Of a DNA stretch of 64,000 nucleotides, positions 1 to 64,000 are shown piece after piece. A program made the position numbers and the translations under genes. How positions within the stretch are numbered: position 1 is the first letter of the stretch; each line of letters starts with the position of its first letter. The notes under the pieces were generated by a model, which had not been told where the DNA came from, ran no database searches, and was given only the letters and a program-made list of their open reading frames with translations. The stretch is from Bifidobacterium breve (lineage in GTDB: Bacteria > Actinomycetota > Actinomycetes > Nanopelagicales > Nanopelagicaceae), in contig CAMCYS010000006.1 of the NCBI GenBank assembly GCA_945885625.1, positions 1 to 64,000 on the forward strand, read 5' to 3'.

Positions 1-859
1 CATTAGCTTGTAGATAAACGCGAGTGCTACCAAAAGTAAGCGGACTATTCACTTTAACCACTTGCTGTTTAGGAGTTGCACCTGGTTCGGCAACTGTTGT
101 TACATAAAGCGTGTAGTCCTCAGGCGCGCTCGTCAAAGTGTTGTACTTAGCAACAAACTTATCTACTTTAATTGTAAAAGGCGGCAGTGAATTCTCGCTA
201 GTGATCTGACCAAAACTAATTGTGTCGTAAGAAGTCGCGTTATTAACAAAGCGTTCGCCTTGGCTCAAAATCGCACTTCCACGGACTCCAAATAGTCCGC
301 CGATTAAAACTCCAACCAAAATTAAGATTAGTGAAATATGAAAGAAAAGATTTCCAGTTTCACGTAAGTAACCTTTTTCGGCTGCAATACTTTCTTCACT
401 TTCTAGAACTCGGAAACGTTTTGCCTTTAACCAAGTCTTTGCAATTTCCATTTCATCGCCATTAGCTGGCCATGATTGGAAATGCTCCATGCGCGCTAAG
501 TTCTTAGGAGTCTTCGGTGGCAAAGCACGGCTAGCCTGTAAATGTTCAAATGATCTAGGAAGCACGCAGCCAATGAGTGAGATAAAGAGCAAAATATAGA
601 TCGCACTAAACCAAGGTGATGAATAAACATCAAAGAGTGAAAAGCGTTCAAACCAGATAGCTAGTGTTCTATGTTCTTCGAAATAGTCAGTTACTGCCAT
701 TGGGTTCTGGGCATTTTGCGGGATTAATGAGCCCGGAATAGCTGCCAAAGCCAGTAATAACAGTAGAACCAAGGCGGTGCGCATGCTGGTCAACTGACGC
801 CAGAAATATCTAACTAGCGCAATAGAGCCGATTTCTGGAAGTTGAGTCTCGTTGCTCAT
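1..859 (-). CDS. resB: Cytochrome c biogenesis protein ResB, partial (3' end outside window)
   Basis: ResB with CcsA/ResC forms the system II haem-export and cytochrome c ligation complex in the cytoplasmic membrane. I translated the minus strand from the ATG at 859; about 286 codons are visible and the reading frame runs off the window edge. Three hydrophobic segments are seen: near residues 25-47 (after MRTALVLL), near 80-100 (around YILLFISLIGCVLP) and around LFFHISLILILVGVLIGG, followed by an extracytoplasmic region. This N-terminal transmembrane layout is typical of ResB. The ATG overlaps the ccdA stop by one base (TAATG), so translation is probably coupled. The order phosphatase-tlpA-ccdA-resB matches the mycobacterial locus, so ccsA is expected just beyond the edge. 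No frame break is seen. Confidence 0.9.
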   Translation of the reverse strand, partial: MSNETQLPEIGSIALVRYFWRQLTSMRTALVLLLLLALAAIPGSLIPQNAQNPMAVTDYFEEHRTLAIWFERFSLFDVYSSPWFSAIYILLFISLIGCVLPRSFEHLQASRALPPKTPKNLARMEHFQSWPANGDEMEIAKTWLKAKRFRVLESEESIAAEKGYLRETGNLFFHISLILILVGVLIGGLFGVRGSAILSQGERFVNNATSYDTISFGQITSENSLPPFTIKVDKFVAKYNTLTSAPEDYTLYVTTVAEPGATPKQQVVKVNSPLTFGSTRVYLQAN

Positions 860-1584
860 TAGATCACCGGCACAAAATCTGAAATTATTGACCGTAGTGA
901 AATCATTAAATCACTCCAAAGCCCAACCAGCTGAAGAACTCCAATAATAATCAGAAATACGCCACCGATTAGCGAGATCAGATTTCCTTTGCGAACCAAG
1001 AATCTGCGAAGTTTCTCGGAGCGATCTAAGAAAAGTCCCGAAAGAATAAATGGCAGGCCTAGCCCAAAGCAGTAGCCAATTGATAAGAGCGCACCCCGAA
1101 GTGCTGAACTCTCTTGGAAAGCTAAAGTTTGAACTGCCGCAAGAGCTGGCCCGATACATGGCGTCCAACCAACTCCAAATGCGAAGCCGAGCAATGGCGC
1201 ACCGATCAAACCACCGAAAGCTGAACTCTTCAGATGAAGAGTTGGCATCAGCGGAAATTTTCCTAAGAAAATTACGCCCATCAATATGGTTACTACACCA
1301 AGAATTTGAGTTATACCGACTTCATATTGCGTGATGCGAGAACCGATGGTGCCAAACAATGCGCCGTAGAGAACGAACGGGATGGAAAACCCAAAAACAA
1401 AGAGTGAAGAGCCCAGTAAAATTCTGCCTCGCTTAGCGCTGAAACCTGCTGCATAAGAGATATATCCAGGCACTAGCGGAAGAACGCAAGGTGATAAGAA
1501 TGAAATTAAGCCTGCCAACATAGCTACCGGGAGTGCAACAATGAAGTATCCCGAAAAAATCTGCTCGACTACAAAGTTTCTCAT
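859..1584 (-). CDS. ccdA: Cytochrome c biogenesis membrane protein CcdA
   Basis: CcdA passes reducing equivalents from cytoplasmic thioredoxin across the membrane to extracytoplasmic thioredoxin-like proteins that keep apocytochrome c haem-site cysteines reduced. The 241-residue length and about six hydrophobic segments fit the short DsbD-core family. The two conserved redox cysteines are present: C33 in [11 protein letters not shown] and C143 in [10 protein letters not shown]. It starts inside the tlpA stop (ATGA, four-base overlap) and its stop touches the resB ATG, so it is in the middle of a tightly coupled operon. Its likely partner is the neighbouring lipoprotein thioredoxin. Confidence 0.95.
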
Positions 1585-2129
1585 TCGGCAGTTAACCGTT
1601 CAATTAAATTGCTTAGCCCACCGACTGTTGCTGCTCCAGAAATGCGGGCAGCTACCCGTCCTTGCTTATCTATAACCACAGTTGCGGGAATTGCATTTGC
1701 TGGCAAAGTATTGCGAAAGCCAAGCAGTAAGGAATCGTCAATGAAATTTGGGTACGGAACAGCTAATTGACGGGCAAAAACCTCGGCATTTGCCAAGTTA
1801 TCTCGGGTCAGGATCCCCATAAACTGCACATCAGAGTATTTCTCTGAGAGCGCAATAAATGCGGGAATCTCGGCTCGGCAAGGTGAACACCATGATGCCC
1901 AAACATTTACGACTGCAATTTTCTTCTCCGTAAAATCAAATTTAGTTCCGTACAAAGTATCGCCACTGAGTTTTGGTGCCATCTTCCTGGCATCAGTTGC
2001 AATAAAAGTTATCGCACCATTTCCAGAAATATAATTTTCTTGCGCAACTGAGCTGCCACCGTTTCCACAGCTAGTAAGCATAAGAGTGCTAGCTACTGTG
2101 AGAATTAAAAGGCGTGAACTAGTTTTCAT
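1581..2129 (-). CDS. TlpA/ResA-like thiol-disulfide lipoprotein
   Basis: This is a membrane-anchored thioredoxin-fold protein that probably reduces apocytochrome c haem-binding cysteines, using electrons from CcdA. A lipoprotein signal is clear: a basic start, a hydrophobic core and a lipobox LTSC with C21. The redox motif WASWCSPC places the active cysteines at C81 and C84. This is the ResA/TlpA arrangement, and the 182-residue length fits. A cis-proline equivalent follows in the [10 protein letters not shown] stretch. It overlaps the phosphatase gene upstream and ccdA downstream by four bases each. The assignment to cytochrome c maturation rests on the neighbours; the fold itself is clear. 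Confidence 0.92.
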
Positions 2130-2749
2130 TTTTTCGGCGGCAACAAGTGTTTCGCTGGTTCAGAGTAAGAAAGATCTGAGATTAAACCTTCATCATCAAA
2201 GTGAACACTCGTAACAGATGCTAATGAACATTCGCGTTTGCGTGGATCATGAAGCAAGCGACGTCCTTCAATCGCACTTCGCAAAATCCAAATTGGGAGT
2301 TGATGCGATACGCAGATTGCATCTTTTCCGTTAGCTGCTTTATTGGCATCGAATATTGCTGCCAACATTCGGGCAATCTGCTCATCGTATGGTTCGCCCC
2401 AAGATGGTTTCCAAGGGTTATATAAGTGAGGCCATGCTGAAGGGTGCTTAAGAACGCCATCACCAATTCCAAATGGTTTACCTTCAAAAATATTTGCGGC
2501 TTCAATTAGACGATCATCGGTAGTAATTGAAATATTGTGTGCAGCAGCAATAGGTGCTGCTGTCTCTTGCGCTCTCTGTAAGGGTGAAACATGAAGTGCG
2601 CCAAGATCAATTGCTTTAGACCATTCACCCAATGTGCTCGCCATGGATTGACCACGCTCTGATAAACGCCAACCTGGTTGCCGGCCGTAGAGAATTTTCA
2701 ACGGGTTCTCTACCTCGCCATGGCGAATAACGTGGACAGTGGAAGTCAT
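2126..2749 (-). CDS. Histidine phosphatase family protein (phosphoglycerate mutase-like)
   Basis: The protein begins with the phosphohistidine motif VIRHGE (R9-H10-G11) and has the later family histidine in VSHQLPIW, so it belongs to the histidine phosphatase superfamily. The substrate cannot be read from sequence. The same family member heads the cytochrome c biogenesis cluster in mycobacteria (the Rv0525-Rv0529 order), so the linkage is conserved, although its role there is not known to me. It is the first gene of the operon; the ATG at 2749 lies six bases after a TATGCT hexamer with no SD, which suggests a leaderless message. Length is 207 aa. Confidence 0.88.
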   Translation of the reverse strand: MTSTVHVIRHGEVENPLKILYGRQPGWRLSERGQSMASTLGEWSKAIDLGALHVSPLQRAQETAAPIAAAHNISITTDDRLIEAANIFEGKPFGIGDGVLKHPSAWPHLYNPWKPSWGEPYDEQIARMLAAIFDANKAANGKDAICVSHQLPIWILRSAIEGRRLLHDPRKRECSLASVTSVHFDDEGLISDLSYSEPAKHLLPPKK

Positions 2750-2755
2750 GCGCTA

Positions 2756-2761
2756 AGCATA
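2756..2761 (-). promoter_or_regulatory. Leaderless -10 for the cytochrome c biogenesis operon
   Basis: On the minus strand TATGCT is followed by TAGCGC and then the ATG at 2749. The six-base gap would put the transcription start at or beside the start codon. No convincing -35 element is visible. Confidence 0.6.
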
Positions 2762-2787
2762 AAGCGTCGGATTTACACTTCTCTCGC

Positions 2788-2793
2788 TAAGGT
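2788..2793 (+). promoter_or_regulatory. Leaderless -10 for the HAD hydrolase
   Basis: TAAGGT ends six bases before the ATG at 2800, with no SD between. It sits back to back with the divergent promoter at 2756-2761. Confidence 0.55.
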
Positions 2794-2799
2794 AGTGAC

Positions 2800-3564
2800 A
2801 TGGCACTCACCCAAAAGCGAGCGGCCTTTTTCGATGTAGATAACACCTTGATCCACGGATCATCGCTCTACTTTCTCGGAAGAGGCATGTATCAGCGTGG
2901 CTTTTTTACCAAAGCTGATATTTCGCGCTTCGTCTTAGCCAACCTGAGATTTCGCTTAACTGGTAAAGAAAATAAAGATGAAATAATAAAATTTCAAAAT
3001 GCAGCGACTGATTTTATAGGCGGGCATGATGTTGCTGAAATTGAGGCAATTGGTCAAGAAATTTACGATGAATTCGTATCACCGGCACTTTGGCAAGGCA
3101 CCATCGATATTGCTGGGTCTCATTTAGCAAATGGTGAAGAAGTCTGGCTAGTAACTGCCGCCCCGGAAGATATGGCAATTCTCATTGCTAATCGTTTAGG
3201 TTTCACTGGCGCACTCGGAAGTAAAGCCACCATTAAAGATGGAAAATATACCGGCACTTTAGAAGGTAATTTATTGCATGGCGCCGAAAAAGCGGTGGCG
3301 ATTAAACAGTTGGCGAATGAACGGAATTTTGATCTATCGCAGTGTTACTCATATTCAGATAGCCATAATGATTTGCCATTACTTAGGGCCGTCGGAAAAC
3401 CAAATGCAATTAATCCTGATGCAATTTTACAATTGCGAGCCATGAGTGAAGGTTGGCCAATTCATGAGTTTCGACGGGGCCGCAAATTTAGCCAAGTTTT
3501 TGGACCGCTGGTTAGCCGAATGGCCGCCGTCCTCACTTGGCTGCGCCCTCGTAAATCTCGCTAG
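2800..3564 (+). CDS. HAD-IB family hydrolase (SerB/CicA-like phosphatase)
   Basis: This is a haloacid dehalogenase-superfamily phosphatase. Motif I is FFDVDNT with nucleophile D12 and D14. Motif II is the threonine in WLVTAAPED (T119), a motif III lysine is near K164, and motif IV is SDSHND at 186-191. The spacing and the helical cap between residues 20 and 95 fit subfamily IB, which contains phosphoserine phosphatases and related lipid or nucleotide phosphatases. The C-terminal 40 residues are basic and carry a hydrophobic stretch (VSRMAAVLTWL), a pattern seen in actinobacterial members that may associate with membrane. The substrate is unknown. The start is the ATG behind a leaderless -10. 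Confidence 0.88.
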   Translation: MALTQKRAAFFDVDNTLIHGSSLYFLGRGMYQRGFFTKADISRFVLANLRFRLTGKENKDEIIKFQNAATDFIGGHDVAEIEAIGQEIYDEFVSPALWQGTIDIAGSHLANGEEVWLVTAAPEDMAILIANRLGFTGALGSKATIKDGKYTGTLEGNLLHGAEKAVAIKQLANERNFDLSQCYSYSDSHNDLPLLRAVGKPNAINPDAILQLRAMSEGWPIHEFRRGRKFSQVFGPLVSRMAAVLTWLRPRKSR

Positions 3565-3616
3565 CCCTGAACTCAAATAGGCGGATCAACCTTCCTTCCA
3601 CTAATGTAGGACGGTT

Positions 3617-5812
3617 ATGGAAATTCGCTCATTTACTGACTATCTGCGCTCGCTTGACGATGCCGACTTATCTGAGCTTTTTGCTGCTCGCCCTGATTTG
3701 GTGTCCCCGGTTCCGCCGGATTTAGCATCCCTAGCAGTGCGTGCCTCATCTTCACATAGCATTGCGCGCGCAGTTGATTCGCTAACTGAATTTGAATTTC
3801 AAATTCTTGAAGCATGTGTAGCCCTGAATGAAGAATTCACGCTTAAAAACCTGATCTCCATCACACATAAAGATGCTGCTATTGCGGTTCCGCGCCTAAT
3901 TACTCTCGGTTTGATATACCCAACTGATAAAGGTTTGCGCTTGCCGACCTCGGTGAGCCAGCTCCTAATTAATGAACCGGCCGGCCTTGGTCCAGCATCT
4001 CTTGCTAAATTAAAGCTAACTGAATTAAACGAAGCGCCAGAAGCTGCTAATCGGGTACTCGCTCAATTAATTTGGGGACCACCTCGCGGAAGTGTCGGTG
4101 ATATTAAGAATCCAGGTCCTGGAATTGCTTGGTTACTAGATCGCAAGTTTTTAGTTCCGCTCGATCAGCGCACTGTAATTATGCCGCGCGAAGTTGGAAT
4201 TTTCTTGCGTGGTGGAAAAGTTCATAAGAGTTATGAAAGCACCGCGCCCGCAGTAACTGGCACTAAGCGCGTTGAAAAGTCCGTGAATATGGCAGCTGCT
4301 GCAAACGTGGCAACTGTTCTTGGTTGGGTTGAAGAGCTACTTCACTTTTGGGCACAAGAACCCGCCGACGCTCTTCGCTCTGGCGGTCTTGGGGTTCGTG
4401 ACTTAAAACTAATTTCGTCACATATCGGAATCGATGAAAATTGTGCGGCATTTATCGCTGAGCTTGCTTACTTAGCAGGTCTACTAACGATCGATGGCGA
4501 TGACCGTATCTTGCCAAGTAATAACTTTGATATTTGGCTAACCCAAAGTGCTGAAACACGATGGAGCGCACTCGCTGCAAACTGGTTAACAACTTCGCGC
4601 GTTAGTGGTTTGGTTGGTCGTGGCGAAGCAAAAAGTGTTGCCGCCCTTGGTCCAGAGCTTGATCGTGTAAATGCTGCGAGCACCCGTAAATTAGTAATTA
4701 CTTTGCTTAATGAACAACCAAACCTAGCGCCTGATTTAGCTAGCTTTACTCGCGCCATTAAGTGGATAGCGCCAAGTAAGCGTAACCCTGGCATTCAGGA
4801 AGAACTTATTGCCTGGACGCTTCGTGAAGCTGAGTGGCTTGGTTTCACTGGCCAGGGCGCTTCAGCTAAATATGGTCGAGCATTTATGACCGGTACCGAT
4901 GAGATTGGTATCGATACCGATCTGCCTAAACCGGTCGACCATATCTTGATTCAAAGTGATAACACTGCAATTGCGCCAGGCCCACTAGAGCATGACATTG
5001 CGCGCGATCTTTCTGCAGTTGCTGATGTTGAAAGCCGAGGTGGCGCAACTGTCTACCGTTTTAGCGAAGCATCAATTCGACGTGGGCTTGATCATGGTAA
5101 AAGTGGTGAAGAAATTCGTTCCTTCTTAGTTAAAACATCAAAAACTCCGATGCCACAACCGCTGGAATATTTAATTGCAGACGTTGCTAAGAAACATGGA
5201 AAGTTGCGTGTTGGTAATACTGCCAGCTTTATCCGATGCGAAGACACTTCACTGATTGCACAGATCATTAGTGACAAGCGACTTGAAGTTCTCTCGCTTA
5301 GAAAAATTGCGCCAGAAGTTTTAATCTGTGATTTAGATGCTGCCGATGCCATGAATGTTTTGCGTAGCGCTGGCTACTTACCAGCAGCCGAAGCAAGTAA
5401 TGGTGCGTTAATTACTGGCCACCGTTCTCATCGCGCAAAGGCTAAATCAAAGCCTCCTCGAGTGATTGGTGAGATTGATCAACCAACTGAATCAACTCTT
5501 GCTGCTGCGGTTCGATCAATCAGAGCAGGTGAAAAATCTAGTCATAAACAGAGCAAGATTCGTGATTCAGCCGCTAACGCTCTTGGTTCGCTACCGCGTA
5601 CTACCGCAAATGAAACTATGGATCTTTTGGCCATTTTTGTTGAAAAGCAACAGGCACTTTCGATTGGATATGCCGACAATAATGGTGCCGTTTCACATCG
5701 CATTGTTGACCCGATCAAAATCTCGGCCGGCGCTTTAGTTGCTCGTGACCACGCTACTGGTGAGATGCAGAGCTTTAGAATCCCGCGTATTACGGGGGTC
5801 GCACCACTATGA
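3617..5812 (+). CDS. XPB-associated protein with helicase-associated and WYL-like C-terminal regions
   Basis: This 731-residue protein lacks Walker motifs. It matches in size and position the actinobacterial helicase-associated protein encoded beside the XPB-type helicase (Rv0862c beside Rv0861c in Mycobacterium). The N-terminal part is mostly helical with winged-helix-like stretches (residues 1-130). The central region resembles the XPB/Ssl2 domain family. The last 70 residues (from MDLLAIFVEK to the end) look like a WYL-type beta domain, a nucleic-acid or ligand-sensing module in other proteins. It probably works with the helicase encoded 1.1 kb downstream. It ends in an ATGA overlap with the M20 peptidase. 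AGGA lies five bases before the ATG, and TAATGT at 3602-3607 is a possible -10. Confidence 0.75.
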   Translation: MEIRSFTDYLRSLDDADLSELFAARPDLVSPVPPDLASLAVRASSSHSIARAVDSLTEFEFQILEACVALNEEFTLKNLISITHKDAAIAVPRLITLGLIYPTDKGLRLPTSVSQLLINEPAGLGPASLAKLKLTELNEAPEAANRVLAQLIWGPPRGSVGDIKNPGPGIAWLLDRKFLVPLDQRTVIMPREVGIFLRGGKVHKSYESTAPAVTGTKRVEKSVNMAAAANVATVLGWVEELLHFWAQEPADALRSGGLGVRDLKLISSHIGIDENCAAFIAELAYLAGLLTIDGDDRILPSNNFDIWLTQSAETRWSALAANWLTTSRVSGLVGRGEAKSVAALGPELDRVNAASTRKLVITLLNEQPNLAPDLASFTRAIKWIAPSKRNPGIQEELIAWTLREAEWLGFTGQGASAKYGRAFMTGTDEIGIDTDLPKPVDHILIQSDNTAIAPGPLEHDIARDLSAVADVESRGGATVYRFSEASIRRGLDHGKSGEEIRSFLVKTSKTPMPQPLEYLIADVAKKHGKLRVGNTASFIRCEDTSLIAQIISDKRLEVLSLRKIAPEVLICDLDAADAMNVLRSAGYLPAAEASNGALITGHRSHRAKAKSKPPRVIGEIDQPTESTLAAAVRSIRAGEKSSHKQSKIRDSAANALGSLPRTTANETMDLLAIFVEKQQALSIGYADNNGAVSHRIVDPIKISAGALVARDHATGEMQSFRIPRITGVAPL

Positions 5813-6924
5813 CCGACACCCAAAGTCCCAAATACGGCAGACTTAACCCCATGTCCGACCTAATGCTTAGCGCTCTCGAGACTTTAGTTCGATGCGAATC
5901 CCCCACCGAAGATATCGCCGCTTGTCGTGAAGTTGTCCAAGTTGCCAGTGCCATCGCTGCCGATGTTCTAGGAACTCCTGCGCAAATTCGCGAAATCGAA
6001 GGTCGGCCGGTTTTCTGGTGGGGCGATGCTAAGCCCGAGATAATTTTGCTGGCACATTTAGATACGGTTTGGCCAAAAGGTTCATACCAACCACTATTTG
6101 AAATAAATGGCGATGTAATTCGCGGGCCCGGAACTTTTGATATGAAAGTTGGTTTTTTGCAAGCTCTCTTTGCATTAAAGGGAATTAACGGATCAGTTGC
6201 TCTAGTTGCGACAACTGATGAAGAAACTGGCAGTCACGCATCACGCAACTTAATTAAGGAACTTTCCCAAAACGCTAAAGCAGTTTTAGTTCTAGAAGCA
6301 TCACTTGACGGCAAAGTTAAGACGGGCCGCAAAGGAACTTCGATGTACCAAGTTAAAGTTCATGGTCGTGCCGCTCATGCTGGGCTCGAACCTGAGAAAG
6401 GCATTAACTCAACCGTTGAAATCTCACATTTAGTTTTACAACTAGCAGCACTCGAAAATTCTGAACATGGCACAACAGTTGTGCCAACCATGTTGAGCGC
6501 TGGAACAACTACAAATTCGGTGCCAGATTTAGCTACTTTGGATATTGATGCTCGCTCATTTTCAACAAGTGAGTTATTACGGGTTGATGCTGCTATCAAA
6601 GCACTGCAGCCAAATAATCCAGCTGCTCGCATTGAAGTTAGTGGCGGTTTAAATCGCCCACCGCTAGAACCAGCTGCTACCAAAGCACTCTACGAACGAG
6701 CTGAAAAAGTTGCAGCGACAATCGGAATTCCAGCACTTGGTCATGCCTCAGTAGGCGGTGCTAGCGATGGCAACTTCGCAGCTGCAGCTGGCGCACAGGT
6801 TCTAGATGGTTTAGGTGCTATCGGTGGTGGCGCGCATGCGCTCACCGAGTGGGCCAGCGTTAGCGCAATGCACCAACGAACTGACTTCCTGCACGCCTTT
6901 ATTAAGGACCTTTTAAATGACTGA
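5809..6924 (+). CDS. M20 family metallopeptidase (CPG2/ArgE-like)
   Basis: The protein is a zinc-dependent amidohydrolase/peptidase of the M20 clan. Motifs in order: LLAHLDTVWP (first metal His and catalytic Asp), GPGTFDMKVG (bridging Asp), TTDEETGS (catalytic and metal Glu), and a late GGGAHALTEW (metal His). A dimerisation insert lies between, starting near the HGRAAHAG stretch. The 371-residue length fits glutamate carboxypeptidase-like and acetylornithine/succinyl-diaminopimelate deacylase-like members; the substrate cannot be decided here. The ATG overlaps the upstream stop by four bases, and an internal ATG (MSDLML) 14 codons later is an alternative start. The gene is embedded between the two halves of a helicase pair with overlaps on both sides. 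Confidence 0.88.
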   Translation: MTDTQSPKYGRLNPMSDLMLSALETLVRCESPTEDIAACREVVQVASAIAADVLGTPAQIREIEGRPVFWWGDAKPEIILLAHLDTVWPKGSYQPLFEINGDVIRGPGTFDMKVGFLQALFALKGINGSVALVATTDEETGSHASRNLIKELSQNAKAVLVLEASLDGKVKTGRKGTSMYQVKVHGRAAHAGLEPEKGINSTVEISHLVLQLAALENSEHGTTVVPTMLSAGTTTNSVPDLATLDIDARSFSTSELLRVDAAIKALQPNNPAARIEVSGGLNRPPLEPAATKALYERAEKVAATIGIPALGHASVGGASDGNFAAAAGAQVLDGLGAIGGGAHALTEWASVSAMHQRTDFLHAFIKDLLND

Positions 6925-8566
6925 TGGCCCACTGATCGTCCAGAGCGATAAAACGCTGCTGTTAGATATCGATCACCCGGGTTCGGTTGAATGTCGACGA
7001 GCCATCGCTCCCTTTGCTGAACTAGAACGCTCTCCTGAACATATCCATACTTACCGACTTACAAATTTAGGGCTCTGGAATGCACGCGCTGCAGGCCACG
7101 ATGCTGAGCAAGTAATTGATACTTTAATTAAATTTTCGCGATACGCAGTTCCGCACGCATTATTGGTCGATATTGCCGAAACCATGTCTCGCTACGGTCG
7201 CTTGCGGCTAGAAGCTGATCCAGTTCACGGGCTAATTTTGATTACCAAAGACAGTGCAGTTCTCGAAGAAGTTATTCGGGCTAAGAAAATTGCGCCGCTA
7301 CTTGGTGTTCGCATTGATAAAGAAACTGTGGCAGTTCATCCCAGCCAACGTGGCGCAATTAAACAATCACTATTACGTCTAGGTTGGCCAGCTGAAGATT
7401 TCGCTGGCTACGTCGATGGCCAAGCGCATGAAATTGCGCTAGTACAAAAGGACTGGAAAATTCGCCCTTATCAAGAACTTGCGGCTGAAGGTTTTTGGCA
7501 TGGTGGTTCTGGAGTTGTTGTGCTTCCGTGCGGAGCTGGAAAAACTATTGTTGGCGCTGCTGCAATGGCGCATGCCAAAGCCACAACCTTAATTTTGGTA
7601 ACCAATACAGTTGCTGCGCGTCAGTGGCGAGATGAGTTACTAAAGCGCACGACACTAAACGAAGATGAAATCGGTGAATATTCAGGCGCTAAGAAAGAGA
7701 TTAGGCCAGTAACAATTGCCACTTACCAAGTTATGACTAAGAAGAAGAATGGTGTTTACGCGCACTTAGATCTCTTCGATACACATGACTGGGGTTTGAT
7801 CATCTACGATGAAGTTCATCTTTTGCCGGCACCAATTTTCCGTTTCACCGCAGATATCCAATCGCGTCGCCGGTTAGGTTTGACTGCCACTTTGGTACGC
7901 GAAGATGGCATGGAGGGCGAAGTATTTAGCTTAATTGGGCCTAAGCGTTTCGATGTACCCTGGAAAGAAATTGAATCGCAAGGCTATATCGCTCCTGCTG
8001 AATGCGTTGAAGTACGCGTAAATCTCACCGAAGCTGAGCGCATGTTGTACGCAACTGCCGAACCCGAAGAACGTTATCGCTACTGCTCAACCACAACCAC
8101 AAAGCGCAAAGTTGTCGAAGCGCTAGTTGAACGTCACGCTGCCGATCAAGTGTTAGTTATTGGCCAATATATTTCCCAGCTTGATGAGCTATCTGAGGTA
8201 CTCGGAGTCCCCTTGATTAAAGGCGATACTCCCGTGAAAGAGCGCGAACGTTTATTTGCACTATTTCGCACTGGCGAAATTAAGTGCTTAGTAGTTTCTA
8301 AGGTTGCTAACTTCTCTATTGACCTGCCAGATGCAACTATCGCGATTCAAGTTTCAGGTGCTTTTGGTTCGCGCCAAGAAGAGGCTCAACGATTAGGTCG
8401 AATTTTGCGCCCTAAGTCAGATGGGCGTGGTGCAATTTTTTATTCAGTAGTCTCTCGCGACACGGTTGATCAAGACTTTGCCCAGAATCGTCAACGATTC
8501 TTAGCTGAACAGGGTTACTCGTATCGAATCATTGATGCTGACGATGTTTTTCAAGGGAAGATCTAA
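6917..8566 (+). CDS. XPB-type superfamily 2 DNA helicase
   Basis: This is a DNA repair/unwinding helicase related to eukaryotic XPB (ERCC3). The N-terminal 170 residues form the damage-recognition-like and XPB N domains. Walker A is PCGAGKT at about 204-210, the DEVH box is at 298-301, and a TAT motif follows in LGLTATLVRED. The C-terminal RecA domain ends with QRLGRILRPK. Length (549 aa) matches actinobacterial XPB. The ATG is preceded by AAGGA at eight bases and overlaps the M20 stop by eight bases. Its 3' end overlaps the convergent glutaredoxin gene by 38 bases. With the protein at 3617 it probably forms a functional pair; the biological substrate of bacterial XPB is poorly defined. Confidence 0.92.
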   Translation: MTDGPLIVQSDKTLLLDIDHPGSVECRRAIAPFAELERSPEHIHTYRLTNLGLWNARAAGHDAEQVIDTLIKFSRYAVPHALLVDIAETMSRYGRLRLEADPVHGLILITKDSAVLEEVIRAKKIAPLLGVRIDKETVAVHPSQRGAIKQSLLRLGWPAEDFAGYVDGQAHEIALVQKDWKIRPYQELAAEGFWHGGSGVVVLPCGAGKTIVGAAAMAHAKATTLILVTNTVAARQWRDELLKRTTLNEDEIGEYSGAKKEIRPVTIATYQVMTKKKNGVYAHLDLFDTHDWGLIIYDEVHLLPAPIFRFTADIQSRRRLGLTATLVREDGMEGEVFSLIGPKRFDVPWKEIESQGYIAPAECVEVRVNLTEAERMLYATAEPEERYRYCSTTTTKRKVVEALVERHAADQVLVIGQYISQLDELSEVLGVPLIKGDTPVKERERLFALFRTGEIKCLVVSKVANFSIDLPDATIAIQVSGAFGSRQEEAQRLGRILRPKSDGRGAIFYSVVSRDTVDQDFAQNRQRFLAEQGYSYRIIDADDVFQGKI

Positions 8567-8780
8567 AACGTTCTAGATCAACCCGAAAAATATCGTGGTG
8601 TTTTCCATCGATATGTATTACCGGAACTTCTTCACCGTACTTATGAATCAGTTCTGTGTCGCCATCAATATAAACCTTATTGATATCAAACTTTAATTCA
8701 GATTTGACTGACTCTAGGCTCTCAACAGCTACCTCGCAAAGATGGCAGTTCTTTCTGGAATAAACAGTTACCACTGTCAC
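8529..8780 (-). CDS. Glutaredoxin-family protein
   Basis: An 83-residue thioredoxin-fold protein with the redox motif CHLC (C12 and C15) after a beta strand VTVYSRKN, and the conserved cis-proline context EVPVIHIDG. This matches the short actinobacterial glutaredoxin-like family (DUF836 type). It starts at GTG with a GTGA overlap with the upstream gene, so the two are translationally coupled. The coding region runs 38 bases into the 3' end of the convergent XPB helicase. It probably acts in cytoplasmic thiol-disulfide exchange; its partner is not evident. Confidence 0.85.
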   Translation of the reverse strand: MTVVTVYSRKNCHLCEVAVESLESVKSELKFDINKVYIDGDTELIHKYGEEVPVIHIDGKHHDIFRVDLERFRSSLEKHRQHQ

Positions 8781-9130
8781 TTCTTCTTGCTCCGATTTTT
8801 GGTAATCGCCCGGTCAAATAGTTCTTGGGCAATTAAAGTTGCATCATTCTTGGCGCGGTATGCGTTCTTTTCAAGATCTTTCAGAACGGCTTCGGCAGTA
8901 GTTTTAGTTACCGTGGCAACCATAGGACCATATTTCTTAGCAAATAATGAATGTGCGACTTCGCCAATAGCTCGCGCTAAATCTGCGCGAGCTTCATCGA
9001 GCGTTGGTTCGGGTCGCGAATTTCCAATTGAATTCTGCCTGGAAATTGCGGGTTCTTGGCGCAGCCGATTAAGCACTTCGGAATATTCGGAGAGGTCGAT
9101 TTCACGGGAAATTTTAGGCTGGGCGGTCAT
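8777..9130 (-). CDS. Hypothetical helical protein upstream of glutaredoxin
   Basis: I do not recognise this 117-residue protein. It has no signal peptide or membrane segment. The first 40 residues are polar and Ser/Pro/Arg-rich. Residues 42-112 are predicted by eye to be two or three amphipathic helices (DEARADLARAIGEVAH, then TTAEAVLKDLEKNAYRAK), and the tail is basic (NRSKKK). It is coupled by a GTGA overlap to the glutaredoxin gene and diverges from the secreted metallopeptidase only 35 bases away. The ATG at 9130 is the only good start. Coding potential is supported by the overlap arrangement and by codon use like its neighbours. Confidence 0.7.
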   Translation of the reverse strand: MTAQPKISREIDLSEYSEVLNRLRQEPAISRQNSIGNSRPEPTLDEARADLARAIGEVAHSLFAKKYGPMVATVTKTTAEAVLKDLEKNAYRAKNDATLIAQELFDRAITKNRSKKK

Positions 9131-9151
9131 TGGGCAATCATCTCACCCTGA

Positions 9152-9157
9152 TAGCGT
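9152..9157 (+). promoter_or_regulatory. Leaderless -10 for the secreted metallopeptidase
   Basis: TAGCGT ends eight bases before the ATG at 9166. It supports that ATG rather than the TTG at 9130 as the true start. Confidence 0.45.
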
Positions 9158-9165
9158 TGCGCAAT

Positions 9166-11559
9166 ATGTGGGGCAGATTAAGTACGAATAGGGCGAAATT
9201 AAGCATCGCCGCCCTGCTTTCGGCTGCGCTAATCTCAACTTCTTTGCTTGCCACATCTGCGCAAGCACAAGTACGAGTTCGTCCCTCAACAGTTTGGGGC
9301 CACACATACGCTGGAAATTCGGTACCTGTTGCCAACATAACGACTTCCAATATTTCTCCTTCAGCAAATTTAGAAAAGCTTTCAAAGTTTGCAGTTACTT
9401 ATAACTCATTTCCAATTTGGGCTCGAACCGAAGTGCAAGCAGCTCTTGACACTTGGGCGGCAAATTTCAAATCATCTGTCGATATTAATGTAATTGCTAC
9501 TTGGGGTCGCAGCGCGAGTAGCGATATTCTTGGTAGCGCCCGACCTGGCAGTTATTTTGCTGGATTTACCGGCGCACCCGATTCAACACTTTGGTATCCG
9601 TCAGCACTTGCAAATGCACTAGCTGGTAAAGATTTAGATCGCGATAATGCCGAAATTATCATTCAAGTTAATTCACTAGCTAATTGGAACCAGCGCGGTG
9701 ATGATAAGCCTGGTCCTACAGAATACGATCTGCAGTCAGTAATATTGCATGAAGTTGCACATGGCTTAGGTTTCTTATCTACCGATGCATATGATGAGTT
9801 TTTTGGTTTTGGTAGCATTGATCAACCCACTCCATTTGATGCATATATTCAAACTCCCGATGGTCGTCGCTTGGCTGATATGCCTACGCCATCTCTGGAG
9901 TTAGGAAAAACGCTAACCTCGCCACTCTATTGGATTGGTGAAAACGGTAAGCAAGCTAATGGCGGCGAGAAAATAAAGATGTATACGCCCGCAATTTATG
10001 AGCCTGGTTCATCGGTTAGTCACCTAGATGAAGCCACTTTTTCCAAGAGTGGGCCAGATGCGGTAATGACGCCAAACCTTGATGCTGGCGAAGTTTTCCA
10101 TCAACCTGGACCACTTTTGTTAGCCATGATGGCAGATTTACGCGTAAAGCCACCAGTTGGTCTAGCTGTCAGCGCTCCTGATGCGCCTCGAAATGTTGAA
10201 GCCCTCATCAGCAATCAGAGCGCGATCATTACCTTCGATCCACCGGCTAACGCCCGCGCAGCACAGGTAAGTTCTTACACTGTCAAGAATTTGAAAAATT
10301 CGTTAACTGTTACGGGTACCAGTAGTCCAATAGTGGTGACAGGCCTCAAAAATGGGACACCATATTCTTTTGCTATAACTGCTCAAAATTCTTTAGGTAC
10401 TTCGGTTGAGGTACTTACCAAATCAATAATTCCTCAAGCAGGCTGGAAAACTGCCCCCGTTGATTTAACACCTGATGGTCGCGACATAGCATCTACCACG
10501 TTTAATGGAAAGCCAATAATTGTTTTCACTGATGCCCCTAAAGGTGTTTTAAAGATTGCGACTTGGAATGGGCTAGTTTGGAAAAAAACTACCATCGATG
10601 GCGCTGGCGGCAGTGCTGGTCGAACTAAAAATAAAATTGCTGGACATATTTCGCTATGCACCTCAGGTACAGGCACCAATCAGAAGCTTCATATTTTTTA
10701 TCCTGATGCAATAAATCGAGACCTGCGATATGCCCTATACGATGGCAAGTCCTTTATCTTTGATGTCGTTGATGGAAATGGTCCGGAAATCCAAAGTTAT
10801 GAAATTGCGGACCGGGTACGCACAGCTAGCGATGTGAGTATTTCGAATGCGTGTGCAATTACGCCTTCTGGAGTCTCGGTTTTCTACCGAGATGAAAGTC
10901 AGGGAATCTTGCTTGGTGCGAACAAACGGGTAAATACCACTAAGTGGGTTTATGAATTAATTGATGGCGATCGTAAGACAGATGACCGAAGCACTGGCGA
11001 TGTCGCATTTCACTTAGCCGCATATGTAACGAAGTCGACTACACACATTATTTATGACTCAGTATTAGTGATTAATCAAAAGCGTGAAATAACTTCAGGT
11101 GAAGTTAGATATGCCTCTCGTACTGGAATATCTCCAAATAGTTGGAGCTATAAAACGCTGGATAAAGCCGAAAATGGTGTGCCAGTAGCTGGTTTTGACG
11201 TTGCAATCGGCAAAGAAAGCGCTGGCATCAGAATGGTCTGGATCGCAGCTAGTGCCAGCTCTGCACCAGTGCCAAACCAAATTAGAAGTACCTTCGTGGG
11301 AAACACCGAGAAAATTTCTACAGCCAATACTGATGGTTTTGGTACTCCAGGAGCTTCTATTACTTTAGAAAACGGAGAGCTCATCTTCAATTGTGAATTG
11401 CGATTATGTTCGATGAATTTGACTAAGGCAAATATCCCGATTCGCTTAGTTTCGTCAACCCAAACAAAAGAACCAGGTCGCGGAGTCTTTGTAACTGTTG
11501 ATAAAAAGAGGTTCCTACTGGCAGCAATAGACCGTCGTATTGCTTTTCTGATTGCTTGA
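9166..11559 (+). CDS. Secreted metallopeptidase-like protein with fibronectin III and propeller-like regions
   Basis: A 797-residue exported protein. A signal peptide covers about residues 1-35 (basic start, LSIAALLSAALISTSLLA core, AQA cleavage-like end). A zinc-protease motif HEVAHGLGF has H195, E196 and H199, within a domain (about 40-335) that ends in SVSHLDE and LLLAMMADLRV, typical of secreted metzincin-like proteins. The metzincin third ligand is not in the standard place: Ser stands where His/Asp is expected and Asp comes two residues later. Residues 338-418 are a fibronectin type III domain, and the remaining 380 residues are beta-rich with repeated strands resembling a propeller. 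An upstream in-frame TTG at 9130 would overlap the divergent gene and lengthen the n-region; I prefer the ATG. It may act on extracellular or surface protein; the substrate is unknown. Confidence 0.8.
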   Translation: MWGRLSTNRAKLSIAALLSAALISTSLLATSAQAQVRVRPSTVWGHTYAGNSVPVANITTSNISPSANLEKLSKFAVTYNSFPIWARTEVQAALDTWAANFKSSVDINVIATWGRSASSDILGSARPGSYFAGFTGAPDSTLWYPSALANALAGKDLDRDNAEIIIQVNSLANWNQRGDDKPGPTEYDLQSVILHEVAHGLGFLSTDAYDEFFGFGSIDQPTPFDAYIQTPDGRRLADMPTPSLELGKTLTSPLYWIGENGKQANGGEKIKMYTPAIYEPGSSVSHLDEATFSKSGPDAVMTPNLDAGEVFHQPGPLLLAMMADLRVKPPVGLAVSAPDAPRNVEALISNQSAIITFDPPANARAAQVSSYTVKNLKNSLTVTGTSSPIVVTGLKNGTPYSFAITAQNSLGTSVEVLTKSIIPQAGWKTAPVDLTPDGRDIASTTFNGKPIIVFTDAPKGVLKIATWNGLVWKKTTIDGAGGSAGRTKNKIAGHISLCTSGTGTNQKLHIFYPDAINRDLRYALYDGKSFIFDVVDGNGPEIQSYEIADRVRTASDVSISNACAITPSGVSVFYRDESQGILLGANKRVNTTKWVYELIDGDRKTDDRSTGDVAFHLAAYVTKSTTHIIYDSVLVINQKREITSGEVRYASRTGISPNSWSYKTLDKAENGVPVAGFDVAIGKESAGIRMVWIAASASSAPVPNQIRSTFVGNTEKISTANTDGFGTPGASITLENGELIFNCELRLCSMNLTKANIPIRLVSSTQTKEPGRGVFVTVDKKRFLLAAIDRRIAFLIA

Positions 11560-12690
11560 TTACTTCGAAAGTAAGCTATAAATATTGTTTCCGGTATAGA
11601 GATAAAGACCTAAAGCCTTACTAAATCCCATCGTAACCGGCTGCCCTAAGAAAGAGTTGGTCGCTATTACTTTTCCATTCTTATCGAAAGTAAGAAGCGT
11701 TCCAGCACCGCCATTTTCAAAGGCAGCATAGGACTTCGCATTAACTCCACTTGCGACAACAGCACTCGAAGTTGCTTTGTACCTGACTGTCCAAGTTGGT
11801 TTAAGAGTAGGCCCAAACTTAGTAATCGTAGCGAGCGAAGTAGTTTTATTCTTCAGGTAACCCCCGAGCAAAAGTGAAGAAGTCGCACTTGCCCAGTTTC
11901 GTGAAGAATTTCTCTCGCCACTTCTTACAGATTGTACAATTTTAGGTTTGGCATCAACTTTTACAATCACGCCATCACGGATGCCAATAGCTTTGTTTGC
12001 TAAAAACAACTCAGTGCTACTACCGAGCAAAATGCTACTTCCGTCGCTATTGCGAACCACTTTATCTAAAGTGGTGGTTGTTTTACCTATTCGTAGCGGT
12101 TTACCAAATTTGCCAAGTAAGTCCGAAGTAACGAATAGTGAACCAGCTGATTGCCAAGCCACAATTGAGATTCCAACCTTGTTTACACTTATTGAGGTCG
12201 GCAATACGGGTTGAGTAAGAGGTAACTGATATTTACCAGCTCCTACCCCGGCACTACTAACTTTCCAGAGCGTTAAATTCTGCAAATCTGGGCGAATTGT
12301 ACCTTCGTCACCGATGACCACTCCATCTGGATTAGCTGCAGTTGGCGAAGGATTTACGGCATTTGGCATTGCGATTGGCGCAGCCGAAGCGCCAGTTAAC
12401 CAAATATCTCCGTTTGCATCAAGTGCGCCAGTGGAAATTGTGAAGGCAGTTAAGTCTGAAAAACTATGCATCCATTTCTGCGATCCATCTTTATTAAGCG
12501 CTGTTACATATCCACCAGTTGGCGTATTTCCAAAGAGATAGATGGCAGTATCACCAACTAACATTCCGGCAATATCCTGATCAATTAGAATAGTTTTGAC
12601 GATAGCTAACGGAGTTACCGGAGCTGCTGAAAGTGGAGCTGCCGAAAGAACTAGTAATGCGCTTAGCGCGAAGGAAATTTTGCGAAACAT
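11560..12690 (-). CDS. Secreted beta-propeller-like hypothetical protein
   Basis: A 376-residue protein with a signal peptide (MFRKISFALSALLVLSAAPLSA). The mature part is made of repeated short beta strands with PQQ/WD-like phrases such as YVTALNKDGSQKW, GDIWLTGAS and TLLTFDKNGKV, which suggests a beta-propeller. No catalytic motif is visible. Its stop codon directly abuts the stop of the convergent secreted metallopeptidase (no gap), and its ATG directly abuts the proC stop, so it is probably co-transcribed with proC. Function unknown; extracytoplasmic location is likely. Confidence 0.75.
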   Translation of the reverse strand: MFRKISFALSALLVLSAAPLSAAPVTPLAIVKTILIDQDIAGMLVGDTAIYLFGNTPTGGYVTALNKDGSQKWMHSFSDLTAFTISTGALDANGDIWLTGASAAPIAMPNAVNPSPTAANPDGVVIGDEGTIRPDLQNLTLWKVSSAGVGAGKYQLPLTQPVLPTSISVNKVGISIVAWQSAGSLFVTSDLLGKFGKPLRIGKTTTTLDKVVRNSDGSSILLGSSTELFLANKAIGIRDGVIVKVDAKPKIVQSVRSGERNSSRNWASATSSLLLGGYLKNKTTSLATITKFGPTLKPTWTVRYKATSSAVVASGVNAKSYAAFENGGAGTLLTFDKNGKVIATNSFLGQPVTMGFSKALGLYLYTGNNIYSLLSK

Positions 12691-13482
12691 TTAAGCTAAT
12701 TCAATTGAACGATCACGTGCCGCTTTCATTGACTTCGCCACTAGGGTGGCTAGATCGCCATCACTAAATGACTTTAGGGCAGCCGCGGTTGTGCCATTAG
12801 GGCTAGTTACATTTTCCCGAAGTTCAGTTGCGCTTTTGCCACTTTCCGCCAATAGCTTAGCTGCGCCAACAATTGTTTGAATTGTTAGCTGTGTTGCGAC
12901 CTCTGTACTTAGCCCAAGTTCTTTAGCGCCCGCAACCATCGCCTCAACAAAGGCAAAAAAATATGCTGGGCCAGAACCACTGGTTGCAGTGACTGCATCT
13001 TGTAGCTCCTCGGAAACCTCAACCACTTGACCGGACTTTGCCAGAAACCCCGCCACAAATTTCTGCTGTTCTGGTGATACGCCTACGCCAAGTGACATGG
13101 CAGCCATGCCTGCGCCAACCATAGTGGCGGTATTTGGCATAACCCGAATAACTGAATTTGATTTGCCTAAATTACCGCTAATGAAATCTATCTTTTTGCC
13201 AGCCGCAAAACTAACTACTACTGCTCCAGGGTTTATCGCACCACCAACTTCAGCTAAAACTGCTGCCATATCTTGCGGCTTAACGACCAAGAGCACGGCA
13301 TCCGCATCTCGCACGCTATCTGCAATTTCAGCGATTGTGATTGCGTATCGACTTACCAACTCATCAGCTCGCTCGACCCGCTTCTCACAAACCGCAATAT
13401 TGTCAGGGGTTTCGCCATAAGCAATCAGGCCAGCAATTAAAGCCTCACCCATATTTCCAGCACCGATTACCGCAGTTTTCAT
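12691..13482 (-). CDS. proC: Pyrroline-5-carboxylate reductase
   Basis: ProC makes L-proline from 1-pyrroline-5-carboxylate with NAD(P)H, the last step of proline synthesis. The N-terminus MKTAVIGAGNMGEAL is the Rossmann nucleotide-binding motif, and the C-terminal half carries SGSGPAYFFAFVEAM and the family ending with VTSPNGTTAAAL. The open frame extends 59 codons further upstream, but that stretch has no homologous look and would run into the divergent gene. The ATG at 13482 sits six bases after a TACGAT hexamer, giving 263 aa, the usual ProC length. It is followed without a gap by the secreted propeller-like gene. Confidence 0.95.
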   Translation of the reverse strand: MKTAVIGAGNMGEALIAGLIAYGETPDNIAVCEKRVERADELVSRYAITIAEIADSVRDADAVLLVVKPQDMAAVLAEVGGAINPGAVVVSFAAGKKIDFISGNLGKSNSVIRVMPNTATMVGAGMAAMSLGVGVSPEQQKFVAGFLAKSGQVVEVSEELQDAVTATSGSGPAYFFAFVEAMVAGAKELGLSTEVATQLTIQTIVGAAKLLAESGKSATELRENVTSPNGTTAAALKSFSDGDLATLVAKSMKAARDRSIELA

Positions 13483-13488
13483 ATCGCA

Positions 13489-13494
13489 ATCGTA
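13489..13494 (-). promoter_or_regulatory. Leaderless -10 for proC
   Basis: On the minus strand TACGAT, six bases (TGCGAT), then the ATG at 13482. No SD is present. Confidence 0.6.
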
Positions 13495-13529
13495 CCTGTT
13501 CGCGATGTGCACTTTTTGGTAATTACGCA

Positions 13530-13535
13530 TAGGCT
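13530..13535 (+). promoter_or_regulatory. Probable leaderless -10 for the Cys-rich protein
   Basis: TAGGCT ends eight bases before the ATG at 13544, diverging from the proC promoter. No SD is present. Confidence 0.4.
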
Positions 13536-13543
13536 CAACCTCT

Positions 13544-14368
13544 ATGTCCGAAGTAAAAGCAGGTTTTGCGCGCGATTGGGTCGAGTTTATTGACCCAAAT
13601 GATGACGAAGAGATCTTTAAGTGTGACCTAACTTGGCTAACTTCGCATTGGACATGCATCTACGGCGATGGCTGTAAAGGTGTTTTTGCCGATCGTCCAA
13701 ACGATGGTTGCTGCACTGAAGGTGCCATGTATTCCGATGCCGAAGACGAAGCTCGCACACAACGTGCTGCCGCTCTATTAACTAGAGATATGTGGCAATA
13801 CTTCGATGTTGCACAACCTAAAAAGCCAGGCGGATTGCTACAAGTTTCCGAGACCGATGAAGATAATGAACGAAAGACTCGGTTAGTTGAAGATTCTTGT
13901 ATCTTCTTAAATCGCAAAGGTCACGAAGCTCCAGGCTACACCGGATCTTTTGGCTGCGTGCTTCACCATTTAGCGCAAAAAGAGAATAAACATTTTGTTG
14001 ACACCAAGCCAGATGTTTGTTGGCAGTTGCCGATGCGACGTTCTTATGAATCACGCGAAGTAGGTGAACGAACTTATTCAGTAACTGTGTTGGGCGAATA
14101 TGAGCGACTCGCTTGGGGCGATGGTGGCGAAGATTTTGATTGGTACTGCACTAGTAATTCCGATGCACACGTTGGAACCCAACCGGTTTATCTCTCCAAT
14201 CGCGCAGAATTAGTCGCGCTTATGGGACAAGCTGCTTACGACATTCTGGCCAAGCTCTGTGATGCGCGAGTTGAAGGTATTAGAGCAGCGCAAGCACGTT
14301 CGCTTCCGCTATTTGTTATTCAACATCCAGCAACAGTTCAAGCACAGAAAGAAAGAAGTCAGTCCTAG
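13544..14368 (+). CDS. Conserved Cys-rich protein of unknown function (possible metal-cluster protein)
   Basis: I do not recognise a named family with confidence. The 274-residue cytoplasmic protein has cysteines spread over the first half: C27, then TCIYGDGC, DGCC, DSCIFLN, SFGCVLHHL, DVCWQLP and WYCTS. The pattern recalls the DUF3109/YkgJ-type proteins proposed to chelate zinc or iron. The C-terminal 60 residues are helical. It lies between divergent proC and radA, 16 bases before the radA ATG, but radA has its own -10. Its function is open; a metal-binding or redox role is inference from cysteine content only. Confidence 0.65.
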   Translation: MSEVKAGFARDWVEFIDPNDDEEIFKCDLTWLTSHWTCIYGDGCKGVFADRPNDGCCTEGAMYSDAEDEARTQRAAALLTRDMWQYFDVAQPKKPGGLLQVSETDEDNERKTRLVEDSCIFLNRKGHEAPGYTGSFGCVLHHLAQKENKHFVDTKPDVCWQLPMRRSYESREVGERTYSVTVLGEYERLAWGDGGEDFDWYCTSNSDAHVGTQPVYLSNRAELVALMGQAAYDILAKLCDARVEGIRAAQARSLPLFVIQHPATVQAQKERSQS

Positions 14369-14372
14369 CAAC

Positions 14373-14378
14373 TAGGGT
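14373..14378 (+). promoter_or_regulatory. Leaderless -10 for radA
   Basis: TAGGGT, six bases (TTAGTT), then the ATG at 14385. It begins just five bases after the stop codon of the preceding gene. Confidence 0.6.
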
Positions 14379-14384
14379 TTAGTT

Positions 14385-15749
14385 ATGGCCAAGGTAGAAA
14401 AAGACCCTTTTAAGTGCAGCGAATGTGGCTGGACATCACAGAAATGGGTTGGCCGCTGCGGCGAATGTCAGGCTTGGGGTACGGTTGAAGAGATCGCAGC
14501 TCCTAAAAAACTATCGCTGGTCGCAGGCCGAGTAACTCATTCGGCAACCCCAATCGGAGATGTTGATCTATCTGCTGCCAGCGCCAAACCAACTGGAGTC
14601 TCTGAGCTTGATCGCGTATTAGGTGGTGGCTTAGTACCAGGAGCTGCAATTTTATTGGCGGGCGAACCAGGAGTTGGAAAATCAACGTTGCTGCTTTCGG
14701 TCGCAGCCCAAACAGCCAAGAACAATATCCCTGCGCTCTACATCAGTGGCGAAGAATCAGCATCGCAAGTTCGCTTACGCGCTGAACGTATTAATGCAAT
14801 CGATCCAAAATTATGGCTGGCATCTGAAACTGATCTAGGTGCTGTAATCACACATATCGATGAAGTAAAGCCACAACTTTTGATTATCGATTCAATTCAA
14901 ACCATTGGCTCTAGCGCTACCGATGGCGCTCCTGGTGGTGTAACACAAGTGCGCGAAGTTGCTGGCGCACTAATTAGAATTTGTAAAGATCGCGACATAA
15001 CTTTGCTCTTAGTTGGTCATGTAACTAAAGATGGTTCTATTGCTGGCCCCCGCATGCTCGAACATATCGTTGATGTGGTTCTACAGTTCGAGGGCGAGCG
15101 TCATTCCCGATTGCGTTTGATTCGCGCAATCAAAAATAGATTCGGTGCCAGCGATGAAGTTGGTTGTTTTGACCTAAGTGATACTGGCATTGAAAGTGTT
15201 TTAGACCCCACTGGCCTATTTACTTCACGTCACGCCGAACCAGTTCCGGGCACATGCGTAACAGTTACGCTCGAAGGACGCCGGCCACTGTTGGCTGAAA
15301 TTCAGGCGCTAGTTTCACAAGGACGCGAAAATGATTTTGGTAATGCCCGTCGGGTTACAAGCGGTCTTGATTCAGCTCGTACTTCTATGACGCTCGCTGT
15401 GCTTGAACTTCGGGCAAATGTGCGCATAGGTGGGCGCGATGTTTACGCTGCCACAGTAGGTGGTATGAAAATGTCCGAGCCTGCAGCTGATTTAGCGTTA
15501 GCTCTTGCTGTGGCTTCAGCCGCTAAAGCTCTTGCTTTACCTGCTGATTTAGTGGCAATTGGCGAAGTTGGGTTAGCTGGTGAAATCCGCAAAGTAAGTG
15601 GCGTATCTCGACGCCTAGCCGAAGCCCATCGCTTAGGTTTCAAGCGAGCCTTAGTGCCAGTTGGTTCCGATGTAAAAATCCCCGGTATGGAAATTTTCGA
15701 AGTTTCTAGACTTGATCAAGCCCTACAGCGCGTAAAAATCGCTGAGTAA
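14385..15749 (+). CDS. radA: DNA repair protein RadA
   Basis: RadA is a RecA-like branch-migration helicase that processes recombination intermediates. Domains in order: a zinc finger with C11, C14, C25 and C28; a RecA-type ATPase with Walker A GEPGVGKS (about 93-100); the RadA-specific KNRFG motif at 250-254; and a Lon-protease-like C-terminal domain (about 285-454), which lacks the protease Ser-Lys dyad role in this family. Length 454 aa is typical. In many actinobacteria disA follows radA; here a convergent sugar kinase follows 18 bases downstream instead. The gene is preceded by its own leaderless -10. Confidence 0.95.
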   Translation: MAKVEKDPFKCSECGWTSQKWVGRCGECQAWGTVEEIAAPKKLSLVAGRVTHSATPIGDVDLSAASAKPTGVSELDRVLGGGLVPGAAILLAGEPGVGKSTLLLSVAAQTAKNNIPALYISGEESASQVRLRAERINAIDPKLWLASETDLGAVITHIDEVKPQLLIIDSIQTIGSSATDGAPGGVTQVREVAGALIRICKDRDITLLLVGHVTKDGSIAGPRMLEHIVDVVLQFEGERHSRLRLIRAIKNRFGASDEVGCFDLSDTGIESVLDPTGLFTSRHAEPVPGTCVTVTLEGRRPLLAEIQALVSQGRENDFGNARRVTSGLDSARTSMTLAVLELRANVRIGGRDVYAATVGGMKMSEPAADLALALAVASAAKALALPADLVAIGEVGLAGEIRKVSGVSRRLAEAHRLGFKRALVPVGSDVKIPGMEIFEVSRLDQALQRVKIAE

Positions 15750-15767
15750 TTAAATATTTCAGGTTTT

Positions 15768-16646
15768 TTAAATATCTAGGGCTAATTCTGCAGCTCGTTG
15801 GGCAATATTGCAATCAGAGATGCTCACTCGCTCACTAAAGAATGAGTAAAGCGCTTTTGCTAGAAATGAACCTTCTTGGCAAACTCCCCCAGCAACGACA
15901 ATGCGAGGTGCGTTATCAATCTGCATATCAAGCTGATGAACCAACGCAATTAAATGTTGACTGGCTTCATAAATAATCCCTTGCGCATCTGCATTGCCTG
16001 CATCAGCTAAGCGACCGACTGTTGCTGCTAACTTAGCAATTTCAGAGCGTTCATTTGAATATGCAAACTCCTTAATGCCTTGCCAATCGGTAGCACCAAT
16101 CTGCTTTAGAATTACATCGCTAAACGAATCTGGTTCAACTTCTTCGCCGGTATCTAAACCTGTCACTACCCAGCGAATCGATTCGCGCCCAATCCAGAAG
16201 GCGGCACCTTCATCACCCAGTAAATATCCCCAACCACCCGCGCGAATTGGGCCAGCTTCATCATCAATATACATAGCAATCGAACCAGTGCCGGCATAGA
16301 GCAAAATTCCTTCGCCAACTTCAAAGTTTGCGTAATACGCTAACTCAATATCGTGAACTACTCGCACCTTTGCATTGGGAAAGTAACTATGAAAAATCTG
16401 GCCCAATGGGTCAGTTGCGCTATCTTCTGACGCAGCCCCAGTAATGCCAGCAAAAACACCTTTTATTTCGGCACCATTTACAGCAGCAGAGATTTGCGTC
16501 AGTACTTCATGTACACGAGCTTTCGAATCAGTACGAAAGATATGGCCATCCATTGCTGCACATTTGCCGGAATCGACAATCTGCGAACCGTCATATAAGG
16601 CCCATTTGGTAGCGGTTGCGCCAGCATCAATTCCTAAGTAACTCAT
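15768..16646 (-). CDS. N-acetylglucosamine kinase-like protein (BadF/BadG ATPase fold)
   Basis: This 292-residue ASKHA-fold kinase has the phosphate-1 motif GIDAGATATKWALYD, a phosphate-2 region in LLYAGTGSIAMYID, and an adenosine motif in IVVAGGVCQEGSFLAKAL. This is the pattern of eukaryote-like N-acetylglucosamine kinases in the BadF/BcrA family. It diverges from nagA with about 67 bases between starts, so together they could phosphorylate GlcNAc and deacetylate GlcNAc-6-phosphate. A glucosamine or related amino-sugar specificity is also possible. The ATG at 16646 follows a TAAGGT leaderless -10. Its stop lies 18 bases from the convergent radA stop. Confidence 0.82.
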   Translation of the reverse strand: MSYLGIDAGATATKWALYDGSQIVDSGKCAAMDGHIFRTDSKARVHEVLTQISAAVNGAEIKGVFAGITGAASEDSATDPLGQIFHSYFPNAKVRVVHDIELAYYANFEVGEGILLYAGTGSIAMYIDDEAGPIRAGGWGYLLGDEGAAFWIGRESIRWVVTGLDTGEEVEPDSFSDVILKQIGATDWQGIKEFAYSNERSEIAKLAATVGRLADAGNADAQGIIYEASQHLIALVHQLDMQIDNAPRIVVAGGVCQEGSFLAKALYSFFSERVSISDCNIAQRAAELALDI

Positions 16647-16652
16647 GGAAAA

Positions 16653-16658
16653 ACCTTA
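16653..16658 (-). promoter_or_regulatory. Leaderless -10 for the sugar kinase
   Basis: On the minus strand TAAGGT, six bases (TTTTCC), then the ATG at 16646. Confidence 0.6.
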
Positions 16659-16678
16659 CTACTAATATTTTGCCATTC

Positions 16679-16707
16679 TTGACCTGACTAGATTCAACGC
16701 ATAAGTT
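16679..16707 (+). promoter_or_regulatory. Complete leaderless promoter for nagA
   Basis: TTGACC (16679-16684), a 17-base spacer, TAAGTT (16702-16707), six bases, then the GTG at 16714. This is the best-formed sigma-A promoter in the window, and the spacing puts transcription start on the GTG. Confidence 0.75.
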
Positions 16708-16713
16708 TGCTGA

Positions 16714-17811
16714 GTGATCATCTCTGCAGCCACTGTGCTTATCGATCAAGAACTGCAGAAAGAGGTATGGCTAGAGATCGAAGATGGTGTTATTCGCTCG
16801 ATTAATAGCGGTACAACGCCTGAATATGACCTGCGTTATGACGGAATATTGATACCGGGTTTTGTAGATATCCATTGTCATGGCGGTGGCGGTAAATACT
16901 TCGGCAGTCTGACTGATTCCGAGATTGCCCAAGTAATTTCTACTCATCGAGCTGGAGGCACCGTAGCTGGACTAGCCAGTTTAGTTACTGAGCCAATTGA
17001 AAATCTAATTTCACAGATCAAGCGGTTGGTCCCATTTGCACAGCGCAATGAAATCGCCGGTATTCACTTAGAGGGTCCATATCTTTCACACGCGCGGTGT
17101 GGTGCCCATGATCCAAATCTTTTACGCACGCCAACCATTACCGAAGTAGAAACTTTGCTTAATACCGGTCAAGGTTTTATCAAAATGATCACTATCGCAC
17201 CAGAACTAGATGGTGCGCTAGGAGTGATTGAGTACTTGGCAAAATCTGGTGTGATTGCAGCAATTGGCCACTCTCAATCAGATGCCTTAAGAGCACAAAT
17301 GGCAATTGATCATGGGGCTAGCGTTGTTACTCATTTCAATAATGCCATGCCAAAAGTGCTTGATGGTCCTGGAACTATGAATTCTGCTGTTTTAAATGAA
17401 CTGCGGGTTAGCCTTGAATTAATTCTTGATGGTGAACATGTAGCCACAGGCATTGCGCGCGAAATATTTGAAGCTGCGCCAAATCGCATTGTGATGATTA
17501 CCGATGCCATGTCGGCAGCTGGTTCAATCGATGGCACATACAAAATCGCAAATTTAGAAGTCAACGTTAAAGATGGTGTGGCTCGATTAGCTTCAAATGG
17601 CGCTTTAGCCGGCAGCACTTTAACTATGGCCAAAGCCTTTAACCACGCATTAAATGAGATTGGAATAAGTATTACTGAAGCAGTTCACGCGGCCTCAACG
17701 CTGCCGGCGCTGATCTTAGGAAGATCTGATTTGGGCGAAATTGCAATCGGCAAAAGTGGTTACTTAAACCAGTTAGCAAAAAACGGCGAGATCACGCCAA
17801 TAAAATGTTAA
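16714..17811 (+). CDS. nagA: N-acetylglucosamine-6-phosphate deacetylase
   Basis: NagA removes acetate from GlcNAc-6-phosphate, feeding cell-wall or chitin amino sugar into metabolism. The amidohydrolase motifs are present: VDIHCHGGGG, GIHLEGPYLS (metal Glu), AAIGHSQSDA and VTHFNNAM (metal His residues), and the catalytic Asp in MITDAMSAAGS. Length 365 aa is usual. The GTG start is fixed by the promoter, which ends six bases upstream. It diverges from the GlcNAc-kinase-like gene and overlaps the following acetyltransferase by seven bases. nagB is not in the window. Confidence 0.93.
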   Translation: MIISAATVLIDQELQKEVWLEIEDGVIRSINSGTTPEYDLRYDGILIPGFVDIHCHGGGGKYFGSLTDSEIAQVISTHRAGGTVAGLASLVTEPIENLISQIKRLVPFAQRNEIAGIHLEGPYLSHARCGAHDPNLLRTPTITEVETLLNTGQGFIKMITIAPELDGALGVIEYLAKSGVIAAIGHSQSDALRAQMAIDHGASVVTHFNNAMPKVLDGPGTMNSAVLNELRVSLELILDGEHVATGIAREIFEAAPNRIVMITDAMSAAGSIDGTYKIANLEVNVKDGVARLASNGALAGSTLTMAKAFNHALNEIGISITEAVHAASTLPALILGRSDLGEIAIGKSGYLNQLAKNGEITPIKC

Positions 17812-18275
17812 TTCGCCCAGCAATCAAAGCCGACTTACCTGCGATCATGCAGTTAATTCATGATCTTGCCCTTTACGAAAAAGCGCCAGAAGCAGTCGAA
17901 ACCAATGAAGCCGAGATGGGTACTGCTCTCTTCGCCGATGAGCCAAAGGTATTCTGCTCAATTGCAGATCACGATGGAGAAGTAGTCGGATTCGCGATTT
18001 GGTTCTTAAACTTCTCTACCTGGCAGGGTAAACATGGTATCTACTTAGAAGATCTATTTATTAAACCTGAGCACCGCGGCCATGGCTATGGCTTAGCAAT
18101 GCTTAAGCACTTAGCTGCTATCTGTAACGAGCGTGGTTATGGTCGTTTTCAATGGTGGGTACTTGATTGGAACTCGCCAGCAATTGAGTTTTACAAGTCG
18201 CAAGGCGCAGTCGCCATGGATGAGTGGACGGTTTACCGCGTTAGCGGAGATGCGTTAAAACAGCTGGGAAGTTAA
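17805..18275 (+). CDS. GNAT acetyltransferase (SSAT-like)
   Basis: A 156-residue GCN5-related N-acetyltransferase. The acetyl-CoA loop is [15 protein letters not shown], preceded by the strand YLEDLFIKP. The C-terminal [19 protein letters not shown] is the pattern of spermidine/spermine (diamine) N-acetyltransferase-like proteins. The substrate is not proven; polyamines or another small amine are likely. It starts inside the nagA 3' end and its stop overlaps the convergent clpC stop by four bases. Confidence 0.85.
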
Positions 18276-20773
18276 GCGGTAGGTGTTTGAGCTAAATCTT
18301 CTGGTGAATCTGGGGTAACCGCTTTTGGCGAACCAGTGAAAGTGAATTTCGCATCAGCGCCTTCGCCTTCGACATCTACCACAACGATTTCGCCAGCCTT
18401 TAACTCACTAAATAAGATGCGCTCTGATAGAGAATCTTCGATTTCACGTTGAATAGTGCGACGCAATGGTCGTGCGCCAAGAAGTGGGTCATAACCACGA
18501 GCAGCAAGTAAATCTTTAGCTGCTTGGGTTAGCTCGATACCCATATCTTTTACCTTTAGGCGTTCATCAAGGGATGCAATCATTAGATCAACGATCTGAA
18601 TAATTTCATCTTTGTGTAGTTGATGGAATACCACGATGTCATCAATACGGTTTAGAAATTCAGGGCGGAAGTGCGCCTTAAGTTCATCGCCAACCTTGGC
18701 CTTCATGCGTTCGTAATTTGAGAGCTCATCAGATGAGTTCGCAAATCCGAGACCAGCACCCTTGGAAATATCTTTAGTACCCAAGTTAGTGGTCATGATG
18801 ATTACGGTGTTCTTGAAATCAACTACCCGCCCTTGTGAGTCTGTTAGTCGACCATCTTCGAGAACTTGCAGAAGTGAGTTAAAGATATCTGGGTGAGCTT
18901 TTTCGATTTCATCGAAAAGTACCACTGAGAATGGGCGACGACGTACCTTTTCAGTTAGTTGGCCACCTTCGTCGTAACCAACATATCCGGGAGGGGCGCC
19001 AAATAAGCGTGAAGCTGTGTGGCGCTCGGAATACTCAGACATATCAAGTTGAATTAACGCATCAGCATCACCAAATAAGAATGAAGCTAGCGTGCGTGAA
19101 AGTTCGGTCTTACCAACACCAGAAGGGCCGGCGAAAATAAATGAACCACCTGGGCGCTTTGGATCTTTCAAGCCAGCGCGAGTACGACGAATTGCTTGTG
19201 AGAGCGCCTTAATCGCTTGATCTTGGCCGATCACGCGCTTATGTAGTTCATCTTCCATGCGCAACAAGCGAGCAGTTTCTTCTTCGGTTAGCTTAAATAC
19301 TGGAATACCAGTTGCGATCGATAGAACTTGAGCGATGAGTTCTTCATCAACTTCAGTTACTTTATCAAGATCAGTTGCTTTCCAATTCTTCTCAGCTTCA
19401 GATTTTTCGGTAGAGAGTGTTTTCTCTAGATCACGGAAGGATGCTGCCTTTTCAAAATCTTGACCATCAATTGCTGACTCTTTCTCTTTGCGAGCGGCAG
19501 CGATCTTGTCATCAAATTCACGAAGTTCGGCAGGTGCGGTCATGCGCTTGATGCGTAAACGTGAACCAGCCTCATCAATTAAATCGATAGCTTTATCTGG
19601 CAAGAAGCGATCAGAAACATAACGATCTGCCATATTCGCAGCAGCTGCCAGTGCGCCGTCGGTAATCGAAACCCGGTGATGAGTTTCGTAGCGATCGCGT
19701 AGGCCTTTAAGAATTTCAATGGTGTGAGCCACAGATGGTTCTTTGACTTGAATTGGTTGGAAACGACGTTCTAGGGCGGCATCTTTTTCAAGGTGCTTGC
19801 GATATTCATCAAGCGTAGTTGCGCCAATTGTCTGTAGCTCACCACGAGCAAGCATTGGCTTTAAAATACTGGCGGCATCAATTGCGCCTTCAGCTGCGCC
19901 GGCGCCAACCAAGGTATGGATTTCATCGATAAAGAGAATGATGTCGCCACGAGTTTTAATCTCTTTTAACACTTTCTTCAAGCGCTCTTCGAAATCACCG
20001 CGATAGCGAGAACCGGCCACTAATGCGCCTAAATCAAGTGAATAAAGTTGCTTATCTTTGAGGGTTTCAGGCACATCATTCTTAACAATTGCTTGCGCTA
20101 AACCTTCGACCACAGCAGTTTTTCCAACACCTGGCTCGCCAATTAATACTGGATTGTTTTTGGTACGACGAGAAAGAACTTGCATGACGCGTTCAATTTC
20201 TAGTTCGCGACCAATAACTGGATCGAGTTTTCCTTCGCGGGCGGCTTGAGTTAAGTTACGACCGAATTGATCAAGTACTAATGAAGTCGAAGGAGTTCCC
20301 TCGGCTGGACCATTTGCAGCCACTGCTTCTTTGCCTTGATAGCCAGAAAGTAATTGAATAACTTGTTGGCGCACTCGATTTAAATCAGCACCTAGTTTTA
20401 CTAATACCTGGGCAGCTACGCCTTCGCCCTCGCGGATAAGGCCGAGCAAAATATGTTCAGTGCCGATGTAGTTATGTCCTAGTTGCAGCGCTTCGCGAAG
20501 TGAAAGCTCAAGAACTTTCTTTGCGCGAGGGGTAAATGGAATGTGACCACTTGGTGCTTGCTGACCTTGGCCGATAATTTCTTCAACTTGCGCACGCACG
20601 GCTTCAAGTGAAATGCCCATGCCTTCCATCGCTTTAGCAGCGACGCCTTCGCCTTCATGAATTAGTCCAAGCAGAATGTGCTCGGTGCCGATGTAGTTGT
20701 GATTGAGCATGCGTGCTTCTTCTTGGGCTAGAACAACAACCCGGCGGGCACGGTCGGTAAAACGCTCAAACAT
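18272..20773 (-). CDS. clpC: ATP-dependent Clp protease ATPase subunit ClpC
   Basis: ClpC unfolds protein substrates and feeds them to ClpP; it is essential in several actinobacteria. Domains: two N-terminal repeats ([11 protein letters not shown], then [12 protein letters not shown]), AAA1 with Walker A GEPGVGKT near 212-219, a UVR/middle coiled region around [19 protein letters not shown]2 with GPSGVGKT near residue 549, and a C-terminal D2-small domain. The frame allows a GTG three codons earlier (20782), but the SD GAAGGAG lies eight bases before the ATG at 20773, which is the family start. Length is 833 aa. The 157-base gap upstream holds a CTCGCGAG palindrome (20828-20835); actinobacterial clpC is often ClgR-controlled, but I cannot match a ClgR box with confidence. 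Confidence 0.96.
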
Positions 20774-20930
20774 GGGCGGCACTCCTTCTATTCGTATCTC
20801 GCTAAGCCTAATACCCGAGGGGGCAAGCTCGCGAGGCGGGTTTTACGCTTCAAAAAACCACAAGATATGCCAGTTATAACCAGTCTGAACCCCAATTTAT
20901 GCCCTGACTGAGCGGGAAATATGGGTTGCC

Positions 20931-21425
20931 TTAGAGGATTTTTAGCATGCGGGTATTGCCCAAAGTATTTGGTTTTACCGATTCCAGGTCGAGGAATTCA
21001 GCTACACCAGAGTCATAAGACTTAAGTAATTGAGCGTAGACCTCAGGCTCAACTGGAGTCCCTTGAATTTCCTCAAAACCATGTCGGCCAAAGAATTTAG
21101 TTTCAAATGTTAAACAGAAAATTCGGGAAAGGCCAAGTTCGTGAGCACGCTCAATGATTCGTTCCAGAATTAGATTTCCAATGCCATTGCCGCGCAAGTT
21201 TTCGGTAATTGCAACCGAACGCACCTCTGCTAAATCTTCCCAGAGCACGTGCAGGGCGCCGCATCCGACTACTTGGCCATCTTCAACAGCCACCATAAAT
21301 TCCTGCACGCTTTCGTAAAGAGTTACCGTCTCTTTTTGTAGCATGCGACCGCCGGATGCAAAATCAACAATTAATTTATGAATTGCCTTTATGTCAGAGG
21401 TGCGAGCTGGCCGAACTTCAATCAC
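20931..21425 (-). CDS. argA: Short-form amino-acid N-acetyltransferase (ArgA-like N-acetylglutamate synthase)
   Basis: A 164-residue GNAT protein like the stand-alone actinobacterial N-acetylglutamate synthase (Rv2747 type), which makes N-acetylglutamate for arginine synthesis. Landmarks are the N-terminal VRPARTSDIKAIHKLI, the acetyl-CoA loop ENLRGNGIGNLILERII, and LTFETKFFGRHGFEEI, which is characteristic of this group. It starts at GTG overlapping the lysS stop by one base (TAGTG), so it is coupled to lysS. In mycobacteria lsr2 occupies the place between lysS and clpC; here this gene does. Confidence 0.85.
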   Translation of the reverse strand: MIEVRPARTSDIKAIHKLIVDFASGGRMLQKETVTLYESVQEFMVAVEDGQVVGCGALHVLWEDLAEVRSVAITENLRGNGIGNLILERIIERAHELGLSRIFCLTFETKFFGRHGFEEIQGTPVEPEVYAQLLKSYDSGVAEFLDLESVKPNTLGNTRMLKIL

Positions 21426-22930
21426 TATTCAAGCTCCGGCTTTACCAATGGGAACAAAATTGTTTCGCGAATTCCGAGGCCCGTAAGTGCCATGAGTAAT
21501 CGATCTACTCCCATACCCATACCGCCCATTGGTGGCATTCCGAATTCCATTGCGCGCAAGAAATCTTCATCAACCTGCATCGCTTCGACATCGCCTTTAG
21601 CACCAAGACGAGCTTGCTCGACTAAGCGATCACGTTGGATCACTGGGTCAATAAGTTCTGAGTAACCAGTGGCTAATTCAAAACCTTCCACATAGAGATC
21701 CCACTTTTCGGCAACTCCAGAAATTTCGCGATGCGCGCGAACTAGCGGCGAAGTATCAACTGGGAAACCCATGACAAATGTCGGTTCAATTAATTGATCT
21801 TTAGCAACATGTTCAAAAATTTCTTCAGCCAATTTGCCGGCAATCCAAGCCGGATCGATCTTCATGCCTAACTTAGTTGCAATGCGCTTTAGATCTTCAA
21901 TTGGCGTTAGCGCAGTTACGGTTTCGCCGGCACCTTCAGAAATCGCTTCATATAGCGATATCTCGCGCCATTTTCCGCTGAAATTAATTTGCCGACCATC
22001 TTGATGAGTAACGGTTAATGAGCCTGCCACAGCCATCGCAGCGTTCTGAATTAGCGATTGGGTTAGTTCGGCAATTGAACGCCAATCACCATAGGACTGA
22101 TAACTCTCGATCATCGCGAATTCTGGTGAGTGTGAAGAATCAGCACCTTCATTGCGAAAGTTGCGGTTGATTTCAAATACACGCTCAATGCCACCAACAA
22201 CGCAGCGCTTTAGGAATAGTTCTGGGGCAATGCGCAAGAAGAGATCCATGTCGTAAGCATTACTAAATGATTTAAATGGACGAGCCGCTGCCCCACCATG
22301 TTGAACCTGCAGCATTGGCGTTTCAACTTCAATAAAATCTAATTCATGAAATGTTTGACGCAATGAACGCATGACCGTTGGTCGCATTCGGGCAGTTGCT
22401 CGTGCCTCTGGTCGCACAATCAAATCGACATAACGCATGCGAACTCTAGTTTCCTCAGAGAGCGGATTGTGTTCGTTAGGTAACGGGCGTAAAGATTTTG
22501 AAGCCAGTTGCCATGAATTTGCCAAGATTGATAGCTCACCCCGCTTTGAGGTAATAATTTCACCAGTAACACTAACGATGTCACCTAGATCAACTTGAGA
22601 TTTCCAAGCAGTTATTGAATCTTCGCCAACTTTGTCGAGTGAAAACATTGCTTGCAGTTCAGTGCCATCGCCTTCGCGCAAAGTTGCAAAGCATAATTTG
22701 CCAGTGTCGCGCTTGAAAATAATTCGGCCAGTCAAACTCTCGATATCACCAGTTGCGGTATCGGTCTCAAGTCCCTGGTACTTAGCGCGAACTTCTCCTA
22801 AAGTTTTGGTGCGAGCTACAGCAACTGGATACGGCTCGATGCCCTGGGCAATTAGCTCGGCCCGCTTCTCGCGCCTGATCCGTAGTTGCTCGGGTAGGTC
22901 ATCGCCGATAGCTGGAGTCTGTTCGCTCAT
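21425..22930 (-). CDS. lysS: Lysyl-tRNA synthetase, class II
   Basis: LysS charges tRNA-Lys. The 501-residue protein has an N-terminal OB-fold anticodon domain (around LTGRIIFKRDTGKLCFATLR) and a class II catalytic core. Motif 2 lies in RVFEINRNFRNEGADSSH, and motif 3 lies at the C-terminal end in GMGMGVDRLLMALTG. The gene lies in the conserved coaX-lysS-clpC neighbourhood, 19 bases after the coaX stop. No SD is obvious; coupling to coaX is likely. Confidence 0.96.
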   Translation of the reverse strand: MSEQTPAIGDDLPEQLRIRREKRAELIAQGIEPYPVAVARTKTLGEVRAKYQGLETDTATGDIESLTGRIIFKRDTGKLCFATLREGDGTELQAMFSLDKVGEDSITAWKSQVDLGDIVSVTGEIITSKRGELSILANSWQLASKSLRPLPNEHNPLSEETRVRMRYVDLIVRPEARATARMRPTVMRSLRQTFHELDFIEVETPMLQVQHGGAAARPFKSFSNAYDMDLFLRIAPELFLKRCVVGGIERVFEINRNFRNEGADSSHSPEFAMIESYQSYGDWRSIAELTQSLIQNAAMAVAGSLTVTHQDGRQINFSGKWREISLYEAISEGAGETVTALTPIEDLKRIATKLGMKIDPAWIAGKLAEEIFEHVAKDQLIEPTFVMGFPVDTSPLVRAHREISGVAEKWDLYVEGFELATGYSELIDPVIQRDRLVEQARLGAKGDVEAMQVDEDFLRAMEFGMPPMGGMGMGVDRLLMALTGLGIRETILFPLVKPELE

Positions 22931-22949
22931 AAGAAGTGCAGTCTAACTG

Positions 22950-23720
22950 CTACTGATTGCGCTCGTGAATCAGACGCAAACCGATCAACGTTAGATCTGG
23001 TTCGTGTTCATCAATTGTCTCTGAAACGCCCAAAATTAAGGGTGCTAGGCCACCGGTAGCAACAACGGTTGGAGTCTCGCTATAGCTCTGCGCAAGTTCT
23101 TCGGTGATGCGATTTACCAAACCATCAACTTGTCCGGCAAAGCCAAAAATAGTTCCGGATTGCAGTGCTTCAACAGTATTTTTGCCAATTACTGATTTAG
23201 GTAGAACTAATTCAACTTTACGTAGTTGCGCCGCTCTGGCAGCCAGCGCTTCAACCGAGATTTCAATACCAGGAGCTAGTGCTCCTCCTAAAAATTCGCC
23301 AGTGGGTGAAACCACATCAAAATTTGTAGAGGTACCAAAATCAACTACGATTGCGGGTCCCCCAAATAATGTGTGTGCTGCCAAGGTGTTAACGATACGG
23401 TCAGCGCCGATTTCTTTTGGATTATCAACTAGCAGTGGAACTCCAGTTTTAATACCTGGCTCGACAATTGTGGTTGGTACATCTTCAAAGTAATCGGCAA
23501 TCATGCGACGTAGCTCACGAAGAGTTGCCGGTACCGTGCTGCAGATAGCTAATCCAGTTAAGTCGTATTCCGAAACAAGTGCTTCGTACTGCAACCAAAG
23601 CTCATCAGCCGTATTACGTGGGTCAGTCTTTACTCGCCATGACTGAGTTAAATTCTCGCCTTCAAAAATTCCTAACACCGTATTGGTGTTACCAACATCT
23701 ACCGTTAACAACATGGTCAT
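22950..23720 (-). CDS. coaX: Type III pantothenate kinase
   Basis: CoaX phosphorylates pantothenate in the first committed step of coenzyme A synthesis. The ASKHA-fold motifs are clear: DVGNTNTVLGIFEG at the N-terminus, IGADRIVNTLAAH and VVDFGTSTNFDVV in the middle, and a late VVATGGLAPLI. Length 256 aa is standard. Two starts are possible: the ATG at 23720 (three bases after GGAG) and an ATG two codons on at 23714 (nine bases after GGAG), which has the better spacing. The gene overlaps the nadC stop by four bases. Confidence 0.95.
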   Translation of the reverse strand: MTMLLTVDVGNTNTVLGIFEGENLTQSWRVKTDPRNTADELWLQYEALVSEYDLTGLAICSTVPATLRELRRMIADYFEDVPTTIVEPGIKTGVPLLVDNPKEIGADRIVNTLAAHTLFGGPAIVVDFGTSTNFDVVSPTGEFLGGALAPGIEISVEALAARAAQLRKVELVLPKSVIGKNTVEALQSGTIFGFAGQVDGLVNRITEELAQSYSETPTVVATGGLAPLILGVSETIDEHEPDLTLIGLRLIHERNQ

Positions 23721-24541
23721 TTTCTCCTTACATCGAGGCCGATATCGAAATTCTTAGCAGAGTGTGTAAGCGCACCGATTGCTAGGTAATCCACGCCAGT
23801 CTCGGCATATCTCCGAGCCAGGTCTAAAGTGATGCCACCAGATGCTTCTAACTTAGTTTGACCGGCAACCAGTGAGACGGCACTGCGACACTGCTCAGGT
23901 GACATATTGTCGAGCAGAACTAAATCAGGCTTTAGCGGAAGCACTTCTGCTAATTGTTCTAAAGTATCAACTTCGATTTCAATTGGCGCGGTTGGAAATT
24001 CGCTACGAACTGCTTTAAATGCCGCTTTTACGCCACCTGCTGCCGCTATGTGATTATCTTTGATCAGGGCAGCATCTGAAAGTGACATTCGATGATTTGT
24101 GCCACCGCCCATGCGCACAGCGAATTTTTCCAATTCACGCCAACCAGGTGTGGTCTTGCGAGTATCGCGCACTTGACAATTAGTGCCTGCGATTTCTTTT
24201 ACCCATTTGTTGGTAAGTGTGGCAATTCCAGATAAGTGACCCAAGAAATTTAACGCAGTGCGCTCAGCTAATAAAATTGCTCGGGCATTTCCGGAAACTC
24301 TAATCAAAACATCGCCGGCGCCAACATGGGCACCTTCTTGAACCAAAACTTTGATTTCGGCAACCCCAACTTCAGTCAAAACTGCTTTAGCCATTTCGAT
24401 GCCGGCAACTACCCCTGATTCGCGAGCCACAAATTCTGCTTGCAGCTCGGCATCAGCGCTTATGGTTGCAGTGGAAGTAACGTCTACCCCGCCAGCCAAA
24501 TCTTCGGCTAGGGCGGCTTTAACTAAATCGAGATTAATCAT
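23717..24541 (-). CDS. nadC: Nicotinate-nucleotide pyrophosphorylase (quinolinate phosphoribosyltransferase)
   Basis: NadC converts quinolinate and PRPP to nicotinate mononucleotide in de novo NAD synthesis. The 274-residue protein has LNFLGHLSGIATLT, the quinolinate-binding VRDTRKTTPGWRELEK, GGGTNHRMSLSDAALIKDNH, and the phosphate-binding end EASGGI. It overlaps nadB upstream and coaX downstream by four bases each. nadA, usually next to nadB, is not present in this cluster or elsewhere in the window. Confidence 0.96.
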   Translation of the reverse strand: MINLDLVKAALAEDLAGGVDVTSTATISADAELQAEFVARESGVVAGIEMAKAVLTEVGVAEIKVLVQEGAHVGAGDVLIRVSGNARAILLAERTALNFLGHLSGIATLTNKWVKEIAGTNCQVRDTRKTTPGWRELEKFAVRMGGGTNHRMSLSDAALIKDNHIAAAGGVKAAFKAVRSEFPTAPIEIEVDTLEQLAEVLPLKPDLVLLDNMSPEQCRSAVSLVAGQTKLEASGGITLDLARRYAETGVDYLAIGALTHSAKNFDIGLDVRRK

Positions 24542-26151
24542 TTAGTTATCACCTGCGCATATTCAGTTGCCCAATTACCAAACTCATCAATTTGCTGCAC
24601 AATTCTTTTTTCCCAGGTAGTGCTTGTTTCTGGAAAATCTTCACGCCAATGTGAACCACGAGTTTCTTGTCTAATCAAAGCTGCTCTCAAAATAGTTTGG
24701 GCAAGTTGAAATAGATTGGTAGTTTCCCAAGCGTCGACTTGCGGTGAATCGCTATGTCGAACTTCTAACCGAGACAAAGTGTTGCTGGTTTCGATAAGTG
24801 AGTCAGCCGAGCGCAATACGCCAGCACCACGACTCATCGCTGTTTGTAAGTCTCGGCGAACCGCTGGATCTAGCAAGAAAGATTGACTGGTATTTTCAAC
24901 CGGTTCAGATTCGGCCGGCAGGTTCGCTGCGATATCTGCTGCAATTCGGGCACTAAAAACTAGGCCTTCAAGCAGTGAATTTGAGGCTAATCGGTTCGCG
25001 CCATGGACGCCAGAACAAGCAGTTTCGCCGCAGGCATAAAGGCCGGTAATGCTGCTGTGACCGTTTAGATCTACACGCACGCCACCTGAGGCATAGTGTG
25101 ATGCTGGCGCAACTGGGATTAAATCTTTACTTGGGTCAATACCATGCGACGAGCATGATGCGTTGATAGTTGGGAATCGATCGGCGAAACCAGTTAGGTG
25201 GCGGACATCGAGCCAGACATGGTCTTTGCCACTTTCTTTCATCTTGCGCATGATTGCGATTGCTACCACATCGCGTGGGGCTAATTCAGCCAACGGATGT
25301 AGACCTTGCATAAATCGATGGCCATTATCGTCAACTAGATAGGCACCTTCGCCGCGAACTGCTTCGGAAATTAGTGGTTGTTGACCGCGCGATTTTCCGC
25401 CAAGCCAAAGTACGGTTGGGTGAAACTGAATAAATTCTACATCTGCAATTTTTGCGCCAGCTCGCAGAGCAAGTGCCACGCCATCGCCAGTAGAAACAGA
25501 TGGATTAGTTGTGCTGGCAAATACTTGGCCCAGCCCACCGGTGCCGAGTACAACTGCTTTACCAAGTGCTTGACCAACTCCATCACGAGAGCCAGCGCCG
25601 ATAACGTGCAACGTAACTCCACAAACGCGACCGGTTTTATCTTTCAGCGCATCTAGCACCAAGGCATCTTCAACAACTTCAATTTGCGGATCATTGCGAA
25701 CAGCGGCTAACAACGCTCGAGAAACTTCAGCACCTGTTGCATCTCCACCAGCATGCAGGATTCGATTGCGTAAGTGACCACCTTCGCGCGTTAGCGCAAT
25801 TTCGCCATCAGCTTCGGTATCAAATTTAGCACCACGTTCAATTAATTTACGAACTGCTTCAGGGCCTTCAGTAACTAATACCCGCACTGCTTCAGTGTCG
25901 CAAAGTCCGGCACCTGCCGTCAAAGTATCTGTTAAATGGGCCTCTGGTGAGTCGCCATCACCAAGGGCCGCAGCAATTCCACCTTGTGCCCACTTGGTAG
26001 AACCTTCATCAACTTTTGCTTTAGTAACTATTAAAACTGATAAACCAAAAGTGCGTAGTTGCAGCGCGGTAGTCATGCCAGCAATTCCAGAGCCGACCAC
26101 GATTACATCGGCACGCGAAGTCCAACCTGGCTTAGGGGCGAGTAGCTTCAT
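24538..26151 (-). CDS. nadB: L-aspartate oxidase
   Basis: NadB oxidises aspartate to iminoaspartate, which NadA condenses to quinolinate. The FAD-binding motif VIVVGSGIAGMTTALQL is at residues 16-32. The substrate-site signatures are EGGHLRNRILHAGGDATG and ACGETACSGVHGANRLASN. A C-terminal helical domain (about 420-537) is present, so the protein is full length at 537 aa. It overlaps panC by four bases upstream and nadC downstream. Succinate dehydrogenase flavoprotein is excluded by length and by the LASNSLLEGLVF region. Confidence 0.95.
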   Translation of the reverse strand: MKLLAPKPGWTSRADVIVVGSGIAGMTTALQLRTFGLSVLIVTKAKVDEGSTKWAQGGIAAALGDGDSPEAHLTDTLTAGAGLCDTEAVRVLVTEGPEAVRKLIERGAKFDTEADGEIALTREGGHLRNRILHAGGDATGAEVSRALLAAVRNDPQIEVVEDALVLDALKDKTGRVCGVTLHVIGAGSRDGVGQALGKAVVLGTGGLGQVFASTTNPSVSTGDGVALALRAGAKIADVEFIQFHPTVLWLGGKSRGQQPLISEAVRGEGAYLVDDNGHRFMQGLHPLAELAPRDVVAIAIMRKMKESGKDHVWLDVRHLTGFADRFPTINASCSSHGIDPSKDLIPVAPASHYASGGVRVDLNGHSSITGLYACGETACSGVHGANRLASNSLLEGLVFSARIAADIAANLPAESEPVENTSQSFLLDPAVRRDLQTAMSRGAGVLRSADSLIETSNTLSRLEVRHSDSPQVDAWETTNLFQLAQTILRAALIRQETRGSHWREDFPETSTTWEKRIVQQIDEFGNWATEYAQVITK

Positions 26152-26873
26152 GAGTTAGTTCCCACCACTGCATTATCTAGTAGTCGAACCCCATTTACCC
26201 AACCAGCGATGATGGCCCGCTTGTTTTGAGTGGTTGCGCTCGCTGGACTAAAAGTTTTCTCATCAATAATCTCGGCATAGTCCAATTTGAAGGCAGGTTC
26301 GGTTGCCAATATCTCTTTCATTCGTGATGGTTCTTTTAGGGCTTTAGAAATTATTAGCGCAGCTGCTCGATCAGCTTGCGTTAACCGAACGTTTCTTGAC
26401 GACAGAGCCAAACCATCAAACTCACGAACTGTCGGAACTGCCACTATTTTTACTTTTTTAAAGTGATTACTTATCAACCATAGCTGCTGAAAATCTTTCT
26501 CGCCGAAAACAGCCTTATTTGGTTTAACAATTTCGAATAAACGATTAACCACAGTTAAAACACCCGCAAAGTGACCTGGTCGTGATGCGCCCTCATAACG
26601 TTCGCCAACTTGCCCCGCTGAGATCTGAATTGGTTGGCTGGGATAAATCTCTTCATAAGTTGGAAACCAAACTTGTGTAGCGCCAGCCAAAGTTGCGATC
26701 TGAATATCAGCTTCCGGTGTGCGCGGGTATTTTTCGATATCTTCCGTCTCGGTAAATTGCAGCGGATTAACAAAAATACTTACAACTACCTCTTTATCTA
26801 ATTCGCGAGCACGCTTAATCAACGCTTGGTGCCCCTTATGAAGGGCGCCCATTGTGGGAACTAGTACGGTCAT
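26148..26873 (-). CDS. panC: Pantothenate synthetase
   Basis: PanC joins pantoate and beta-alanine to pantothenate with ATP. The HIGH-like motif HKGH is at 12-15 within VLVPTMGALHKGHQAL; other family blocks are SIFVNPLQF, EKDFQQLWLI and the KMSKS-equivalent LSSRNVRLT. At 241 residues it is shorter than the usual 275-310, with a short N-terminus and a trimmed C-terminal domain, but the catalytic region is complete. GGAG lies seven bases before the ATG. In mycobacteria panD follows panC; here nadB does, so beta-alanine must come from elsewhere in the genome or from outside. Confidence 0.93.
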   Translation of the reverse strand: MTVLVPTMGALHKGHQALIKRARELDKEVVVSIFVNPLQFTETEDIEKYPRTPEADIQIATLAGATQVWFPTYEEIYPSQPIQISAGQVGERYEGASRPGHFAGVLTVVNRLFEIVKPNKAVFGEKDFQQLWLISNHFKKVKIVAVPTVREFDGLALSSRNVRLTQADRAAALIISKALKEPSRMKEILATEPAFKLDYAEIIDEKTFSPASATTQNKRAIIAGWVNGVRLLDNAVVGTNS

Positions 26874-26913
26874 CTTTTGGCTCCAGTCCTTTCAGGTACC
26901 GGGCGATGAGCTC

Positions 26914-27363
26914 TTATTCTAAATCAGTCTTTAGCAGATCCGAAATCCGCCCATGAGTGAGCAAGACAGCTTCAGGCTCAATTTCAAACCAAGGTGCTAA
27001 AACAAAGTGTCGTTCGTGGGCCCGTGGGTGAGGCAGCGTCAATTTCTCATCATTGACCAATAACCCACCAAATTGAATTAAATCTAAATCAATTGCCCGT
27101 GGCCCCCAATGAATTTCACGAGTGCGACCCATTGCGGTCTCAATTCCATTTAATAGCGCCAATAAATCTTTAGCAGATAGCTCTGACTCAACAATTGCTA
27201 CCGCATTTAAGTAATCAGGTTGCTCGGGTCCACCAACTGGTTTGGTTTGTGAGTAACTTGAAACAGAAATTACTTCAGTTGCTTCGCGCAATAAGCCAAT
27301 CGCTAGATCTAAATTTGCTTTAGCGTCGCCAATATTGGAACCTACTGAAATTACTGCTTTCAT
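26914..27363 (-). CDS. folK: 2-amino-4-hydroxy-6-hydroxymethyldihydropteridine pyrophosphokinase
   Basis: FolK transfers pyrophosphate from ATP to hydroxymethyl-dihydropterin in folate synthesis. Diagnostic blocks are VGSNIGDAKANLDLAI at the N-terminus, the YLNAVAIVES strand, and GPRAIDLDLIQFGG with the metal Asp pair. Length is 149 aa. The ATG overlaps the folB stop by four bases. It is the last gene of the folE-folP-folB-folK block; panC begins 40 bases after it with its own SD. Confidence 0.95.
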   Translation of the reverse strand: MKAVISVGSNIGDAKANLDLAIGLLREATEVISVSSYSQTKPVGGPEQPDYLNAVAIVESELSAKDLLALLNGIETAMGRTREIHWGPRAIDLDLIQFGGLLVNDEKLTLPHPRAHERHFVLAPWFEIEPEAVLLTHGRISDLLKTDLE

Positions 27364-27722
27364 CGAGTGCGAATAACCATCACATTGATATCGCTGGTAA
27401 CAGCGTTGACTGGAGCACTTGGTTTGTGAACTGTAACCAGAGCAATTTCGACTAAATCAGCAGTTGCCAATATTTCATCGGCGATCACGCCAGCTAATTT
27501 CTCAATCAACTTATAGGGTGTTCCGGTTATGGCTGCGACAACTAAATCACAGATCGCGCCATAATCAACCGTGTCAGCTAAGTCATCACTCTCAGAGGCT
27601 TTTTCAAGATCAAGAATTAACTCAACATCAACCAAAAATTCTTGGCCATCTTTAGTCTCCTCAGCAAATACTCCGTGATGGCCGAAGCCTTTAATGCCGT
27701 TGATGCGAATTGAATCATTCAT
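27360..27722 (-). CDS. folB: Dihydroneopterin aldolase
   Basis: FolB cleaves dihydroneopterin to glycolaldehyde and hydroxymethyl-dihydropterin. The 120-residue protein has the typical GFHGVF-like start (IKGFGHHGVFAEE), DTVDYGAICDLV, and LIEKLAGVIADEIL, ending in VTVHKPSAPV. Its ATG overlaps the folP stop by one base (TAATG) and its stop overlaps folK by four bases, so the three genes are coupled. Confidence 0.95.
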   Translation of the reverse strand: MNDSIRINGIKGFGHHGVFAEETKDGQEFLVDVELILDLEKASESDDLADTVDYGAICDLVVAAITGTPYKLIEKLAGVIADEILATADLVEIALVTVHKPSAPVNAVTSDINVMVIRTR

Positions 27723-28471
27723 TACAAGACCGCCTTGTTAGCTGCTACGCCATGAACTCTAACTGCCCAGATGCCGCTTTGGCTAAGTCGTTTAGTTAGC
27801 TCAACAGTTGCCGCTTCACGAGAAGTTGGATCGTCTCCACCTAAGAATCGCTTGCGGGATGCCCCAACTAAAACTGGGTGCCCGAGTTCTACAAATTGCG
27901 CTATTTCCTCAATTATTGCCCAGTTATCAGCCGGCTCTTTAGCAAATCCGATACCTGGATCAATAATTAAATTTGACTTACTTATTCCCGCCGAAAGCGC
28001 TGCCTCAATTCTTAAATTTAATTCAGCAATTACTTCAGCAACCACACTTGTATAGATCGCCAAAGAATTCATCTCTTTGGAGTGACCTCGCCAATGCATG
28101 GCGATGTACGGAACTTTTAGTTCGGCAGCTGTATCTAACATCGCGGCGTCCGCTAGCCCACCGCTGACATCGTTGATGATTGAGGCTCCAGCAATTACTG
28201 CGGCCCGCGCTGTTGATGCGCGCATGGTGTCGATACTTATTGGTTTCCCAGCATCAACTAATTTTGAAATAACATTTATAACTCGGCGTTCTTCTTCAGC
28301 TGGTGAAACTCGTTCCGCACCTGGCCGAGTAGATTCCCCACCCACATCGATTATGTCGGCACCTTCGGCAATAAGTTTTAATCCGTGTTCAACCGCATCG
28401 GGATACGTGAAGTGCTCGCCGCCATCGGCAAATGAATCTGGTGTGGTATTTAGAATTCCCATTACCAACAT
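27722..28471 (-). CDS. folP: Dihydropteroate synthase
   Basis: FolP condenses p-aminobenzoate with pterin pyrophosphate and is the sulfonamide target. Both signatures are present: GILNTTPDSFADGG near the N-terminus and DVGGESTRPGAERV. Further blocks are SIDTMRA, IINDVSGG, IIDPGIGFAK and GASRKRFLG. Length is 249 aa, with almost nothing before the first beta strand, which is common in compact genomes. It starts seven bases after the folE stop. Confidence 0.96.
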   Translation of the reverse strand: MLVMGILNTTPDSFADGGEHFTYPDAVEHGLKLIAEGADIIDVGGESTRPGAERVSPAEEERRVINVISKLVDAGKPISIDTMRASTARAAVIAGASIINDVSGGLADAAMLDTAAELKVPYIAMHWRGHSKEMNSLAIYTSVVAEVIAELNLRIEAALSAGISKSNLIIDPGIGFAKEPADNWAIIEEIAQFVELGHPVLVGASRKRFLGGDDPTSREAATVELTKRLSQSGIWAVRVHGVAANKAVL

Positions 28472-28478
28472 GGTTTAT

Positions 28479-29090
28479 CTACCGAGCTGTGATAAGTGAC
28501 ATAGCTTCGGCGCGAGTAGCCGGATCACGTAAAACGCCACGCACTGCGCTAGTAATTGTGCGAGCTTCGGACTTACGAACTCCGCGCATTGACATACATA
28601 GGTGTTCGCAATCAATGATCACAATTACCCCCATTGGCTTCAAAATATCCATCATGGCATCTGCAATTTGTGAAGTCATGCGCTCTTGTACTTGTGGCCG
28701 CTTAGCAAAAACATCAACTAAGCGAGCAATTTTTGACAAGCCGGTAATTTTTCCATTTGGAATATAGCCAACGTGAGCAACGCCATGGAAAGGAGTCAAG
28801 TGATGCTCGCACTGTGAAAACAGGTCAATATCCCTAATAATCACGAGTTCTTCGTGCCCAATGTCAAAAGTTGTCGTTAATACTTCTTCCGGCGATTGGT
28901 ACAGGCCGGCAAAGTTTTCCGCCATTGCACGTGCTACCCGAGCAGGTGTCTCTCTTAAGCCATCACGTTCTGGATTCTCACCTAACGCAAGAAGAAGTTC
29001 GCGAACTGCTGCTTCAGCTCGTGCTGCGTCATATGGCTGCTTGGCTCGGCCATCGCCATCTTCAATCGAGATTGAATTTATCTCACTCAC
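28479..29090 (-). CDS. folE: GTP cyclohydrolase I
   Basis: FolE makes dihydroneopterin triphosphate from GTP, the entry to folate synthesis. The zinc site is visible as [10 protein letters not shown] (C94 and H97 from the GTG start) with C165 in [10 protein letters not shown]. The frame is open to an ATG at 29126, but that would overlap ftsH by 44 bases; the GTG at 29090 overlaps the ftsH stop by eight bases and gives 203 aa, close to the family size. I chose the GTG. Folate genes directly after ftsH match the mycobacterial order. Confidence 0.93.
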
Positions 29091-31143
29091 TGGATTTCTT
29101 TCTAGTGCGTGGCTTCTTGGCTTCAACTACCTCTTCGACTTTAGCTCTCGCTGGAACTTCTACGGGTGGGATATCGGACGGAACCCGAGTAATTGATCCA
29201 GTCCAGGCTGGTCGCTCAGCCCAGGATTTAACTCTCTTAAAGATCTCGGCAATGTCATCTTTGTTAATTGTTTCGCGATCAAGTAATTCAAGCACCATAG
29301 CATCGAGAGTCTTGCGATTTGCCACCAAGATATCGAAGGCTTCTTGATGAGCATTCTCAATTAACTTACGTACTTCGGCGTCAATTATTCCAGCAACTTT
29401 TTCAGAGTAATCGCGTTCGTGACCATAGCTGCGACCCATAAATGGTTCTGAGCCATCGCTACCAAGTTTGATCGCACCTATTGCTTCAGTCATTCCGTAT
29501 TGAGTCACCATAGCTTTTGCAAGCGCGGTAGCTTTTTCAATGTCATTTGAGGCACCAGTGGTTGGATCATGGAAGATAAGTTCTTCGGCTGCTCTACCAC
29601 CAAGGGAGTATGCAAGTTGATCTAGTAATTGATTACGAGTAGTTGAGTATTTATCATCATCGGGCAAAACCATTGTGTAACCCAGTGCGCGGCCACGCGG
29701 CATGATGGTGACTTTGTGAACTGGATCAGTGTGTGGCAAAGCGTGCGCCACTAGTGCATGACCAGCTTCGTGATAAGCCGTTACTAAGCGCTCTGAATCA
29801 GACATTAAGCGTGATTTACGCTGTGGTCCAGCCATTACCCGATCGATAGCTTCATCAAGTTCGCGATTACCAATTTCGGTCTTTAGCTCTCGAGCTGCAA
29901 GTAGTGCAGCCTCATTAAGCACATTTGCTAAATCAGCTCCAGTAAATCCGGGGGTGCGACGAGCATATTCCAGAAGTGCTAAATCTTTTGCAATTGGCTT
30001 TCCTTTTGCATGCACCTGCAAAATTGCTTCGCGACCCTTTAAGTCAGGACGATCAACTGCAATTTGTCGATCAAAGCGACCTGGACGCAATAACGCTGGA
30101 TCCAAAACATCGGGGCGATTTGTCGCTGCGATTAAAATTACTTGTCCATTTGCTTCAAAGCCATCCATCTCAACCAAGAGTTGATTCAGTGTTTGTTCGC
30201 GTTCATCGTGACCACCACCCATACCAGTTCCACGTTGGCGGCCTACTGCATCGATTTCATCAACAAAAATAATTGCTGGAGCATTTGCTTTCGCTTGGTT
30301 AAATAGATCGCGTACTCGTGCTGCGCCTACACCTACAAACATCTCGACGAAATCCGAGCCAGAGATTGAATAGAAAGGTACGCCAGCTTCACCAGCGACT
30401 GCGCGTGCCAATAGTGTTTTTCCGGTTCCCGGTGGACCATAAAGTAAAACACCCTTTGGAATCTTTGCGCCAAGTTCAGCGTACTTAGCCGAGTTAGCTA
30501 AGAAATCTTTAATTTCGTGCAGCTCTGAAATTGCTTCATCAGCACCTGCGACATCAGCAAAAGTTGTTTTTGGTACTTCATCACTCTGCAACTTTGCCCG
30601 TGATTTGCCAAAACTAAATACTTTGTTTCCGCCTTGTGATTGGCTGAGCATAAAGAAGAAGAGCAAACCAATAATTAGAATTGGCGCTATTGAAAATAGG
30701 AAACTAAGAATTAGAGGGGTCTTAGGAACGTCGATATTCCAGCCATTTTGCGGAGGATTAGCGCTTAAAGCATCAATAATTGTCGGCTCTTGGCGAACTA
30801 CATATGATGCCTCGACTTTGCTGGCTCCATTGATAGTGCGACCTGATTTTAGTTCAATACGAATTTTTTGATCTCTATCTACAACTGTTGCACTCTTTAC
30901 TTCTGATTGCGCAATCGCATCTAAAATTTGTGAAGTATTAACCTTTGTAAAGGCGCTACCTGTCCCAGAAATCTGACCGAATACCGATACGGCAATGATT
31001 GCAAAGACGATCCAGAAAAGTGGTCCGCGGAAAATACGACCAGCTTTTGTGGCTGGCTTCTTATCGCCACGCTTAGATACAGTCTTGATTACTTTCTTTT
31101 TCTTATCATTCTTAATTCCTTGAGTCATATTTTCGTTAGACAT
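29083..31143 (-). CDS. ftsH: ATP-dependent zinc metalloprotease FtsH
   Basis: FtsH is a membrane-anchored AAA protease for membrane and short-lived cytosolic proteins. Features: a basic N-terminus, TM1 at about 40-57, an extracytoplasmic domain, TM2 at about 143-166, Walker A GPPGTGKT at 236-243, the second region of homology [18 protein letters not shown], and the zinc motif HEAGH at 458-462. The open frame continues 61 codons upstream into hpt, but the family start is the ATG at 31143 (MSNENM), seven bases after the hpt stop, giving 686 aa. The tail is Lys/Arg-rich. Confidence 0.96.
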
Positions 31144-31150
31144 TTTGTTT

Positions 31151-31702
31151 CTATTCGTACATGTGCTTTGCGAGCACACCGATAAATGGCAAATTGCGAT
31201 ACTTCTCATCAAAATCAAGTCCATATCCAACAACAAAATCTGTTGGGATGTCGAAGCCCACGTACTTAACGGGAACTTCAACTTTGGCAGCCTCTGGTTT
31301 ACGCAGAATTGCCAAGATATCAACATTGGCAGCGCCTCGTGATTCTAGGTTTGACTTCAACCAAGAGAGAGTTAAACCTGAATCAACTATGTCTTCGACA
31401 ATTAAAACATTCCGGCCCGTAATATCGCGATCAAGATCCTTTAAAATCCGGACTACTCCGCTGGACTTAGTGCCGGAGCCATAAGAAGAAACTGCCATCC
31501 AATCCATTTCTAGATGACGCTGCATCGCGCGAGTTAAGTCAGCCATCGCCATAACTGCGCCTTTTAATACACCAACTAGTAGAACATCTCGACCTTCGTA
31601 ATCGGCATCAACTTGTGCTGCTAATTCTTTGATACGTGCCTGCAGATCTACTTCGCTAACTATTACGCGCTCGATATCGCTTTCAATTACTGATAAATCC
31701 AC
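31151..31702 (-). CDS. hpt: Hypoxanthine phosphoribosyltransferase
   Basis: Hpt salvages hypoxanthine and guanine with PRPP. The PRPP signature VLIVEDIVDSGLTLS has E103 and D104. The flexible-loop region SSYGSGTKSSG and the base-binding C-terminal KYVGFDIPTDFVVGYGLD are present. Length is 183 aa. It starts at GTG (31702) with GGAG four bases upstream. It sits between tilS and ftsH, the standard order in Gram-positive bacteria. Confidence 0.96.
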   Translation of the reverse strand: MDLSVIESDIERVIVSEVDLQARIKELAAQVDADYEGRDVLLVGVLKGAVMAMADLTRAMQRHLEMDWMAVSSYGSGTKSSGVVRILKDLDRDITGRNVLIVEDIVDSGLTLSWLKSNLESRGAANVDILAILRKPEAAKVEVPVKYVGFDIPTDFVVGYGLDFDEKYRNLPFIGVLAKHMYE

Positions 31703-31737
31703 GATGCTCCTTCATTGATATTGCGGGCTTACTCAAA

Positions 31738-32703
31738 TTAGCGGGACAGGAGCGAAAGTCTGCCCGAAATTCGGGAAACCTTCACACCGCCCGGGAGGCT
31801 ACAGGCGCCTTGGCCGTGCCAAGAGGTGACAAAAGCCTCAACGGCGGCCACATGATCAGCGGTAATTGAGCCGGCTGGAGCTCCTGCCGCGTAAATGGCC
31901 TTACGTAAGAGGCGAGTTCGGACTGCTTTAGGTAGATCGGCCAGAGCAGTGATTTCTAAATCAGCGAGATCAAGATTAGCTGCAACTTGAGCTGCCCAGC
32001 CATCCAGAGCATCAGCATCGTCACGCAACAGGTCAGCGCTTCGTGCCAGTGCTTCGGTAATTCCAGGGCCAATGCTTTCCTCCAACTTTGGTAGCGCATC
32101 CGTGCGTACGCGTACTCGTGCAAAACTCGAATCAGAATTGTGTGGGTCAACCCAGGGAGTTAAATTATTTTCAGCACAGGCGGCCAATGTTTCAAGTCGA
32201 GTTATTTCCAAAAGTGGCCGGCAATATTTTCCGGTACATCGCGCCATGCCAGATAATGAACGCGCACCTGACCCGCGAGCTAAGCCAAGTAAAACACTTT
32301 CGGCTTGATCATTAAGAGTATGACCAAGAAAAACTAATTTCGCATGGTACTTCTCGGCTACACCATCGAGTGCGGCGTAGCGAGCTCGACGAGCCGATGC
32401 CTCTAATCCATCTACTAGTTCAACATCAACTTTAATAATTTCAACTTCTGGGATTCCTAATTCCGAAAGTTGCGTGAAAACTTTTGTAGCTTGTTCACCA
32501 GAATTATTCTGTAGTTGATGGTCAATAGTTACGCCCACTAAATTTATCAATAAATTTTTTGCTTCAGGAACAAGCGCAGCAGCCAGCGCTAAAGAATCAG
32601 CGCCACCAGAGACCGCAACTAGAACTGTGTCGCCTGCGCTGCAGCTAGATAGGCACTCTCGCACAGCACTTCGAATAGCTACAGTTGCTGGGTTCGCACT
32701 CAC
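31738..32703 (-). CDS. tilS: tRNA(Ile)-lysidine synthase
   Basis: TilS converts C34 of the AUA-reading tRNA-Ile to lysidine. The N-terminal PP-loop is VAVSGGADSLALA (about 29-41 from the GTG start), and LVFLGHTLNDQAESVLLGLARGSG and a LAACAENNLTPWVDPHNSD block follow, as in the family. The start is uncertain: a TTG at 32730 would overlap the NlpC/P60 stop by 17 bases; the GTG at 32703 lies 10 bases after that stop and gives 321 aa. I prefer the GTG. The long C-terminal domain of the E. coli enzyme is shortened, as in other actinobacteria. Confidence 0.93.
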   Translation of the reverse strand: MSANPATVAIRSAVRECLSSCSAGDTVLVAVSGGADSLALAAALVPEAKNLLINLVGVTIDHQLQNNSGEQATKVFTQLSELGIPEVEIIKVDVELVDGLEASARRARYAALDGVAEKYHAKLVFLGHTLNDQAESVLLGLARGSGARSLSGMARCTGKYCRPLLEITRLETLAACAENNLTPWVDPHNSDSSFARVRVRTDALPKLEESIGPGITEALARSADLLRDDADALDGWAAQVAANLDLADLEITALADLPKAVRTRLLRKAIYAAGAPAGSITADHVAAVEAFVTSWHGQGACSLPGGVKVSRISGRLSLLSR

Positions 32704-32713
32704 AGGGCTAAGA

Positions 32714-33913
32714 CTAGACCCGACCGCCAAATGGCATTAAGCCCTTGATGCTATAAATACTTGAGTAAATCAAGCCCTTTTTCGTGGAATTGGCTTCCCA
32801 CATCATGCCGTTGCCAGCATAAATCGTAATGTGGTGAATGCTCGAGATGGTTCCCTTGTATGAATAGAACAAGAGATCGCCTGGCACAAGTTCACTAAGT
32901 GATACATGCTTGGTGTAACCCGCATAAAGTGCTGAGTTTAACCGATCCCAGTTTGGCCAACCTAAGCCGGCAGATCTATATGCCGCATAAACTAAGCCTG
33001 AGCAATCAAAAGAATTTGGACCTTCGGCACCCCAAATATATGGCTTACGCGCCAATACTTGTTTCTTGGCAAAAGCGACTGCCACATCTCGCTGATCTTG
33101 CGTGGTTCGAATTGTTGAACGGCCCTTGAAGCCAAGATTTGGCCAAACTTTTGACTGACCAGGAGTTTGCGCCGCTTGTCCGGCTTGCGCTTCTTCAAGC
33201 AGAGCTAACTGACGTCGTTGTTCTAACGTAACGCGAACATTTCTAGCTTTTGCTAGTTCTTTAATCAACTGATCTTGGACTGCTCGTAACGAATCAACTT
33301 CTTTCTGCTGTAGCGCCTTAGCGTCATCGGCAACCTTCTTGGCCGCAGCAACTTTTTCAGTTGCTGCGATCTGTTTTACTTTTGCAGCATCAGCAACGAC
33401 TTTGGCGTCATCGGCAACGACTTTGGCGGCTTTAAATCTATCTAATGCAGAAGTATTTTGGTCACCGAGAGACTGCAGAATTGTAATTCGGTCAACTAAG
33501 TCTTGTGGGCCATTGGCACTTAGCAGAGGTTCGATATCGGTAAAGGTGCCACCCATAATGTAAGCATTCGCTGCCAACTGGCCAATTGTTCTATATGCAA
33601 ATGCCACTTCTGCAGCCGTTTTACGAGCATATTCGGCAGCCGCATTTGCTTCTGCGGTGGCCTTAGTCAATTCAGCTTTTGCGCTTACATAAAGTGCTAG
33701 CGCTGCATTAGCTTTAATTGTTAGAGCCTTCAAGGACAAATTTGCAGCCGCTAATTTCTTGGCAGCCGCATCAGCTGCTTTCTTTTTAGCTGCTTCGGCT
33801 TTTTTTGCTGCTTCAATCTGCGCCAAAGTTGGTTTTGGGGTGGCGGCATAAACAGTCGTGCTGCTACCTAGAAAAGTAAGCGCGACTGCGAGCGCAATAA
33901 ACCGCTTCGACAT
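32714..33913 (-). CDS. Secreted NlpC/P60 peptidoglycan endopeptidase with coiled-coil N-terminus
   Basis: An exported cell-wall hydrolase, RipA-like in layout. A signal peptide covers about 1-23 (ending VYAA). An alanine/lysine-rich coiled coil follows (30-240), then a linker, and an NlpC/P60 domain from about 275. The catalytic cysteine is C304 in FDCSGLVYAAY and the catalytic histidine is H361 in IHHITIY. It probably cuts D-glutamyl-diaminopimelate links during septum splitting, with the coiled coil as regulator. The ATG at 33913 has AGGAG only one base away, too close for an SD, but a TATCCT -10 six bases upstream. Confidence 0.9.
   Translation of the reverse strand: MSKRFIALAVALTFLGSSTTVYAATPKPTLAQIEAAKKAEAAKKKAADAAAKKLAAANLSLKALTIKANAALALYVSAKAELTKATAEANAAAEYARKTAAEVAFAYRTIGQLAANAYIMGGTFTDIEPLLSANGPQDLVDRITILQSLGDQNTSALDRFKAAKVVADDAKVVADAAKVKQIAATEKVAAAKKVADDAKALQQKEVDSLRAVQDQLIKELAKARNVRVTLEQRRQLALLEEAQAGQAAQTPGQSKVWPNLGFKGRSTIRTTQDQRDVAVAFAKKQVLARKPYIWGAEGPNSFDCSGLVYAAYRSAGLGWPNWDRLNSALYAGYTKHVSLSELVPGDLLFYSYKGTISSIHHITIYAGNGMMWEANSTKKGLIYSSIYSIKGLMPFGGRV
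33393..33428 (-). repeat. 21-base tandem repeat in the NlpC/P60 coiled coil
   Basis: A 21-base unit starting GCAACGACTTTGGCG (plus-strand reading) is followed by 15 identical bases of a second copy. It encodes the heptad VVADDAK/VVADAAK, so it looks like internal coiled-coil duplication rather than a mobile or regulatory repeat. Confidence 0.7.
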
Positions 33914-33919
33914 GCTCCT

Positions 33920-33925
33920 AGGATA
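33920..33925 (-). promoter_or_regulatory. Leaderless -10 for the NlpC/P60-tilS-hpt-ftsH-fol unit
   Basis: On the minus strand TATCCT, six bases, then the ATG at 33913. It may head a long transcript, since the downstream genes are spaced closely. Confidence 0.5.
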
Positions 33926-33987
33926 AATGGAGCACCTCAGAAATGAGTCAGAAGTGCCGCCGTGTCAGTACTTATTTAACTTAGTAC

Positions 33988-34794
33988 TTAATTAGATACA
34001 TCACGTCGCTTGAAGAGCGTGATCACTATTGCGGTGCTAACCGCTAAATATATTGAAACCATCGTTACTGAGTGGGTATAAGAGATATCAGGTGTGCCAC
34101 CAACTGCGATTGTGGACATCAAGCTTCCGGGCATCCAATTTCCTAAACTTGATTTAACGGCAACTAGGATATTTTCCACAATCAACAACCAGATAACACC
34201 CAGGGAGATAGCGCTAATTGGCGATCGGAGCAGTAATCCTAAAATCATTCCAACAGTGCCGAATGCAATCACAGATAAGAGCACATTTCCGAAAGTTTTT
34301 GCCATTTCTTGGAGTGCATCAGAGGTCACCCAAGCATCAGTTGAGACCTTAGCTCTACCCGATAACCCAAAAGCTAAAGACATGCTGACTACAGCAGCCA
34401 GAATTACCATCACAATGGCAAATGAAGCCATCGAGACATATTTACCGATTAACAGTTGTAGTCGACGTGGTTGACGTACCAATAAATTTCGCAAAGTTCC
34501 GTAGGTGTATTCCTGTGCAGTTTGTGCGGCGAAGACGCAAAGAGCGACGATTCCTAATAACCCAGCTGCATTACTAAAACCAATAGTTAACCCACTTGGT
34601 AGCTGCAGAATTTCACGCGAAATCATGTTGCCACGATCGGAATTTCCTTGCGGTGAATCAATCAACAAAAAGAGTAACGAAGTAACCAAGCCAGTTAAAC
34701 CAGCCGATGCCAGCATGGTGCCTAGAAAAAGTGTTGGTCGGCGCAGTTTGCGCCACTCTGCTCTAAAAACTTGGGCACTATAAACCTTGATCAT
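33988..34794 (-). CDS. ABC transporter permease (ABC-2 type)
   Basis: A 268-residue integral membrane protein with about six hydrophobic segments, including LFLGTMLASAGLTGLVTSLLF, LLGIVALCVFAAQTAQEY, and VVSMSLAFGLSG. The EYTYGTLRNLLVRQPRRLQLL block is the cytoplasmic motif typical of ABC-2 permeases. It is coupled by a four-base overlap to the ATPase gene upstream, so the two form an exporter or integral-membrane regulator pair. The substrate is unknown. Confidence 0.88.
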   Translation of the reverse strand: MIKVYSAQVFRAEWRKLRRPTLFLGTMLASAGLTGLVTSLLFLLIDSPQGNSDRGNMISREILQLPSGLTIGFSNAAGLLGIVALCVFAAQTAQEYTYGTLRNLLVRQPRRLQLLIGKYVSMASFAIVMVILAAVVSMSLAFGLSGRAKVSTDAWVTSDALQEMAKTFGNVLLSVIAFGTVGMILGLLLRSPISAISLGVIWLLIVENILVAVKSSLGNWMPGSLMSTIAVGGTPDISYTHSVTMVSIYLAVSTAIVITLFKRRDVSN

Positions 34795-35699
34795 TCGGAA
34801 TCCCCCGTCATTTCAAAGAAGGTTTCTTCCAGGCTTGGCAACATCGGCGATAGCTGCGAAAGCGTGATACCAGCGGCAAATGCCGATTTATTAAGTTCAG
34901 CTGCCCACTCTGCTGGACCTTCAATATGCGCAACACCGCTTCGAATGGTTGTCTTATGTCCGGCCGCAGCTGCAATTTCAGAAATCTTGGGCAAATCACT
35001 TTCATTTGGAGTCTTCACCAAGATAAAAGGTTGTTGTGCCAAAAATAAATCTTCGATCTTGCCCGCAAATAAAACTTTGCCTTTGCGCAACATAACTAGA
35101 TGCTGACTTATTAACTCGAGCTCTGAAAGCAGGTGTGAAGAAACAAAAACCGTGGTTCCCTCTTGCGCTAGCGATTTCAATAAATCTCTAATCTCTTGAA
35201 TTCCTTCTGGGTCTAAACCATTAGTTGGCTCATCAAGAATCAATAACTTTGGATTAGGCAGAAGTGCGGCCGCAATACCCAGCCGTTGTTTCATACCTAA
35301 TGAATAAGTCTTATATTTTGAATTACCGCGATCACCTAAGCCAACTCGTGCAAGCAGTGATTGCAAATGATCGGTTCCGTAGCCACCCAAAGTTGCCAAT
35401 ACATTTAAGTTTTCGCGACCAGTAAGAGCTGGATAGAAAGCTGGTCCTTCAATCATGGCACCGACACTGGCCAAGTATTTTTCCGGGTGCTTAATTGAAT
35501 GACCCAAGATTTCGCCAGAACCACCAGTAGGTGAGATCAAGCCCAGCAACATGCGAATAGTGGTGGTCTTGCCTGACCCATTTGGCCCGACGAAACCACA
35601 AACGGTGCCCATTGGTACTTCAAAATTAGCGTGTGAAACAGCAAAGATATCGCCGTATTTCTTACTTAAATCTTGAACTGCTACTGCGAGATTACTCAT
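34791..35699 (-). CDS. ABC transporter ATP-binding protein
   Basis: The ATPase partner of the permease at 33988. Walker A is GPNGSGKT (38-45), the signature is YSLGMKQRLGIAAAL, and Walker B is LLILDEPTNGLD. The C-terminal extension (about 210-302) is usual for this drug/antibiotic-exporter-like subfamily. The open frame continues 36 codons upstream into the divergent metZ promoter, but the family start is the ATG at 35699, behind a TATTGT hexamer with a seven-base gap. Function: export of an unknown compound. Confidence 0.92.
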   Translation of the reverse strand: MSNLAVAVQDLSKKYGDIFAVSHANFEVPMGTVCGFVGPNGSGKTTTIRMLLGLISPTGGSGEILGHSIKHPEKYLASVGAMIEGPAFYPALTGRENLNVLATLGGYGTDHLQSLLARVGLGDRGNSKYKTYSLGMKQRLGIAAALLPNPKLLILDEPTNGLDPEGIQEIRDLLKSLAQEGTTVFVSSHLLSELELISQHLVMLRKGKVLFAGKIEDLFLAQQPFILVKTPNESDLPKISEIAAAAGHKTTIRSGVAHIEGPAEWAAELNKSAFAAGITLSQLSPMLPSLEETFFEMTGDSE

Positions 35700-35706
35700 G
35701 CCCACC

Positions 35707-35712
35707 ACAATA
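35707..35712 (-). promoter_or_regulatory. Probable leaderless -10 for the ABC exporter
   Basis: On the minus strand TATTGT, seven bases, then the ATG at 35699. Confidence 0.45.
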
Positions 35713-35723
35713 GTCCTTTCCCT

Positions 35724-35729
35724 TACACT
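35724..35729 (+). promoter_or_regulatory. Leaderless -10 for metZ
   Basis: TACACT, six bases (TAGCAG), then the GTG at 35736. It lies in the 36-base gap between divergent genes. Confidence 0.6.
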
Positions 35730-35735
35730 TAGCAG

Positions 35736-36956
35736 GTGAGTAAAGAAGCCTGGGGCTATCAAGAACCCAATCGCCGCCCTGCCCCAGATTGGGTAGTTGA
35801 TCCACAAACTTCTCAGGTTCGCGCTGGCCTAACCCGCACTGGTTTTGGCGAGACATCTGAAGCGCTCTTTTTAAACAGTGGCTTCACCTATTCTTCGGCG
35901 CAAGAAGCTGAAGATTCATTTACTGATGAGACTGATCACTTTGTCTATGGCCGTTTTGGTAACCCAACCGTTGCGATGTTTGAAAATCGCTTAGCCGAAC
36001 TTGAAGGCGCTGAATTTTGTGTAGCTACCGGTTCTGGCATGTCTGCCATGTTTGCATCTATTGCCTGCATGGTTAAGGCCGGCGATCGTGTCGTTGCGTC
36101 GGCCGCCATGTTTAGTTCTTGCCACGTTGTGTTAACTGAGTTTTTACCCGCTTGGGGCGTCGAAGTAGAACTTGTAAAAGGTACCGATGAAAAAGTTTGG
36201 GCCGAAGCGCTTAACAAGCCAACTAGAGTAGTTTTTCTGGAATCGCCTAGTAATCCATTAATGGAAATTGTTGATATCCGAATGATTTCTGATTTGGCAC
36301 ATAAAGTTGGCGCAACAGTTATTGTCGATAACGTAATGGCATCGCCGATTATGCAACGTCCACTAGAACTTGGTGCAGATGTAGTTATGTACTCAGCCAC
36401 AAAACATATTGATGGCCAGGGTCGCGTTCTTGCTGGCGCAGTACTTGGTAGTTTCGGTTACATCAATGAATATTTCATACCATTCTTCCGTCATACCGGA
36501 CCAGCGCTAAGTCCGTTTAGTGCTTGGGTGCTTTTAAAGTCACTCGAAACTTTAGATATGCGAGTCGAACGAATGGCTAATAACGCAGAAAAAATTGCCG
36601 AGTTTTTAGCTACTCGTCCAGAAATTGAAGTTGTTAGCTTCCCAGGCTTGCCATCGCACCCAGGTCATGCATTAGCAAAGAAGCAGATGAGCGGCTTCGG
36701 AACGACTATCGGCATTACCCTCAAAGGCACCAAAAAAGATGTCTATAAGTTCATGGATGCTTTGCGAATCATTGATATTTCCAACAATTTGGGTGATAGC
36801 AAGTCACTTATTACCCACCCAGCTTCAACAACTCATCGCCGATTAAGCCCAGAAGATCAGATTGCGATGGGAATCACCGCAACCACGCTACGTCTATCAG
36901 TTGGCTTGGAGCACAGCGATGATCTAATTAAAGATATTGCGCAGGCCTTAGGTTAA
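35736..36956 (+). CDS. metZ: O-succinylhomoserine sulfhydrylase
   Basis: A PLP-dependent Cys/Met metabolism enzyme that makes homocysteine from O-succinyl- (or O-acetyl-) homoserine and sulfide. The PLP lysine is K223 in YSATKHIDGQG. Other blocks: VYGRFGNPTV, ATGSGMSAMF, FLESPSNPLMEIVD and SLGDSKSLITHP-like NNLGDSKSLITHPAS. Length 406 aa and an N-terminal region with DPQTSQVRAGLTRT match actinobacterial MetZ. Cystathionine gamma-synthase is a less likely reading. The GTG start is set by the leaderless promoter. It converges with ctaB with two bases between stops. Confidence 0.92.
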   Translation: MSKEAWGYQEPNRRPAPDWVVDPQTSQVRAGLTRTGFGETSEALFLNSGFTYSSAQEAEDSFTDETDHFVYGRFGNPTVAMFENRLAELEGAEFCVATGSGMSAMFASIACMVKAGDRVVASAAMFSSCHVVLTEFLPAWGVEVELVKGTDEKVWAEALNKPTRVVFLESPSNPLMEIVDIRMISDLAHKVGATVIVDNVMASPIMQRPLELGADVVMYSATKHIDGQGRVLAGAVLGSFGYINEYFIPFFRHTGPALSPFSAWVLLKSLETLDMRVERMANNAEKIAEFLATRPEIEVVSFPGLPSHPGHALAKKQMSGFGTTIGITLKGTKKDVYKFMDALRIIDISNNLGDSKSLITHPASTTHRRLSPEDQIAMGITATTLRLSVGLEHSDDLIKDIAQALG

Positions 36957-36958
36957 AT

Positions 36959-37852
36959 TTAAATTAAGACTGCTGCAACAAGTAATACCGAATATAAACT
37001 TAAGTAAGTTATCGACCATTGGAAAACTTTGGCAGCAACTTTGCCATAATCCGGATTGCTACCGCGTAACTGGACTAGTTCGTATGCAAAGACTGCAAAG
37101 AGAATTGCATTGATCGCTTGAACCCAATTAGCTAATCGAGCAAAATCGATTGTTGCAATTGAAGCTAAGTACATTGCGATGGTATGAAACCACATCTGTC
37201 CATGTAAATTCTTCTGCGAAGTAACACCAGGCAACATGGGAATTCCGGCAGCGTTGTAATCATCTTTATATTTAATTGCCAGTGCCCAGAAATGTGGCGG
37301 TGTCCAGAAAAACACTACAAAGAAAAAGGCCCAAGCGACGCTTGATAACTCATTTGTAACTGCAGCCCAACCAATTAAGACTGGCATGCAGCCGGCGATA
37401 CCGCCCCAAACAATATTTTGCGAGGTGCGTCGCTTGAGTGCCATCGTGTAGATGACTACGTAAAAAACAATTGCAGCTAAAGTCAATAAGGTGGCAAGTG
37501 GAGTAGTAAACATCCAGAAAATAAGAAGTGAAAGCAACCCGACAACAGTTGCGAAAATAGTTGCTTCCCTACGCGAGATAACACCGGTTGCAATTGGTCG
37601 TTGCGCAGTGCGCTTCATTAACTTATCGGTTTCACTTTCGATCACCATGTTAAATGCGTTCGCACTACCTGCCGCCAAAGTTCCACCAAGAATCGTGGCG
37701 ATAGATAGCCCCACTGAGGGGATTCCATTTTGAGCTAAAACTAAAGCCGGTAAAGTTGTCACTAGTAATAGCTCGACCACCCTTAACTTCATGAGGTCGA
37801 GATAGCCACGAATTCGCAGATCTGAACTCTTATCGGGCTGATTTATGCTCAC
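36959..37852 (-). CDS. ctaB: Protohaem IX farnesyltransferase
   Basis: CtaB adds the farnesyl chain to haem b to make haem O, for cytochrome oxidase. The UbiA-family Asp-rich motif is NAFNMVIESETDKLMKRT, and the second block is TPPHFWALAIKYKDDYNAAG, which is diagnostic of the haem O synthase branch. About eight to nine membrane segments are visible. Length is 297 aa. It starts at GTG, six bases after TAATCT. ctaA and oxidase subunits are not in the window. Confidence 0.95.
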   Translation of the reverse strand: MSINQPDKSSDLRIRGYLDLMKLRVVELLLVTTLPALVLAQNGIPSVGLSIATILGGTLAAGSANAFNMVIESETDKLMKRTAQRPIATGVISRREATIFATVVGLLSLLIFWMFTTPLATLLTLAAIVFYVVIYTMALKRRTSQNIVWGGIAGCMPVLIGWAAVTNELSSVAWAFFFVVFFWTPPHFWALAIKYKDDYNAAGIPMLPGVTSQKNLHGQMWFHTIAMYLASIATIDFARLANWVQAINAILFAVFAYELVQLRGSNPDYGKVAAKVFQWSITYLSLYSVLLVAAVLI

Positions 37853-37858
37853 TGAGCA

Positions 37859-37864
37859 AGATTA
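37859..37864 (-). promoter_or_regulatory. Leaderless -10 for ctaB
   Basis: On the minus strand TAATCT, six bases (TGCTCA), then the GTG at 37852. Confidence 0.6.
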
Positions 37865-37882
37865 CTGATTAATTTGTCTTGT

Positions 37883-39088
37883 TTAGTTACCATCAAGGTT
37901 CTCAGCAATACTTGTTGGGCTCGGTGAAATACTAGGCACTGGTTTGGCAAATTTAGCGAGCACTTTGTCGAGCGCTACCCGAGCTGCCTGTGCAGCCGCA
38001 TAGCTCCTAGGAATCTGATCAGCAATCGCCACAAATATGTACTCGCGATCACCGCCTTGCACATATCCAGCCAACGAAACAACCCCTGTCAAGAAACCAG
38101 TTTTTGTTCGCACCAAGCCAATAGCTTTAGGAGCACTAGTTACAAAACGATTGCGCATGGTGCCATTAACCCCGCCTACTGGTAGGCCGCCGTATATGGT
38201 GCGGTATTTCTCGTTGTCATAGGTTTTAAGTAGTAACTCTGCCAACATTTGAGCAGAGACTCGATTGGATCTTGAAAGCCCGCTGCCATCAACGGCTTTT
38301 AAGCCAGTTGAATCAATCTCAAGATTGCTAAGAGTTTTGATAAAGGTTTCTTCGATTCCAGATTCGGCATAACCAAAGCCAGCCTTCATCGAGGCATACA
38401 TAGCCATGCGATTGCCCAGAGTGTTATCGCTCCAGATCAACATCCAATCCATGATTTTCTGCAGCGGAGGTGACTCAAATTTAGCAATTGACTCTTTTGA
38501 ATTAAGCCGAGCTTCGGCAGCTGAGACTTTTGCAGTAGTTACTTTAATATTTCGAGCCACAAATTGAGCTTTAATGAAATCAAGATCAACGGTATGCATT
38601 TTGGAATACTCAATACTTAAAGTTTCTATTGGTGCCCCGTTATCAAAATCAAGTTTCTTAAGTGCAGTTTTTACAATTTTAGGAAGAGAGACACGACCCA
38701 TTTTGGTCGCAAGCCAATTTTTTCGCTCCATCCAAGGATCTAGCGAGCCCGCAATAATTAAGGTATTCGGTTCGGTTCCGGTCAGAATCTCGGTAGTGAA
38801 TCGAAAATCTGGAGCCACATAATCTAATAGAGCTACTGCCGAAATTATTTTTAGAAGCGATGCTGGCTTGCGCAAAGAATCGGCATCATTTTCAAAAAGT
38901 GTTTCGCCAGATAGCGGATCGACCAAGATCAAGCCGGGGTCCGCTAGGGTTTTCGAACTGACTGCGCTCTTTAAAATAGGGCTAATGGTGCTGCTTTTTA
39001 GAGCTGCGGGAGCACCAGAAGTCATGGCTGCTGTAAGCGCAAATAGAACTACGCTGATTGAGGCGATTGATAACGGACGCAACTTCAT
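37883..39088 (-). CDS. dacB: D-alanyl-D-alanine carboxypeptidase/endopeptidase (PBP4 family)
   Basis: A secreted class C penicillin-binding protein that trims or cuts peptidoglycan peptides. It has a signal-like hydrophobic start (about 7-25), the SxxK motif S77-LL-K80 in KPASLLKIIS, the SDN motif at 220-222 in WSDNTLGNRM, and KTG at 329-331 in RTKTGFLTG. The insert between the first two motifs (about 95-205) is typical of this family. Length is 401 aa. It diverges from the SpoU methylase and starts seven bases after a TAGTAT hexamer. Confidence 0.93.
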   Translation of the reverse strand: MKLRPLSIASISVVLFALTAAMTSGAPAALKSSTISPILKSAVSSKTLADPGLILVDPLSGETLFENDADSLRKPASLLKIISAVALLDYVAPDFRFTTEILTGTEPNTLIIAGSLDPWMERKNWLATKMGRVSLPKIVKTALKKLDFDNGAPIETLSIEYSKMHTVDLDFIKAQFVARNIKVTTAKVSAAEARLNSKESIAKFESPPLQKIMDWMLIWSDNTLGNRMAMYASMKAGFGYAESGIEETFIKTLSNLEIDSTGLKAVDGSGLSRSNRVSAQMLAELLLKTYDNEKYRTIYGGLPVGGVNGTMRNRFVTSAPKAIGLVRTKTGFLTGVVSLAGYVQGGDREYIFVAIADQIPRSYAAAQAARVALDKVLAKFAKPVPSISPSPTSIAENLDGN

Positions 39089-39095
39089 GGTGTGA

Positions 39096-39101
39096 ATACT
39101 A
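39096..39101 (-). promoter_or_regulatory. Leaderless -10 for dacB
   Basis: On the minus strand TAGTAT, seven bases, then the ATG at 39088. Confidence 0.5.
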
Positions 39102-39119
39102 CTTTCTAACTAGTAAAGA

Positions 39120-39125
39120 TAGATT
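39120..39125 (+). promoter_or_regulatory. Leaderless -10 for the SpoU methyltransferase
   Basis: TAGATT, six bases (GACCCA), then the ATG at 39132. Confidence 0.6.
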
Positions 39126-39131
39126 GACCCA

Positions 39132-39776
39132 ATGAGCATGCCGCCAGCTGAAATCGGTCCAGGAGAATTTTTTCCGGTCATAGGCGTAGGGCCGCATCCA
39201 AAACCTTGGCCAGTCGGTACTGAATACGACTTAGAACTTCTTGAGAATGGTGATCGTCGTAATGTGCTCGACAAATATCGCTATTGGACAGTTGCGGCAA
39301 TTGTTGCTGATCTAAATACTAAGCGCCATAAATTGCAGATCGCAATCGAAAATTGGCAACATGATTTGAATATCGGTTCAGTGGTTCGAACTGCAAATGC
39401 TTTTAATGTAAGTGCAGTTCATATCGTCGGTAAGCGCGATTGGAATAAACGAGGTGCGATGGTAACCGATAGATATTTAAATATTGTGCATCATCCAACT
39501 GTTGAAGACTTTGGAAATTATTGTCACGAAGCCAGCTTGCCAATTATTGGCATTGATAACTTGCCCGGAATATCGAAGCAACTTGAATCAACCCAGCTGC
39601 CAGAAAGTTGTGTTCTGCTTTTCGGTCAAGAAGGCGCGGGCATGAGCGAAGAAGCAATTGCGGTTTGTGAAGTAGTGCTAGAAATTAACCAGTATGGCTC
39701 TACCCGCAGCATGAATGCATCAGCTGCTGGAGCAATTGCCATGTATCACTGGGCGTTACAACACTTACCCAAATAG
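39132..39776 (+). CDS. SpoU/TrmH family RNA 2'-O-methyltransferase
   Basis: A SPOUT-fold, SAM-dependent RNA ribose methyltransferase. The three SpoU motifs are present: NIGSVVRTANAFNVSAVHIVG (motif 1, with Asn/Arg), LFGQEGAGMSEEAI (motif 2), and GSTRSMNASAAGAIAMYHW (motif 3, with the knot Asn). There is an N-terminal 70-residue extension before motif 1. The RNA target (tRNA or rRNA) cannot be decided from sequence. Length is 214 aa. Confidence 0.9.
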   Translation: MSMPPAEIGPGEFFPVIGVGPHPKPWPVGTEYDLELLENGDRRNVLDKYRYWTVAAIVADLNTKRHKLQIAIENWQHDLNIGSVVRTANAFNVSAVHIVGKRDWNKRGAMVTDRYLNIVHHPTVEDFGNYCHEASLPIIGIDNLPGISKQLESTQLPESCVLLFGQEGAGMSEEAIAVCEVVLEINQYGSTRSMNASAAGAIAMYHWALQHLPK

Positions 39777-39783
39777 ACAGTAA

Positions 39784-40713
39784 TTATTCGTCAGCTAGAG
39801 CTTCGCGTACAGAAATTAAGCGACGATCAATTTCGGCAGCCTCAGTATTTCGCCCTAAAATTCGCATAACTGCAGCCATAGAAGTTTCAATATCTACGAT
39901 GAATTCAAAATCTTTAGGATCTTCATCGGTAGCTACAGTTAAAACTTGATCTAGCGTGTTTAGGCCTTCTTCGTAGTTCTCTAAGAGCACTTGAGCTTTG
40001 CCATACTCAAAGAGGGCATTGTTTGAGCGAATATGGTCATGGGCGGTTTCAAAAACATCGAGCGCTTTGCGCGCACGAGTTAAAGCTAAATCGCCTTCGC
40101 CTAGTGCAACATGGCACGAAGCAATCTTTTGATCGCAGCGAGCAACTTGAATTACCTCTTTATTTCGCTTAAAAAGATCACGTGCTTCGTAGAATGAAAC
40201 GATTGCTTCACGGAAATTCTTAAGTGAACGATGAGCACAACCAATTAAATAGAGATCATTCGCTGCGCCATATTCATTTCCATCAAGTAAATGTTCTTGA
40301 GCACATTCATCCATGGTGGAAATTACTTTTTCGAAATTCTTTGAGGCAAACCACCACTCACCTAGCGTGCATGCAAGTTCAAGTGCAATTGATGATTTAT
40401 TGGCACGTAAAATCTCAACAGCTTTAGACATCGCAGTTGCTGCTTCTTCCATGCGCTTTAATTGATTTAAGTTGTAACCAATTGCGCTATACGCCTGCGC
40501 AACACCTTCAGATGGTGCACTTGCACCAAGTTGGTCATAGATATCGCAAGCAGTTTCAGCTAAAGCTAGGGCTTCGTCATATTGACCACGAGCAAAAATA
40601 CGCGCGCTTAATTCGTAATACGTGCTGGCACGTTCAGCGCCTTCAACTTCTGGAATTCGATCCCAGAGCATTTCCTCGGTAACCAGATCTTCCATGCCTT
40701 CGTCATCGCTCAT
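39784..40713 (-). CDS. Tetratricopeptide repeat protein
   Basis: A 309-residue, acidic, all-helical cytoplasmic protein with about six TPR units (for example EALALAETACDIYDQLG, VAQAYSAIGYNLNQLKRMEE, NDLYLIGCAHRSLKNFREAI). The repeats form a scaffold for protein contacts; no enzyme domain is present. The function is unknown. It converges with the SpoU gene and diverges from cbiM. GGAG lies six bases before the ATG, so unlike many neighbours its message has a leader. Confidence 0.82.
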   Translation of the reverse strand: MSDDEGMEDLVTEEMLWDRIPEVEGAERASTYYELSARIFARGQYDEALALAETACDIYDQLGASAPSEGVAQAYSAIGYNLNQLKRMEEAATAMSKAVEILRANKSSIALELACTLGEWWFASKNFEKVISTMDECAQEHLLDGNEYGAANDLYLIGCAHRSLKNFREAIVSFYEARDLFKRNKEVIQVARCDQKIASCHVALGEGDLALTRARKALDVFETAHDHIRSNNALFEYGKAQVLLENYEEGLNTLDQVLTVATDEDPKDFEFIVDIETSMAAVMRILGRNTEAAEIDRRLISVREALADE

Positions 40714-40867
40714 GCAGATCTCCTCTAGTTTTAGTTTCCAGCAACCTTCGAGTAACCGTGACTCTATACGCCTCAGCTCTTCTTTGCCTGTGGGTTTGCC
40801 TCCAAAACACCTCCCCTTTCACGCTCAATTGGGCCTGAAAATGCCAGATTTGCCTTCAAGATGCAGA

Positions 40868-40882
40868 TGCGAATGATTTGCA
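40868..40882 (+). promoter_or_regulatory. Nur/Fur-family-like operator at the cbiM promoter
   Basis: A 15-base imperfect inverted repeat, TGCGAATGATTTGCA, ends two bases before the cbiM -10. It can be read as a 7-1-7 Fur-family box or as TGCGA-N5-TTGCA, close to the nickel-responsive Nur box of Streptomyces (TGCAA-N5-TTGCA as I recall it). A repressor bound here would block the promoter. The rest of the 182-base gap 40714-40895 shows no recognisable cobalamin riboswitch. Confidence 0.5.
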
Positions 40883-40883
40883 G

Positions 40884-40889
40884 TAACAT
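40884..40889 (+). promoter_or_regulatory. Leaderless -10 for cbiMNQO
   Basis: TAACAT, six bases (TTTGCC), then the cbiM ATG at 40896. A leaderless start leaves no room for a 5' riboswitch. Confidence 0.6.
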
Positions 40890-40895
40890 TTTGCC

Positions 40896-41570
40896 ATGCA
40901 TATTCCTGACGGATTTCTTGATGTCCAAACCTCAGTCATTTTTACTGGTCTTTCGGCCGCAGGTGTTGCTGTTGCGCTCAAAGGAGCTCGCTCACAACTA
41001 GATGAAAAAACCGCACCGCTTGCGGGTCTAACTGCAGTATTTATCTTTGCGGTTCAAATGCTCAACTTTCCAGTTGCTGCAGGAACAAGCGGGCATTTAA
41101 TTGGTGGTGCCCTAGCTGCAATCCTGGTGGGGCCATGGGCAGCGACTCTGGCTCTAACAATAGTTCTTCTGATGCAGGCATTTCTATTTGCCGATGGTGG
41201 ATTAACCGCTTTGGGTGCGAGCACTTTTAACATGTCAATTGTTGGAGTTTGGGCCGGTTATGGTGCTTTTCTCTTGGTTCGCAAGATTCTTCCAAAGAGT
41301 AAGCCGTCCATCCCGATAGCTGCTGCGATCGGTGGATTTGTTTCCGTGCCAATGGCTGCAATCAGTTTTACCGTTCAATATGCAATGGGAGCCACGGCAA
41401 CTTACTCAACGACTACGGTTCTTGGCGCAATGGTCGGAACACACATTTTGATCGGAATCGGCGAAGGTCTTATCACGGGTCTTACTGTCAGCGCTGTGAT
41501 TGCAAGCCGTAGCGACTTAGTTTACGGATGGAAAAACAACGCTAAGAGTTTGGAGATTCGAAATGCTTAA
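40896..41570 (+). CDS. cbiM: Cobalt/nickel ECF transporter substrate-binding membrane subunit CbiM
   Basis: CbiM is the metal-binding S component of a cobalt or nickel ECF transporter. The N-terminus MHIPDGFLD is the hallmark: in this family the processed N-terminal residues, including His2, help to form the metal site. About six to seven membrane segments are seen, and motifs include FPVAAGTSGHLIGGALAA and GIGEGLITG. Length is 224 aa, as usual. It heads cbiMNQO and overlaps cbiN by eight bases. Cobalt versus nickel cannot be decided from this sequence; the Nur-like operator and Ni-SOD favour nickel. Confidence 0.93.
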   Translation: MHIPDGFLDVQTSVIFTGLSAAGVAVALKGARSQLDEKTAPLAGLTAVFIFAVQMLNFPVAAGTSGHLIGGALAAILVGPWAATLALTIVLLMQAFLFADGGLTALGASTFNMSIVGVWAGYGAFLLVRKILPKSKPSIPIAAAIGGFVSVPMAAISFTVQYAMGATATYSTTTVLGAMVGTHILIGIGEGLITGLTVSAVIASRSDLVYGWKNNAKSLEIRNA

Positions 41571-41871
41571 CAACCGTAAGTTTTACGTTGCTGGCTTTAT
41601 TGTTTCATTATTTTTAGCTGGAGTTGTTTCTTTTTATGCTTCATCATCTCCTGATGGCCTAGAAAAAGTTGCCGAAGAGATTGGTTTTATCGAAACAGCT
41701 AAGGAAAATACTAACGCTGATGTAGTTCTATCTGATTACGGAACTAAGGGTGTTGATAATGAGCGTGCCTCTGTCGGAATCGCAGGTGTTATTGGCGTGC
41801 TCGGTACTGCAGTTGTAGCAGGCGTTGCATTTAAATTAATTGCGCGTAAGCCAAGAAAGACTAAAAATTAG
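41563..41871 (+). CDS. cbiN: ECF transporter auxiliary subunit CbiN (PDGLE protein)
   Basis: A 102-residue membrane protein with two hydrophobic segments (about 8-26 and 70-90) flanking an extracytoplasmic loop that begins SSPDGLEKVAEEIGF. The PDGLE motif defines this family, which works with CbiM in metal capture. The ATG overlaps the cbiM stop region by eight bases. Its 3' end overlaps the cbiQ frame. Confidence 0.93.
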   Translation: MLNNRKFYVAGFIVSLFLAGVVSFYASSSPDGLEKVAEEIGFIETAKENTNADVVLSDYGTKGVDNERASVGIAGVIGVLGTAVVAGVAFKLIARKPRKTKN

Positions 41872-42664
41872 AATACAAGAGAACAAGCATCACCATGGTC
41901 ATGATGTTGGTGAGCGGCTTTATCTCCATCGCCATACTTTTATTCATGCGCTTCCGTCACACTTAAAAATAGTTGCAGCGCTCTGCTTTATCCTGATCGT
42001 TGTCTCGACTCCGGTAACTCAATGGGGCGCTTTTGTGGCCTACTTTCTATGGTTATTCACCGTGGTCAAAGCGGCACAAATTCCATTTTTGACTTTGTTT
42101 AAGCGCGCTTTGATTGAAATTCCATTTATCTTCTTTGCAGTATTAATGCCCTTCTTTGGTACTGGTGAAAAAGTACAAGTGGGACCTTTTGAGCTATATC
42201 GCGAAGGTTTGATTGCTGGTTCGGGCATTGTAGTAAAGGGCACTTTGGGCGTCATGACCGCGATTATTTTGTCTACCTCTACGACTGCTCGTGAAATTCT
42301 CCGTGGGCTAGAACGTATGCGTCTACCAGTTCTTATGGTTCAAATTGCTTCCTTCATGTTGCGATATGTAAATGTTGTAAATGATGAAATGGAACGGATG
42401 AAGGTTGCGCGTGAATCACGAGGCTTTAACGCAACTGGAATGAAAAGTTGGAAAGTACTTGCCACTGCAGCTGGTGCATTGTTTATTCGATCTTATGAAC
42501 GAGGTGAACGAGTGCATCTTTCAATGTTGTCACGGGGTTACCAAGGAGTTTTGCCACAAGAGCAAAAACTTAAGATAAGTGGTTCGATTTGGTTAACCGC
42601 CATGATCTACCCACTTGTTGCTGTAATCATTTTTATTGCTCAGTTACTGATTGGAAGAATGTAA
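41840..42664 (+). CDS. cbiQ: ECF transporter transmembrane coupling subunit CbiQ (start uncertain)
   Basis: CbiQ is the T component that couples CbiM to the ATPase. The family look is clear in HRHTFIHALPSHLKIVAALCF, the membrane segments, and the coupling-helix motifs MKVARESRGF and LSMLSRGYQG. The start is uncertain: there is no ATG or GTG between the cbiN stop and the conserved region. A TTG at 41840 lies 32 bases inside cbiN, and an ATT at 41867 overlaps the cbiN stop. The N-terminus contains a His-rich run (KHHHGHD), possibly metal-binding. The stop overlaps the cbiO ATG by one base. Confidence 0.9.
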   Translation: MRVSQERLKIRIQENKHHHGHDVGERLYLHRHTFIHALPSHLKIVAALCFILIVVSTPVTQWGAFVAYFLWLFTVVKAAQIPFLTLFKRALIEIPFIFFAVLMPFFGTGEKVQVGPFELYREGLIAGSGIVVKGTLGVMTAIILSTSTTAREILRGLERMRLPVLMVQIASFMLRYVNVVNDEMERMKVARESRGFNATGMKSWKVLATAAGALFIRSYERGERVHLSMLSRGYQGVLPQEQKLKISGSIWLTAMIYPLVAVIIFIAQLLIGRM

Positions 42665-43404
42665 TGAATACCCCAAGTCTAGAAATAAAAGAATTAGCTT
42701 TTGCCTATCCCGATGGTAATCAAGCGCTATTCGGGGTGAACCTATCGGTGCAACGAGGCGAACGCGTTGCACTGCTTGGCCCTAATGGGGCTGGTAAGAC
42801 AACTCTGGTTATGCACATGAATGGAATCCACCCAACCGCACATGGTTCGGTACATGTAGCGGGCCAACTGGTGGATGCTAAAGATAAAGAATCAATTAAA
42901 GATATTCGCTCAAAGGTAGGAATTGTTTTTCAGGATCCTGATGATCAGCTATTCATGCCAACAGTTGGTGAAGATATTGCTTTTGGCCCATACAACATGG
43001 GCAAGAGAGGCGCTGAACTTGATGCAATAGTTGATGAAGCGCTGCATCTTGTCGGAATGAGCGAATTCAAAGATCGCCCTCCTCATCATCTTTCATTTGG
43101 TCAACGGCGCCGCGTTGCTGTTGCGACAGTGTTGGCAATGAAACCTGAAATTCTTGTTCTAGATGAGCCTTCCTCAAACTTAGATCCAGCTAGCCGCCGC
43201 GAATTAGCCGATATTTTGCGCTCATTAGATATCACTATGGTTATGGTTACGCACGATCTGCCTTATGCCTTCGAGCTTTGTGAGAGATCAGTGATTCTTT
43301 CAGGTGGCGTGATCGTTGCCGATGGCAAGACTCCTGAAATTCTAAAAAATGATGAGTTATTAAAAGCTAATCGCCTTGAACTGCCCGTTGGCTTTTCAAT
43401 TTAA
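42664..43404 (+). CDS. cbiO: ECF transporter ATP-binding protein CbiO
   Basis: The ATPase of the cobalt/nickel ECF transporter. Walker A is GPNGAGKT (39-46), the Q-loop is GIVFQDPDDQLF, which is typical of ECF ATPases, the signature is LSFGQRRRVAVA, and Walker B is ILVLDEPSSNLD. Length is 246 aa. The open frame extends 25 codons upstream, but the ATG at 42664 is coupled to the cbiQ stop (TAATG) and gives the family N-terminus. Its 3' end overlaps the convergent EamA gene by 38 bases. No second ATPase is present, as expected for a group I transporter. Confidence 0.94.
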   Translation: MNTPSLEIKELAFAYPDGNQALFGVNLSVQRGERVALLGPNGAGKTTLVMHMNGIHPTAHGSVHVAGQLVDAKDKESIKDIRSKVGIVFQDPDDQLFMPTVGEDIAFGPYNMGKRGAELDAIVDEALHLVGMSEFKDRPPHHLSFGQRRRVAVATVLAMKPEILVLDEPSSNLDPASRRELADILRSLDITMVMVTHDLPYAFELCERSVILSGGVIVADGKTPEILKNDELLKANRLELPVGFSI

Positions 43405-44281
43405 TTCGACCTTGCGCAATCGCAGCACTTAGTAAAACTACTAATCCCCCGACAGGTTCATTCCAGGTAACTTTTTCACCTAAGAAAATGATTCCCACTA
43501 TCACGGCAACTACCGGCGTCACGAAAGTTACCGAAGAGGCAATCGCACTTCCGGCAGCTGCCATAATTTTAAAATTCCAGATATAGGCAAAACCGCTTCC
43601 GAATATTCCGAGACCTAACATGGCAAGTACGGGCCCAAGTTCGTACTTATTTTCGGCGATGCCATCGAATAAATAGAACGGCAACAAGGTGATAGTTGCA
43701 GCAACTAGTTGCGTAGCGGCCATAACTTCAGGTTCTAGTTTTAGTGGCAAAACATTCTTACGTGAATATGGAAATGAAATTCCATAACAAGTTACTGCTA
43801 ACAGAAGTGCACCGATAGCCCACCATGGATTAGCTCCCAAACCATTCCAAGCGCCTAAGACAATAAGAACGCCGACAAAACCAAGAATTAGCCCGACTAC
43901 TTGATGAAAAGGTAATTTCTCTTCGCGAAAGGCAATCATGATCGCAAGCAAAGTCATTAGTGGCGTTACGGCATTAATTATTCCGGCCAGAATCGAAGTT
44001 ACTTCAGTTTCGGCAACAGCAAAAAGAATTCCTGGAATTACATTGAGCAAAAGTGAGACCACCCATAAATGCCCCCAAGTTGAACGCCCCCGAGGCAGCT
44101 TTAAACCCATGACTTTGAGCGCAATTAATAAAGTAATTGCCCCTAATAGGCAGCGACCAAATGCCACCCCAAATGGGGTCAAAAATTCAAGGCCCAACTT
44201 AATAAATATGAAGGAACAGCCCCAAACAATTCCGAGTGCTATATAAAAAGGCACCCAGGATTTAGTTTTTGCTGAACTCAT
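43367..44281 (-). CDS. EamA/DMT superfamily transporter
   Basis: A 304-residue membrane protein of the drug/metabolite transporter family with two repeated EamA domains and about ten hydrophobic segments. Family landmarks are the GIVWGCSFIFIKLGL start, LTPFGVAFGRCLLGAITL, and the second-half VTPVVAVIVGIIFLGEKVTWNEPVGG. The substrate (amino acid, nucleotide sugar or other metabolite) is not predictable. It overlaps the 3' end of cbiO by 38 bases, convergently, and starts six bases after a TAGCCT hexamer. Confidence 0.88.
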   Translation of the reverse strand: MSSAKTKSWVPFYIALGIVWGCSFIFIKLGLEFLTPFGVAFGRCLLGAITLLIALKVMGLKLPRGRSTWGHLWVVSLLLNVIPGILFAVAETEVTSILAGIINAVTPLMTLLAIMIAFREEKLPFHQVVGLILGFVGVLIVLGAWNGLGANPWWAIGALLLAVTCYGISFPYSRKNVLPLKLEPEVMAATQLVAATITLLPFYLFDGIAENKYELGPVLAMLGLGIFGSGFAYIWNFKIMAAAGSAIASSVTFVTPVVAVIVGIIFLGEKVTWNEPVGGLVVLLSAAIAQGRIKLKSQRAVQGD

Positions 44282-44287
44282 TACGAA

Positions 44288-44293
44288 AGGCTA
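44288..44293 (-). promoter_or_regulatory. Leaderless -10 for the EamA transporter
   Basis: On the minus strand TAGCCT, six bases, then the ATG at 44281. Confidence 0.55.
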
Positions 44294-44340
44294 CCGATTG
44301 CCGCGTAATTCAAGTGGTAAGTAAAGTTGATAATTCAAGG

Positions 44341-44346
44341 TATAAT
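44341..44346 (+). promoter_or_regulatory. -10 of the DEAD-box helicase, with a long leader
   Basis: A consensus TATAAT, the only perfect one I saw upstream of a gene here. It lies 141 bases before the helicase ATG, so the message would carry a leader of roughly 135 bases. No clear -35 at 17 bases. Confidence 0.55.
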
Positions 44347-44352
44347 TAGGCA

Positions 44353-44487
44353 TTGCTTCGACCGAAGCAAAGTACTTCCCCCACACAAGTGCAAAATTGC
44401 ACTTTCTTGCGAGTCTTATCTCCACCCTGACCAATTTGAGTCAAACCAAGACGCGCTTGTTTACGTCTTGATTGGTGTTGATTTTCT
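44353..44487 (+). promoter_or_regulatory. Structured 5' leader of the DEAD-box helicase with three inverted repeats
   Basis: Three inverted repeats follow the TATAAT. The first is TTGCTTCG-AC-CGAAGCAA at 44353-44370. The second is AAGTGCAA-AA-TTGCACTT at 44387-44404. The third is CAAGACG-N10-CGTCTTG at 44447-44470, ending 17 bases before the ATG. Each can fold as a hairpin in the RNA, with loops opened to at least four bases. No strong SD is visible between the last hairpin and the ATG. The layout recalls long, autoregulatory or cold-responsive leaders of DEAD-box helicases, but no named family is recognised. Confidence 0.5.
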
Positions 44488-46575
44488 ATGGCTCTACAAC
44501 CACGTACCCCTGCCCCTGGCAAAGCTCGACGAGCGGCCGCGGCCAAAGCTGGCAAGCCAGCAAACAAAACAACGGCGCAGAAAGAATCTGCAACTCGTCG
44601 TTATGCCGATATTGATCCGCGTTCGGTATCAAAGAAAGAAGCTCGCAACCTAGAGCGTTCGAAGTTACGCGCTAAGCGTTATGCCGAATCGAAAATTTCA
44701 AAGCCTCGCGCTGAAAAACTAGTCGATGGAAGCGCTGAAGTTCCAGTATTTGAACGTTCTCGTTCATCAAAGCCAGCAACCGGCAAGTCACGTACTGATC
44801 GCGGTGCACGACCAGCAACAGGACGCCCAGAACGTAAGTCATCTGATCGTCCGCGCACAGATGCACCTCGCAGCGAAAAGCCAGCATTCAAAAAGACTTT
44901 TAATGACAAGCGCGACAGGCGCGAAAAGCCAGAGACTCGTGCCACTAAGTTTGTAGCAGAGCGTGCAACGCGTCCTGATCGCAATCCAGCTCCTGCCCGT
45001 AATTCCGACACTGTTCCATCAACTCGTCGCGATGCTGCAAAAGCTCGCGCAACTCGCAGCAACGATGGTCGCCCAAATTTTGAACCACGCAAGCGCGAAA
45101 AATATGTTCCGGGCGTTGGTAAGCGTAGCGAAAACGCAGCTCGCGAATTCAAACGTTCCGAAGATCGCACCAACTCCTATAACCGGCCAGAACGCACCTC
45201 AAGTGCTTACGGTCGCACTCACTCAGCAACAACAGATTTCGGTGCGGACGATAATTACATTTCAGCTAACTTAGCTGATGCTAATTTGATTGATGCCACA
45301 CCAAAGTCTGCAATCACAATGACTTTCGCCGAGCTAGGTATTGCTCCTAAGTTAGTTGAGCGCCTTACAGCGCAAGGAATTAATCACCCATTCCCAATTC
45401 AGATTGCAACACTGCCTGATGCTCTAGCTGGTAACGACATATTGGGCCGTGGACAAACTGGTTCAGGCAAGACTCTTGCTTTCGGTTTAGCAATGCTGAC
45501 TAACCTAAATGGTCGCGTCGCAAAGCCGCATAAGCCACTTGGTTTGGTGTTAACACCAACTCGCGAATTAGCACAGCAGATTGATGAAGTATTAACGCCA
45601 CTTGCGAAGTCAATTGGGCTTGATTCAGTAGTAATTGCGGGCGGAATGCCTTACGGCAAGCAGATCACTGCGATGCGTCAATCCTGCCCAATCTTGGTAG
45701 CAACACCCGGACGCTTGATCGATCTACTCGATAAGGGCGAAGTTCAACTCGATGATCTACAGATCACCGTTCTTGATGAAGCTGATCAAATGGCTGACAT
45801 GGGCTTCTTGCCAGTAGTTAAGGAAATTCTTGATCAAGCTAAGCCAGATGGACAGCGTTTGTTGTTCTCAGCAACTCTTGATCGTGGCGTAGATGCGCTA
45901 GTTAAAAAGTATTTAAATGAGACAAAGACTCACTCATTGCAGAATGATCGTGCCTCAGTTTCGACAATGAAGCACTACGTACTAACAATGCAGACTACTG
46001 ATAAAGATGATGTAACCGCGCAGATCGCATCTCGCAGCGGCAAAACCATCTTGTTCGTAAAAACTCAACGCGGTGCTGATCGCTTAGCTGACAAACTTGC
46101 TCACGCAGGTGTTCCAGTCGGCGCACTTCACGGTGGAAAGTCACAAGCAGTGCGTACTCGTACTTTGGCACTATTTAAGGAAACTCCTAACGCAGCCCTA
46201 GTTGCAACCGATGTTGCAGCTCGCGGTATTCACGTTGATGGAATTTCACTAGTCGTGCACTTCGATGCACCAACAGATCACAAGGATTATCTGCACCGTT
46301 CAGGTCGTACTGCCCGCGCTGGCGAAGAAGGCAATGTTGTATTGCTTTCAACTACAAAGAGCCAATCTGGTGTTAAGTCACTAACTTCACGCGCAGGCGT
46401 TACTCCGATATTTGTTCACGTCGAACCAATGTCTAACGAGTTAATTGATATCACTGGTGCAGTTGAGCCTTCAGGTATTCCTTACATCGCACCGGTGATG
46501 GAGAACAAGGGTCCAAGTCGTGGCAACCGTCGCCCTCGCCCTAACTCAAGCGAGCGTCGTCGTCGCCCTCGTTAA
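44488..46575 (+). CDS. DEAD-box RNA helicase with a long basic disordered N-terminal region
   Basis: An ATP-dependent RNA helicase, probably for ribosome assembly, RNA decay or cold adaptation. The core starts near residue 279: Q motif (MTFAELGI...HPFPIQ), motif I QTGSGKT (323-329), PTRELAQQ, motif II DEAD in VLDEADQMADMGF, SAT in LLFSATLDRG, and the second RecA domain through HRSGRTARAGEEG. Residues 1-275 are very rich in Arg, Lys, Ser, Pro and Glu and look disordered; in most bacterial relatives such tails are C-terminal. A short basic tail is also present. It overlaps the convergent GGDEF-like gene by 30 bases. Length is 695 aa. Confidence 0.92.
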   Translation: MALQPRTPAPGKARRAAAAKAGKPANKTTAQKESATRRYADIDPRSVSKKEARNLERSKLRAKRYAESKISKPRAEKLVDGSAEVPVFERSRSSKPATGKSRTDRGARPATGRPERKSSDRPRTDAPRSEKPAFKKTFNDKRDRREKPETRATKFVAERATRPDRNPAPARNSDTVPSTRRDAAKARATRSNDGRPNFEPRKREKYVPGVGKRSENAAREFKRSEDRTNSYNRPERTSSAYGRTHSATTDFGADDNYISANLADANLIDATPKSAITMTFAELGIAPKLVERLTAQGINHPFPIQIATLPDALAGNDILGRGQTGSGKTLAFGLAMLTNLNGRVAKPHKPLGLVLTPTRELAQQIDEVLTPLAKSIGLDSVVIAGGMPYGKQITAMRQSCPILVATPGRLIDLLDKGEVQLDDLQITVLDEADQMADMGFLPVVKEILDQAKPDGQRLLFSATLDRGVDALVKKYLNETKTHSLQNDRASVSTMKHYVLTMQTTDKDDVTAQIASRSGKTILFVKTQRGADRLADKLAHAGVPVGALHGGKSQAVRTRTLALFKETPNAALVATDVAARGIHVDGISLVVHFDAPTDHKDYLHRSGRTARAGEEGNVVLLSTTKSQSGVKSLTSRAGVTPIFVHVEPMSNELIDITGAVEPSGIPYIAPVMENKGPSRGNRRPRPNSSERRRRPR

Positions 46576-46989
46576 TTCGATTTGATCTAACCGGTTTAGT
46601 AATTCAAGGGTTACTTCACCGGCTTTAGGTGCTACGCAGGCATAGGAAACTTCAATAGCAAAATCAATTCTCGCTATGAATTTTTCGACTACCGATAAAT
46701 CGCCTCGCACAAATAGCGCGAATTCAAATTCACCGATTCGAGCAATTAAATCCTCTGCTCGTGCGCTATTTGAAAGCACATCAGCAAATGCCACAATCTC
46801 ATCAATTGTCGAAGTTGCTGGCAGTTCTAACCTAATTGCACAAAGTTCAATGGCACTTCGTTGGAATCGAGCTAACTCGCGAGCCATCTCTTCGTAATAA
46901 AGTGGCGGAGCTAGCAAATTTGTTTGCGAATCATGGCGGCCATCGTGTGAGATTGGTTCGAATCTCGGTTTTTCCATTAGATTACTCAT
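46546..46989 (-). CDS. Degenerate GGDEF-like small protein
   Basis: I read this 147-residue protein as a shortened, inactive relative of the GGDEF (diguanylate cyclase) fold. Residues 29-55 (YYEEMARELARFQRSAIELCAI) resemble the helix-strand entry of GGDEF domains. Residues 64-90 (VAFADVLSNSARAEDLIARIGEFEF) resemble the segment before and over the signature, with GEFEF (86-90) in place of GGDEF. The metal-binding DxxKxIND-like segment is missing. It has no sensor domain, signal or membrane segment. The match is by eye, so the family call is tentative. It overlaps the helicase 3' end and diverges from the membrane protein at 47016 with 26 bases between starts. Confidence 0.6.
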   Translation of the reverse strand: MSNLMEKPRFEPISHDGRHDSQTNLLAPPLYYEEMARELARFQRSAIELCAIRLELPATSTIDEIVAFADVLSNSARAEDLIARIGEFEFALFVRGDLSVVEKFIARIDFAIEVSYACVAPKAGEVTLELLNRLDQIELTRATTTLA

Positions 46990-47015
46990 CTCAAGTGAGA
47001 TTGAAGGAGAGTGGT

Positions 47016-47420
47016 GTGAGCGCTGAATCTAAGAAGCATCTCAGTCAATCTGCTCGTCGCCAAATCGTGACAGCCCTGCTCAACTTTGAAGGCGCTGTCG
47101 TATTAGCCCTAGGTATCTTTGTTTTGTATCTCGATTTAACTCGTGAAGATGTTTCCGTCGCAGGTTCTGTTGAAATCTTGCCTTTGCTTGGCGTACTTCT
47201 TTTCTCTCTCTTGGGAGGCTTGGGTCTGCTTGCATGTGCCTATTCCTTTAAGAACAAACGGCGATTTGGTCGTGCTCCTGCAGTATTGGCGAACTTAATT
47301 GCCCTCGGCGTAGCCAAATATCAATTTGAAGGTGGCCTCTGGTTTGTTGCCCTGCCGCTAGTTATGGTTGCGGCGATGACGCTTTATTGCGCAGTAACTA
47401 TTGTCCCGGAAGGTAAATAA
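47016..47420 (+). CDS. Hypothetical four-helix integral membrane protein
   Basis: A 134-residue protein with about four hydrophobic segments: LLNFEGAVVLALGIFVLYL, PLLGVLLFSLLGGLGLLACAY, VLANLIALGVAKY, and WFVALPLVMVAAMTLYCAV. No catalytic motif is seen. The open frame extends 60 codons upstream across the start of the divergent gene, but AAGGAG six bases before the GTG at 47016 fixes the start. The stop overlaps the ribokinase ATG (TAATG). Similar small membrane proteins are common in actinobacteria; the function is unknown. Confidence 0.78.
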   Translation: MSAESKKHLSQSARRQIVTALLNFEGAVVLALGIFVLYLDLTREDVSVAGSVEILPLLGVLLFSLLGGLGLLACAYSFKNKRRFGRAPAVLANLIALGVAKYQFEGGLWFVALPLVMVAAMTLYCAVTIVPEGK

Positions 47421-48322
47421 TGGTCAGTATTGCAGTTGTTGGTAGCACCAATATCGACATGGTTGCATACAGCAATCAGATTCCAGAACGCGGCGAAACA
47501 GTTATAGGCAAAGATTTTGCAATTGGTTTCGGTGGCAAAGGTGCAAACCAAGCTGTAATGGCAGCGCGCTTAGGAATTAAGACTTACATGGTTGGCGCGG
47601 TTGGCGATGATGTTTTCGGTCAATCTGCAATTAAGAATTTCACTGACCAAGGTGTAGACACCGAGTATCTAGCAACCGTGTCAGGCTCTAGCGGTGTTGC
47701 ACCTATCTGGGTCGATGGTGAGGGTGATAATCGAATCATCGTGGTCCCAGGTGCTAATGACAAAGTATCTGTTGCTCAAGTAGAAAATGCGATCAACTCG
47801 ATTAAGGATTTAAAAGTAGTTGTTGGTCAGTTTGAGATTCCGGTTGAAGTTACTACTGCAGCATTTGCAGCTGCTCGTAAATTAGGAATCACAACTATTC
47901 TAAATCCTGCGCCTTATCGAGATATTCCAGCTGAGCTATTGGCGGTAACAGATTGGTTAATTCCAAATAGTCATGAATTTCAAGATCTACACCCGCAACA
48001 TTTAGAGCCAAACTCAGATTCAGTAATTGCTGATTTCGCTACTGCCCAGAAAATAAATTTGGTTGTGACTTTGGGCGAAGACGGTGTCGTTATCGCTGAT
48101 GGCGCAATAACCAAAGTCGCCGCGCAAAAAGTAAAGCCGGTTGACACAACTGGCGCCGGTGATTGTTTTGTTGGCTCCTTTGCTTTTGGCTTGGCTAAGC
48201 AAATGCCGCCAGCTAAGGCTGCGGCTTTAGGCTGCCAGACCGCTGGGCTAAGTGTCACTCGACTAGGGGCGCAGAGCTCTTACCCGACGGCTGCCGAAGT
48301 TGCTGATTTTCTTTCGGCCTAG
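47420..48322 (+). CDS. rbsK: Ribokinase
   Basis: A PfkB-family sugar kinase, most like ribokinase (ribose to ribose-5-phosphate). N-terminal VVGSTNIDMVAYSNQIPERGET and GFGGKGANQAVMAARLG are the ribokinase pattern, and the C-terminal anion hole with catalytic base is DTTGAGDCFVGSF (about 242-254). Length is 300 aa. No ribose transporter or RbsD lies beside it. It is coupled to the preceding membrane protein gene. Confidence 0.9.
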   Translation: MVSIAVVGSTNIDMVAYSNQIPERGETVIGKDFAIGFGGKGANQAVMAARLGIKTYMVGAVGDDVFGQSAIKNFTDQGVDTEYLATVSGSSGVAPIWVDGEGDNRIIVVPGANDKVSVAQVENAINSIKDLKVVVGQFEIPVEVTTAAFAAARKLGITTILNPAPYRDIPAELLAVTDWLIPNSHEFQDLHPQHLEPNSDSVIADFATAQKINLVVTLGEDGVVIADGAITKVAAQKVKPVDTTGAGDCFVGSFAFGLAKQMPPAKAAALGCQTAGLSVTRLGAQSSYPTAAEVADFLSA

Positions 48323-48371
48323 CCGACCCTGCTAAGTGTGCCGAATATCGCTTAATTTACGCTGCCATCTT

Positions 48372-48391
48372 TGACTAGACGAATTTAGTCA
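48372..48391 (+). promoter_or_regulatory. Inverted repeat upstream of kgd, possible operator
   Basis: TGACTA, eight bases, TAGTCA: perfect 6-base arms just upstream of the presumed kgd promoter. It could bind a dimeric regulator. No known site is recognised. Confidence 0.35.
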
Positions 48392-48413
48392 TGGGGGCTC
48401 ACCTCGGTAGACT
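48385..48413 (+). promoter_or_regulatory. Candidate promoter of kgd
   Basis: TTAGTC (48385-48390), 17 bases, TAGACT (48408-48413). Transcription would start near 48420, leaving a leader of about 30 bases that contains the GGGGAG ribosome site. The -35 overlaps the right half of the inverted repeat at 48372-48391. Confidence 0.4.
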
Positions 48414-48450
48414 TCATGGGTAGATCGCTACTAACAAGGGGAGAAAGCCA

Positions 48451-51400
48451 GTGTCGGCTTCCGATTCAAATATCGATTTTGGTGCTAACGATTGGTTAGT
48501 CGAGGAAATGCAAGAACGTTACCTCGCAGATCCCACTTCAGTTGATCAAGCTTGGATTGAATACTTCACTAAGAACGGCGTTGCCGGTCAAAGCACCGCA
48601 CCTAAAGCAGGAGTCCCCCCAATTCCTAAAGCAATGCAGACACAGGTCGCAACACCGGTTGCAACTCCAGCTCCCGTTGCACCTGTGCAACAACCGGTAG
48701 TAACGGCGCCAGTTGTAACAACTGCTCCGACACCAGCAGATCCTGTTGCTAAGCCGGTTCCAGTTTTAGTTACACCTGCGGCTTCATCTTTAACTCCGAT
48801 TCGTGGAGTTAGCGCACGTGTTGTTCAAAGTATGGAAGCATCACTGAGCGTTCCAACAGCAACTAGTGTTCGCGCGATTCCAGCAAAACTAATGATCGAT
48901 AACCGCATTGTTATTAACAATCACTTGAAGCGTACCCGTGGTGGAAAAGTTTCCTTCACACACTTGATTGGTTACGCAATGATTAAAGCGATGCGTGTGA
49001 TGCCAGAGATGAATGTTTTTTATGGTGAAATTGAAGGCAAGCCGGCAATCGGACAACCAGAACATATAAACATTGGTATCGCAATTGATTTAGCTAAGCC
49101 AGATGGCTCACGTCAATTGTTAGTTCCTTCGATTAAAGGATGCGAAGAATTAGATTTTGCACAATTCGTTAGCGCTTATGAAGAAGTTATTCGCAAAGCA
49201 CGTGGAGGCACACTAACTGTTGAGGACTATGCAGGTACCACCGCCTCGATTACAAACCCGGGCACTATTGGCACAGTTCACTCGGTTCCGCGCTTAGTCC
49301 AAGGTCAAGGCTTGATACTTGGCGTTGGTGCTATGGACTACCCAGCTGAATTCCAAGGTGCATCCGATGAAACCCTCGCCCGCATGGCTGTTAGCAAGGT
49401 AATCACGCTAACTAGCACTTACGATCACCGCGTTATTCAAGGTGCGCAATCTGGTGACTTCTTACGTCGAATTCATGAACTACTTCTAGGTGCTGAGCGC
49501 TTCTACGAAGATATCTTTGCCGCTCTTCGAATTCCATATGTGCCAATTCATTGGGCTACCGATCTCGATTTCACTCGTGATGACCATATTTCAAAGACTG
49601 CTCGTGTACAACAATTGATTCAGGCATATCGCACTAACGGTCACTTGATGTCTGATACCGATCCACTTGAATATAAGCAGCGCTCTCATCCAGATCTAGA
49701 AGTTGAAACACATGGCCTAACTCTTTGGGATCTTGATCGTGAGTTTGCCACTGGTGGTTTCGGTGGCAAAGCATTTATGCCGCTACGTAACATTCTCGGA
49801 ATTCTGCGTGATTCCTATTGCCGCTCAATCGGCGTCGAATATATGTACATTGAAAATCCGGCTGAACGTAAATGGATACAAGAACATATTGAAGTTGGAA
49901 CTCCAAGAGTCGCCCGCGAAGAACAGCTACGTATTTTGCGCAAACTAAATAGCGCCGAAGCTTTTGAATCATTTCTACAGACTAAGTACGTTGGGCAGAA
50001 ACGCTTCTCGCTTGAAGGTGGCGAATCGGTAATTCCACTTCTAGATGCAGTTATTTCAGAAGCTGCTGAAGCAAAACTTGACGAAGTTTGTATTGGCATG
50101 CCACACCGTGGTCGCCTAAATGTGTTGGCAAATATTGCCGGCAAGTCACATGGCCAGATTTTCCAAGAGTTCGAAGGGCATTACCAAGAAAATCAAGTTC
50201 AAGGTTCGGGCGATGTTAAGTATCACCTAGGTACTGAAGGCGTCTTTACTGCCGAATCAGGTGCTACAACGAAGATCTATTTGGCAGCTAATCCATCACA
50301 CCTTGAGGCAGTAAACCCGGTACTTGAGGGCATTGTGCGGGCAAAGCAAGATAAATTAAATATCAAGAATATATTCTCCGTTCTGCCGATCTTGATGCAC
50401 GGCGATGCTGCTTTTGCAGGTCAAGGTGTAGTTGCTGAAACTCTGCAGATGTCACAACTTCGTGGATATCGCACTGGTGGAACCGTACACATTGTGATCA
50501 ACAACCAAGTTGGTTTCACAACTTCACCTCATGGTTCACGGTCTTCAACTTACTCAACTGATTTCGCCAAGATTATCCAAGCCCCGGTTTTCCATGTAAA
50601 TGGTGATGACCCTGAAGCATGTGTACGAGTTGCTCATCTAGCATTCCAATATCGCCAAGAGTTCAATAAAGATGTAGTAATCGACATGGTTTGCTACCGA
50701 CGTCGTGGACACAACGAAGGTGATGAACCAAGTTTTACTCAGCCACTCATGTACAAGTTAATTGATGCCAAGCGTACGACTCGTACTTTGTATACCGAAA
50801 GCTTGATCGGTCGTGGTGACATCACGCAACTAGAAGCCGAAGAAGTTGCCAAAGATTTCCAAGAGCAACTCGAAGCTGTGTTTGCTTCGGTTCATAACCA
50901 TGAAGCTGCGCAACCAGACCACAAAAATATCCCACAGGTTCCAGCGCCTACAACTGTTGACACTTCAATAACTGAAGCGGTTGCTCGCCAGATTGCAGCT
51001 ACCCAAGTTGCCGTACCTGAAGGCTTCACAATTCATCCTAAGTTGGTCCCTCAATTAACGAAGCGCGTTGAAATGTTAAACGACGGCACTATCGACTGGT
51101 CCATGGGCGAAACTCTGGCGTTTGGTTCATTACTTCTCGAAGGTCGACCAATTCGCTTAGCTGGTCAAGATTCTCGACGTGGTACTTTCTCAAATCGCCA
51201 TGCTGTCATCATTGATAAAGAAAATGCCAGTGAGTGGACTCCGCTAAGGGGATTGATCCAAGATGAAAATCAATTCTTTGTGATCGACTCATTACTTTCG
51301 GAATACGCTGCGATGGGCTTTGAATATGGCTATTCAGTGGTCCGCGAAGATGCTCTGGTTCTATGGGAAGGCCAGTTTGGTGATTTCAGCAATGGTGCTC

Positions 51401-52119
51401 AAACTATTGTTGATGAGTTTATCTCTTCTGCTCTACAAAAGTGGGGCGAGCGTTCTTCAGTAGTTCTACTTCTGCCACATGGTTATGAAGGCCAAGGACC
51501 AGATCACTCATCAGGTCGCATCGAACGTTACCTATTGCTCTGTGCTGAAAATAATATGACGGTTGCACAGCCTTCAACTCCTGCCTCTTACTTCCATCTA
51601 TTACGTTGGCATGCGGCTAATCCGGCACGCCGACCAATGGTGGTCTTCACTCCAAAGTCAATGTTGCGCCTAAAAGCTGCAGCATCAGCGCTAAGTGATT
51701 TTACTTCTGGCACATTCCGTCCGGTTATTGGTGATGAAAAAGTTACCAATGCATCTCGTGTAATTTTCTGCTCTGGCAAGATCTATCACGATCTAATTGC
51801 TGAACGCGAAAGGAATGGTGAACATTCAACTGCAATTATTCGAGTAGAGCAGTTGTACCCATTGCCAGCCGCCGAGATAGCAGCAGAGGCAGCAAAGCAT
51901 CCAACTGCATCTCTTCTTTGGGTTCAAGATGAACCAGCTAATCAGGGTGCCTGGTCACACGTTGCACTTGGAACTTCTGAACACTTCGGTGGAACTGGCT
52001 TTAGTGGTCGCACGCTTCGGCGAGTTTCTAGATTAGCAAGTGCTTCACCTGCTACCGGAAATCATCATTGGCATGAAGAAGAAGCTAAAGCGCTAATGAC
52101 TGAGGCCTTTACCCGCTAA
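48451..52119 (+). CDS. kgd: Multifunctional 2-oxoglutarate metabolism enzyme (2-oxoglutarate dehydrogenase E1/decarboxylase fused to an E2 core)
   Basis: The actinobacterial fusion enzyme for the 2-oxoglutarate step of the TCA cycle. A short helical N-terminus (DWLVEEMQERYLADP) is followed by a Pro/Ala/Val linker (about 45-115). An acyltransferase E2 core (about 115-360) has the catalytic DHRVIQGA near residue 327. The thiamine-dependent E1 part runs from about 400 to 1222, with MPHRGRLNVLANI, GDAAFAGQGVVAET near 650 and RRRGHNEGDEP. The E2 part has no lipoyl domain, as in Mycobacterium and Corynebacterium. GGGAG lies seven bases before the GTG. Length 1222 aa matches the family. It stands as a single transcription unit. 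Confidence 0.96.
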   Translation: MSASDSNIDFGANDWLVEEMQERYLADPTSVDQAWIEYFTKNGVAGQSTAPKAGVPPIPKAMQTQVATPVATPAPVAPVQQPVVTAPVVTTAPTPADPVAKPVPVLVTPAASSLTPIRGVSARVVQSMEASLSVPTATSVRAIPAKLMIDNRIVINNHLKRTRGGKVSFTHLIGYAMIKAMRVMPEMNVFYGEIEGKPAIGQPEHINIGIAIDLAKPDGSRQLLVPSIKGCEELDFAQFVSAYEEVIRKARGGTLTVEDYAGTTASITNPGTIGTVHSVPRLVQGQGLILGVGAMDYPAEFQGASDETLARMAVSKVITLTSTYDHRVIQGAQSGDFLRRIHELLLGAERFYEDIFAALRIPYVPIHWATDLDFTRDDHISKTARVQQLIQAYRTNGHLMSDTDPLEYKQRSHPDLEVETHGLTLWDLDREFATGGFGGKAFMPLRNILGILRDSYCRSIGVEYMYIENPAERKWIQEHIEVGTPRVAREEQLRILRKLNSAEAFESFLQTKYVGQKRFSLEGGESVIPLLDAVISEAAEAKLDEVCIGMPHRGRLNVLANIAGKSHGQIFQEFEGHYQENQVQGSGDVKYHLGTEGVFTAESGATTKIYLAANPSHLEAVNPVLEGIVRAKQDKLNIKNIFSVLPILMHGDAAFAGQGVVAETLQMSQLRGYRTGGTVHIVINNQVGFTTSPHGSRSSTYSTDFAKIIQAPVFHVNGDDPEACVRVAHLAFQYRQEFNKDVVIDMVCYRRRGHNEGDEPSFTQPLMYKLIDAKRTTRTLYTESLIGRGDITQLEAEEVAKDFQEQLEAVFASVHNHEAAQPDHKNIPQVPAPTTVDTSITEAVARQIAATQVAVPEGFTIHPKLVPQLTKRVEMLNDGTIDWSMGETLAFGSLLLEGRPIRLAGQDSRRGTFSNRHAVIIDKENASEWTPLRGLIQDENQFFVIDSLLSEYAAMGFEYGYSVVREDALVLWEGQFGDFSNGAQTIVDEFISSALQKWGERSSVVLLLPHGYEGQGPDHSSGRIERYLLLCAENNMTVAQPSTPASYFHLLRWHAANPARRPMVVFTPKSMLRLKAAASALSDFTSGTFRPVIGDEKVTNASRVIFCSGKIYHDLIAERERNGEHSTAIIRVEQLYPLPAAEIAAEAAKHPTASLLWVQDEPANQGAWSHVALGTSEHFGGTGFSGRTLRRVSRLASASPATGNHHWHEEEAKALMTEAFTR

Positions 52120-52476
52120 TTACTTACGGCCGCGTTTGCTATTCGCTTTCTTGTAACGAAATAGTACACGCCCGCGTAGTTCGCTTTCGCTGATCCAGCC
52201 CCACTGTCGCGAATCTGTGCTGGCTTTGTTATCGCCTTCGACCCAAACTTTGCCGGCGCTTTCACCACTGCCTATTTCAAGCAAGCGCTTTATGACAAAA
52301 ACTCCTGGTCTATCGGCACGCTCAATTACATAGACTTTGCGCGCCTTTAACTTAGGTGCCGCCCAGAAAACCACCAGCCAATCGCCATCTAGCAGCGTGG
52401 GCGACATGGAATCACCTGCGACGGCGACTGTGCGCCAAGCAGACGAGCCAAATTTCCCCATAGACGGTAGTGTCAC
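52120..52476 (-). CDS. sodX: Nickel-type superoxide dismutase maturation protease (S24/S26-like)
   Basis: A small 118-residue signal-peptidase-like serine protease. The catalytic Ser lies in VAGDSMSPTLLDGDW and the Lys in FVIKRLLEIG; the box WVEGDNKASTDSRQWG is the S26 GDN motif. No membrane anchor is evident. It lies head to head with the Ni-SOD gene, and this pairing in actinobacteria identifies it as SodX, which removes the Ni-SOD N-terminal leader so that the new His1 can bind nickel. The GTG at 52476 is taken as the start; the ATG at 52461 (MGKFG) is an alternative. Confidence 0.9.
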   Translation of the reverse strand: MTLPSMGKFGSSAWRTVAVAGDSMSPTLLDGDWLVVFWAAPKLKARKVYVIERADRPGVFVIKRLLEIGSGESAGKVWVEGDNKASTDSRQWGWISESELRGRVLFRYKKANSKRGRK

Positions 52477-52525
52477 ACTTAGGAATCAAAAAACCAAACG
52501 TTTATTGCTCGAAAGGGAACTCCAA

Positions 52526-52921
52526 ATGATTTCATTTCTAAAGCCAAGCACCACTGTTTACGCACACTGTGATCTACCTTGTGGCGTTTACGATCCAGCT
52601 CAAGCAAAGATCGAAGCGCTTTCAGTTAAAGCCTGTATGGAAAAATATGCGGCAAACACAGATGCTGATTTCCGTTCTCGCTCAGTTGCAATCAAAGAAG
52701 AGCGTTCACATCAAGTTAAAGAGCACCTATGGGTCCTCTGGACAGATTATTTCAAGCCAACTCACTTTGAGGCATACCCACAACTTCATACTCTCTTCAA
52801 CGATGCGACTAAGTTGGCTGGAGCTGCCGGCACCAAGGGCACTCAAGATATTGCAGTTGCCGATAAGTTAATCGCCAAGATTGATGAAATTGCCGCGATC
52901 TTCTGGGAGACCAAGAAGTAA
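52526..52921 (+). CDS. sodN: Nickel superoxide dismutase
   Basis: Ni-SOD dismutates superoxide with a nickel ion held by an N-terminal hook. The hook HCDLPCGVYDP follows a 13-residue leader (ending TVYA), so after cleavage the nickel ligands are His1, Cys2 and Cys6, with Tyr9 at the active site. The mature protein would be 118 aa, close to the Streptomyces enzyme. The remaining sequence is the four-helix bundle. The open frame reaches further upstream into the divergent sodX gene, but the ATG at 52526 starts the leader and has GGGA seven to eight bases upstream. No Fe/Mn-SOD is in the window. Confidence 0.96.
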   Translation: MISFLKPSTTVYAHCDLPCGVYDPAQAKIEALSVKACMEKYAANTDADFRSRSVAIKEERSHQVKEHLWVLWTDYFKPTHFEAYPQLHTLFNDATKLAGAAGTKGTQDIAVADKLIAKIDEIAAIFWETKK

Positions 52922-53341
52922 CTAATTAATACGTGGCGCACTAGTTAGCGTTTGAGCCGCAGTTCGGGCGAGGAAAGATACTCGCTCGACTGCGGTTCTT
53001 TTAATTTGGCCATGAGCAATATGACGTTCACCGTCATAGATATCGCATTCAAAAGTTAACTCTTTTCCAACCACCTCAGTGCATCTAGCCATACCTCTAA
53101 TTTCAGTTCCGATTGAAACGCCAGCGAGAACTTCAATTGAACTGCTACTTAATATGGTGGTTTCGCTACCCTCGAAGTATTCAGCAATAGCTGTTACGCA
53201 TGCGCTTTCCATTAGATTCAAAAGATGTGAGCCAGCGGCGATTGGTAGTTCTCCGATTCCAAGCGCTACCGCAGTATCGCCAGGGCGAATCACCATGGTT
53301 GCTAGACCAACCGCGCCTAGGTATTCACTCTCGATATTCAT
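52922..53341 (-). CDS. Hotdog-fold thioesterase (FlK-like)
   Basis: A 139-residue hotdog-fold protein resembling the fluoroacetyl-CoA thioesterase-like family: IRPGDTAVALGIGELPIAAGSHLLNLMESACVTAIAEY is the core helix-strand region, with Glu in LMESA at the expected catalytic place and a Ser/Thr-rich stretch ILSSSSIEVLAG. A role in acyl-CoA housekeeping is likely, but the natural substrate is unknown. It starts six bases after the anti-sigma stop, so it belongs to the sigma operon. Its stop codon immediately follows the end of the convergent sodN (no gap). Confidence 0.75.
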   Translation of the reverse strand: MNIESEYLGAVGLATMVIRPGDTAVALGIGELPIAAGSHLLNLMESACVTAIAEYFEGSETTILSSSSIEVLAGVSIGTEIRGMARCTEVVGKELTFECDIYDGERHIAHGQIKRTAVERVSFLARTAAQTLTSAPRIN

Positions 53342-53347
53342 AGCAAA

Positions 53348-53776
53348 TTACTCTTCATCATTTCTGATTTCAGTACGGCTTTCAACTCTGATTTCACGAT
53401 GATGAATATTGCCAAACTCATCTATCTCAATAGTTACTTCGTGCATGCTGAACTCAGTGATTACTTCATTCTTAAAGCCGGCAAAATTAGCTTGATTAAA
53501 CATGGCGATGAGGGCCTCATGTAACTCACGTGGCGCTTCTTCGTTACAACTTCGACGCAACGCATCACGAGTCAAATCACGCATCGATCTTTCATGAATT
53601 AACTCCATGGAACAAGGAACACAACCAGAGAGGTGAGAGTTGATATTAGCTAAAGTTAATTGGGGCATATCTTCGAACTGTAATTCAATTTGAACTTCAG
53701 CCACATCAGCATCTACCAGAATTACAAAAGAAGTTAAGACCTCAACGCATTGAAGTTCATACTTTGAATTATTCAT
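53348..53776 (-). CDS. Zinc-containing anti-sigma factor, RsrA-like with C-terminal extension
   Basis: An anti-sigma factor of the ZAS family, expected to hold the upstream sigma factor until oxidised. The zinc pattern is C10, H48, C52 and C55 (HLSGCVPC gives HxxxCxxC), as in RsrA. From the ATG at 53776, overlapping the sigma stop by eight bases, the protein has 142 aa, longer than the usual 100 or so; the extra C-terminal part (about 85-142) is acidic and carries a His pair ([10 protein letters not shown]). An in-frame upstream start at 53818 would overlap the sigma gene further and is rejected. Thiol oxidation of the zinc cysteines is the inferred signal. Confidence 0.85.
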
Positions 53777-54374
53777 TTGCGCCTGCCTTACTTGCGCCAT
53801 AGCCAAGTTCGGCTGCATAGTCAGCTAATTTCTCACGTAATTGTTTGCGGCCTCGGTGCAAACGAGACATGATAGTTCCAGCTGGCGCGCCTACAATTTC
53901 AGCTATCTCTTTATAGGAAAATCCTTCGACATCGGCTAAATAAACTGCGATTCGAAATTCTTCTGGAATTTCTTGTAGTGCTCGTTTGATATCGCTATCT
54001 GGCAAATTCTCTAGTGCTTCAGCTTCGGCTGATTTTCCTTGATCGCTAGTATGTGAAGCGGCTTTAGCTAGTTGCCAATCTTCAACTTCGCCATTTGAAA
54101 GCTGTGGGCGTCGCTGATCTTTGCGATAACTATTGATGAAAGTAGTAGTCAATACCCGATATAACCAAGCTTTTAAATTAGTTCCGGCTTCAAATTGATG
54201 GAAGGAAGCAAAAGCTTTTAAGTAAGTGTCCTGCACTAAATCTTTGGCATCGTCCGAGTTTTTTGTGTACCGCATAGCTGCTGCGTATAACTGGTTTGTG
54301 TAGGCAAGGGCATCTCGCTCGAAGCGCAAAGCGCGTTCGGCTGGGCTCTCTTTAACCAACTCTGTAGATGTCAT
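53769..54374 (-). CDS. ECF sigma factor, SigR/SigH-like
   Basis: A group IV sigma-70 factor. Region 2 is [39 protein letters not shown]-like (split here: [18 protein letters not shown] and [20 protein letters not shown]), and region 4 is [20 protein letters not shown] followed by [15 protein letters not shown]. The RsrA-like partner downstream and the SRAP/aroA/rsgA neighbours match the mycobacterial sigH locus, so thiol-oxidative stress control is likely. The start at ATG 54374 is preceded by TAACCT with a seven-base gap; a TTG at 54395 is also open. No GGAAT-type self-promoter was seen. Confidence 0.9.
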
Positions 54375-54381
54375 CACCGTA

Positions 54382-54387
54382 AGGTTA
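54382..54387 (-). promoter_or_regulatory. Leaderless -10 for the sigma/anti-sigma operon
   Basis: On the minus strand TAACCT, seven bases, then the ATG at 54374. Confidence 0.45.
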
Positions 54388-54437
54388 TCTGGCAACCACT
54401 GGTTTTTGCATTTTTTACGGCGTCTGCGAACTGGGAA

Positions 54438-55160
54438 TTAAAAGAGTGTTTCGGGCTCGCCCAGTTCAATTTCCTTAATCAATTCTGGATTATTTATAGC
54501 CACCGTATTAACCGCACTTGAAACTGGAACTGGAGCCAACCCCGCTGCCGGTTCTTCGTGGTGCATCAAGCCTTGTAATACCGTAACGTCGCGCAGTTTT
54601 GGGTCCAGCCATTCACCCCAACGTTCCCTCGACATCATCACTGGCATTCGACTATGAATCGTTGCAAGCTCTCCCACGGCCTCGCGAGTAATTATCGAGG
54701 CGCTCTCAATGATTTGGCCATCGGGTGCCCGCCAACTACTCCAGAGCCCAGCAACGGAAAGTGATTGGTTATCAGTTCTCGAAATATAGAAAGCTTGTTT
54801 AGGTTTGTAGCGTCCAAGGGCCGTGGCCCATTCGTAGTATCCCTGTACTGGGATCAAGCACCTGGTAGCGCGAAAGGCATTTCTAAATGTTGGCTTCTCA
54901 TGAATAGATTCCGATCTAGCATTGATTGCGTGTGATTGTGAAGCTCGCGCCTCAGTAATAGTTTTATGCCAATTCCCGATCAAACCCCAAGAAACAATTG
55001 CCAATTCGCGTTGACCGTCACTTTCACGAACGATATAAATTGGATTTGTCGGTGCGATATTCCAACTAGCTGGCAATGAATATGCTGGGACTGCGCCATG
55101 GGCAGAGAATTGTTCGACTAACTCCTGCATTTGATGGGTCTGAACAAAGCGGCCACACAT
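54438..55160 (-). CDS. SRAP-domain DNA-protein crosslink protein (YedK/HMCES family)
   Basis: SRAP proteins bind abasic sites in single-stranded DNA and form a stable crosslink through Cys2. The start MCGRFVQT places the cysteine next to the initiator Met. Other family sites are WNIAPTNP, the Glu in GYYEWA, and the His in TIHSRMPVMM. The open frame continues 117 codons upstream over aroA, but those residues are not SRAP-like; the ATG at 55160, with TAGCGT seven bases upstream, is the start. Length is 240 aa. It diverges from aroA, as at the mycobacterial locus. Confidence 0.94.
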   Translation of the reverse strand: MCGRFVQTHQMQELVEQFSAHGAVPAYSLPASWNIAPTNPIYIVRESDGQRELAIVSWGLIGNWHKTITEARASQSHAINARSESIHEKPTFRNAFRATRCLIPVQGYYEWATALGRYKPKQAFYISRTDNQSLSVAGLWSSWRAPDGQIIESASIITREAVGELATIHSRMPVMMSRERWGEWLDPKLRDVTVLQGLMHHEEPAAGLAPVPVSSAVNTVAINNPELIKEIELGEPETLF

Positions 55161-55167
55161 ATGCGCA

Positions 55168-55173
55168 ACGCTA
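55168..55173 (-). promoter_or_regulatory. Leaderless -10 for the SRAP gene
   Basis: On the minus strand TAGCGT, seven bases, then the ATG at 55160. Confidence 0.5.
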
Positions 55174-55191
55174 GCGCAATCACGAACCCAG

Positions 55192-55197
55192 TAGAGT
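55192..55197 (+). promoter_or_regulatory. Leaderless -10 for the aroA-rsgA-hisN-copA unit
   Basis: TAGAGT, six bases (TCGCGT), then the aroA ATG at 55204. Start codons of the two divergent genes are 43 bases apart. Confidence 0.6.
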
Positions 55198-55203
55198 TCG
55201 CGT

Positions 55204-56502
55204 ATGACATCAGCGCATGTTTCTGAAAATTGGCCCGCCATCTTTCGTGGCCCCCAGCCGATAAGCGCTACCGTCACAATCCCAGGCTCTAAATCAGTAA
55301 CTAATCGAGCCTTAATTTTGGCGGCCCAAGCAATCACCCCATCGCTTATTAGACGGCCACTAATTTCACGCGACAGCGAATTGATGGTTGCCGGCTTACG
55401 CGAACTAGGAATTTCTATCGTTGAGACCGCGGTTGATGGCGATGCTGCCTGGCAAGTTACACCCGCAAAAATGAACGGTCCGGCAAAAATTGATGTGGGC
55501 AACGCCGGCACGGTAATGCGCTTCTTGCCGCCGCTTTCAGCGCTGGCGACTGGTTCGGTGGCTTTCGATGGCGACCCTCGTTCACATGAACGCCCACTTG
55601 GTCCAGTAATTAAAGCGCTCGAAGATTTAGGAATTTCGGTTGAACATGAAGGTCGCTACAGCTTGCCGCTAACTTTAAATGGAACTGGTGAAATTCCTGG
55701 TGGCGCACTTGAAATAGACGCGAGTGCTTCTAGTCAATTCTTATCTGCGCTTTTATTAATCGGCCCAAGTATGAGAAATGGCATTACTGTTAAACATGTT
55801 GGTGGTGCGCTTCCATCAATGCCGCACATTGATATGACAGTAGATATGTTGCGCTTCTTCGGCGCCACAGTTGAAGTAGATGCCGTAAATAGCGTTTGGC
55901 AAGTAGCGTCCGGAAAACTAATCGGCCAAGATTTTGTAATCGAACCAGATTTATCTAACGCTGCGCCATTCTTATCGATTGCCATGATCTGTGGCGGCGA
56001 TGTCATAATTGCCGATTGGCCGACCGCCACTACACAACCTGGTGATCAACTGCGCGATATCTTGACGCAGATGGGCGCTTCAGTTGAATTTGTAGGCAAT
56101 GGATTAAAATTAACTGGCACTGGCAAGATTCGCGGGATTGATATTGATTTACATGATGTCGGCGAGTTAACTCCGGCAATCGCTGCTCTTTGCGCACTCG
56201 CCGATTCACCTTCATATCTGCGTGGCATCGGCCATTTACGTTTACATGAAACTGATCGGTTAGCAGCGCTAACTAATGAAATTAATGCTCTTGGCGGAAA
56301 CGTGGCTGAAGAAGAAACTGCACTGCACATAACACCGGCCCCACTTCATGCGGGAATTTTCCATACTTACGATGATCATCGTTTAGCTACAGCTGGAGCA
56401 GCAATTGGCTTAGTCGTGCCTGGTATCGAGGTCGAAAATATCGCGACTACCCGCAAAACGCTGCCTGATTTTCCGGGCCTCTGGAGTTCACTTACTGCAT
56501 GA
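55204..56502 (+). CDS. aroA: 3-phosphoshikimate 1-carboxyvinyltransferase (EPSP synthase)
   Basis: EPSP synthase joins shikimate-3-phosphate and phosphoenolpyruvate in aromatic amino acid synthesis. Active-site blocks: TIPGSKSVTNRALI (K30), NAGTVMRFLPPL, the S3P-binding SASSQFLSALLL, and HETDRLAAL near the C-terminus. The class I-type LxxAGTxxRF pattern appears as VGNAGTVMRF. Length is 432 aa. It heads a run of four plus-strand genes and overlaps rsgA by four bases. Confidence 0.96.
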   Translation: MTSAHVSENWPAIFRGPQPISATVTIPGSKSVTNRALILAAQAITPSLIRRPLISRDSELMVAGLRELGISIVETAVDGDAAWQVTPAKMNGPAKIDVGNAGTVMRFLPPLSALATGSVAFDGDPRSHERPLGPVIKALEDLGISVEHEGRYSLPLTLNGTGEIPGGALEIDASASSQFLSALLLIGPSMRNGITVKHVGGALPSMPHIDMTVDMLRFFGATVEVDAVNSVWQVASGKLIGQDFVIEPDLSNAAPFLSIAMICGGDVIIADWPTATTQPGDQLRDILTQMGASVEFVGNGLKLTGTGKIRGIDIDLHDVGELTPAIAALCALADSPSYLRGIGHLRLHETDRLAALTNEINALGGNVAEEETALHITPAPLHAGIFHTYDDHRLATAGAAIGLVVPGIEVENIATTRKTLPDFPGLWSSLTA

Positions 56503-57527
56503 GTAAGCGCGAATACGACGAATCTGATGCGCGAGTGCGCCCAGCGCGCAGCACGCGCCGCCGTACTAAAGATCGCCCTGCACATGATGATGCCATCTTT
56601 TCTTTAGTAACTGCCGTAGACCGCGGCCGGACAACTTGTATTACCGATAACGGCGTAATTGTTACTGCCATGAAAGCTCGCGAACTTGGCCCAAAGTCAG
56701 TAGTTGTCGGCGATCGAGTTGGCTTAGTAGGTGATGTAAGTGGCAAGACTGATTCCTTAGCCCGAATTGTGACAATCACTGAACGGCGAAATTCACTAAG
56801 TCGCACAGTTGATGATGCTGCCAAAGTTGAACGTACCATTGTCGCCAATATTGATCAATTGGTTATCGTGGTTGCTGCCACGAATCCACCGCCGCGTCGG
56901 GGATTAATTGATCGGTTCTTAGTGAGTGCTTTTAATGAAGGAATCGCGCCAGTGATTTTGGTTACCAAAACCGATTTAGGTCAGATTCCAGAATTTATGG
57001 AGGAGTATAAAACGCTCGGTGTAAAAATTCTAACCACTGCGATAAAGACTGAAACCAAAGAAGCTGATCTACAGCGATTACATGAAATGCTGACTGGAAA
57101 AATTTCGGTATTAGTTGGTCATTCTGGTGTTGGTAAATCAACTTTGATTAATGCCATCGTGCCTGAAGCTGACCGCGCAACAGGTGTCATCAACGATATT
57201 TCGGGCCGCGGTCGCCACACTTCATCAAGTGCTGTTGCCTTGCCACTGTTTTCGCCTGCTCATGTTGGTGCCATTGGTTGGGTAATTGATACGCCCGGAA
57301 TCCGGGCATTTGGTCTTTCGCATATTGACCCTAATCGCATCGTTGCTGCTTTCGAAGACTTGAGTCCAGTAGCAGCAACTTGTATGACCAATTGCGCACA
57401 TCACGGTGCTGGCTGCCAGTTAGATATTTGGGCAGCGCCTAATGGGGTAATCGATGAGATGCGTGCGGCACGAGTGGCTAGTTTGCGCTCACTTTTAGAT
57501 GCTCCGAAGGTAGAGCTCGACCAATAG
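56499..57527 (+). CDS. rsgA: Ribosome small-subunit-dependent GTPase RsgA
   Basis: RsgA checks late maturation of the 30S subunit. The GTPase motifs are circularly permuted as in the family: G4 TKTD (156-159) comes before G1 GHSGVGKST (207-215) and G3 DTPG in VIDTPGIRAFG. An N-terminal OB domain (about 32-120) precedes, and the C-terminal zinc knuckle is CMTNCAHHGAGC. Its basic N-terminus (RPARSTRRRTKDRP) is typical. The ATG overlaps the aroA stop (ATGA). The aroA-rsgA order also occurs in mycobacteria. Confidence 0.95.
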   Translation: MSKREYDESDARVRPARSTRRRTKDRPAHDDAIFSLVTAVDRGRTTCITDNGVIVTAMKARELGPKSVVVGDRVGLVGDVSGKTDSLARIVTITERRNSLSRTVDDAAKVERTIVANIDQLVIVVAATNPPPRRGLIDRFLVSAFNEGIAPVILVTKTDLGQIPEFMEEYKTLGVKILTTAIKTETKEADLQRLHEMLTGKISVLVGHSGVGKSTLINAIVPEADRATGVINDISGRGRHTSSSAVALPLFSPAHVGAIGWVIDTPGIRAFGLSHIDPNRIVAAFEDLSPVAATCMTNCAHHGAGCQLDIWAAPNGVIDEMRAARVASLRSLLDAPKVELDQ

Positions 57528-57540
57528 AATTGCACACATT

Positions 57541-58341
57541 ATGAGCACAAAGTACTCGCTGGAATCTGATTTAAAGCTCGCCCTTGAGCTGGCAGCGCTA
57601 GCTGATGAAATCACGATGGCCCGATATTTAGCCCAAGATTTAGTAGTTACTACCAAACCAGATAACACTCCGGTTACTGATGCTGATCGGGCCACCGAGG
57701 AAGCGCTTCGTAAACATTTAGCGATTATGCGTCCAGAAGATGGTCTGGTTGGCGAGGAATTTGGAAATGAAAACAAGGATGCTGCTCGCTACTGGGTAAT
57801 TGATCCAATCGATGGCACTAAGAATTTCATGCGCGGTGTCCCAACTTGGGCAACGTTAATTGGTTTGGTAGAACGTCAAAGTGATGACAGTGAAAAAGTA
57901 ATAGTTGGCGTTGCAAGTGCACCAGCTCTTTTCCGTCGTTGGTATGCAAGTAGCAGCAATGGTGCTTTCACGACTTTAAACAACGGTTCACCTCGCAGAA
58001 TTTCGGTTTCTAAAGTTTCTGAGCTTTCAAATGCTTCAATTGCCTATTCAGATTTCCAAGGCTGGGGCGAACGCTTAGCTAAATTCCAAAAGTTGATTTC
58101 GGATTGCACGCGTTCACGGGGCTATGGTGATTTCTGGTCACACATGTTGGTAGCCGAAGGCGCTGTTGACATTGCGAGCGAACCATCACTTGCTCTTTGG
58201 GATATGGCAGCACTTGATGTAATCGTGCGCGAAGCTGGCGGAACTTTTTCAAATCTAGCGGGCGACGTTGGTCCATTTGGCGGTAGCGGAATTTCTTCAA
58301 ACACCTTGCTTCACTCAACAGTTATGGCGGCGCTCAATTGA
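57541..58341 (+). CDS. hisN: Histidinol-phosphatase, inositol monophosphatase family
   Basis: A Mg-dependent phosphatase of the IMPase fold. Metal sites: Glu in VGEEFGNE (E72/E73), and DPIDGTKNF (D88, D91), plus [15 protein letters not shown] near the C-terminus. The [13 protein letters not shown] form resembles actinobacterial HisN, which makes histidinol from histidinol phosphate; a general inositol or sugar phosphatase activity is an alternative. Length is 266 aa. It begins 13 bases after rsgA and its stop overlaps the copA TTG start by four bases. Confidence 0.88.
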
Positions 58342-60593
58342 TCTATACTCTAAAAGTAAGTGGCATGACTTGTTCTTCTTGCGTAAATAGCGTTGAAGGA
58401 TCGTTGAATTCAATCCCTGGCGTTAAAGCCACCGTTAGCTTTGCGACTGAGTCTGTGCACGTTAATGCCGAAGACGACGTCTCTACTAAGACGCTAATAG
58501 CGGCCATTAAGAGCGCTGGTTATAGCGCCACTCTGGTTACAGACCCATCACAATTGGCTCTGCATAGCAAGCGTTCTGGGCTGGCTTTGGCACTCTCGAT
58601 CATTTTTGCAGTACCAGCCATTGCTATTTCAATGGTCATGAGTTGGCACCACTCGATAGATATGTTCTTACATGATCAATTAGATCTCTTTGGTTTGCCG
58701 CACCCGCTTTACTCACCGACTGCTTGGGTGGCAATTGGTTTAACGGCACCCCTGATTCTGATTGTGGCATTTCCGATTCATCGTGCTGCCTTTAATAACT
58801 TCTTAATCTTTATCAATCCTAAACGTAATGGCGCGTTGACGATGGATAACTTAGTATCCCTTGGATCACTCGCCGCCTTTGGTTGGTCCATTTACGCAAA
58901 TGCAACTGGAAATGGTGATGTCTATACCGAAGTTGCAGCTGGTGTTCTGCTCTTTGTAATTCTTGGTCGCTACTTAGAAGCTAGAGCCAAAGCTAATGCT
59001 GGAAGTGCTCTGCAGTCGTTGCTTCAACTCGGTAGCAAGGAAGTAACAGTTATTCGATCAGGACAAGAAGTAATTATTCCAATTGCTAATCTACAAGTGG
59101 GCGATGAATTCTTAGTTAAGCCAGGCGAGCGAATTGCCTCCGATGGCGAAGTTGTCTCCGGTACTAGTTCAGTCGATAACTCAATGATCACGGGCGAGTC
59201 ATTACCAGTTGAAATAAAACCAGGTTCAAAAGTTATTGGTGCAACGGTTAATCACAACGGTCGTATTATTGTTAAAGCGACTCGAATCGGTGGCGATACT
59301 GAACTGGCGCGAATTACTGCGATGGTGCTCTCAGCACAAGGCGGTCGCTCGCCTATTCAAACTCGAGTAAACAAAATCAGCGCAATCTTTGTGCCAGTTG
59401 TCACACTGGTTGCTATTGTGACCGGCTTTGCCTGGTACTTATATGATTCTCAACTAACTAACGCGATTGCAACGGGTATTGCAGTCTTGGTTATTGCCTG
59501 CCCTTGTGCGCTCGGTTTAGCAACACCAGTTGCCCTAATGGTGGCATCGGGCCGCGGTGCCCAGCGTGGAATAGTTACTTCCTCGCCAAGTGCGCTGGAA
59601 GCTTCACGCGGAATAGATCGCGTTCTTCTTGATAAGACTGGCACTTTGACAACGGGCACTATGAAAGTTAGTACTGCCACAATTTCACTAAATGCTGCTA
59701 CGCAATTAGCTCAGATTTATCCTGAGTTGATTAAAGAAGCCACAATCTTGTCATCAGCCCTCTCAATTGAAAGCCAGAACACTCACCCAGTTGGTCAAGC
59801 AATTGCTGAGTACATTGCAGCCCAAGGAATTAAGGCAACCACAGTTACCGATTACTCGGTTTCACCAGGTAACGGTGCAGCAGGGCGCGTCAATCTTGGC
59901 GTTCACTCACCAGTTGTTTTAATTGGTTCACCCGCAGCCGTTGCTCATAGCAGTGTTGATTTCCATCCAGAGATCCAGGCGGCAGTGAGCGCAGCACAGG
60001 CACAAGCGCTTACGGTTTCAGTACTAGCTTGGGATGGCATCGCACTTGCGGTATTTTCAGTTGGCGATGAAATTAAGGCTGATGCTTCGCAAACTATTGC
60101 TAAATTTAAAGAGATGGGTATCTCGCCTTGGTTAGTAACTGGTGATTCACCAGGAGTTGCTCACGCAGTTGCACTCAAAGTTGGCATTGACATCAGCCAA
60201 GTAACCGCAGCAGCATCACCTGAAAGTAAATTAGCTGCAATTACTGATCTGCAGGGTAAGGGCCATAAAGTTCTAATGATCGGTGATGGCATAAATGATG
60301 CGGCCGCCCTTGCCGCAGCTGACTTAAGTATGGCCATGGGTACCGGCACTGACACCGCAATAGCGGCGGCTGATATAACTTTGATGCGGCCAGATTTAAA
60401 TGCAGCGATTGCGGCCCTGCAGTTATCAGATAGCACTATCAAGATTATTAAAGGCAATCTGACTTGGGCATTTGCCTATAACGTGATTGGTATTCCAATT
60501 GCTGCAGTTGGCTTGCTCAGCCCAATGTATGCAGCAGCTGCGATGGCGCTAAGTTCGGTATTCGTCGTTACTAATTCACTTCGAATCAAGTAG
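58338..60593 (+). CDS. copA: Copper-translocating P-type ATPase
   Basis: A P1B-type ATPase that exports Cu(I). One N-terminal heavy-metal domain has GMTCSSC (C12, C15). Eight membrane segments frame the actuator motif TGES (285-288), the ion-binding CPC at 388-390, the phosphorylation site DKTGT at 432-436, and the late [10 protein letters not shown] hinge. The CPC motif and the terminal NVIGIPIAA segment favour copper or silver over zinc. Length is 751 aa. It starts at TTG inside the hisN stop (TTGA), an unusual start for such a gene, so expression probably depends on coupling. No copper regulator or chaperone gene is adjacent. Confidence 0.93.
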
Positions 60594-60617
60594 CCCAAAA
60601 AAGAGCTAGATACAGAA

Positions 60618-60653
60618 AAGCGCCCCTATAGATTGATATCTATAGGGGCGCTT
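60618..60653. terminator. Perfect 16-bp hairpin, probable bidirectional terminator
   Basis: AAGCGCCCCTATAGAT, loop TGAT, then its exact reverse complement. On the minus strand the hairpin is followed by a T-rich CTTTTCTG, giving an intrinsic terminator for the initiator tRNA. On the plus strand only a weak CTTCAC follows, so it may also end copA transcripts less strongly. Confidence 0.8.
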
Positions 60654-60658
60654 CACGT

Positions 60659-60735
<77 letters not shown>

Positions 60736-60747
60736 TCGGTTGCCCTA

Positions 60748-60776
60748 ATCGTAAGCGTTACAGCGTTAATAACCAA
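60748..60776 (-). promoter_or_regulatory. Promoter of initiator tRNA-fMet
   Basis: On the minus strand TTGGTT (60776-60771), a 17-base spacer, TACGAT (60753-60748). It ends 12 bases before the mature 5' end. It fits exactly in the gap after the UPF0182 stop. Confidence 0.6.
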
Positions 60777-60792
60777 ATTGACTACTTATTAC

Positions 60793-63660
60793 TTACTTTC
60801 TTTGCGCAGTTTCGGCTGCAGCAAGTGCTGTTTGTAATTTATCTAATGCGCGACCAGCAGCGGCAAAATCGCCCTTGGCATTTGCAGCTTGATAATCCTT
60901 CATTGCTTGAGCAGCTGCGCGTAGTGCAGTTGAAAGCGCTGTTGCATTTTCTGACGTTGTAGCTGTTGAAGGCGTTGATGAATTTGATGCTGATGTAGTT
61001 CCGGAGTTGCCTCCGAATACTTGATCAAGTGCTCCCTTGAGTGTGTCATCAAAACCAATTTGATCACCGAAGGAAACTAAAACTTTCTGCAGCAATGGAT
61101 ACGCCGCAGTGTTGCTAGTTGCTCTTACATAAACTGGTTGCACATAAAGCAAGCCACTTCCGACTGGAAGAGTTACCAAGTTGCCTAGTACAACATCAGC
61201 ACCACCCTGGCGCAAAAGGGAAAGTGAGTTGGCAACTTCTGGTTTAGCTTCGAAGTTTGACGCTACTTGCGAAGGACCGGCGATATTTGTGCTGCGTGGT
61301 AACTGAAGCACGGTGATTTTTCCGTAATCAGGACCTGCTTCAGAATTGACTGCCGCAAATGCGGAAAGGTTTTCACGACCACCACGTGGTACGAAAGGTG
61401 TAGTCAACGAGAAAGTTGACTTTGTCGCACCTGGCATTTGTAGGGTCATGTAATAAGGCGGTTGGTTACCAGCGTTTGCACCGAATGTTGATGGGTCACG
61501 AGGTACGCGCCAGAAATCTTGACCGCCATAAAAAGCATCAGCTGACTTCACGTGATAAGCACTAAGGATGTCGCGTTGGATACGGAACATATCTTCTGGG
61601 TAGCGAACGTGATCAAGTAACTGCTCAGACATGGCACTCTTTGGCTTAACCGTATTTGGATATGCCTTGCTCCAAGTCTGTAACACTGGATCTTTCTCAT
61701 CCCAAGCGTAAAGTGAAACCGTGCCGTCGTATGCATCAACTGTGGCTTTTACCGAGTTACGAATGTAGTTAACAGTGGTATCAGCCTGTGCGGTAATGGA
61801 ATTTGAGCTAGCAGTTAGCACATCTGCAGTTGAGTCGGAGAGTGATATTTTGCGAGCATAAGGGTATCCGGCACTAGTTGTATAACCATCAATAATCCAA
61901 AGCAGTTTGCCATCGACAATTGATGGATATGGATCGCCATCAAGAGTTAACCATGGAGCGGCTTTCGCAACACGTTCACGTGGATTGCGCTCGAACAGGA
62001 TCTTGGAATCTTTATTGATCAGGCTTGAAAGCAAGATCTTCTGTTCCTGATACTTAATCGCAAAAACTAATTTATTAAATAAGGAGCCAACTGGAACTCC
62101 ACCGCTACCGGTGTAGGTGTAATTTCTCTGACCATTGGCAGCTGAGTCATCTGGAAAGTCAAACTCAACTGGTGAATCAGTTTTAACACCACCAATAATT
62201 GAATAGTCAGGAACGTTCTCACCAAAATAAACACGTGGCTGGAATTCTCCTAGACCTTTTGTTGGTGGCAGATTACCAACTGCAAAGTTTGGCTTTCCAT
62301 CTAGGTCAACGGTATTGCCGAACGCAGCAACAAAGCCAAAACCGTGCGTATAAACCAAGTGGTCGTTAATCCAATTACGACTTGGGTTGCCATCGATGTT
62401 TAATTCACGAACCGCAACTACCGTGTCGCGCTGAACGCCATTAACTGTATAACGATCAATATCGAGTGATTCTGAGAAGGCATAGTAAGGCTTGATCTGC
62501 TGTAACTGGCGGAAGGTCGCTGAAAGTACATTTGGATCCATCAAGCGAATATTTGCAATAGTTGCTGCATCATTTGCGAGCTGACCCTTCGATGTCTCTA
62601 AGGTTGCGGCATAATCCTTCACATCAACGCCACTTAAATTATAGGCATCGCGCGTTGCATCAATATTGCGCTGAATATAAGGCGCTTCCTTTGATGATTC
62701 AGATGGTTTTACCTGGAAAGTTTGAATTGCTGCCGGATAAACACCAGCAATCAAGACCGCTGAAATCACTAGTAGAGCTGTGCCCGATGCTGGTAAGAAT
62801 AAAGATTTGCGGAAGATATTGGCGAAGAAGAGCAGTGAGCAGATTACTGCGATACCAGCCAATATTGCTTTGGCGGGTAGCAAGGCATTTACATCTGAAT
62901 ATGTTAGGCCAGTAATTAGTTTGTTCTCTTTTAGCGATAGCGCATAACGATCAAACCAATATGCCACGCCCTTCAACAAAACAAATAGTCCAAGCAATAC
63001 TGAAAGCTGAACTCGCGCAAATGGTGTTGTGCGATCTTGGCGCATTTGTGGACGCACGCCGCCATACAAGTAGTGCACCGCTCCTGATGCCAAGGTTGCC
63101 AATATTAGAGCTGAAAAGCCCCAAGAGATTAGCGATTGCCAGAAAGGTAAGCGGAACGCGAAGAAAGAAATATCTAAATTAAACTGCACATCTTTAACAC
63201 CGAACTCAGTTGAGTTCCTGAACTGCAGCCAAGTGCGCCAAAGTGAGGTGCCTGCTGTGCCGGCGAAGTAAAATACAGCTGCGCCGGCTCCCAAGAATAC
63301 AACTTTGCGAATAGGTTCGATTTGGGCGCGATAGCGTTCTAAGTTGTCATTCTCAACTGCCATCGAGACATATACCGGGCGACGCTTGTAAGCCAAATAC
63401 ACATTTAACAGAACAAATAGTGAGGTAACTAAACCAAAAACAATGAAGAGAAACACCTTAGTAAATAGCGTGGTCGACCAAACGACGGTGTAATCAACTG
63501 ATTTGTACCAGAGCCAATCTGCATAAAAACCACTAAGTGAAACTAGGGCGATTGCAGCGGCTACCAAGACTCCGACAGTGATTGAAAGAGGACTTACTCG
63601 TCGGCCACCTGACTTACGGCCAAAGCTCTTTGCAAAATCAAATTGCGGATTCGAACTCAT
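60793..63660 (-). CDS. UPF0182 family large membrane protein
   Basis: A 955-residue protein of the COG1615/UPF0182 family, found across actinobacteria and some other phyla, without a settled function. Seven hydrophobic segments occupy the first 320 residues (for example SITVGVLVAAAIALVSLSGFY and IVFGLVTSLFVLLNVYLAY). A large extracytoplasmic domain follows with family blocks PYIQRNIDATRDAY, YTHGFGFVAAFGN and PRVYFGE. The C-terminal 70 residues are Ser/Thr-rich then Ala-rich helical. GGAG lies six bases before the ATG. It is adjacent to the S16/PDZ protease gene, as in Mycobacterium (Rv3193c-Rv3194c). Confidence 0.92.
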   Translation of the reverse strand: MSSNPQFDFAKSFGRKSGGRRVSPLSITVGVLVAAAIALVSLSGFYADWLWYKSVDYTVVWSTTLFTKVFLFIVFGLVTSLFVLLNVYLAYKRRPVYVSMAVENDNLERYRAQIEPIRKVVFLGAGAAVFYFAGTAGTSLWRTWLQFRNSTEFGVKDVQFNLDISFFAFRLPFWQSLISWGFSALILATLASGAVHYLYGGVRPQMRQDRTTPFARVQLSVLLGLFVLLKGVAYWFDRYALSLKENKLITGLTYSDVNALLPAKAILAGIAVICSLLFFANIFRKSLFLPASGTALLVISAVLIAGVYPAAIQTFQVKPSESSKEAPYIQRNIDATRDAYNLSGVDVKDYAATLETSKGQLANDAATIANIRLMDPNVLSATFRQLQQIKPYYAFSESLDIDRYTVNGVQRDTVVAVRELNIDGNPSRNWINDHLVYTHGFGFVAAFGNTVDLDGKPNFAVGNLPPTKGLGEFQPRVYFGENVPDYSIIGGVKTDSPVEFDFPDDSAANGQRNYTYTGSGGVPVGSLFNKLVFAIKYQEQKILLSSLINKDSKILFERNPRERVAKAAPWLTLDGDPYPSIVDGKLLWIIDGYTTSAGYPYARKISLSDSTADVLTASSNSITAQADTTVNYIRNSVKATVDAYDGTVSLYAWDEKDPVLQTWSKAYPNTVKPKSAMSEQLLDHVRYPEDMFRIQRDILSAYHVKSADAFYGGQDFWRVPRDPSTFGANAGNQPPYYMTLQMPGATKSTFSLTTPFVPRGGRENLSAFAAVNSEAGPDYGKITVLQLPRSTNIAGPSQVASNFEAKPEVANSLSLLRQGGADVVLGNLVTLPVGSGLLYVQPVYVRATSNTAAYPLLQKVLVSFGDQIGFDDTLKGALDQVFGGNSGTTSASNSSTPSTATTSENATALSTALRAAAQAMKDYQAANAKGDFAAAGRALDKLQTALAAAETAQRK

Positions 63661-63730
63661 CTATTTCTCCATTTTCTAAAAACTAACCCCGTTGGGATGC
63701 CCCAATTTTGCGCTATTTAGGGGTCGAATG

Positions 63731-64000
63731 CTAATTAGAACAGCCGCTAAGTGGCGGCAACTTTGCCAAGGCCTGAACAGGCATTTTAAGCAGAGTCACA
63801 GCCTGCGCCAAGGTCGAAACCGCCACAACCTGGAGGCCGTTCGGAACACGGGTGATGTCGATGCAATTATCAATTGGCGCTAGGAAAAGTGTTGCCCCGG
63901 CGCGCTTAGCTCCAATTAATTTATCTTCGATGCCGCCGATTGGGCCAACTTCACCCTTTTTATTGATCGTGCCAGTTCCTGCGATAAGCCGCCCATTTAC
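63731..64000 (-). CDS. C-terminal part of a Lon-like (S16, PDZ-associated) secreted protease, 5' end outside window
   Basis: The last 89 codons of a minus-strand gene that enters from beyond the window edge. The translation contains GTGTINKKGEVGPIGGIEDK and GAKRAGATLFLAP, the S16 (Lon) protease end with the catalytic lysine in the GGIEDK motif. In actinobacteria a PDZ-S16 protein of the YlbL type lies beside UPF0182, so that is the likely identity. The stop is TAG at 63731-63733. The 70 bases between it and UPF0182 hold nothing recognisable besides the UPF0182 ribosome site. Confidence 0.88.
   Translation of the reverse strand, partial: VNGRLIAGTGTINKKGEVGPIGGIEDKLIGAKRAGATLFLAPIDNCIDITRVPNGLQVVAVSTLAQAVTLLKMPVQALAKLPPLSGCSN

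Follow-up and report, generated by a model that had tools for sequence, protein, structure and literature searches.

The DEAD-box RNA helicase gene in the stretch of DNA analysed here (64,000 nucleotides, hereafter the window) is preceded by a leader whose hairpins, P1, P2, P3 and P4, are established by sequence comparison among relatives as parts of a conserved structured RNA. Since neither Rfam nor the literature searched contains a match, we file it as a new family of structured leader RNA with a switch that is as yet unproven but testable. Our preferred reading, to which we give somewhat less than even credence, is that of a two-state conserved leader serving this one gene and probably autoregulated by the helicase itself.

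In the 206-nt gap 5' of the helicase gene, a TATAAT is followed by three perfect hairpins, after which comes the ATG. An earlier note had described a consensus TATAAT 141 bases upstream of the gene and three clean inverted repeats ending 17 bases before the ATG. Both descriptions proved exact: the TATAAT (44341-44346) and the ATG (44488) are separated by 141 nt, and the perfect repeats (44353-44359/44364-44370, 44387-44393/44398-44404 and 44447-44453/44464-44470) stop 17 nt short of the start codon. A scan of the 64 kb for stems of at least 7 bp with loops of 3-10 nt returned 42 stems. Only four of 12773 segments of 135 nt held three or more of them; the four overlap and all lie at the helicase leader, making the arrangement unique in the window. 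None of 2000 shuffles of the leader contained three stems, and its minimum free energy has a z-score of -3.2, with an equally good fold in one of 200 shuffles. All three repeats are thus real, but a structure consisting of these repeats alone misses the most conserved part, positions 44409-44417, which follow the second repeat, precede the third and are complementary to a portion of the latter. The elements are as follows.

44341..44346, plus strand: −10 box TATAAT; TANNNT is invariant in the aligned leaders of the genus and keeps a constant distance to P1 in 87 of 100 loci
44353..44370, plus strand: P1 hairpin, at the presumptive 5' end; 7 of 7 pairs changed on both sides, 94% of cells paired
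44378..44382, plus strand: conserved C-run between P1 and P2, from the genus alignment
44387..44404, plus strand: P2 hairpin; 8 of 8 pairs changed on both sides
44409..44417, plus strand: core GCGAGTCTT, which would supply the first strand of helix A; identical in 75 of 77 unique rows
44428..44443, plus strand: P3, a short TGAC/GTCA stem in the window, larger in relatives; covariation in the core alignment
44447..44470, plus strand: P4 hairpin, CAAGACG / CGTCTTG; the same pair occurs as A-U, G-U or G-C across several genera
44448..44456, plus strand: AAGACGCGC, which would be the second strand of helix A and overlaps the P4 5' arm and first loop bases
44471..44476, plus strand: conserved ATTGGT at the foot of P4; can pair with ACCAAT at 44430-44435
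44488..46575, plus strand: gene of the DEAD-box RNA helicase (695 aa, about 275 of them in an N-terminal extension)
43367-44281, minus strand: divergent gene, an EamA-type transporter by eye

Pattern scanning returned no complete sigma-70 promoter (−35 plus −10) at the leader. The TANNNT motif is invariant in all 66 aligned leaders of the genus, and in 87 of 100 loci its end falls 4-6 nt 5' of the model start, that is, about 1-2 nt 5' of P1. With this conserved −10 box as the sole basis, the leader would be the transcribed 5' part of the helicase mRNA, and transcription would probably start near 44352-44354.

Of the 101 genus genomes, 74 gave a hit in a blastn search with positions 44300-44520 as query, among them 28 of the 32 of good quality. 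The 66 aligned genus leaders present the same succession of elements: TANNNT, P1, C-run, P2, GCGAGTCTTA, P3, P4, ATTGG and ATG. Among them GCGAGTCTTA is invariant and P3 variable. A first covariance model, comprising P1, P2 and P4, matched 191 of the order's 296 genomes and, among those of good quality, 92 of 108; the matches all come from one family, in 11 of its 17 genera. In a sample of the class the same model matched 33 of 296 genomes, six of which belong to another family, f34. A core model comprising P3 and P4 was then matched by 43 of 166 genomes of a second order, that of f34, in families f34 and f39, and by 55 of 394 genomes of the class, where some of the weakest matches (E about 0.003 and above) are due to chance. 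Scanning a collection of 84,980 species for the exact pattern yielded 116 stretches. Among the matches listed (80 of the 116), most are in records with actinobacterial titles, Candidatus Planktophila included, and a few are in metagenome-assembled genomes with unlikely titles. The core stretch on the chromosome of Planktophila lacus (L280) is identical to the one in G225, which belongs to the window's genus; that genus is therefore probably Planktophila. The element was not found in the viral contigs searched.

A number of matches were discarded. Six from f26/g42 (E 0.02-0.05) were judged to be chance matches, having no helicase after them; three of these (L383-L385) lie inside long ORFs that look SecA-like by eye. 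G423:C13, G273:C31 and a second match in G136 were set aside on the same ground. Apparent tandem copies in G273 and G259 turned out to be single elements with a long P3. In two genomes of the window's genus (L029, 1474-1577, minus strand; L061, 541-645, plus strand) the P3 stretch is lost while the core and P4 are intact. Element and helicase also occur together in metagenome-assembled genomes titled Bifidobacterium breve, Streptomyces griseus, Streptomycetaceae and Cytophagaceae (L205, L214, L218, L223, L225, L244, L247, L256 and L263); the presence of the pair suggests that these titles are probably wrong. The assembly of genome G000 is 90.75% complete and gave no match to the 16S or 23S rRNA families.

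The downstream gene carries the Pfam domains DEAD and Helicase_C, as expected of the DEAD-box helicase named in the earlier note; its product scores below every NCBIfam cut-off and comes nearest to the CshA and DbpA models. In 44 of 45 loci the ORF following the leader starts like these helicases, the exception being L182, whose contig ends after a few codons. The next ORF likewise has a helicase-type start in 30 more loci from f34 and f39; six of these lack the P-I-Q string, yet have an LGVP/LGIP-type start common to them. Of 80 named loci, one has no ORF (contig end), and ten, that one included, lack P-I-Q in the readable part. The upstream ORFs of 257 loci (a redundant set) fall into at least 15 clusters, and 32 of them resemble the window's own neighbour. 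The leader thus keeps its place before one gene class independently of what lies upstream, as a cis-regulatory leader would. The window's genome has nine matches to PF00270 but one element. The long basic N-terminal extension of about 275 aa (44488-45310) is shared by the orthologues in the window's genus; many other genera have the same leader before a helicase that starts right at the Q motif.

Relatives were examined for conservation and covariation of the stems, as the earlier note had proposed, and both were found. In 100 model-aligned loci, 92.3% of the cells pair, compared to 73.4% with shuffled and at most 44.6% with slid controls, and 370 cells are changed on both sides, against 101 in shuffled and no more than 83 in slid controls. 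Under a tree-based null, 11 of the 22 pairs within the structure reach E < 0.05, and the ten best-scoring column pairs overall are all P1 or P2 pairs. This null is our own reimplementation in the style of R-scape, with a tree built from the same alignment. Covariance-model alignments favour the modelled structure; the slid controls and the tree-based null reduce this bias without removing it. For P3 and P4, 65 distinct rows of the core alignment are 92.6% paired, with 76 double-change cells against 17.4 in shuffled and at most 13 in slid controls. No single pair of P4 passes the tree-based null, because P4 is nearly constant; its second and last pairs nonetheless appear as G-C, A-U and G-U in separate genera, the second being A-U in the window's own clade. 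Run on a MAFFT alignment (A1), RNAalifold predicted P1 and helix A but neither P2 nor P4. Since MAFFT misaligns P2, the P1 and P2 counts were made on the covariance-model alignments. The stems are thus kept through compensatory changes, as in a structured cis-regulatory leader RNA. That the leader might be such an RNA, and an undescribed one, had been raised in the earlier note; conservation across two orders, covariation, constant linkage to the helicase and the lack of an Rfam match all speak for it.

The core may offer an alternative to P4. Apart from one central mismatch, GCGAGTCTT can base-pair with RAGAC-R-CGC, the stretch made up of the P4 5' arm and the first three bases of the loop; in the window, 44448-44456 complements 44409-44417 with the single exception of 44412 opposite 44453. 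The helix that would result, termed helix A, and P4 are mutually exclusive. The positions of the P4 5' arm have changed 1, 4, 2, 0, 0, 0 and 10 times, the 10 belonging to the base that helix A leaves without a partner. In the loop, the bases CGC, which P4 does not pair, have changed 1, 0 and 1 times, and the last two bases 9 and 10 times. If P4 alone were under selection, the arm positions should behave alike and the loop should be free to vary; the observed rates fit helix A instead. Of 36 different combinations of core and P4, 32 have a complete helix A and 21 a complete P4; in 12, helix A is whole while P4 is broken, and in one it is the other way round. In L391/L392, from one genus, the core reads GCTGGTCTG and the loop begins with AGC, turning a G-C into a U-A at a pair found only in helix A. 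Another helix A pair is lost in these same loci, one is broken in L169, and L077 and L079 have the AGC loop with an unchanged core. Helix A shows no statistical covariation because the core hardly varies. Together, the rates and the one compensatory change are suggestive of helix A forming as a rival of P4.

The near-invariance of the core and of the loop CGC would also be expected of a protein-binding site. A leader without a switch, in which these elements bind the helicase, a ribosomal protein or a cold-shock protein and thereby block translation or steer decay, is an alternative to which we assign perhaps one chance in four. It does not account for the conserved bases being complementary to each other, nor for the variable base of the arm being the one opposite the mismatch; moreover, word matches to E. 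coli rrnB rRNA, sought as a sign of rRNA mimicry, were at chance level, and mimicry was dropped. To the eye, some genus rows would allow a pseudoknot between the P4 loop CGCTTG and the P2 5' arm, but others lack it, and it was also rejected.

The leader could also be read as coding. Within the genus, a TTG or ATG always precedes CGA GTC TTA, and in most rows a stop comes after seven codons, so that a short upstream ORF, M-R-V-L-x-x-P, acting through ribosome-dependent attenuation, looks convincing. In other genera, however, the same triplet is ACG, TCG, CAG or CTG, and several rows of the genus itself read past the stop position. Neither the start codon nor the frame is therefore conserved as a uORF-dependent attenuator would need, and we consider this explanation extremely improbable.

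Computed folding energies favour P4 over helix A in all of 100 leaders, by a median of 5.8 kcal/mol at 37 C and 6.2 kcal/mol at 15 C. With P4 so much more stable, helix A could be irrelevant at equilibrium; it would then exist only transiently, during transcription, unless something holds it. The near constancy of the preference argues against a temperature sensor, in which the folds themselves would respond to temperature and raise helicase levels in the cold with no protein involved. Cold induction is frequent among DEAD-box helicases and speaks for the idea, but we think it quite improbable for this leader.

The GG of ATTGGT is not a canonical Shine-Dalgarno sequence and may possibly serve as a weak ribosome-binding sequence. 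Its first G is open with a median probability of 0.04 when P4 is forced and 0.165 when helix A is forced. Pairing of the 5' flank with the GG exceeds 0.5 in 65 of 74 rows, with a mean of 0.89 as opposed to 0.74 for shuffled flanks; as this is only slightly above the shuffled value, burial of the GG by an extension of P4 was rejected as a general rule. The window's own flank, which includes the ACCAAT able to pair with ATTGGT, is poor at burying the GG: 56 of 60 shuffles do at least as well.

Attenuators and translational riboswitches typically have two mutually exclusive helices sharing one strand ahead of the start region, the arrangement proposed here. The present leader differs from them in having no known ligand, no leader peptide and no terminator-like site (a hairpin followed by a T run, as in intrinsic transcription attenuators) on its plus strand. 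The latter makes translation or mRNA stability the likelier target. Stability by itself is an explanation that we think rather improbable: the hairpins would guard the 5' end and a ribonuclease would cut in the core, with an effect comparable to that of the rne feedback leader, the system with which the rne5 RNA family is associated. The position of P1 at the presumptive 5' end and the role of the gene product in RNA metabolism agree with this; the complementarity of core and P4 and the conserved foot of P4 are left unexplained.

Returning to the two-state leader, we infer its trigger, ON/OFF direction and temperature response as follows. The 3' half would alternate between helix A, in which the core pairs with the P4 5' arm and the first loop bases, and closed P4. 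Computation suggests that helix A may form first during transcription and that P4 is the more stable end state. With P4 formed, the GG at its foot would be held in structure and translation would be low; with helix A formed, the GG would be freer and translation higher. DEAD-box proteins unwind short RNA helices, so that in the simplest loop low helicase would mean helix A and an open start, and high helicase P4 and a closed one. The helicase, or a general RNA-remodelling activity, would shift the leader from helix A to P4. The helicase would thus limit its own synthesis, which would rise whenever there is too little unwinding, as might happen in the cold. A probable role of P1 is to shield the 5' end.

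We also entertain, with considerable doubt, a bolder version of the two-state leader: a new RNA family that reads unwinding capacity, the metastable co-transcriptional helix A being the helicase's substrate and its resolution to P4 closing the start. If true, this would be feedback on unwinding capacity needing neither ligand nor second protein, and it would have persisted in two orders of aquatic actinobacteria, most of them with small genomes. In fresh water, streamlined actinobacteria are abundant, and few regulators are known from them; the persistence of a large structured leader at genome sizes of about 1.3 Mb implies that selection on it is real. The leader would represent an undescribed family tied to an RNA helicase gene, and a concrete two-state model makes it testable how cells measure RNA-remodelling capacity.

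Related systems have been described. The abstract on crhR of Synechocystis (PMC3485376) presents an autoregulated DEAD-box helicase whose control is partly post-transcriptional and temperature-dependent. The likeness lies in the gene class and in the dependence of expression on its own product, which for the present gene is a proposal; crhR is cyanobacterial, and its abstract mentions no conserved leader structure like the one found here. The genes for RNase E and RNase J (rne / rnj) are outlined in PMC5874925 as subject to feedback through the 5' UTR. There, as is proposed for the present gene, the product of an RNA-metabolism gene limits its own synthesis through the leader; that feedback, as outlined there, acts by mRNA decay and concerns another gene and sequence, and the present leader has no Rfam match. 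The uORFC-6-1 motif, another structured leader candidate, precedes hflX, a gene described in the relevant entry of PMC8632094 as an RNA helicase. As listed there, it occurs mainly in Bacillales, before a different gene family, and is defined by a uORF, the feature rejected above for the present leader. Under helicase or DEAD, the discovery papers PMC8632094, PMC11109978 and PMC2864571 list no such motif, nor did one appear in the wider literature searched, where a 2017 survey of 224 candidate RNAs was compared via Rfam only.

Consistent with the earlier note, which had recognised no known RNA family, no Rfam 15 family reached its gathering threshold at the leader in the window. The leader likewise went unmatched when 20 related loci were searched whole. 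This argues against a small-molecule riboswitch, as do the association with one gene class without an obvious ligand pathway and the near absence of P3 in some members. A conserved, unpaired-looking core amid covarying stems is aptamer-like, but such a riboswitch seems to us very improbable. No cobalamin or other riboswitch was found anywhere in the window, where positions 40896-43404 hold what looks by eye like the gene cluster of an ECF transport system of the cobalt/nickel type. The single Rfam match among the 20 loci is a TPP riboswitch above the gathering score, located elsewhere in L166 (405-519, minus strand), near the same helicase locus of an f34 genome.
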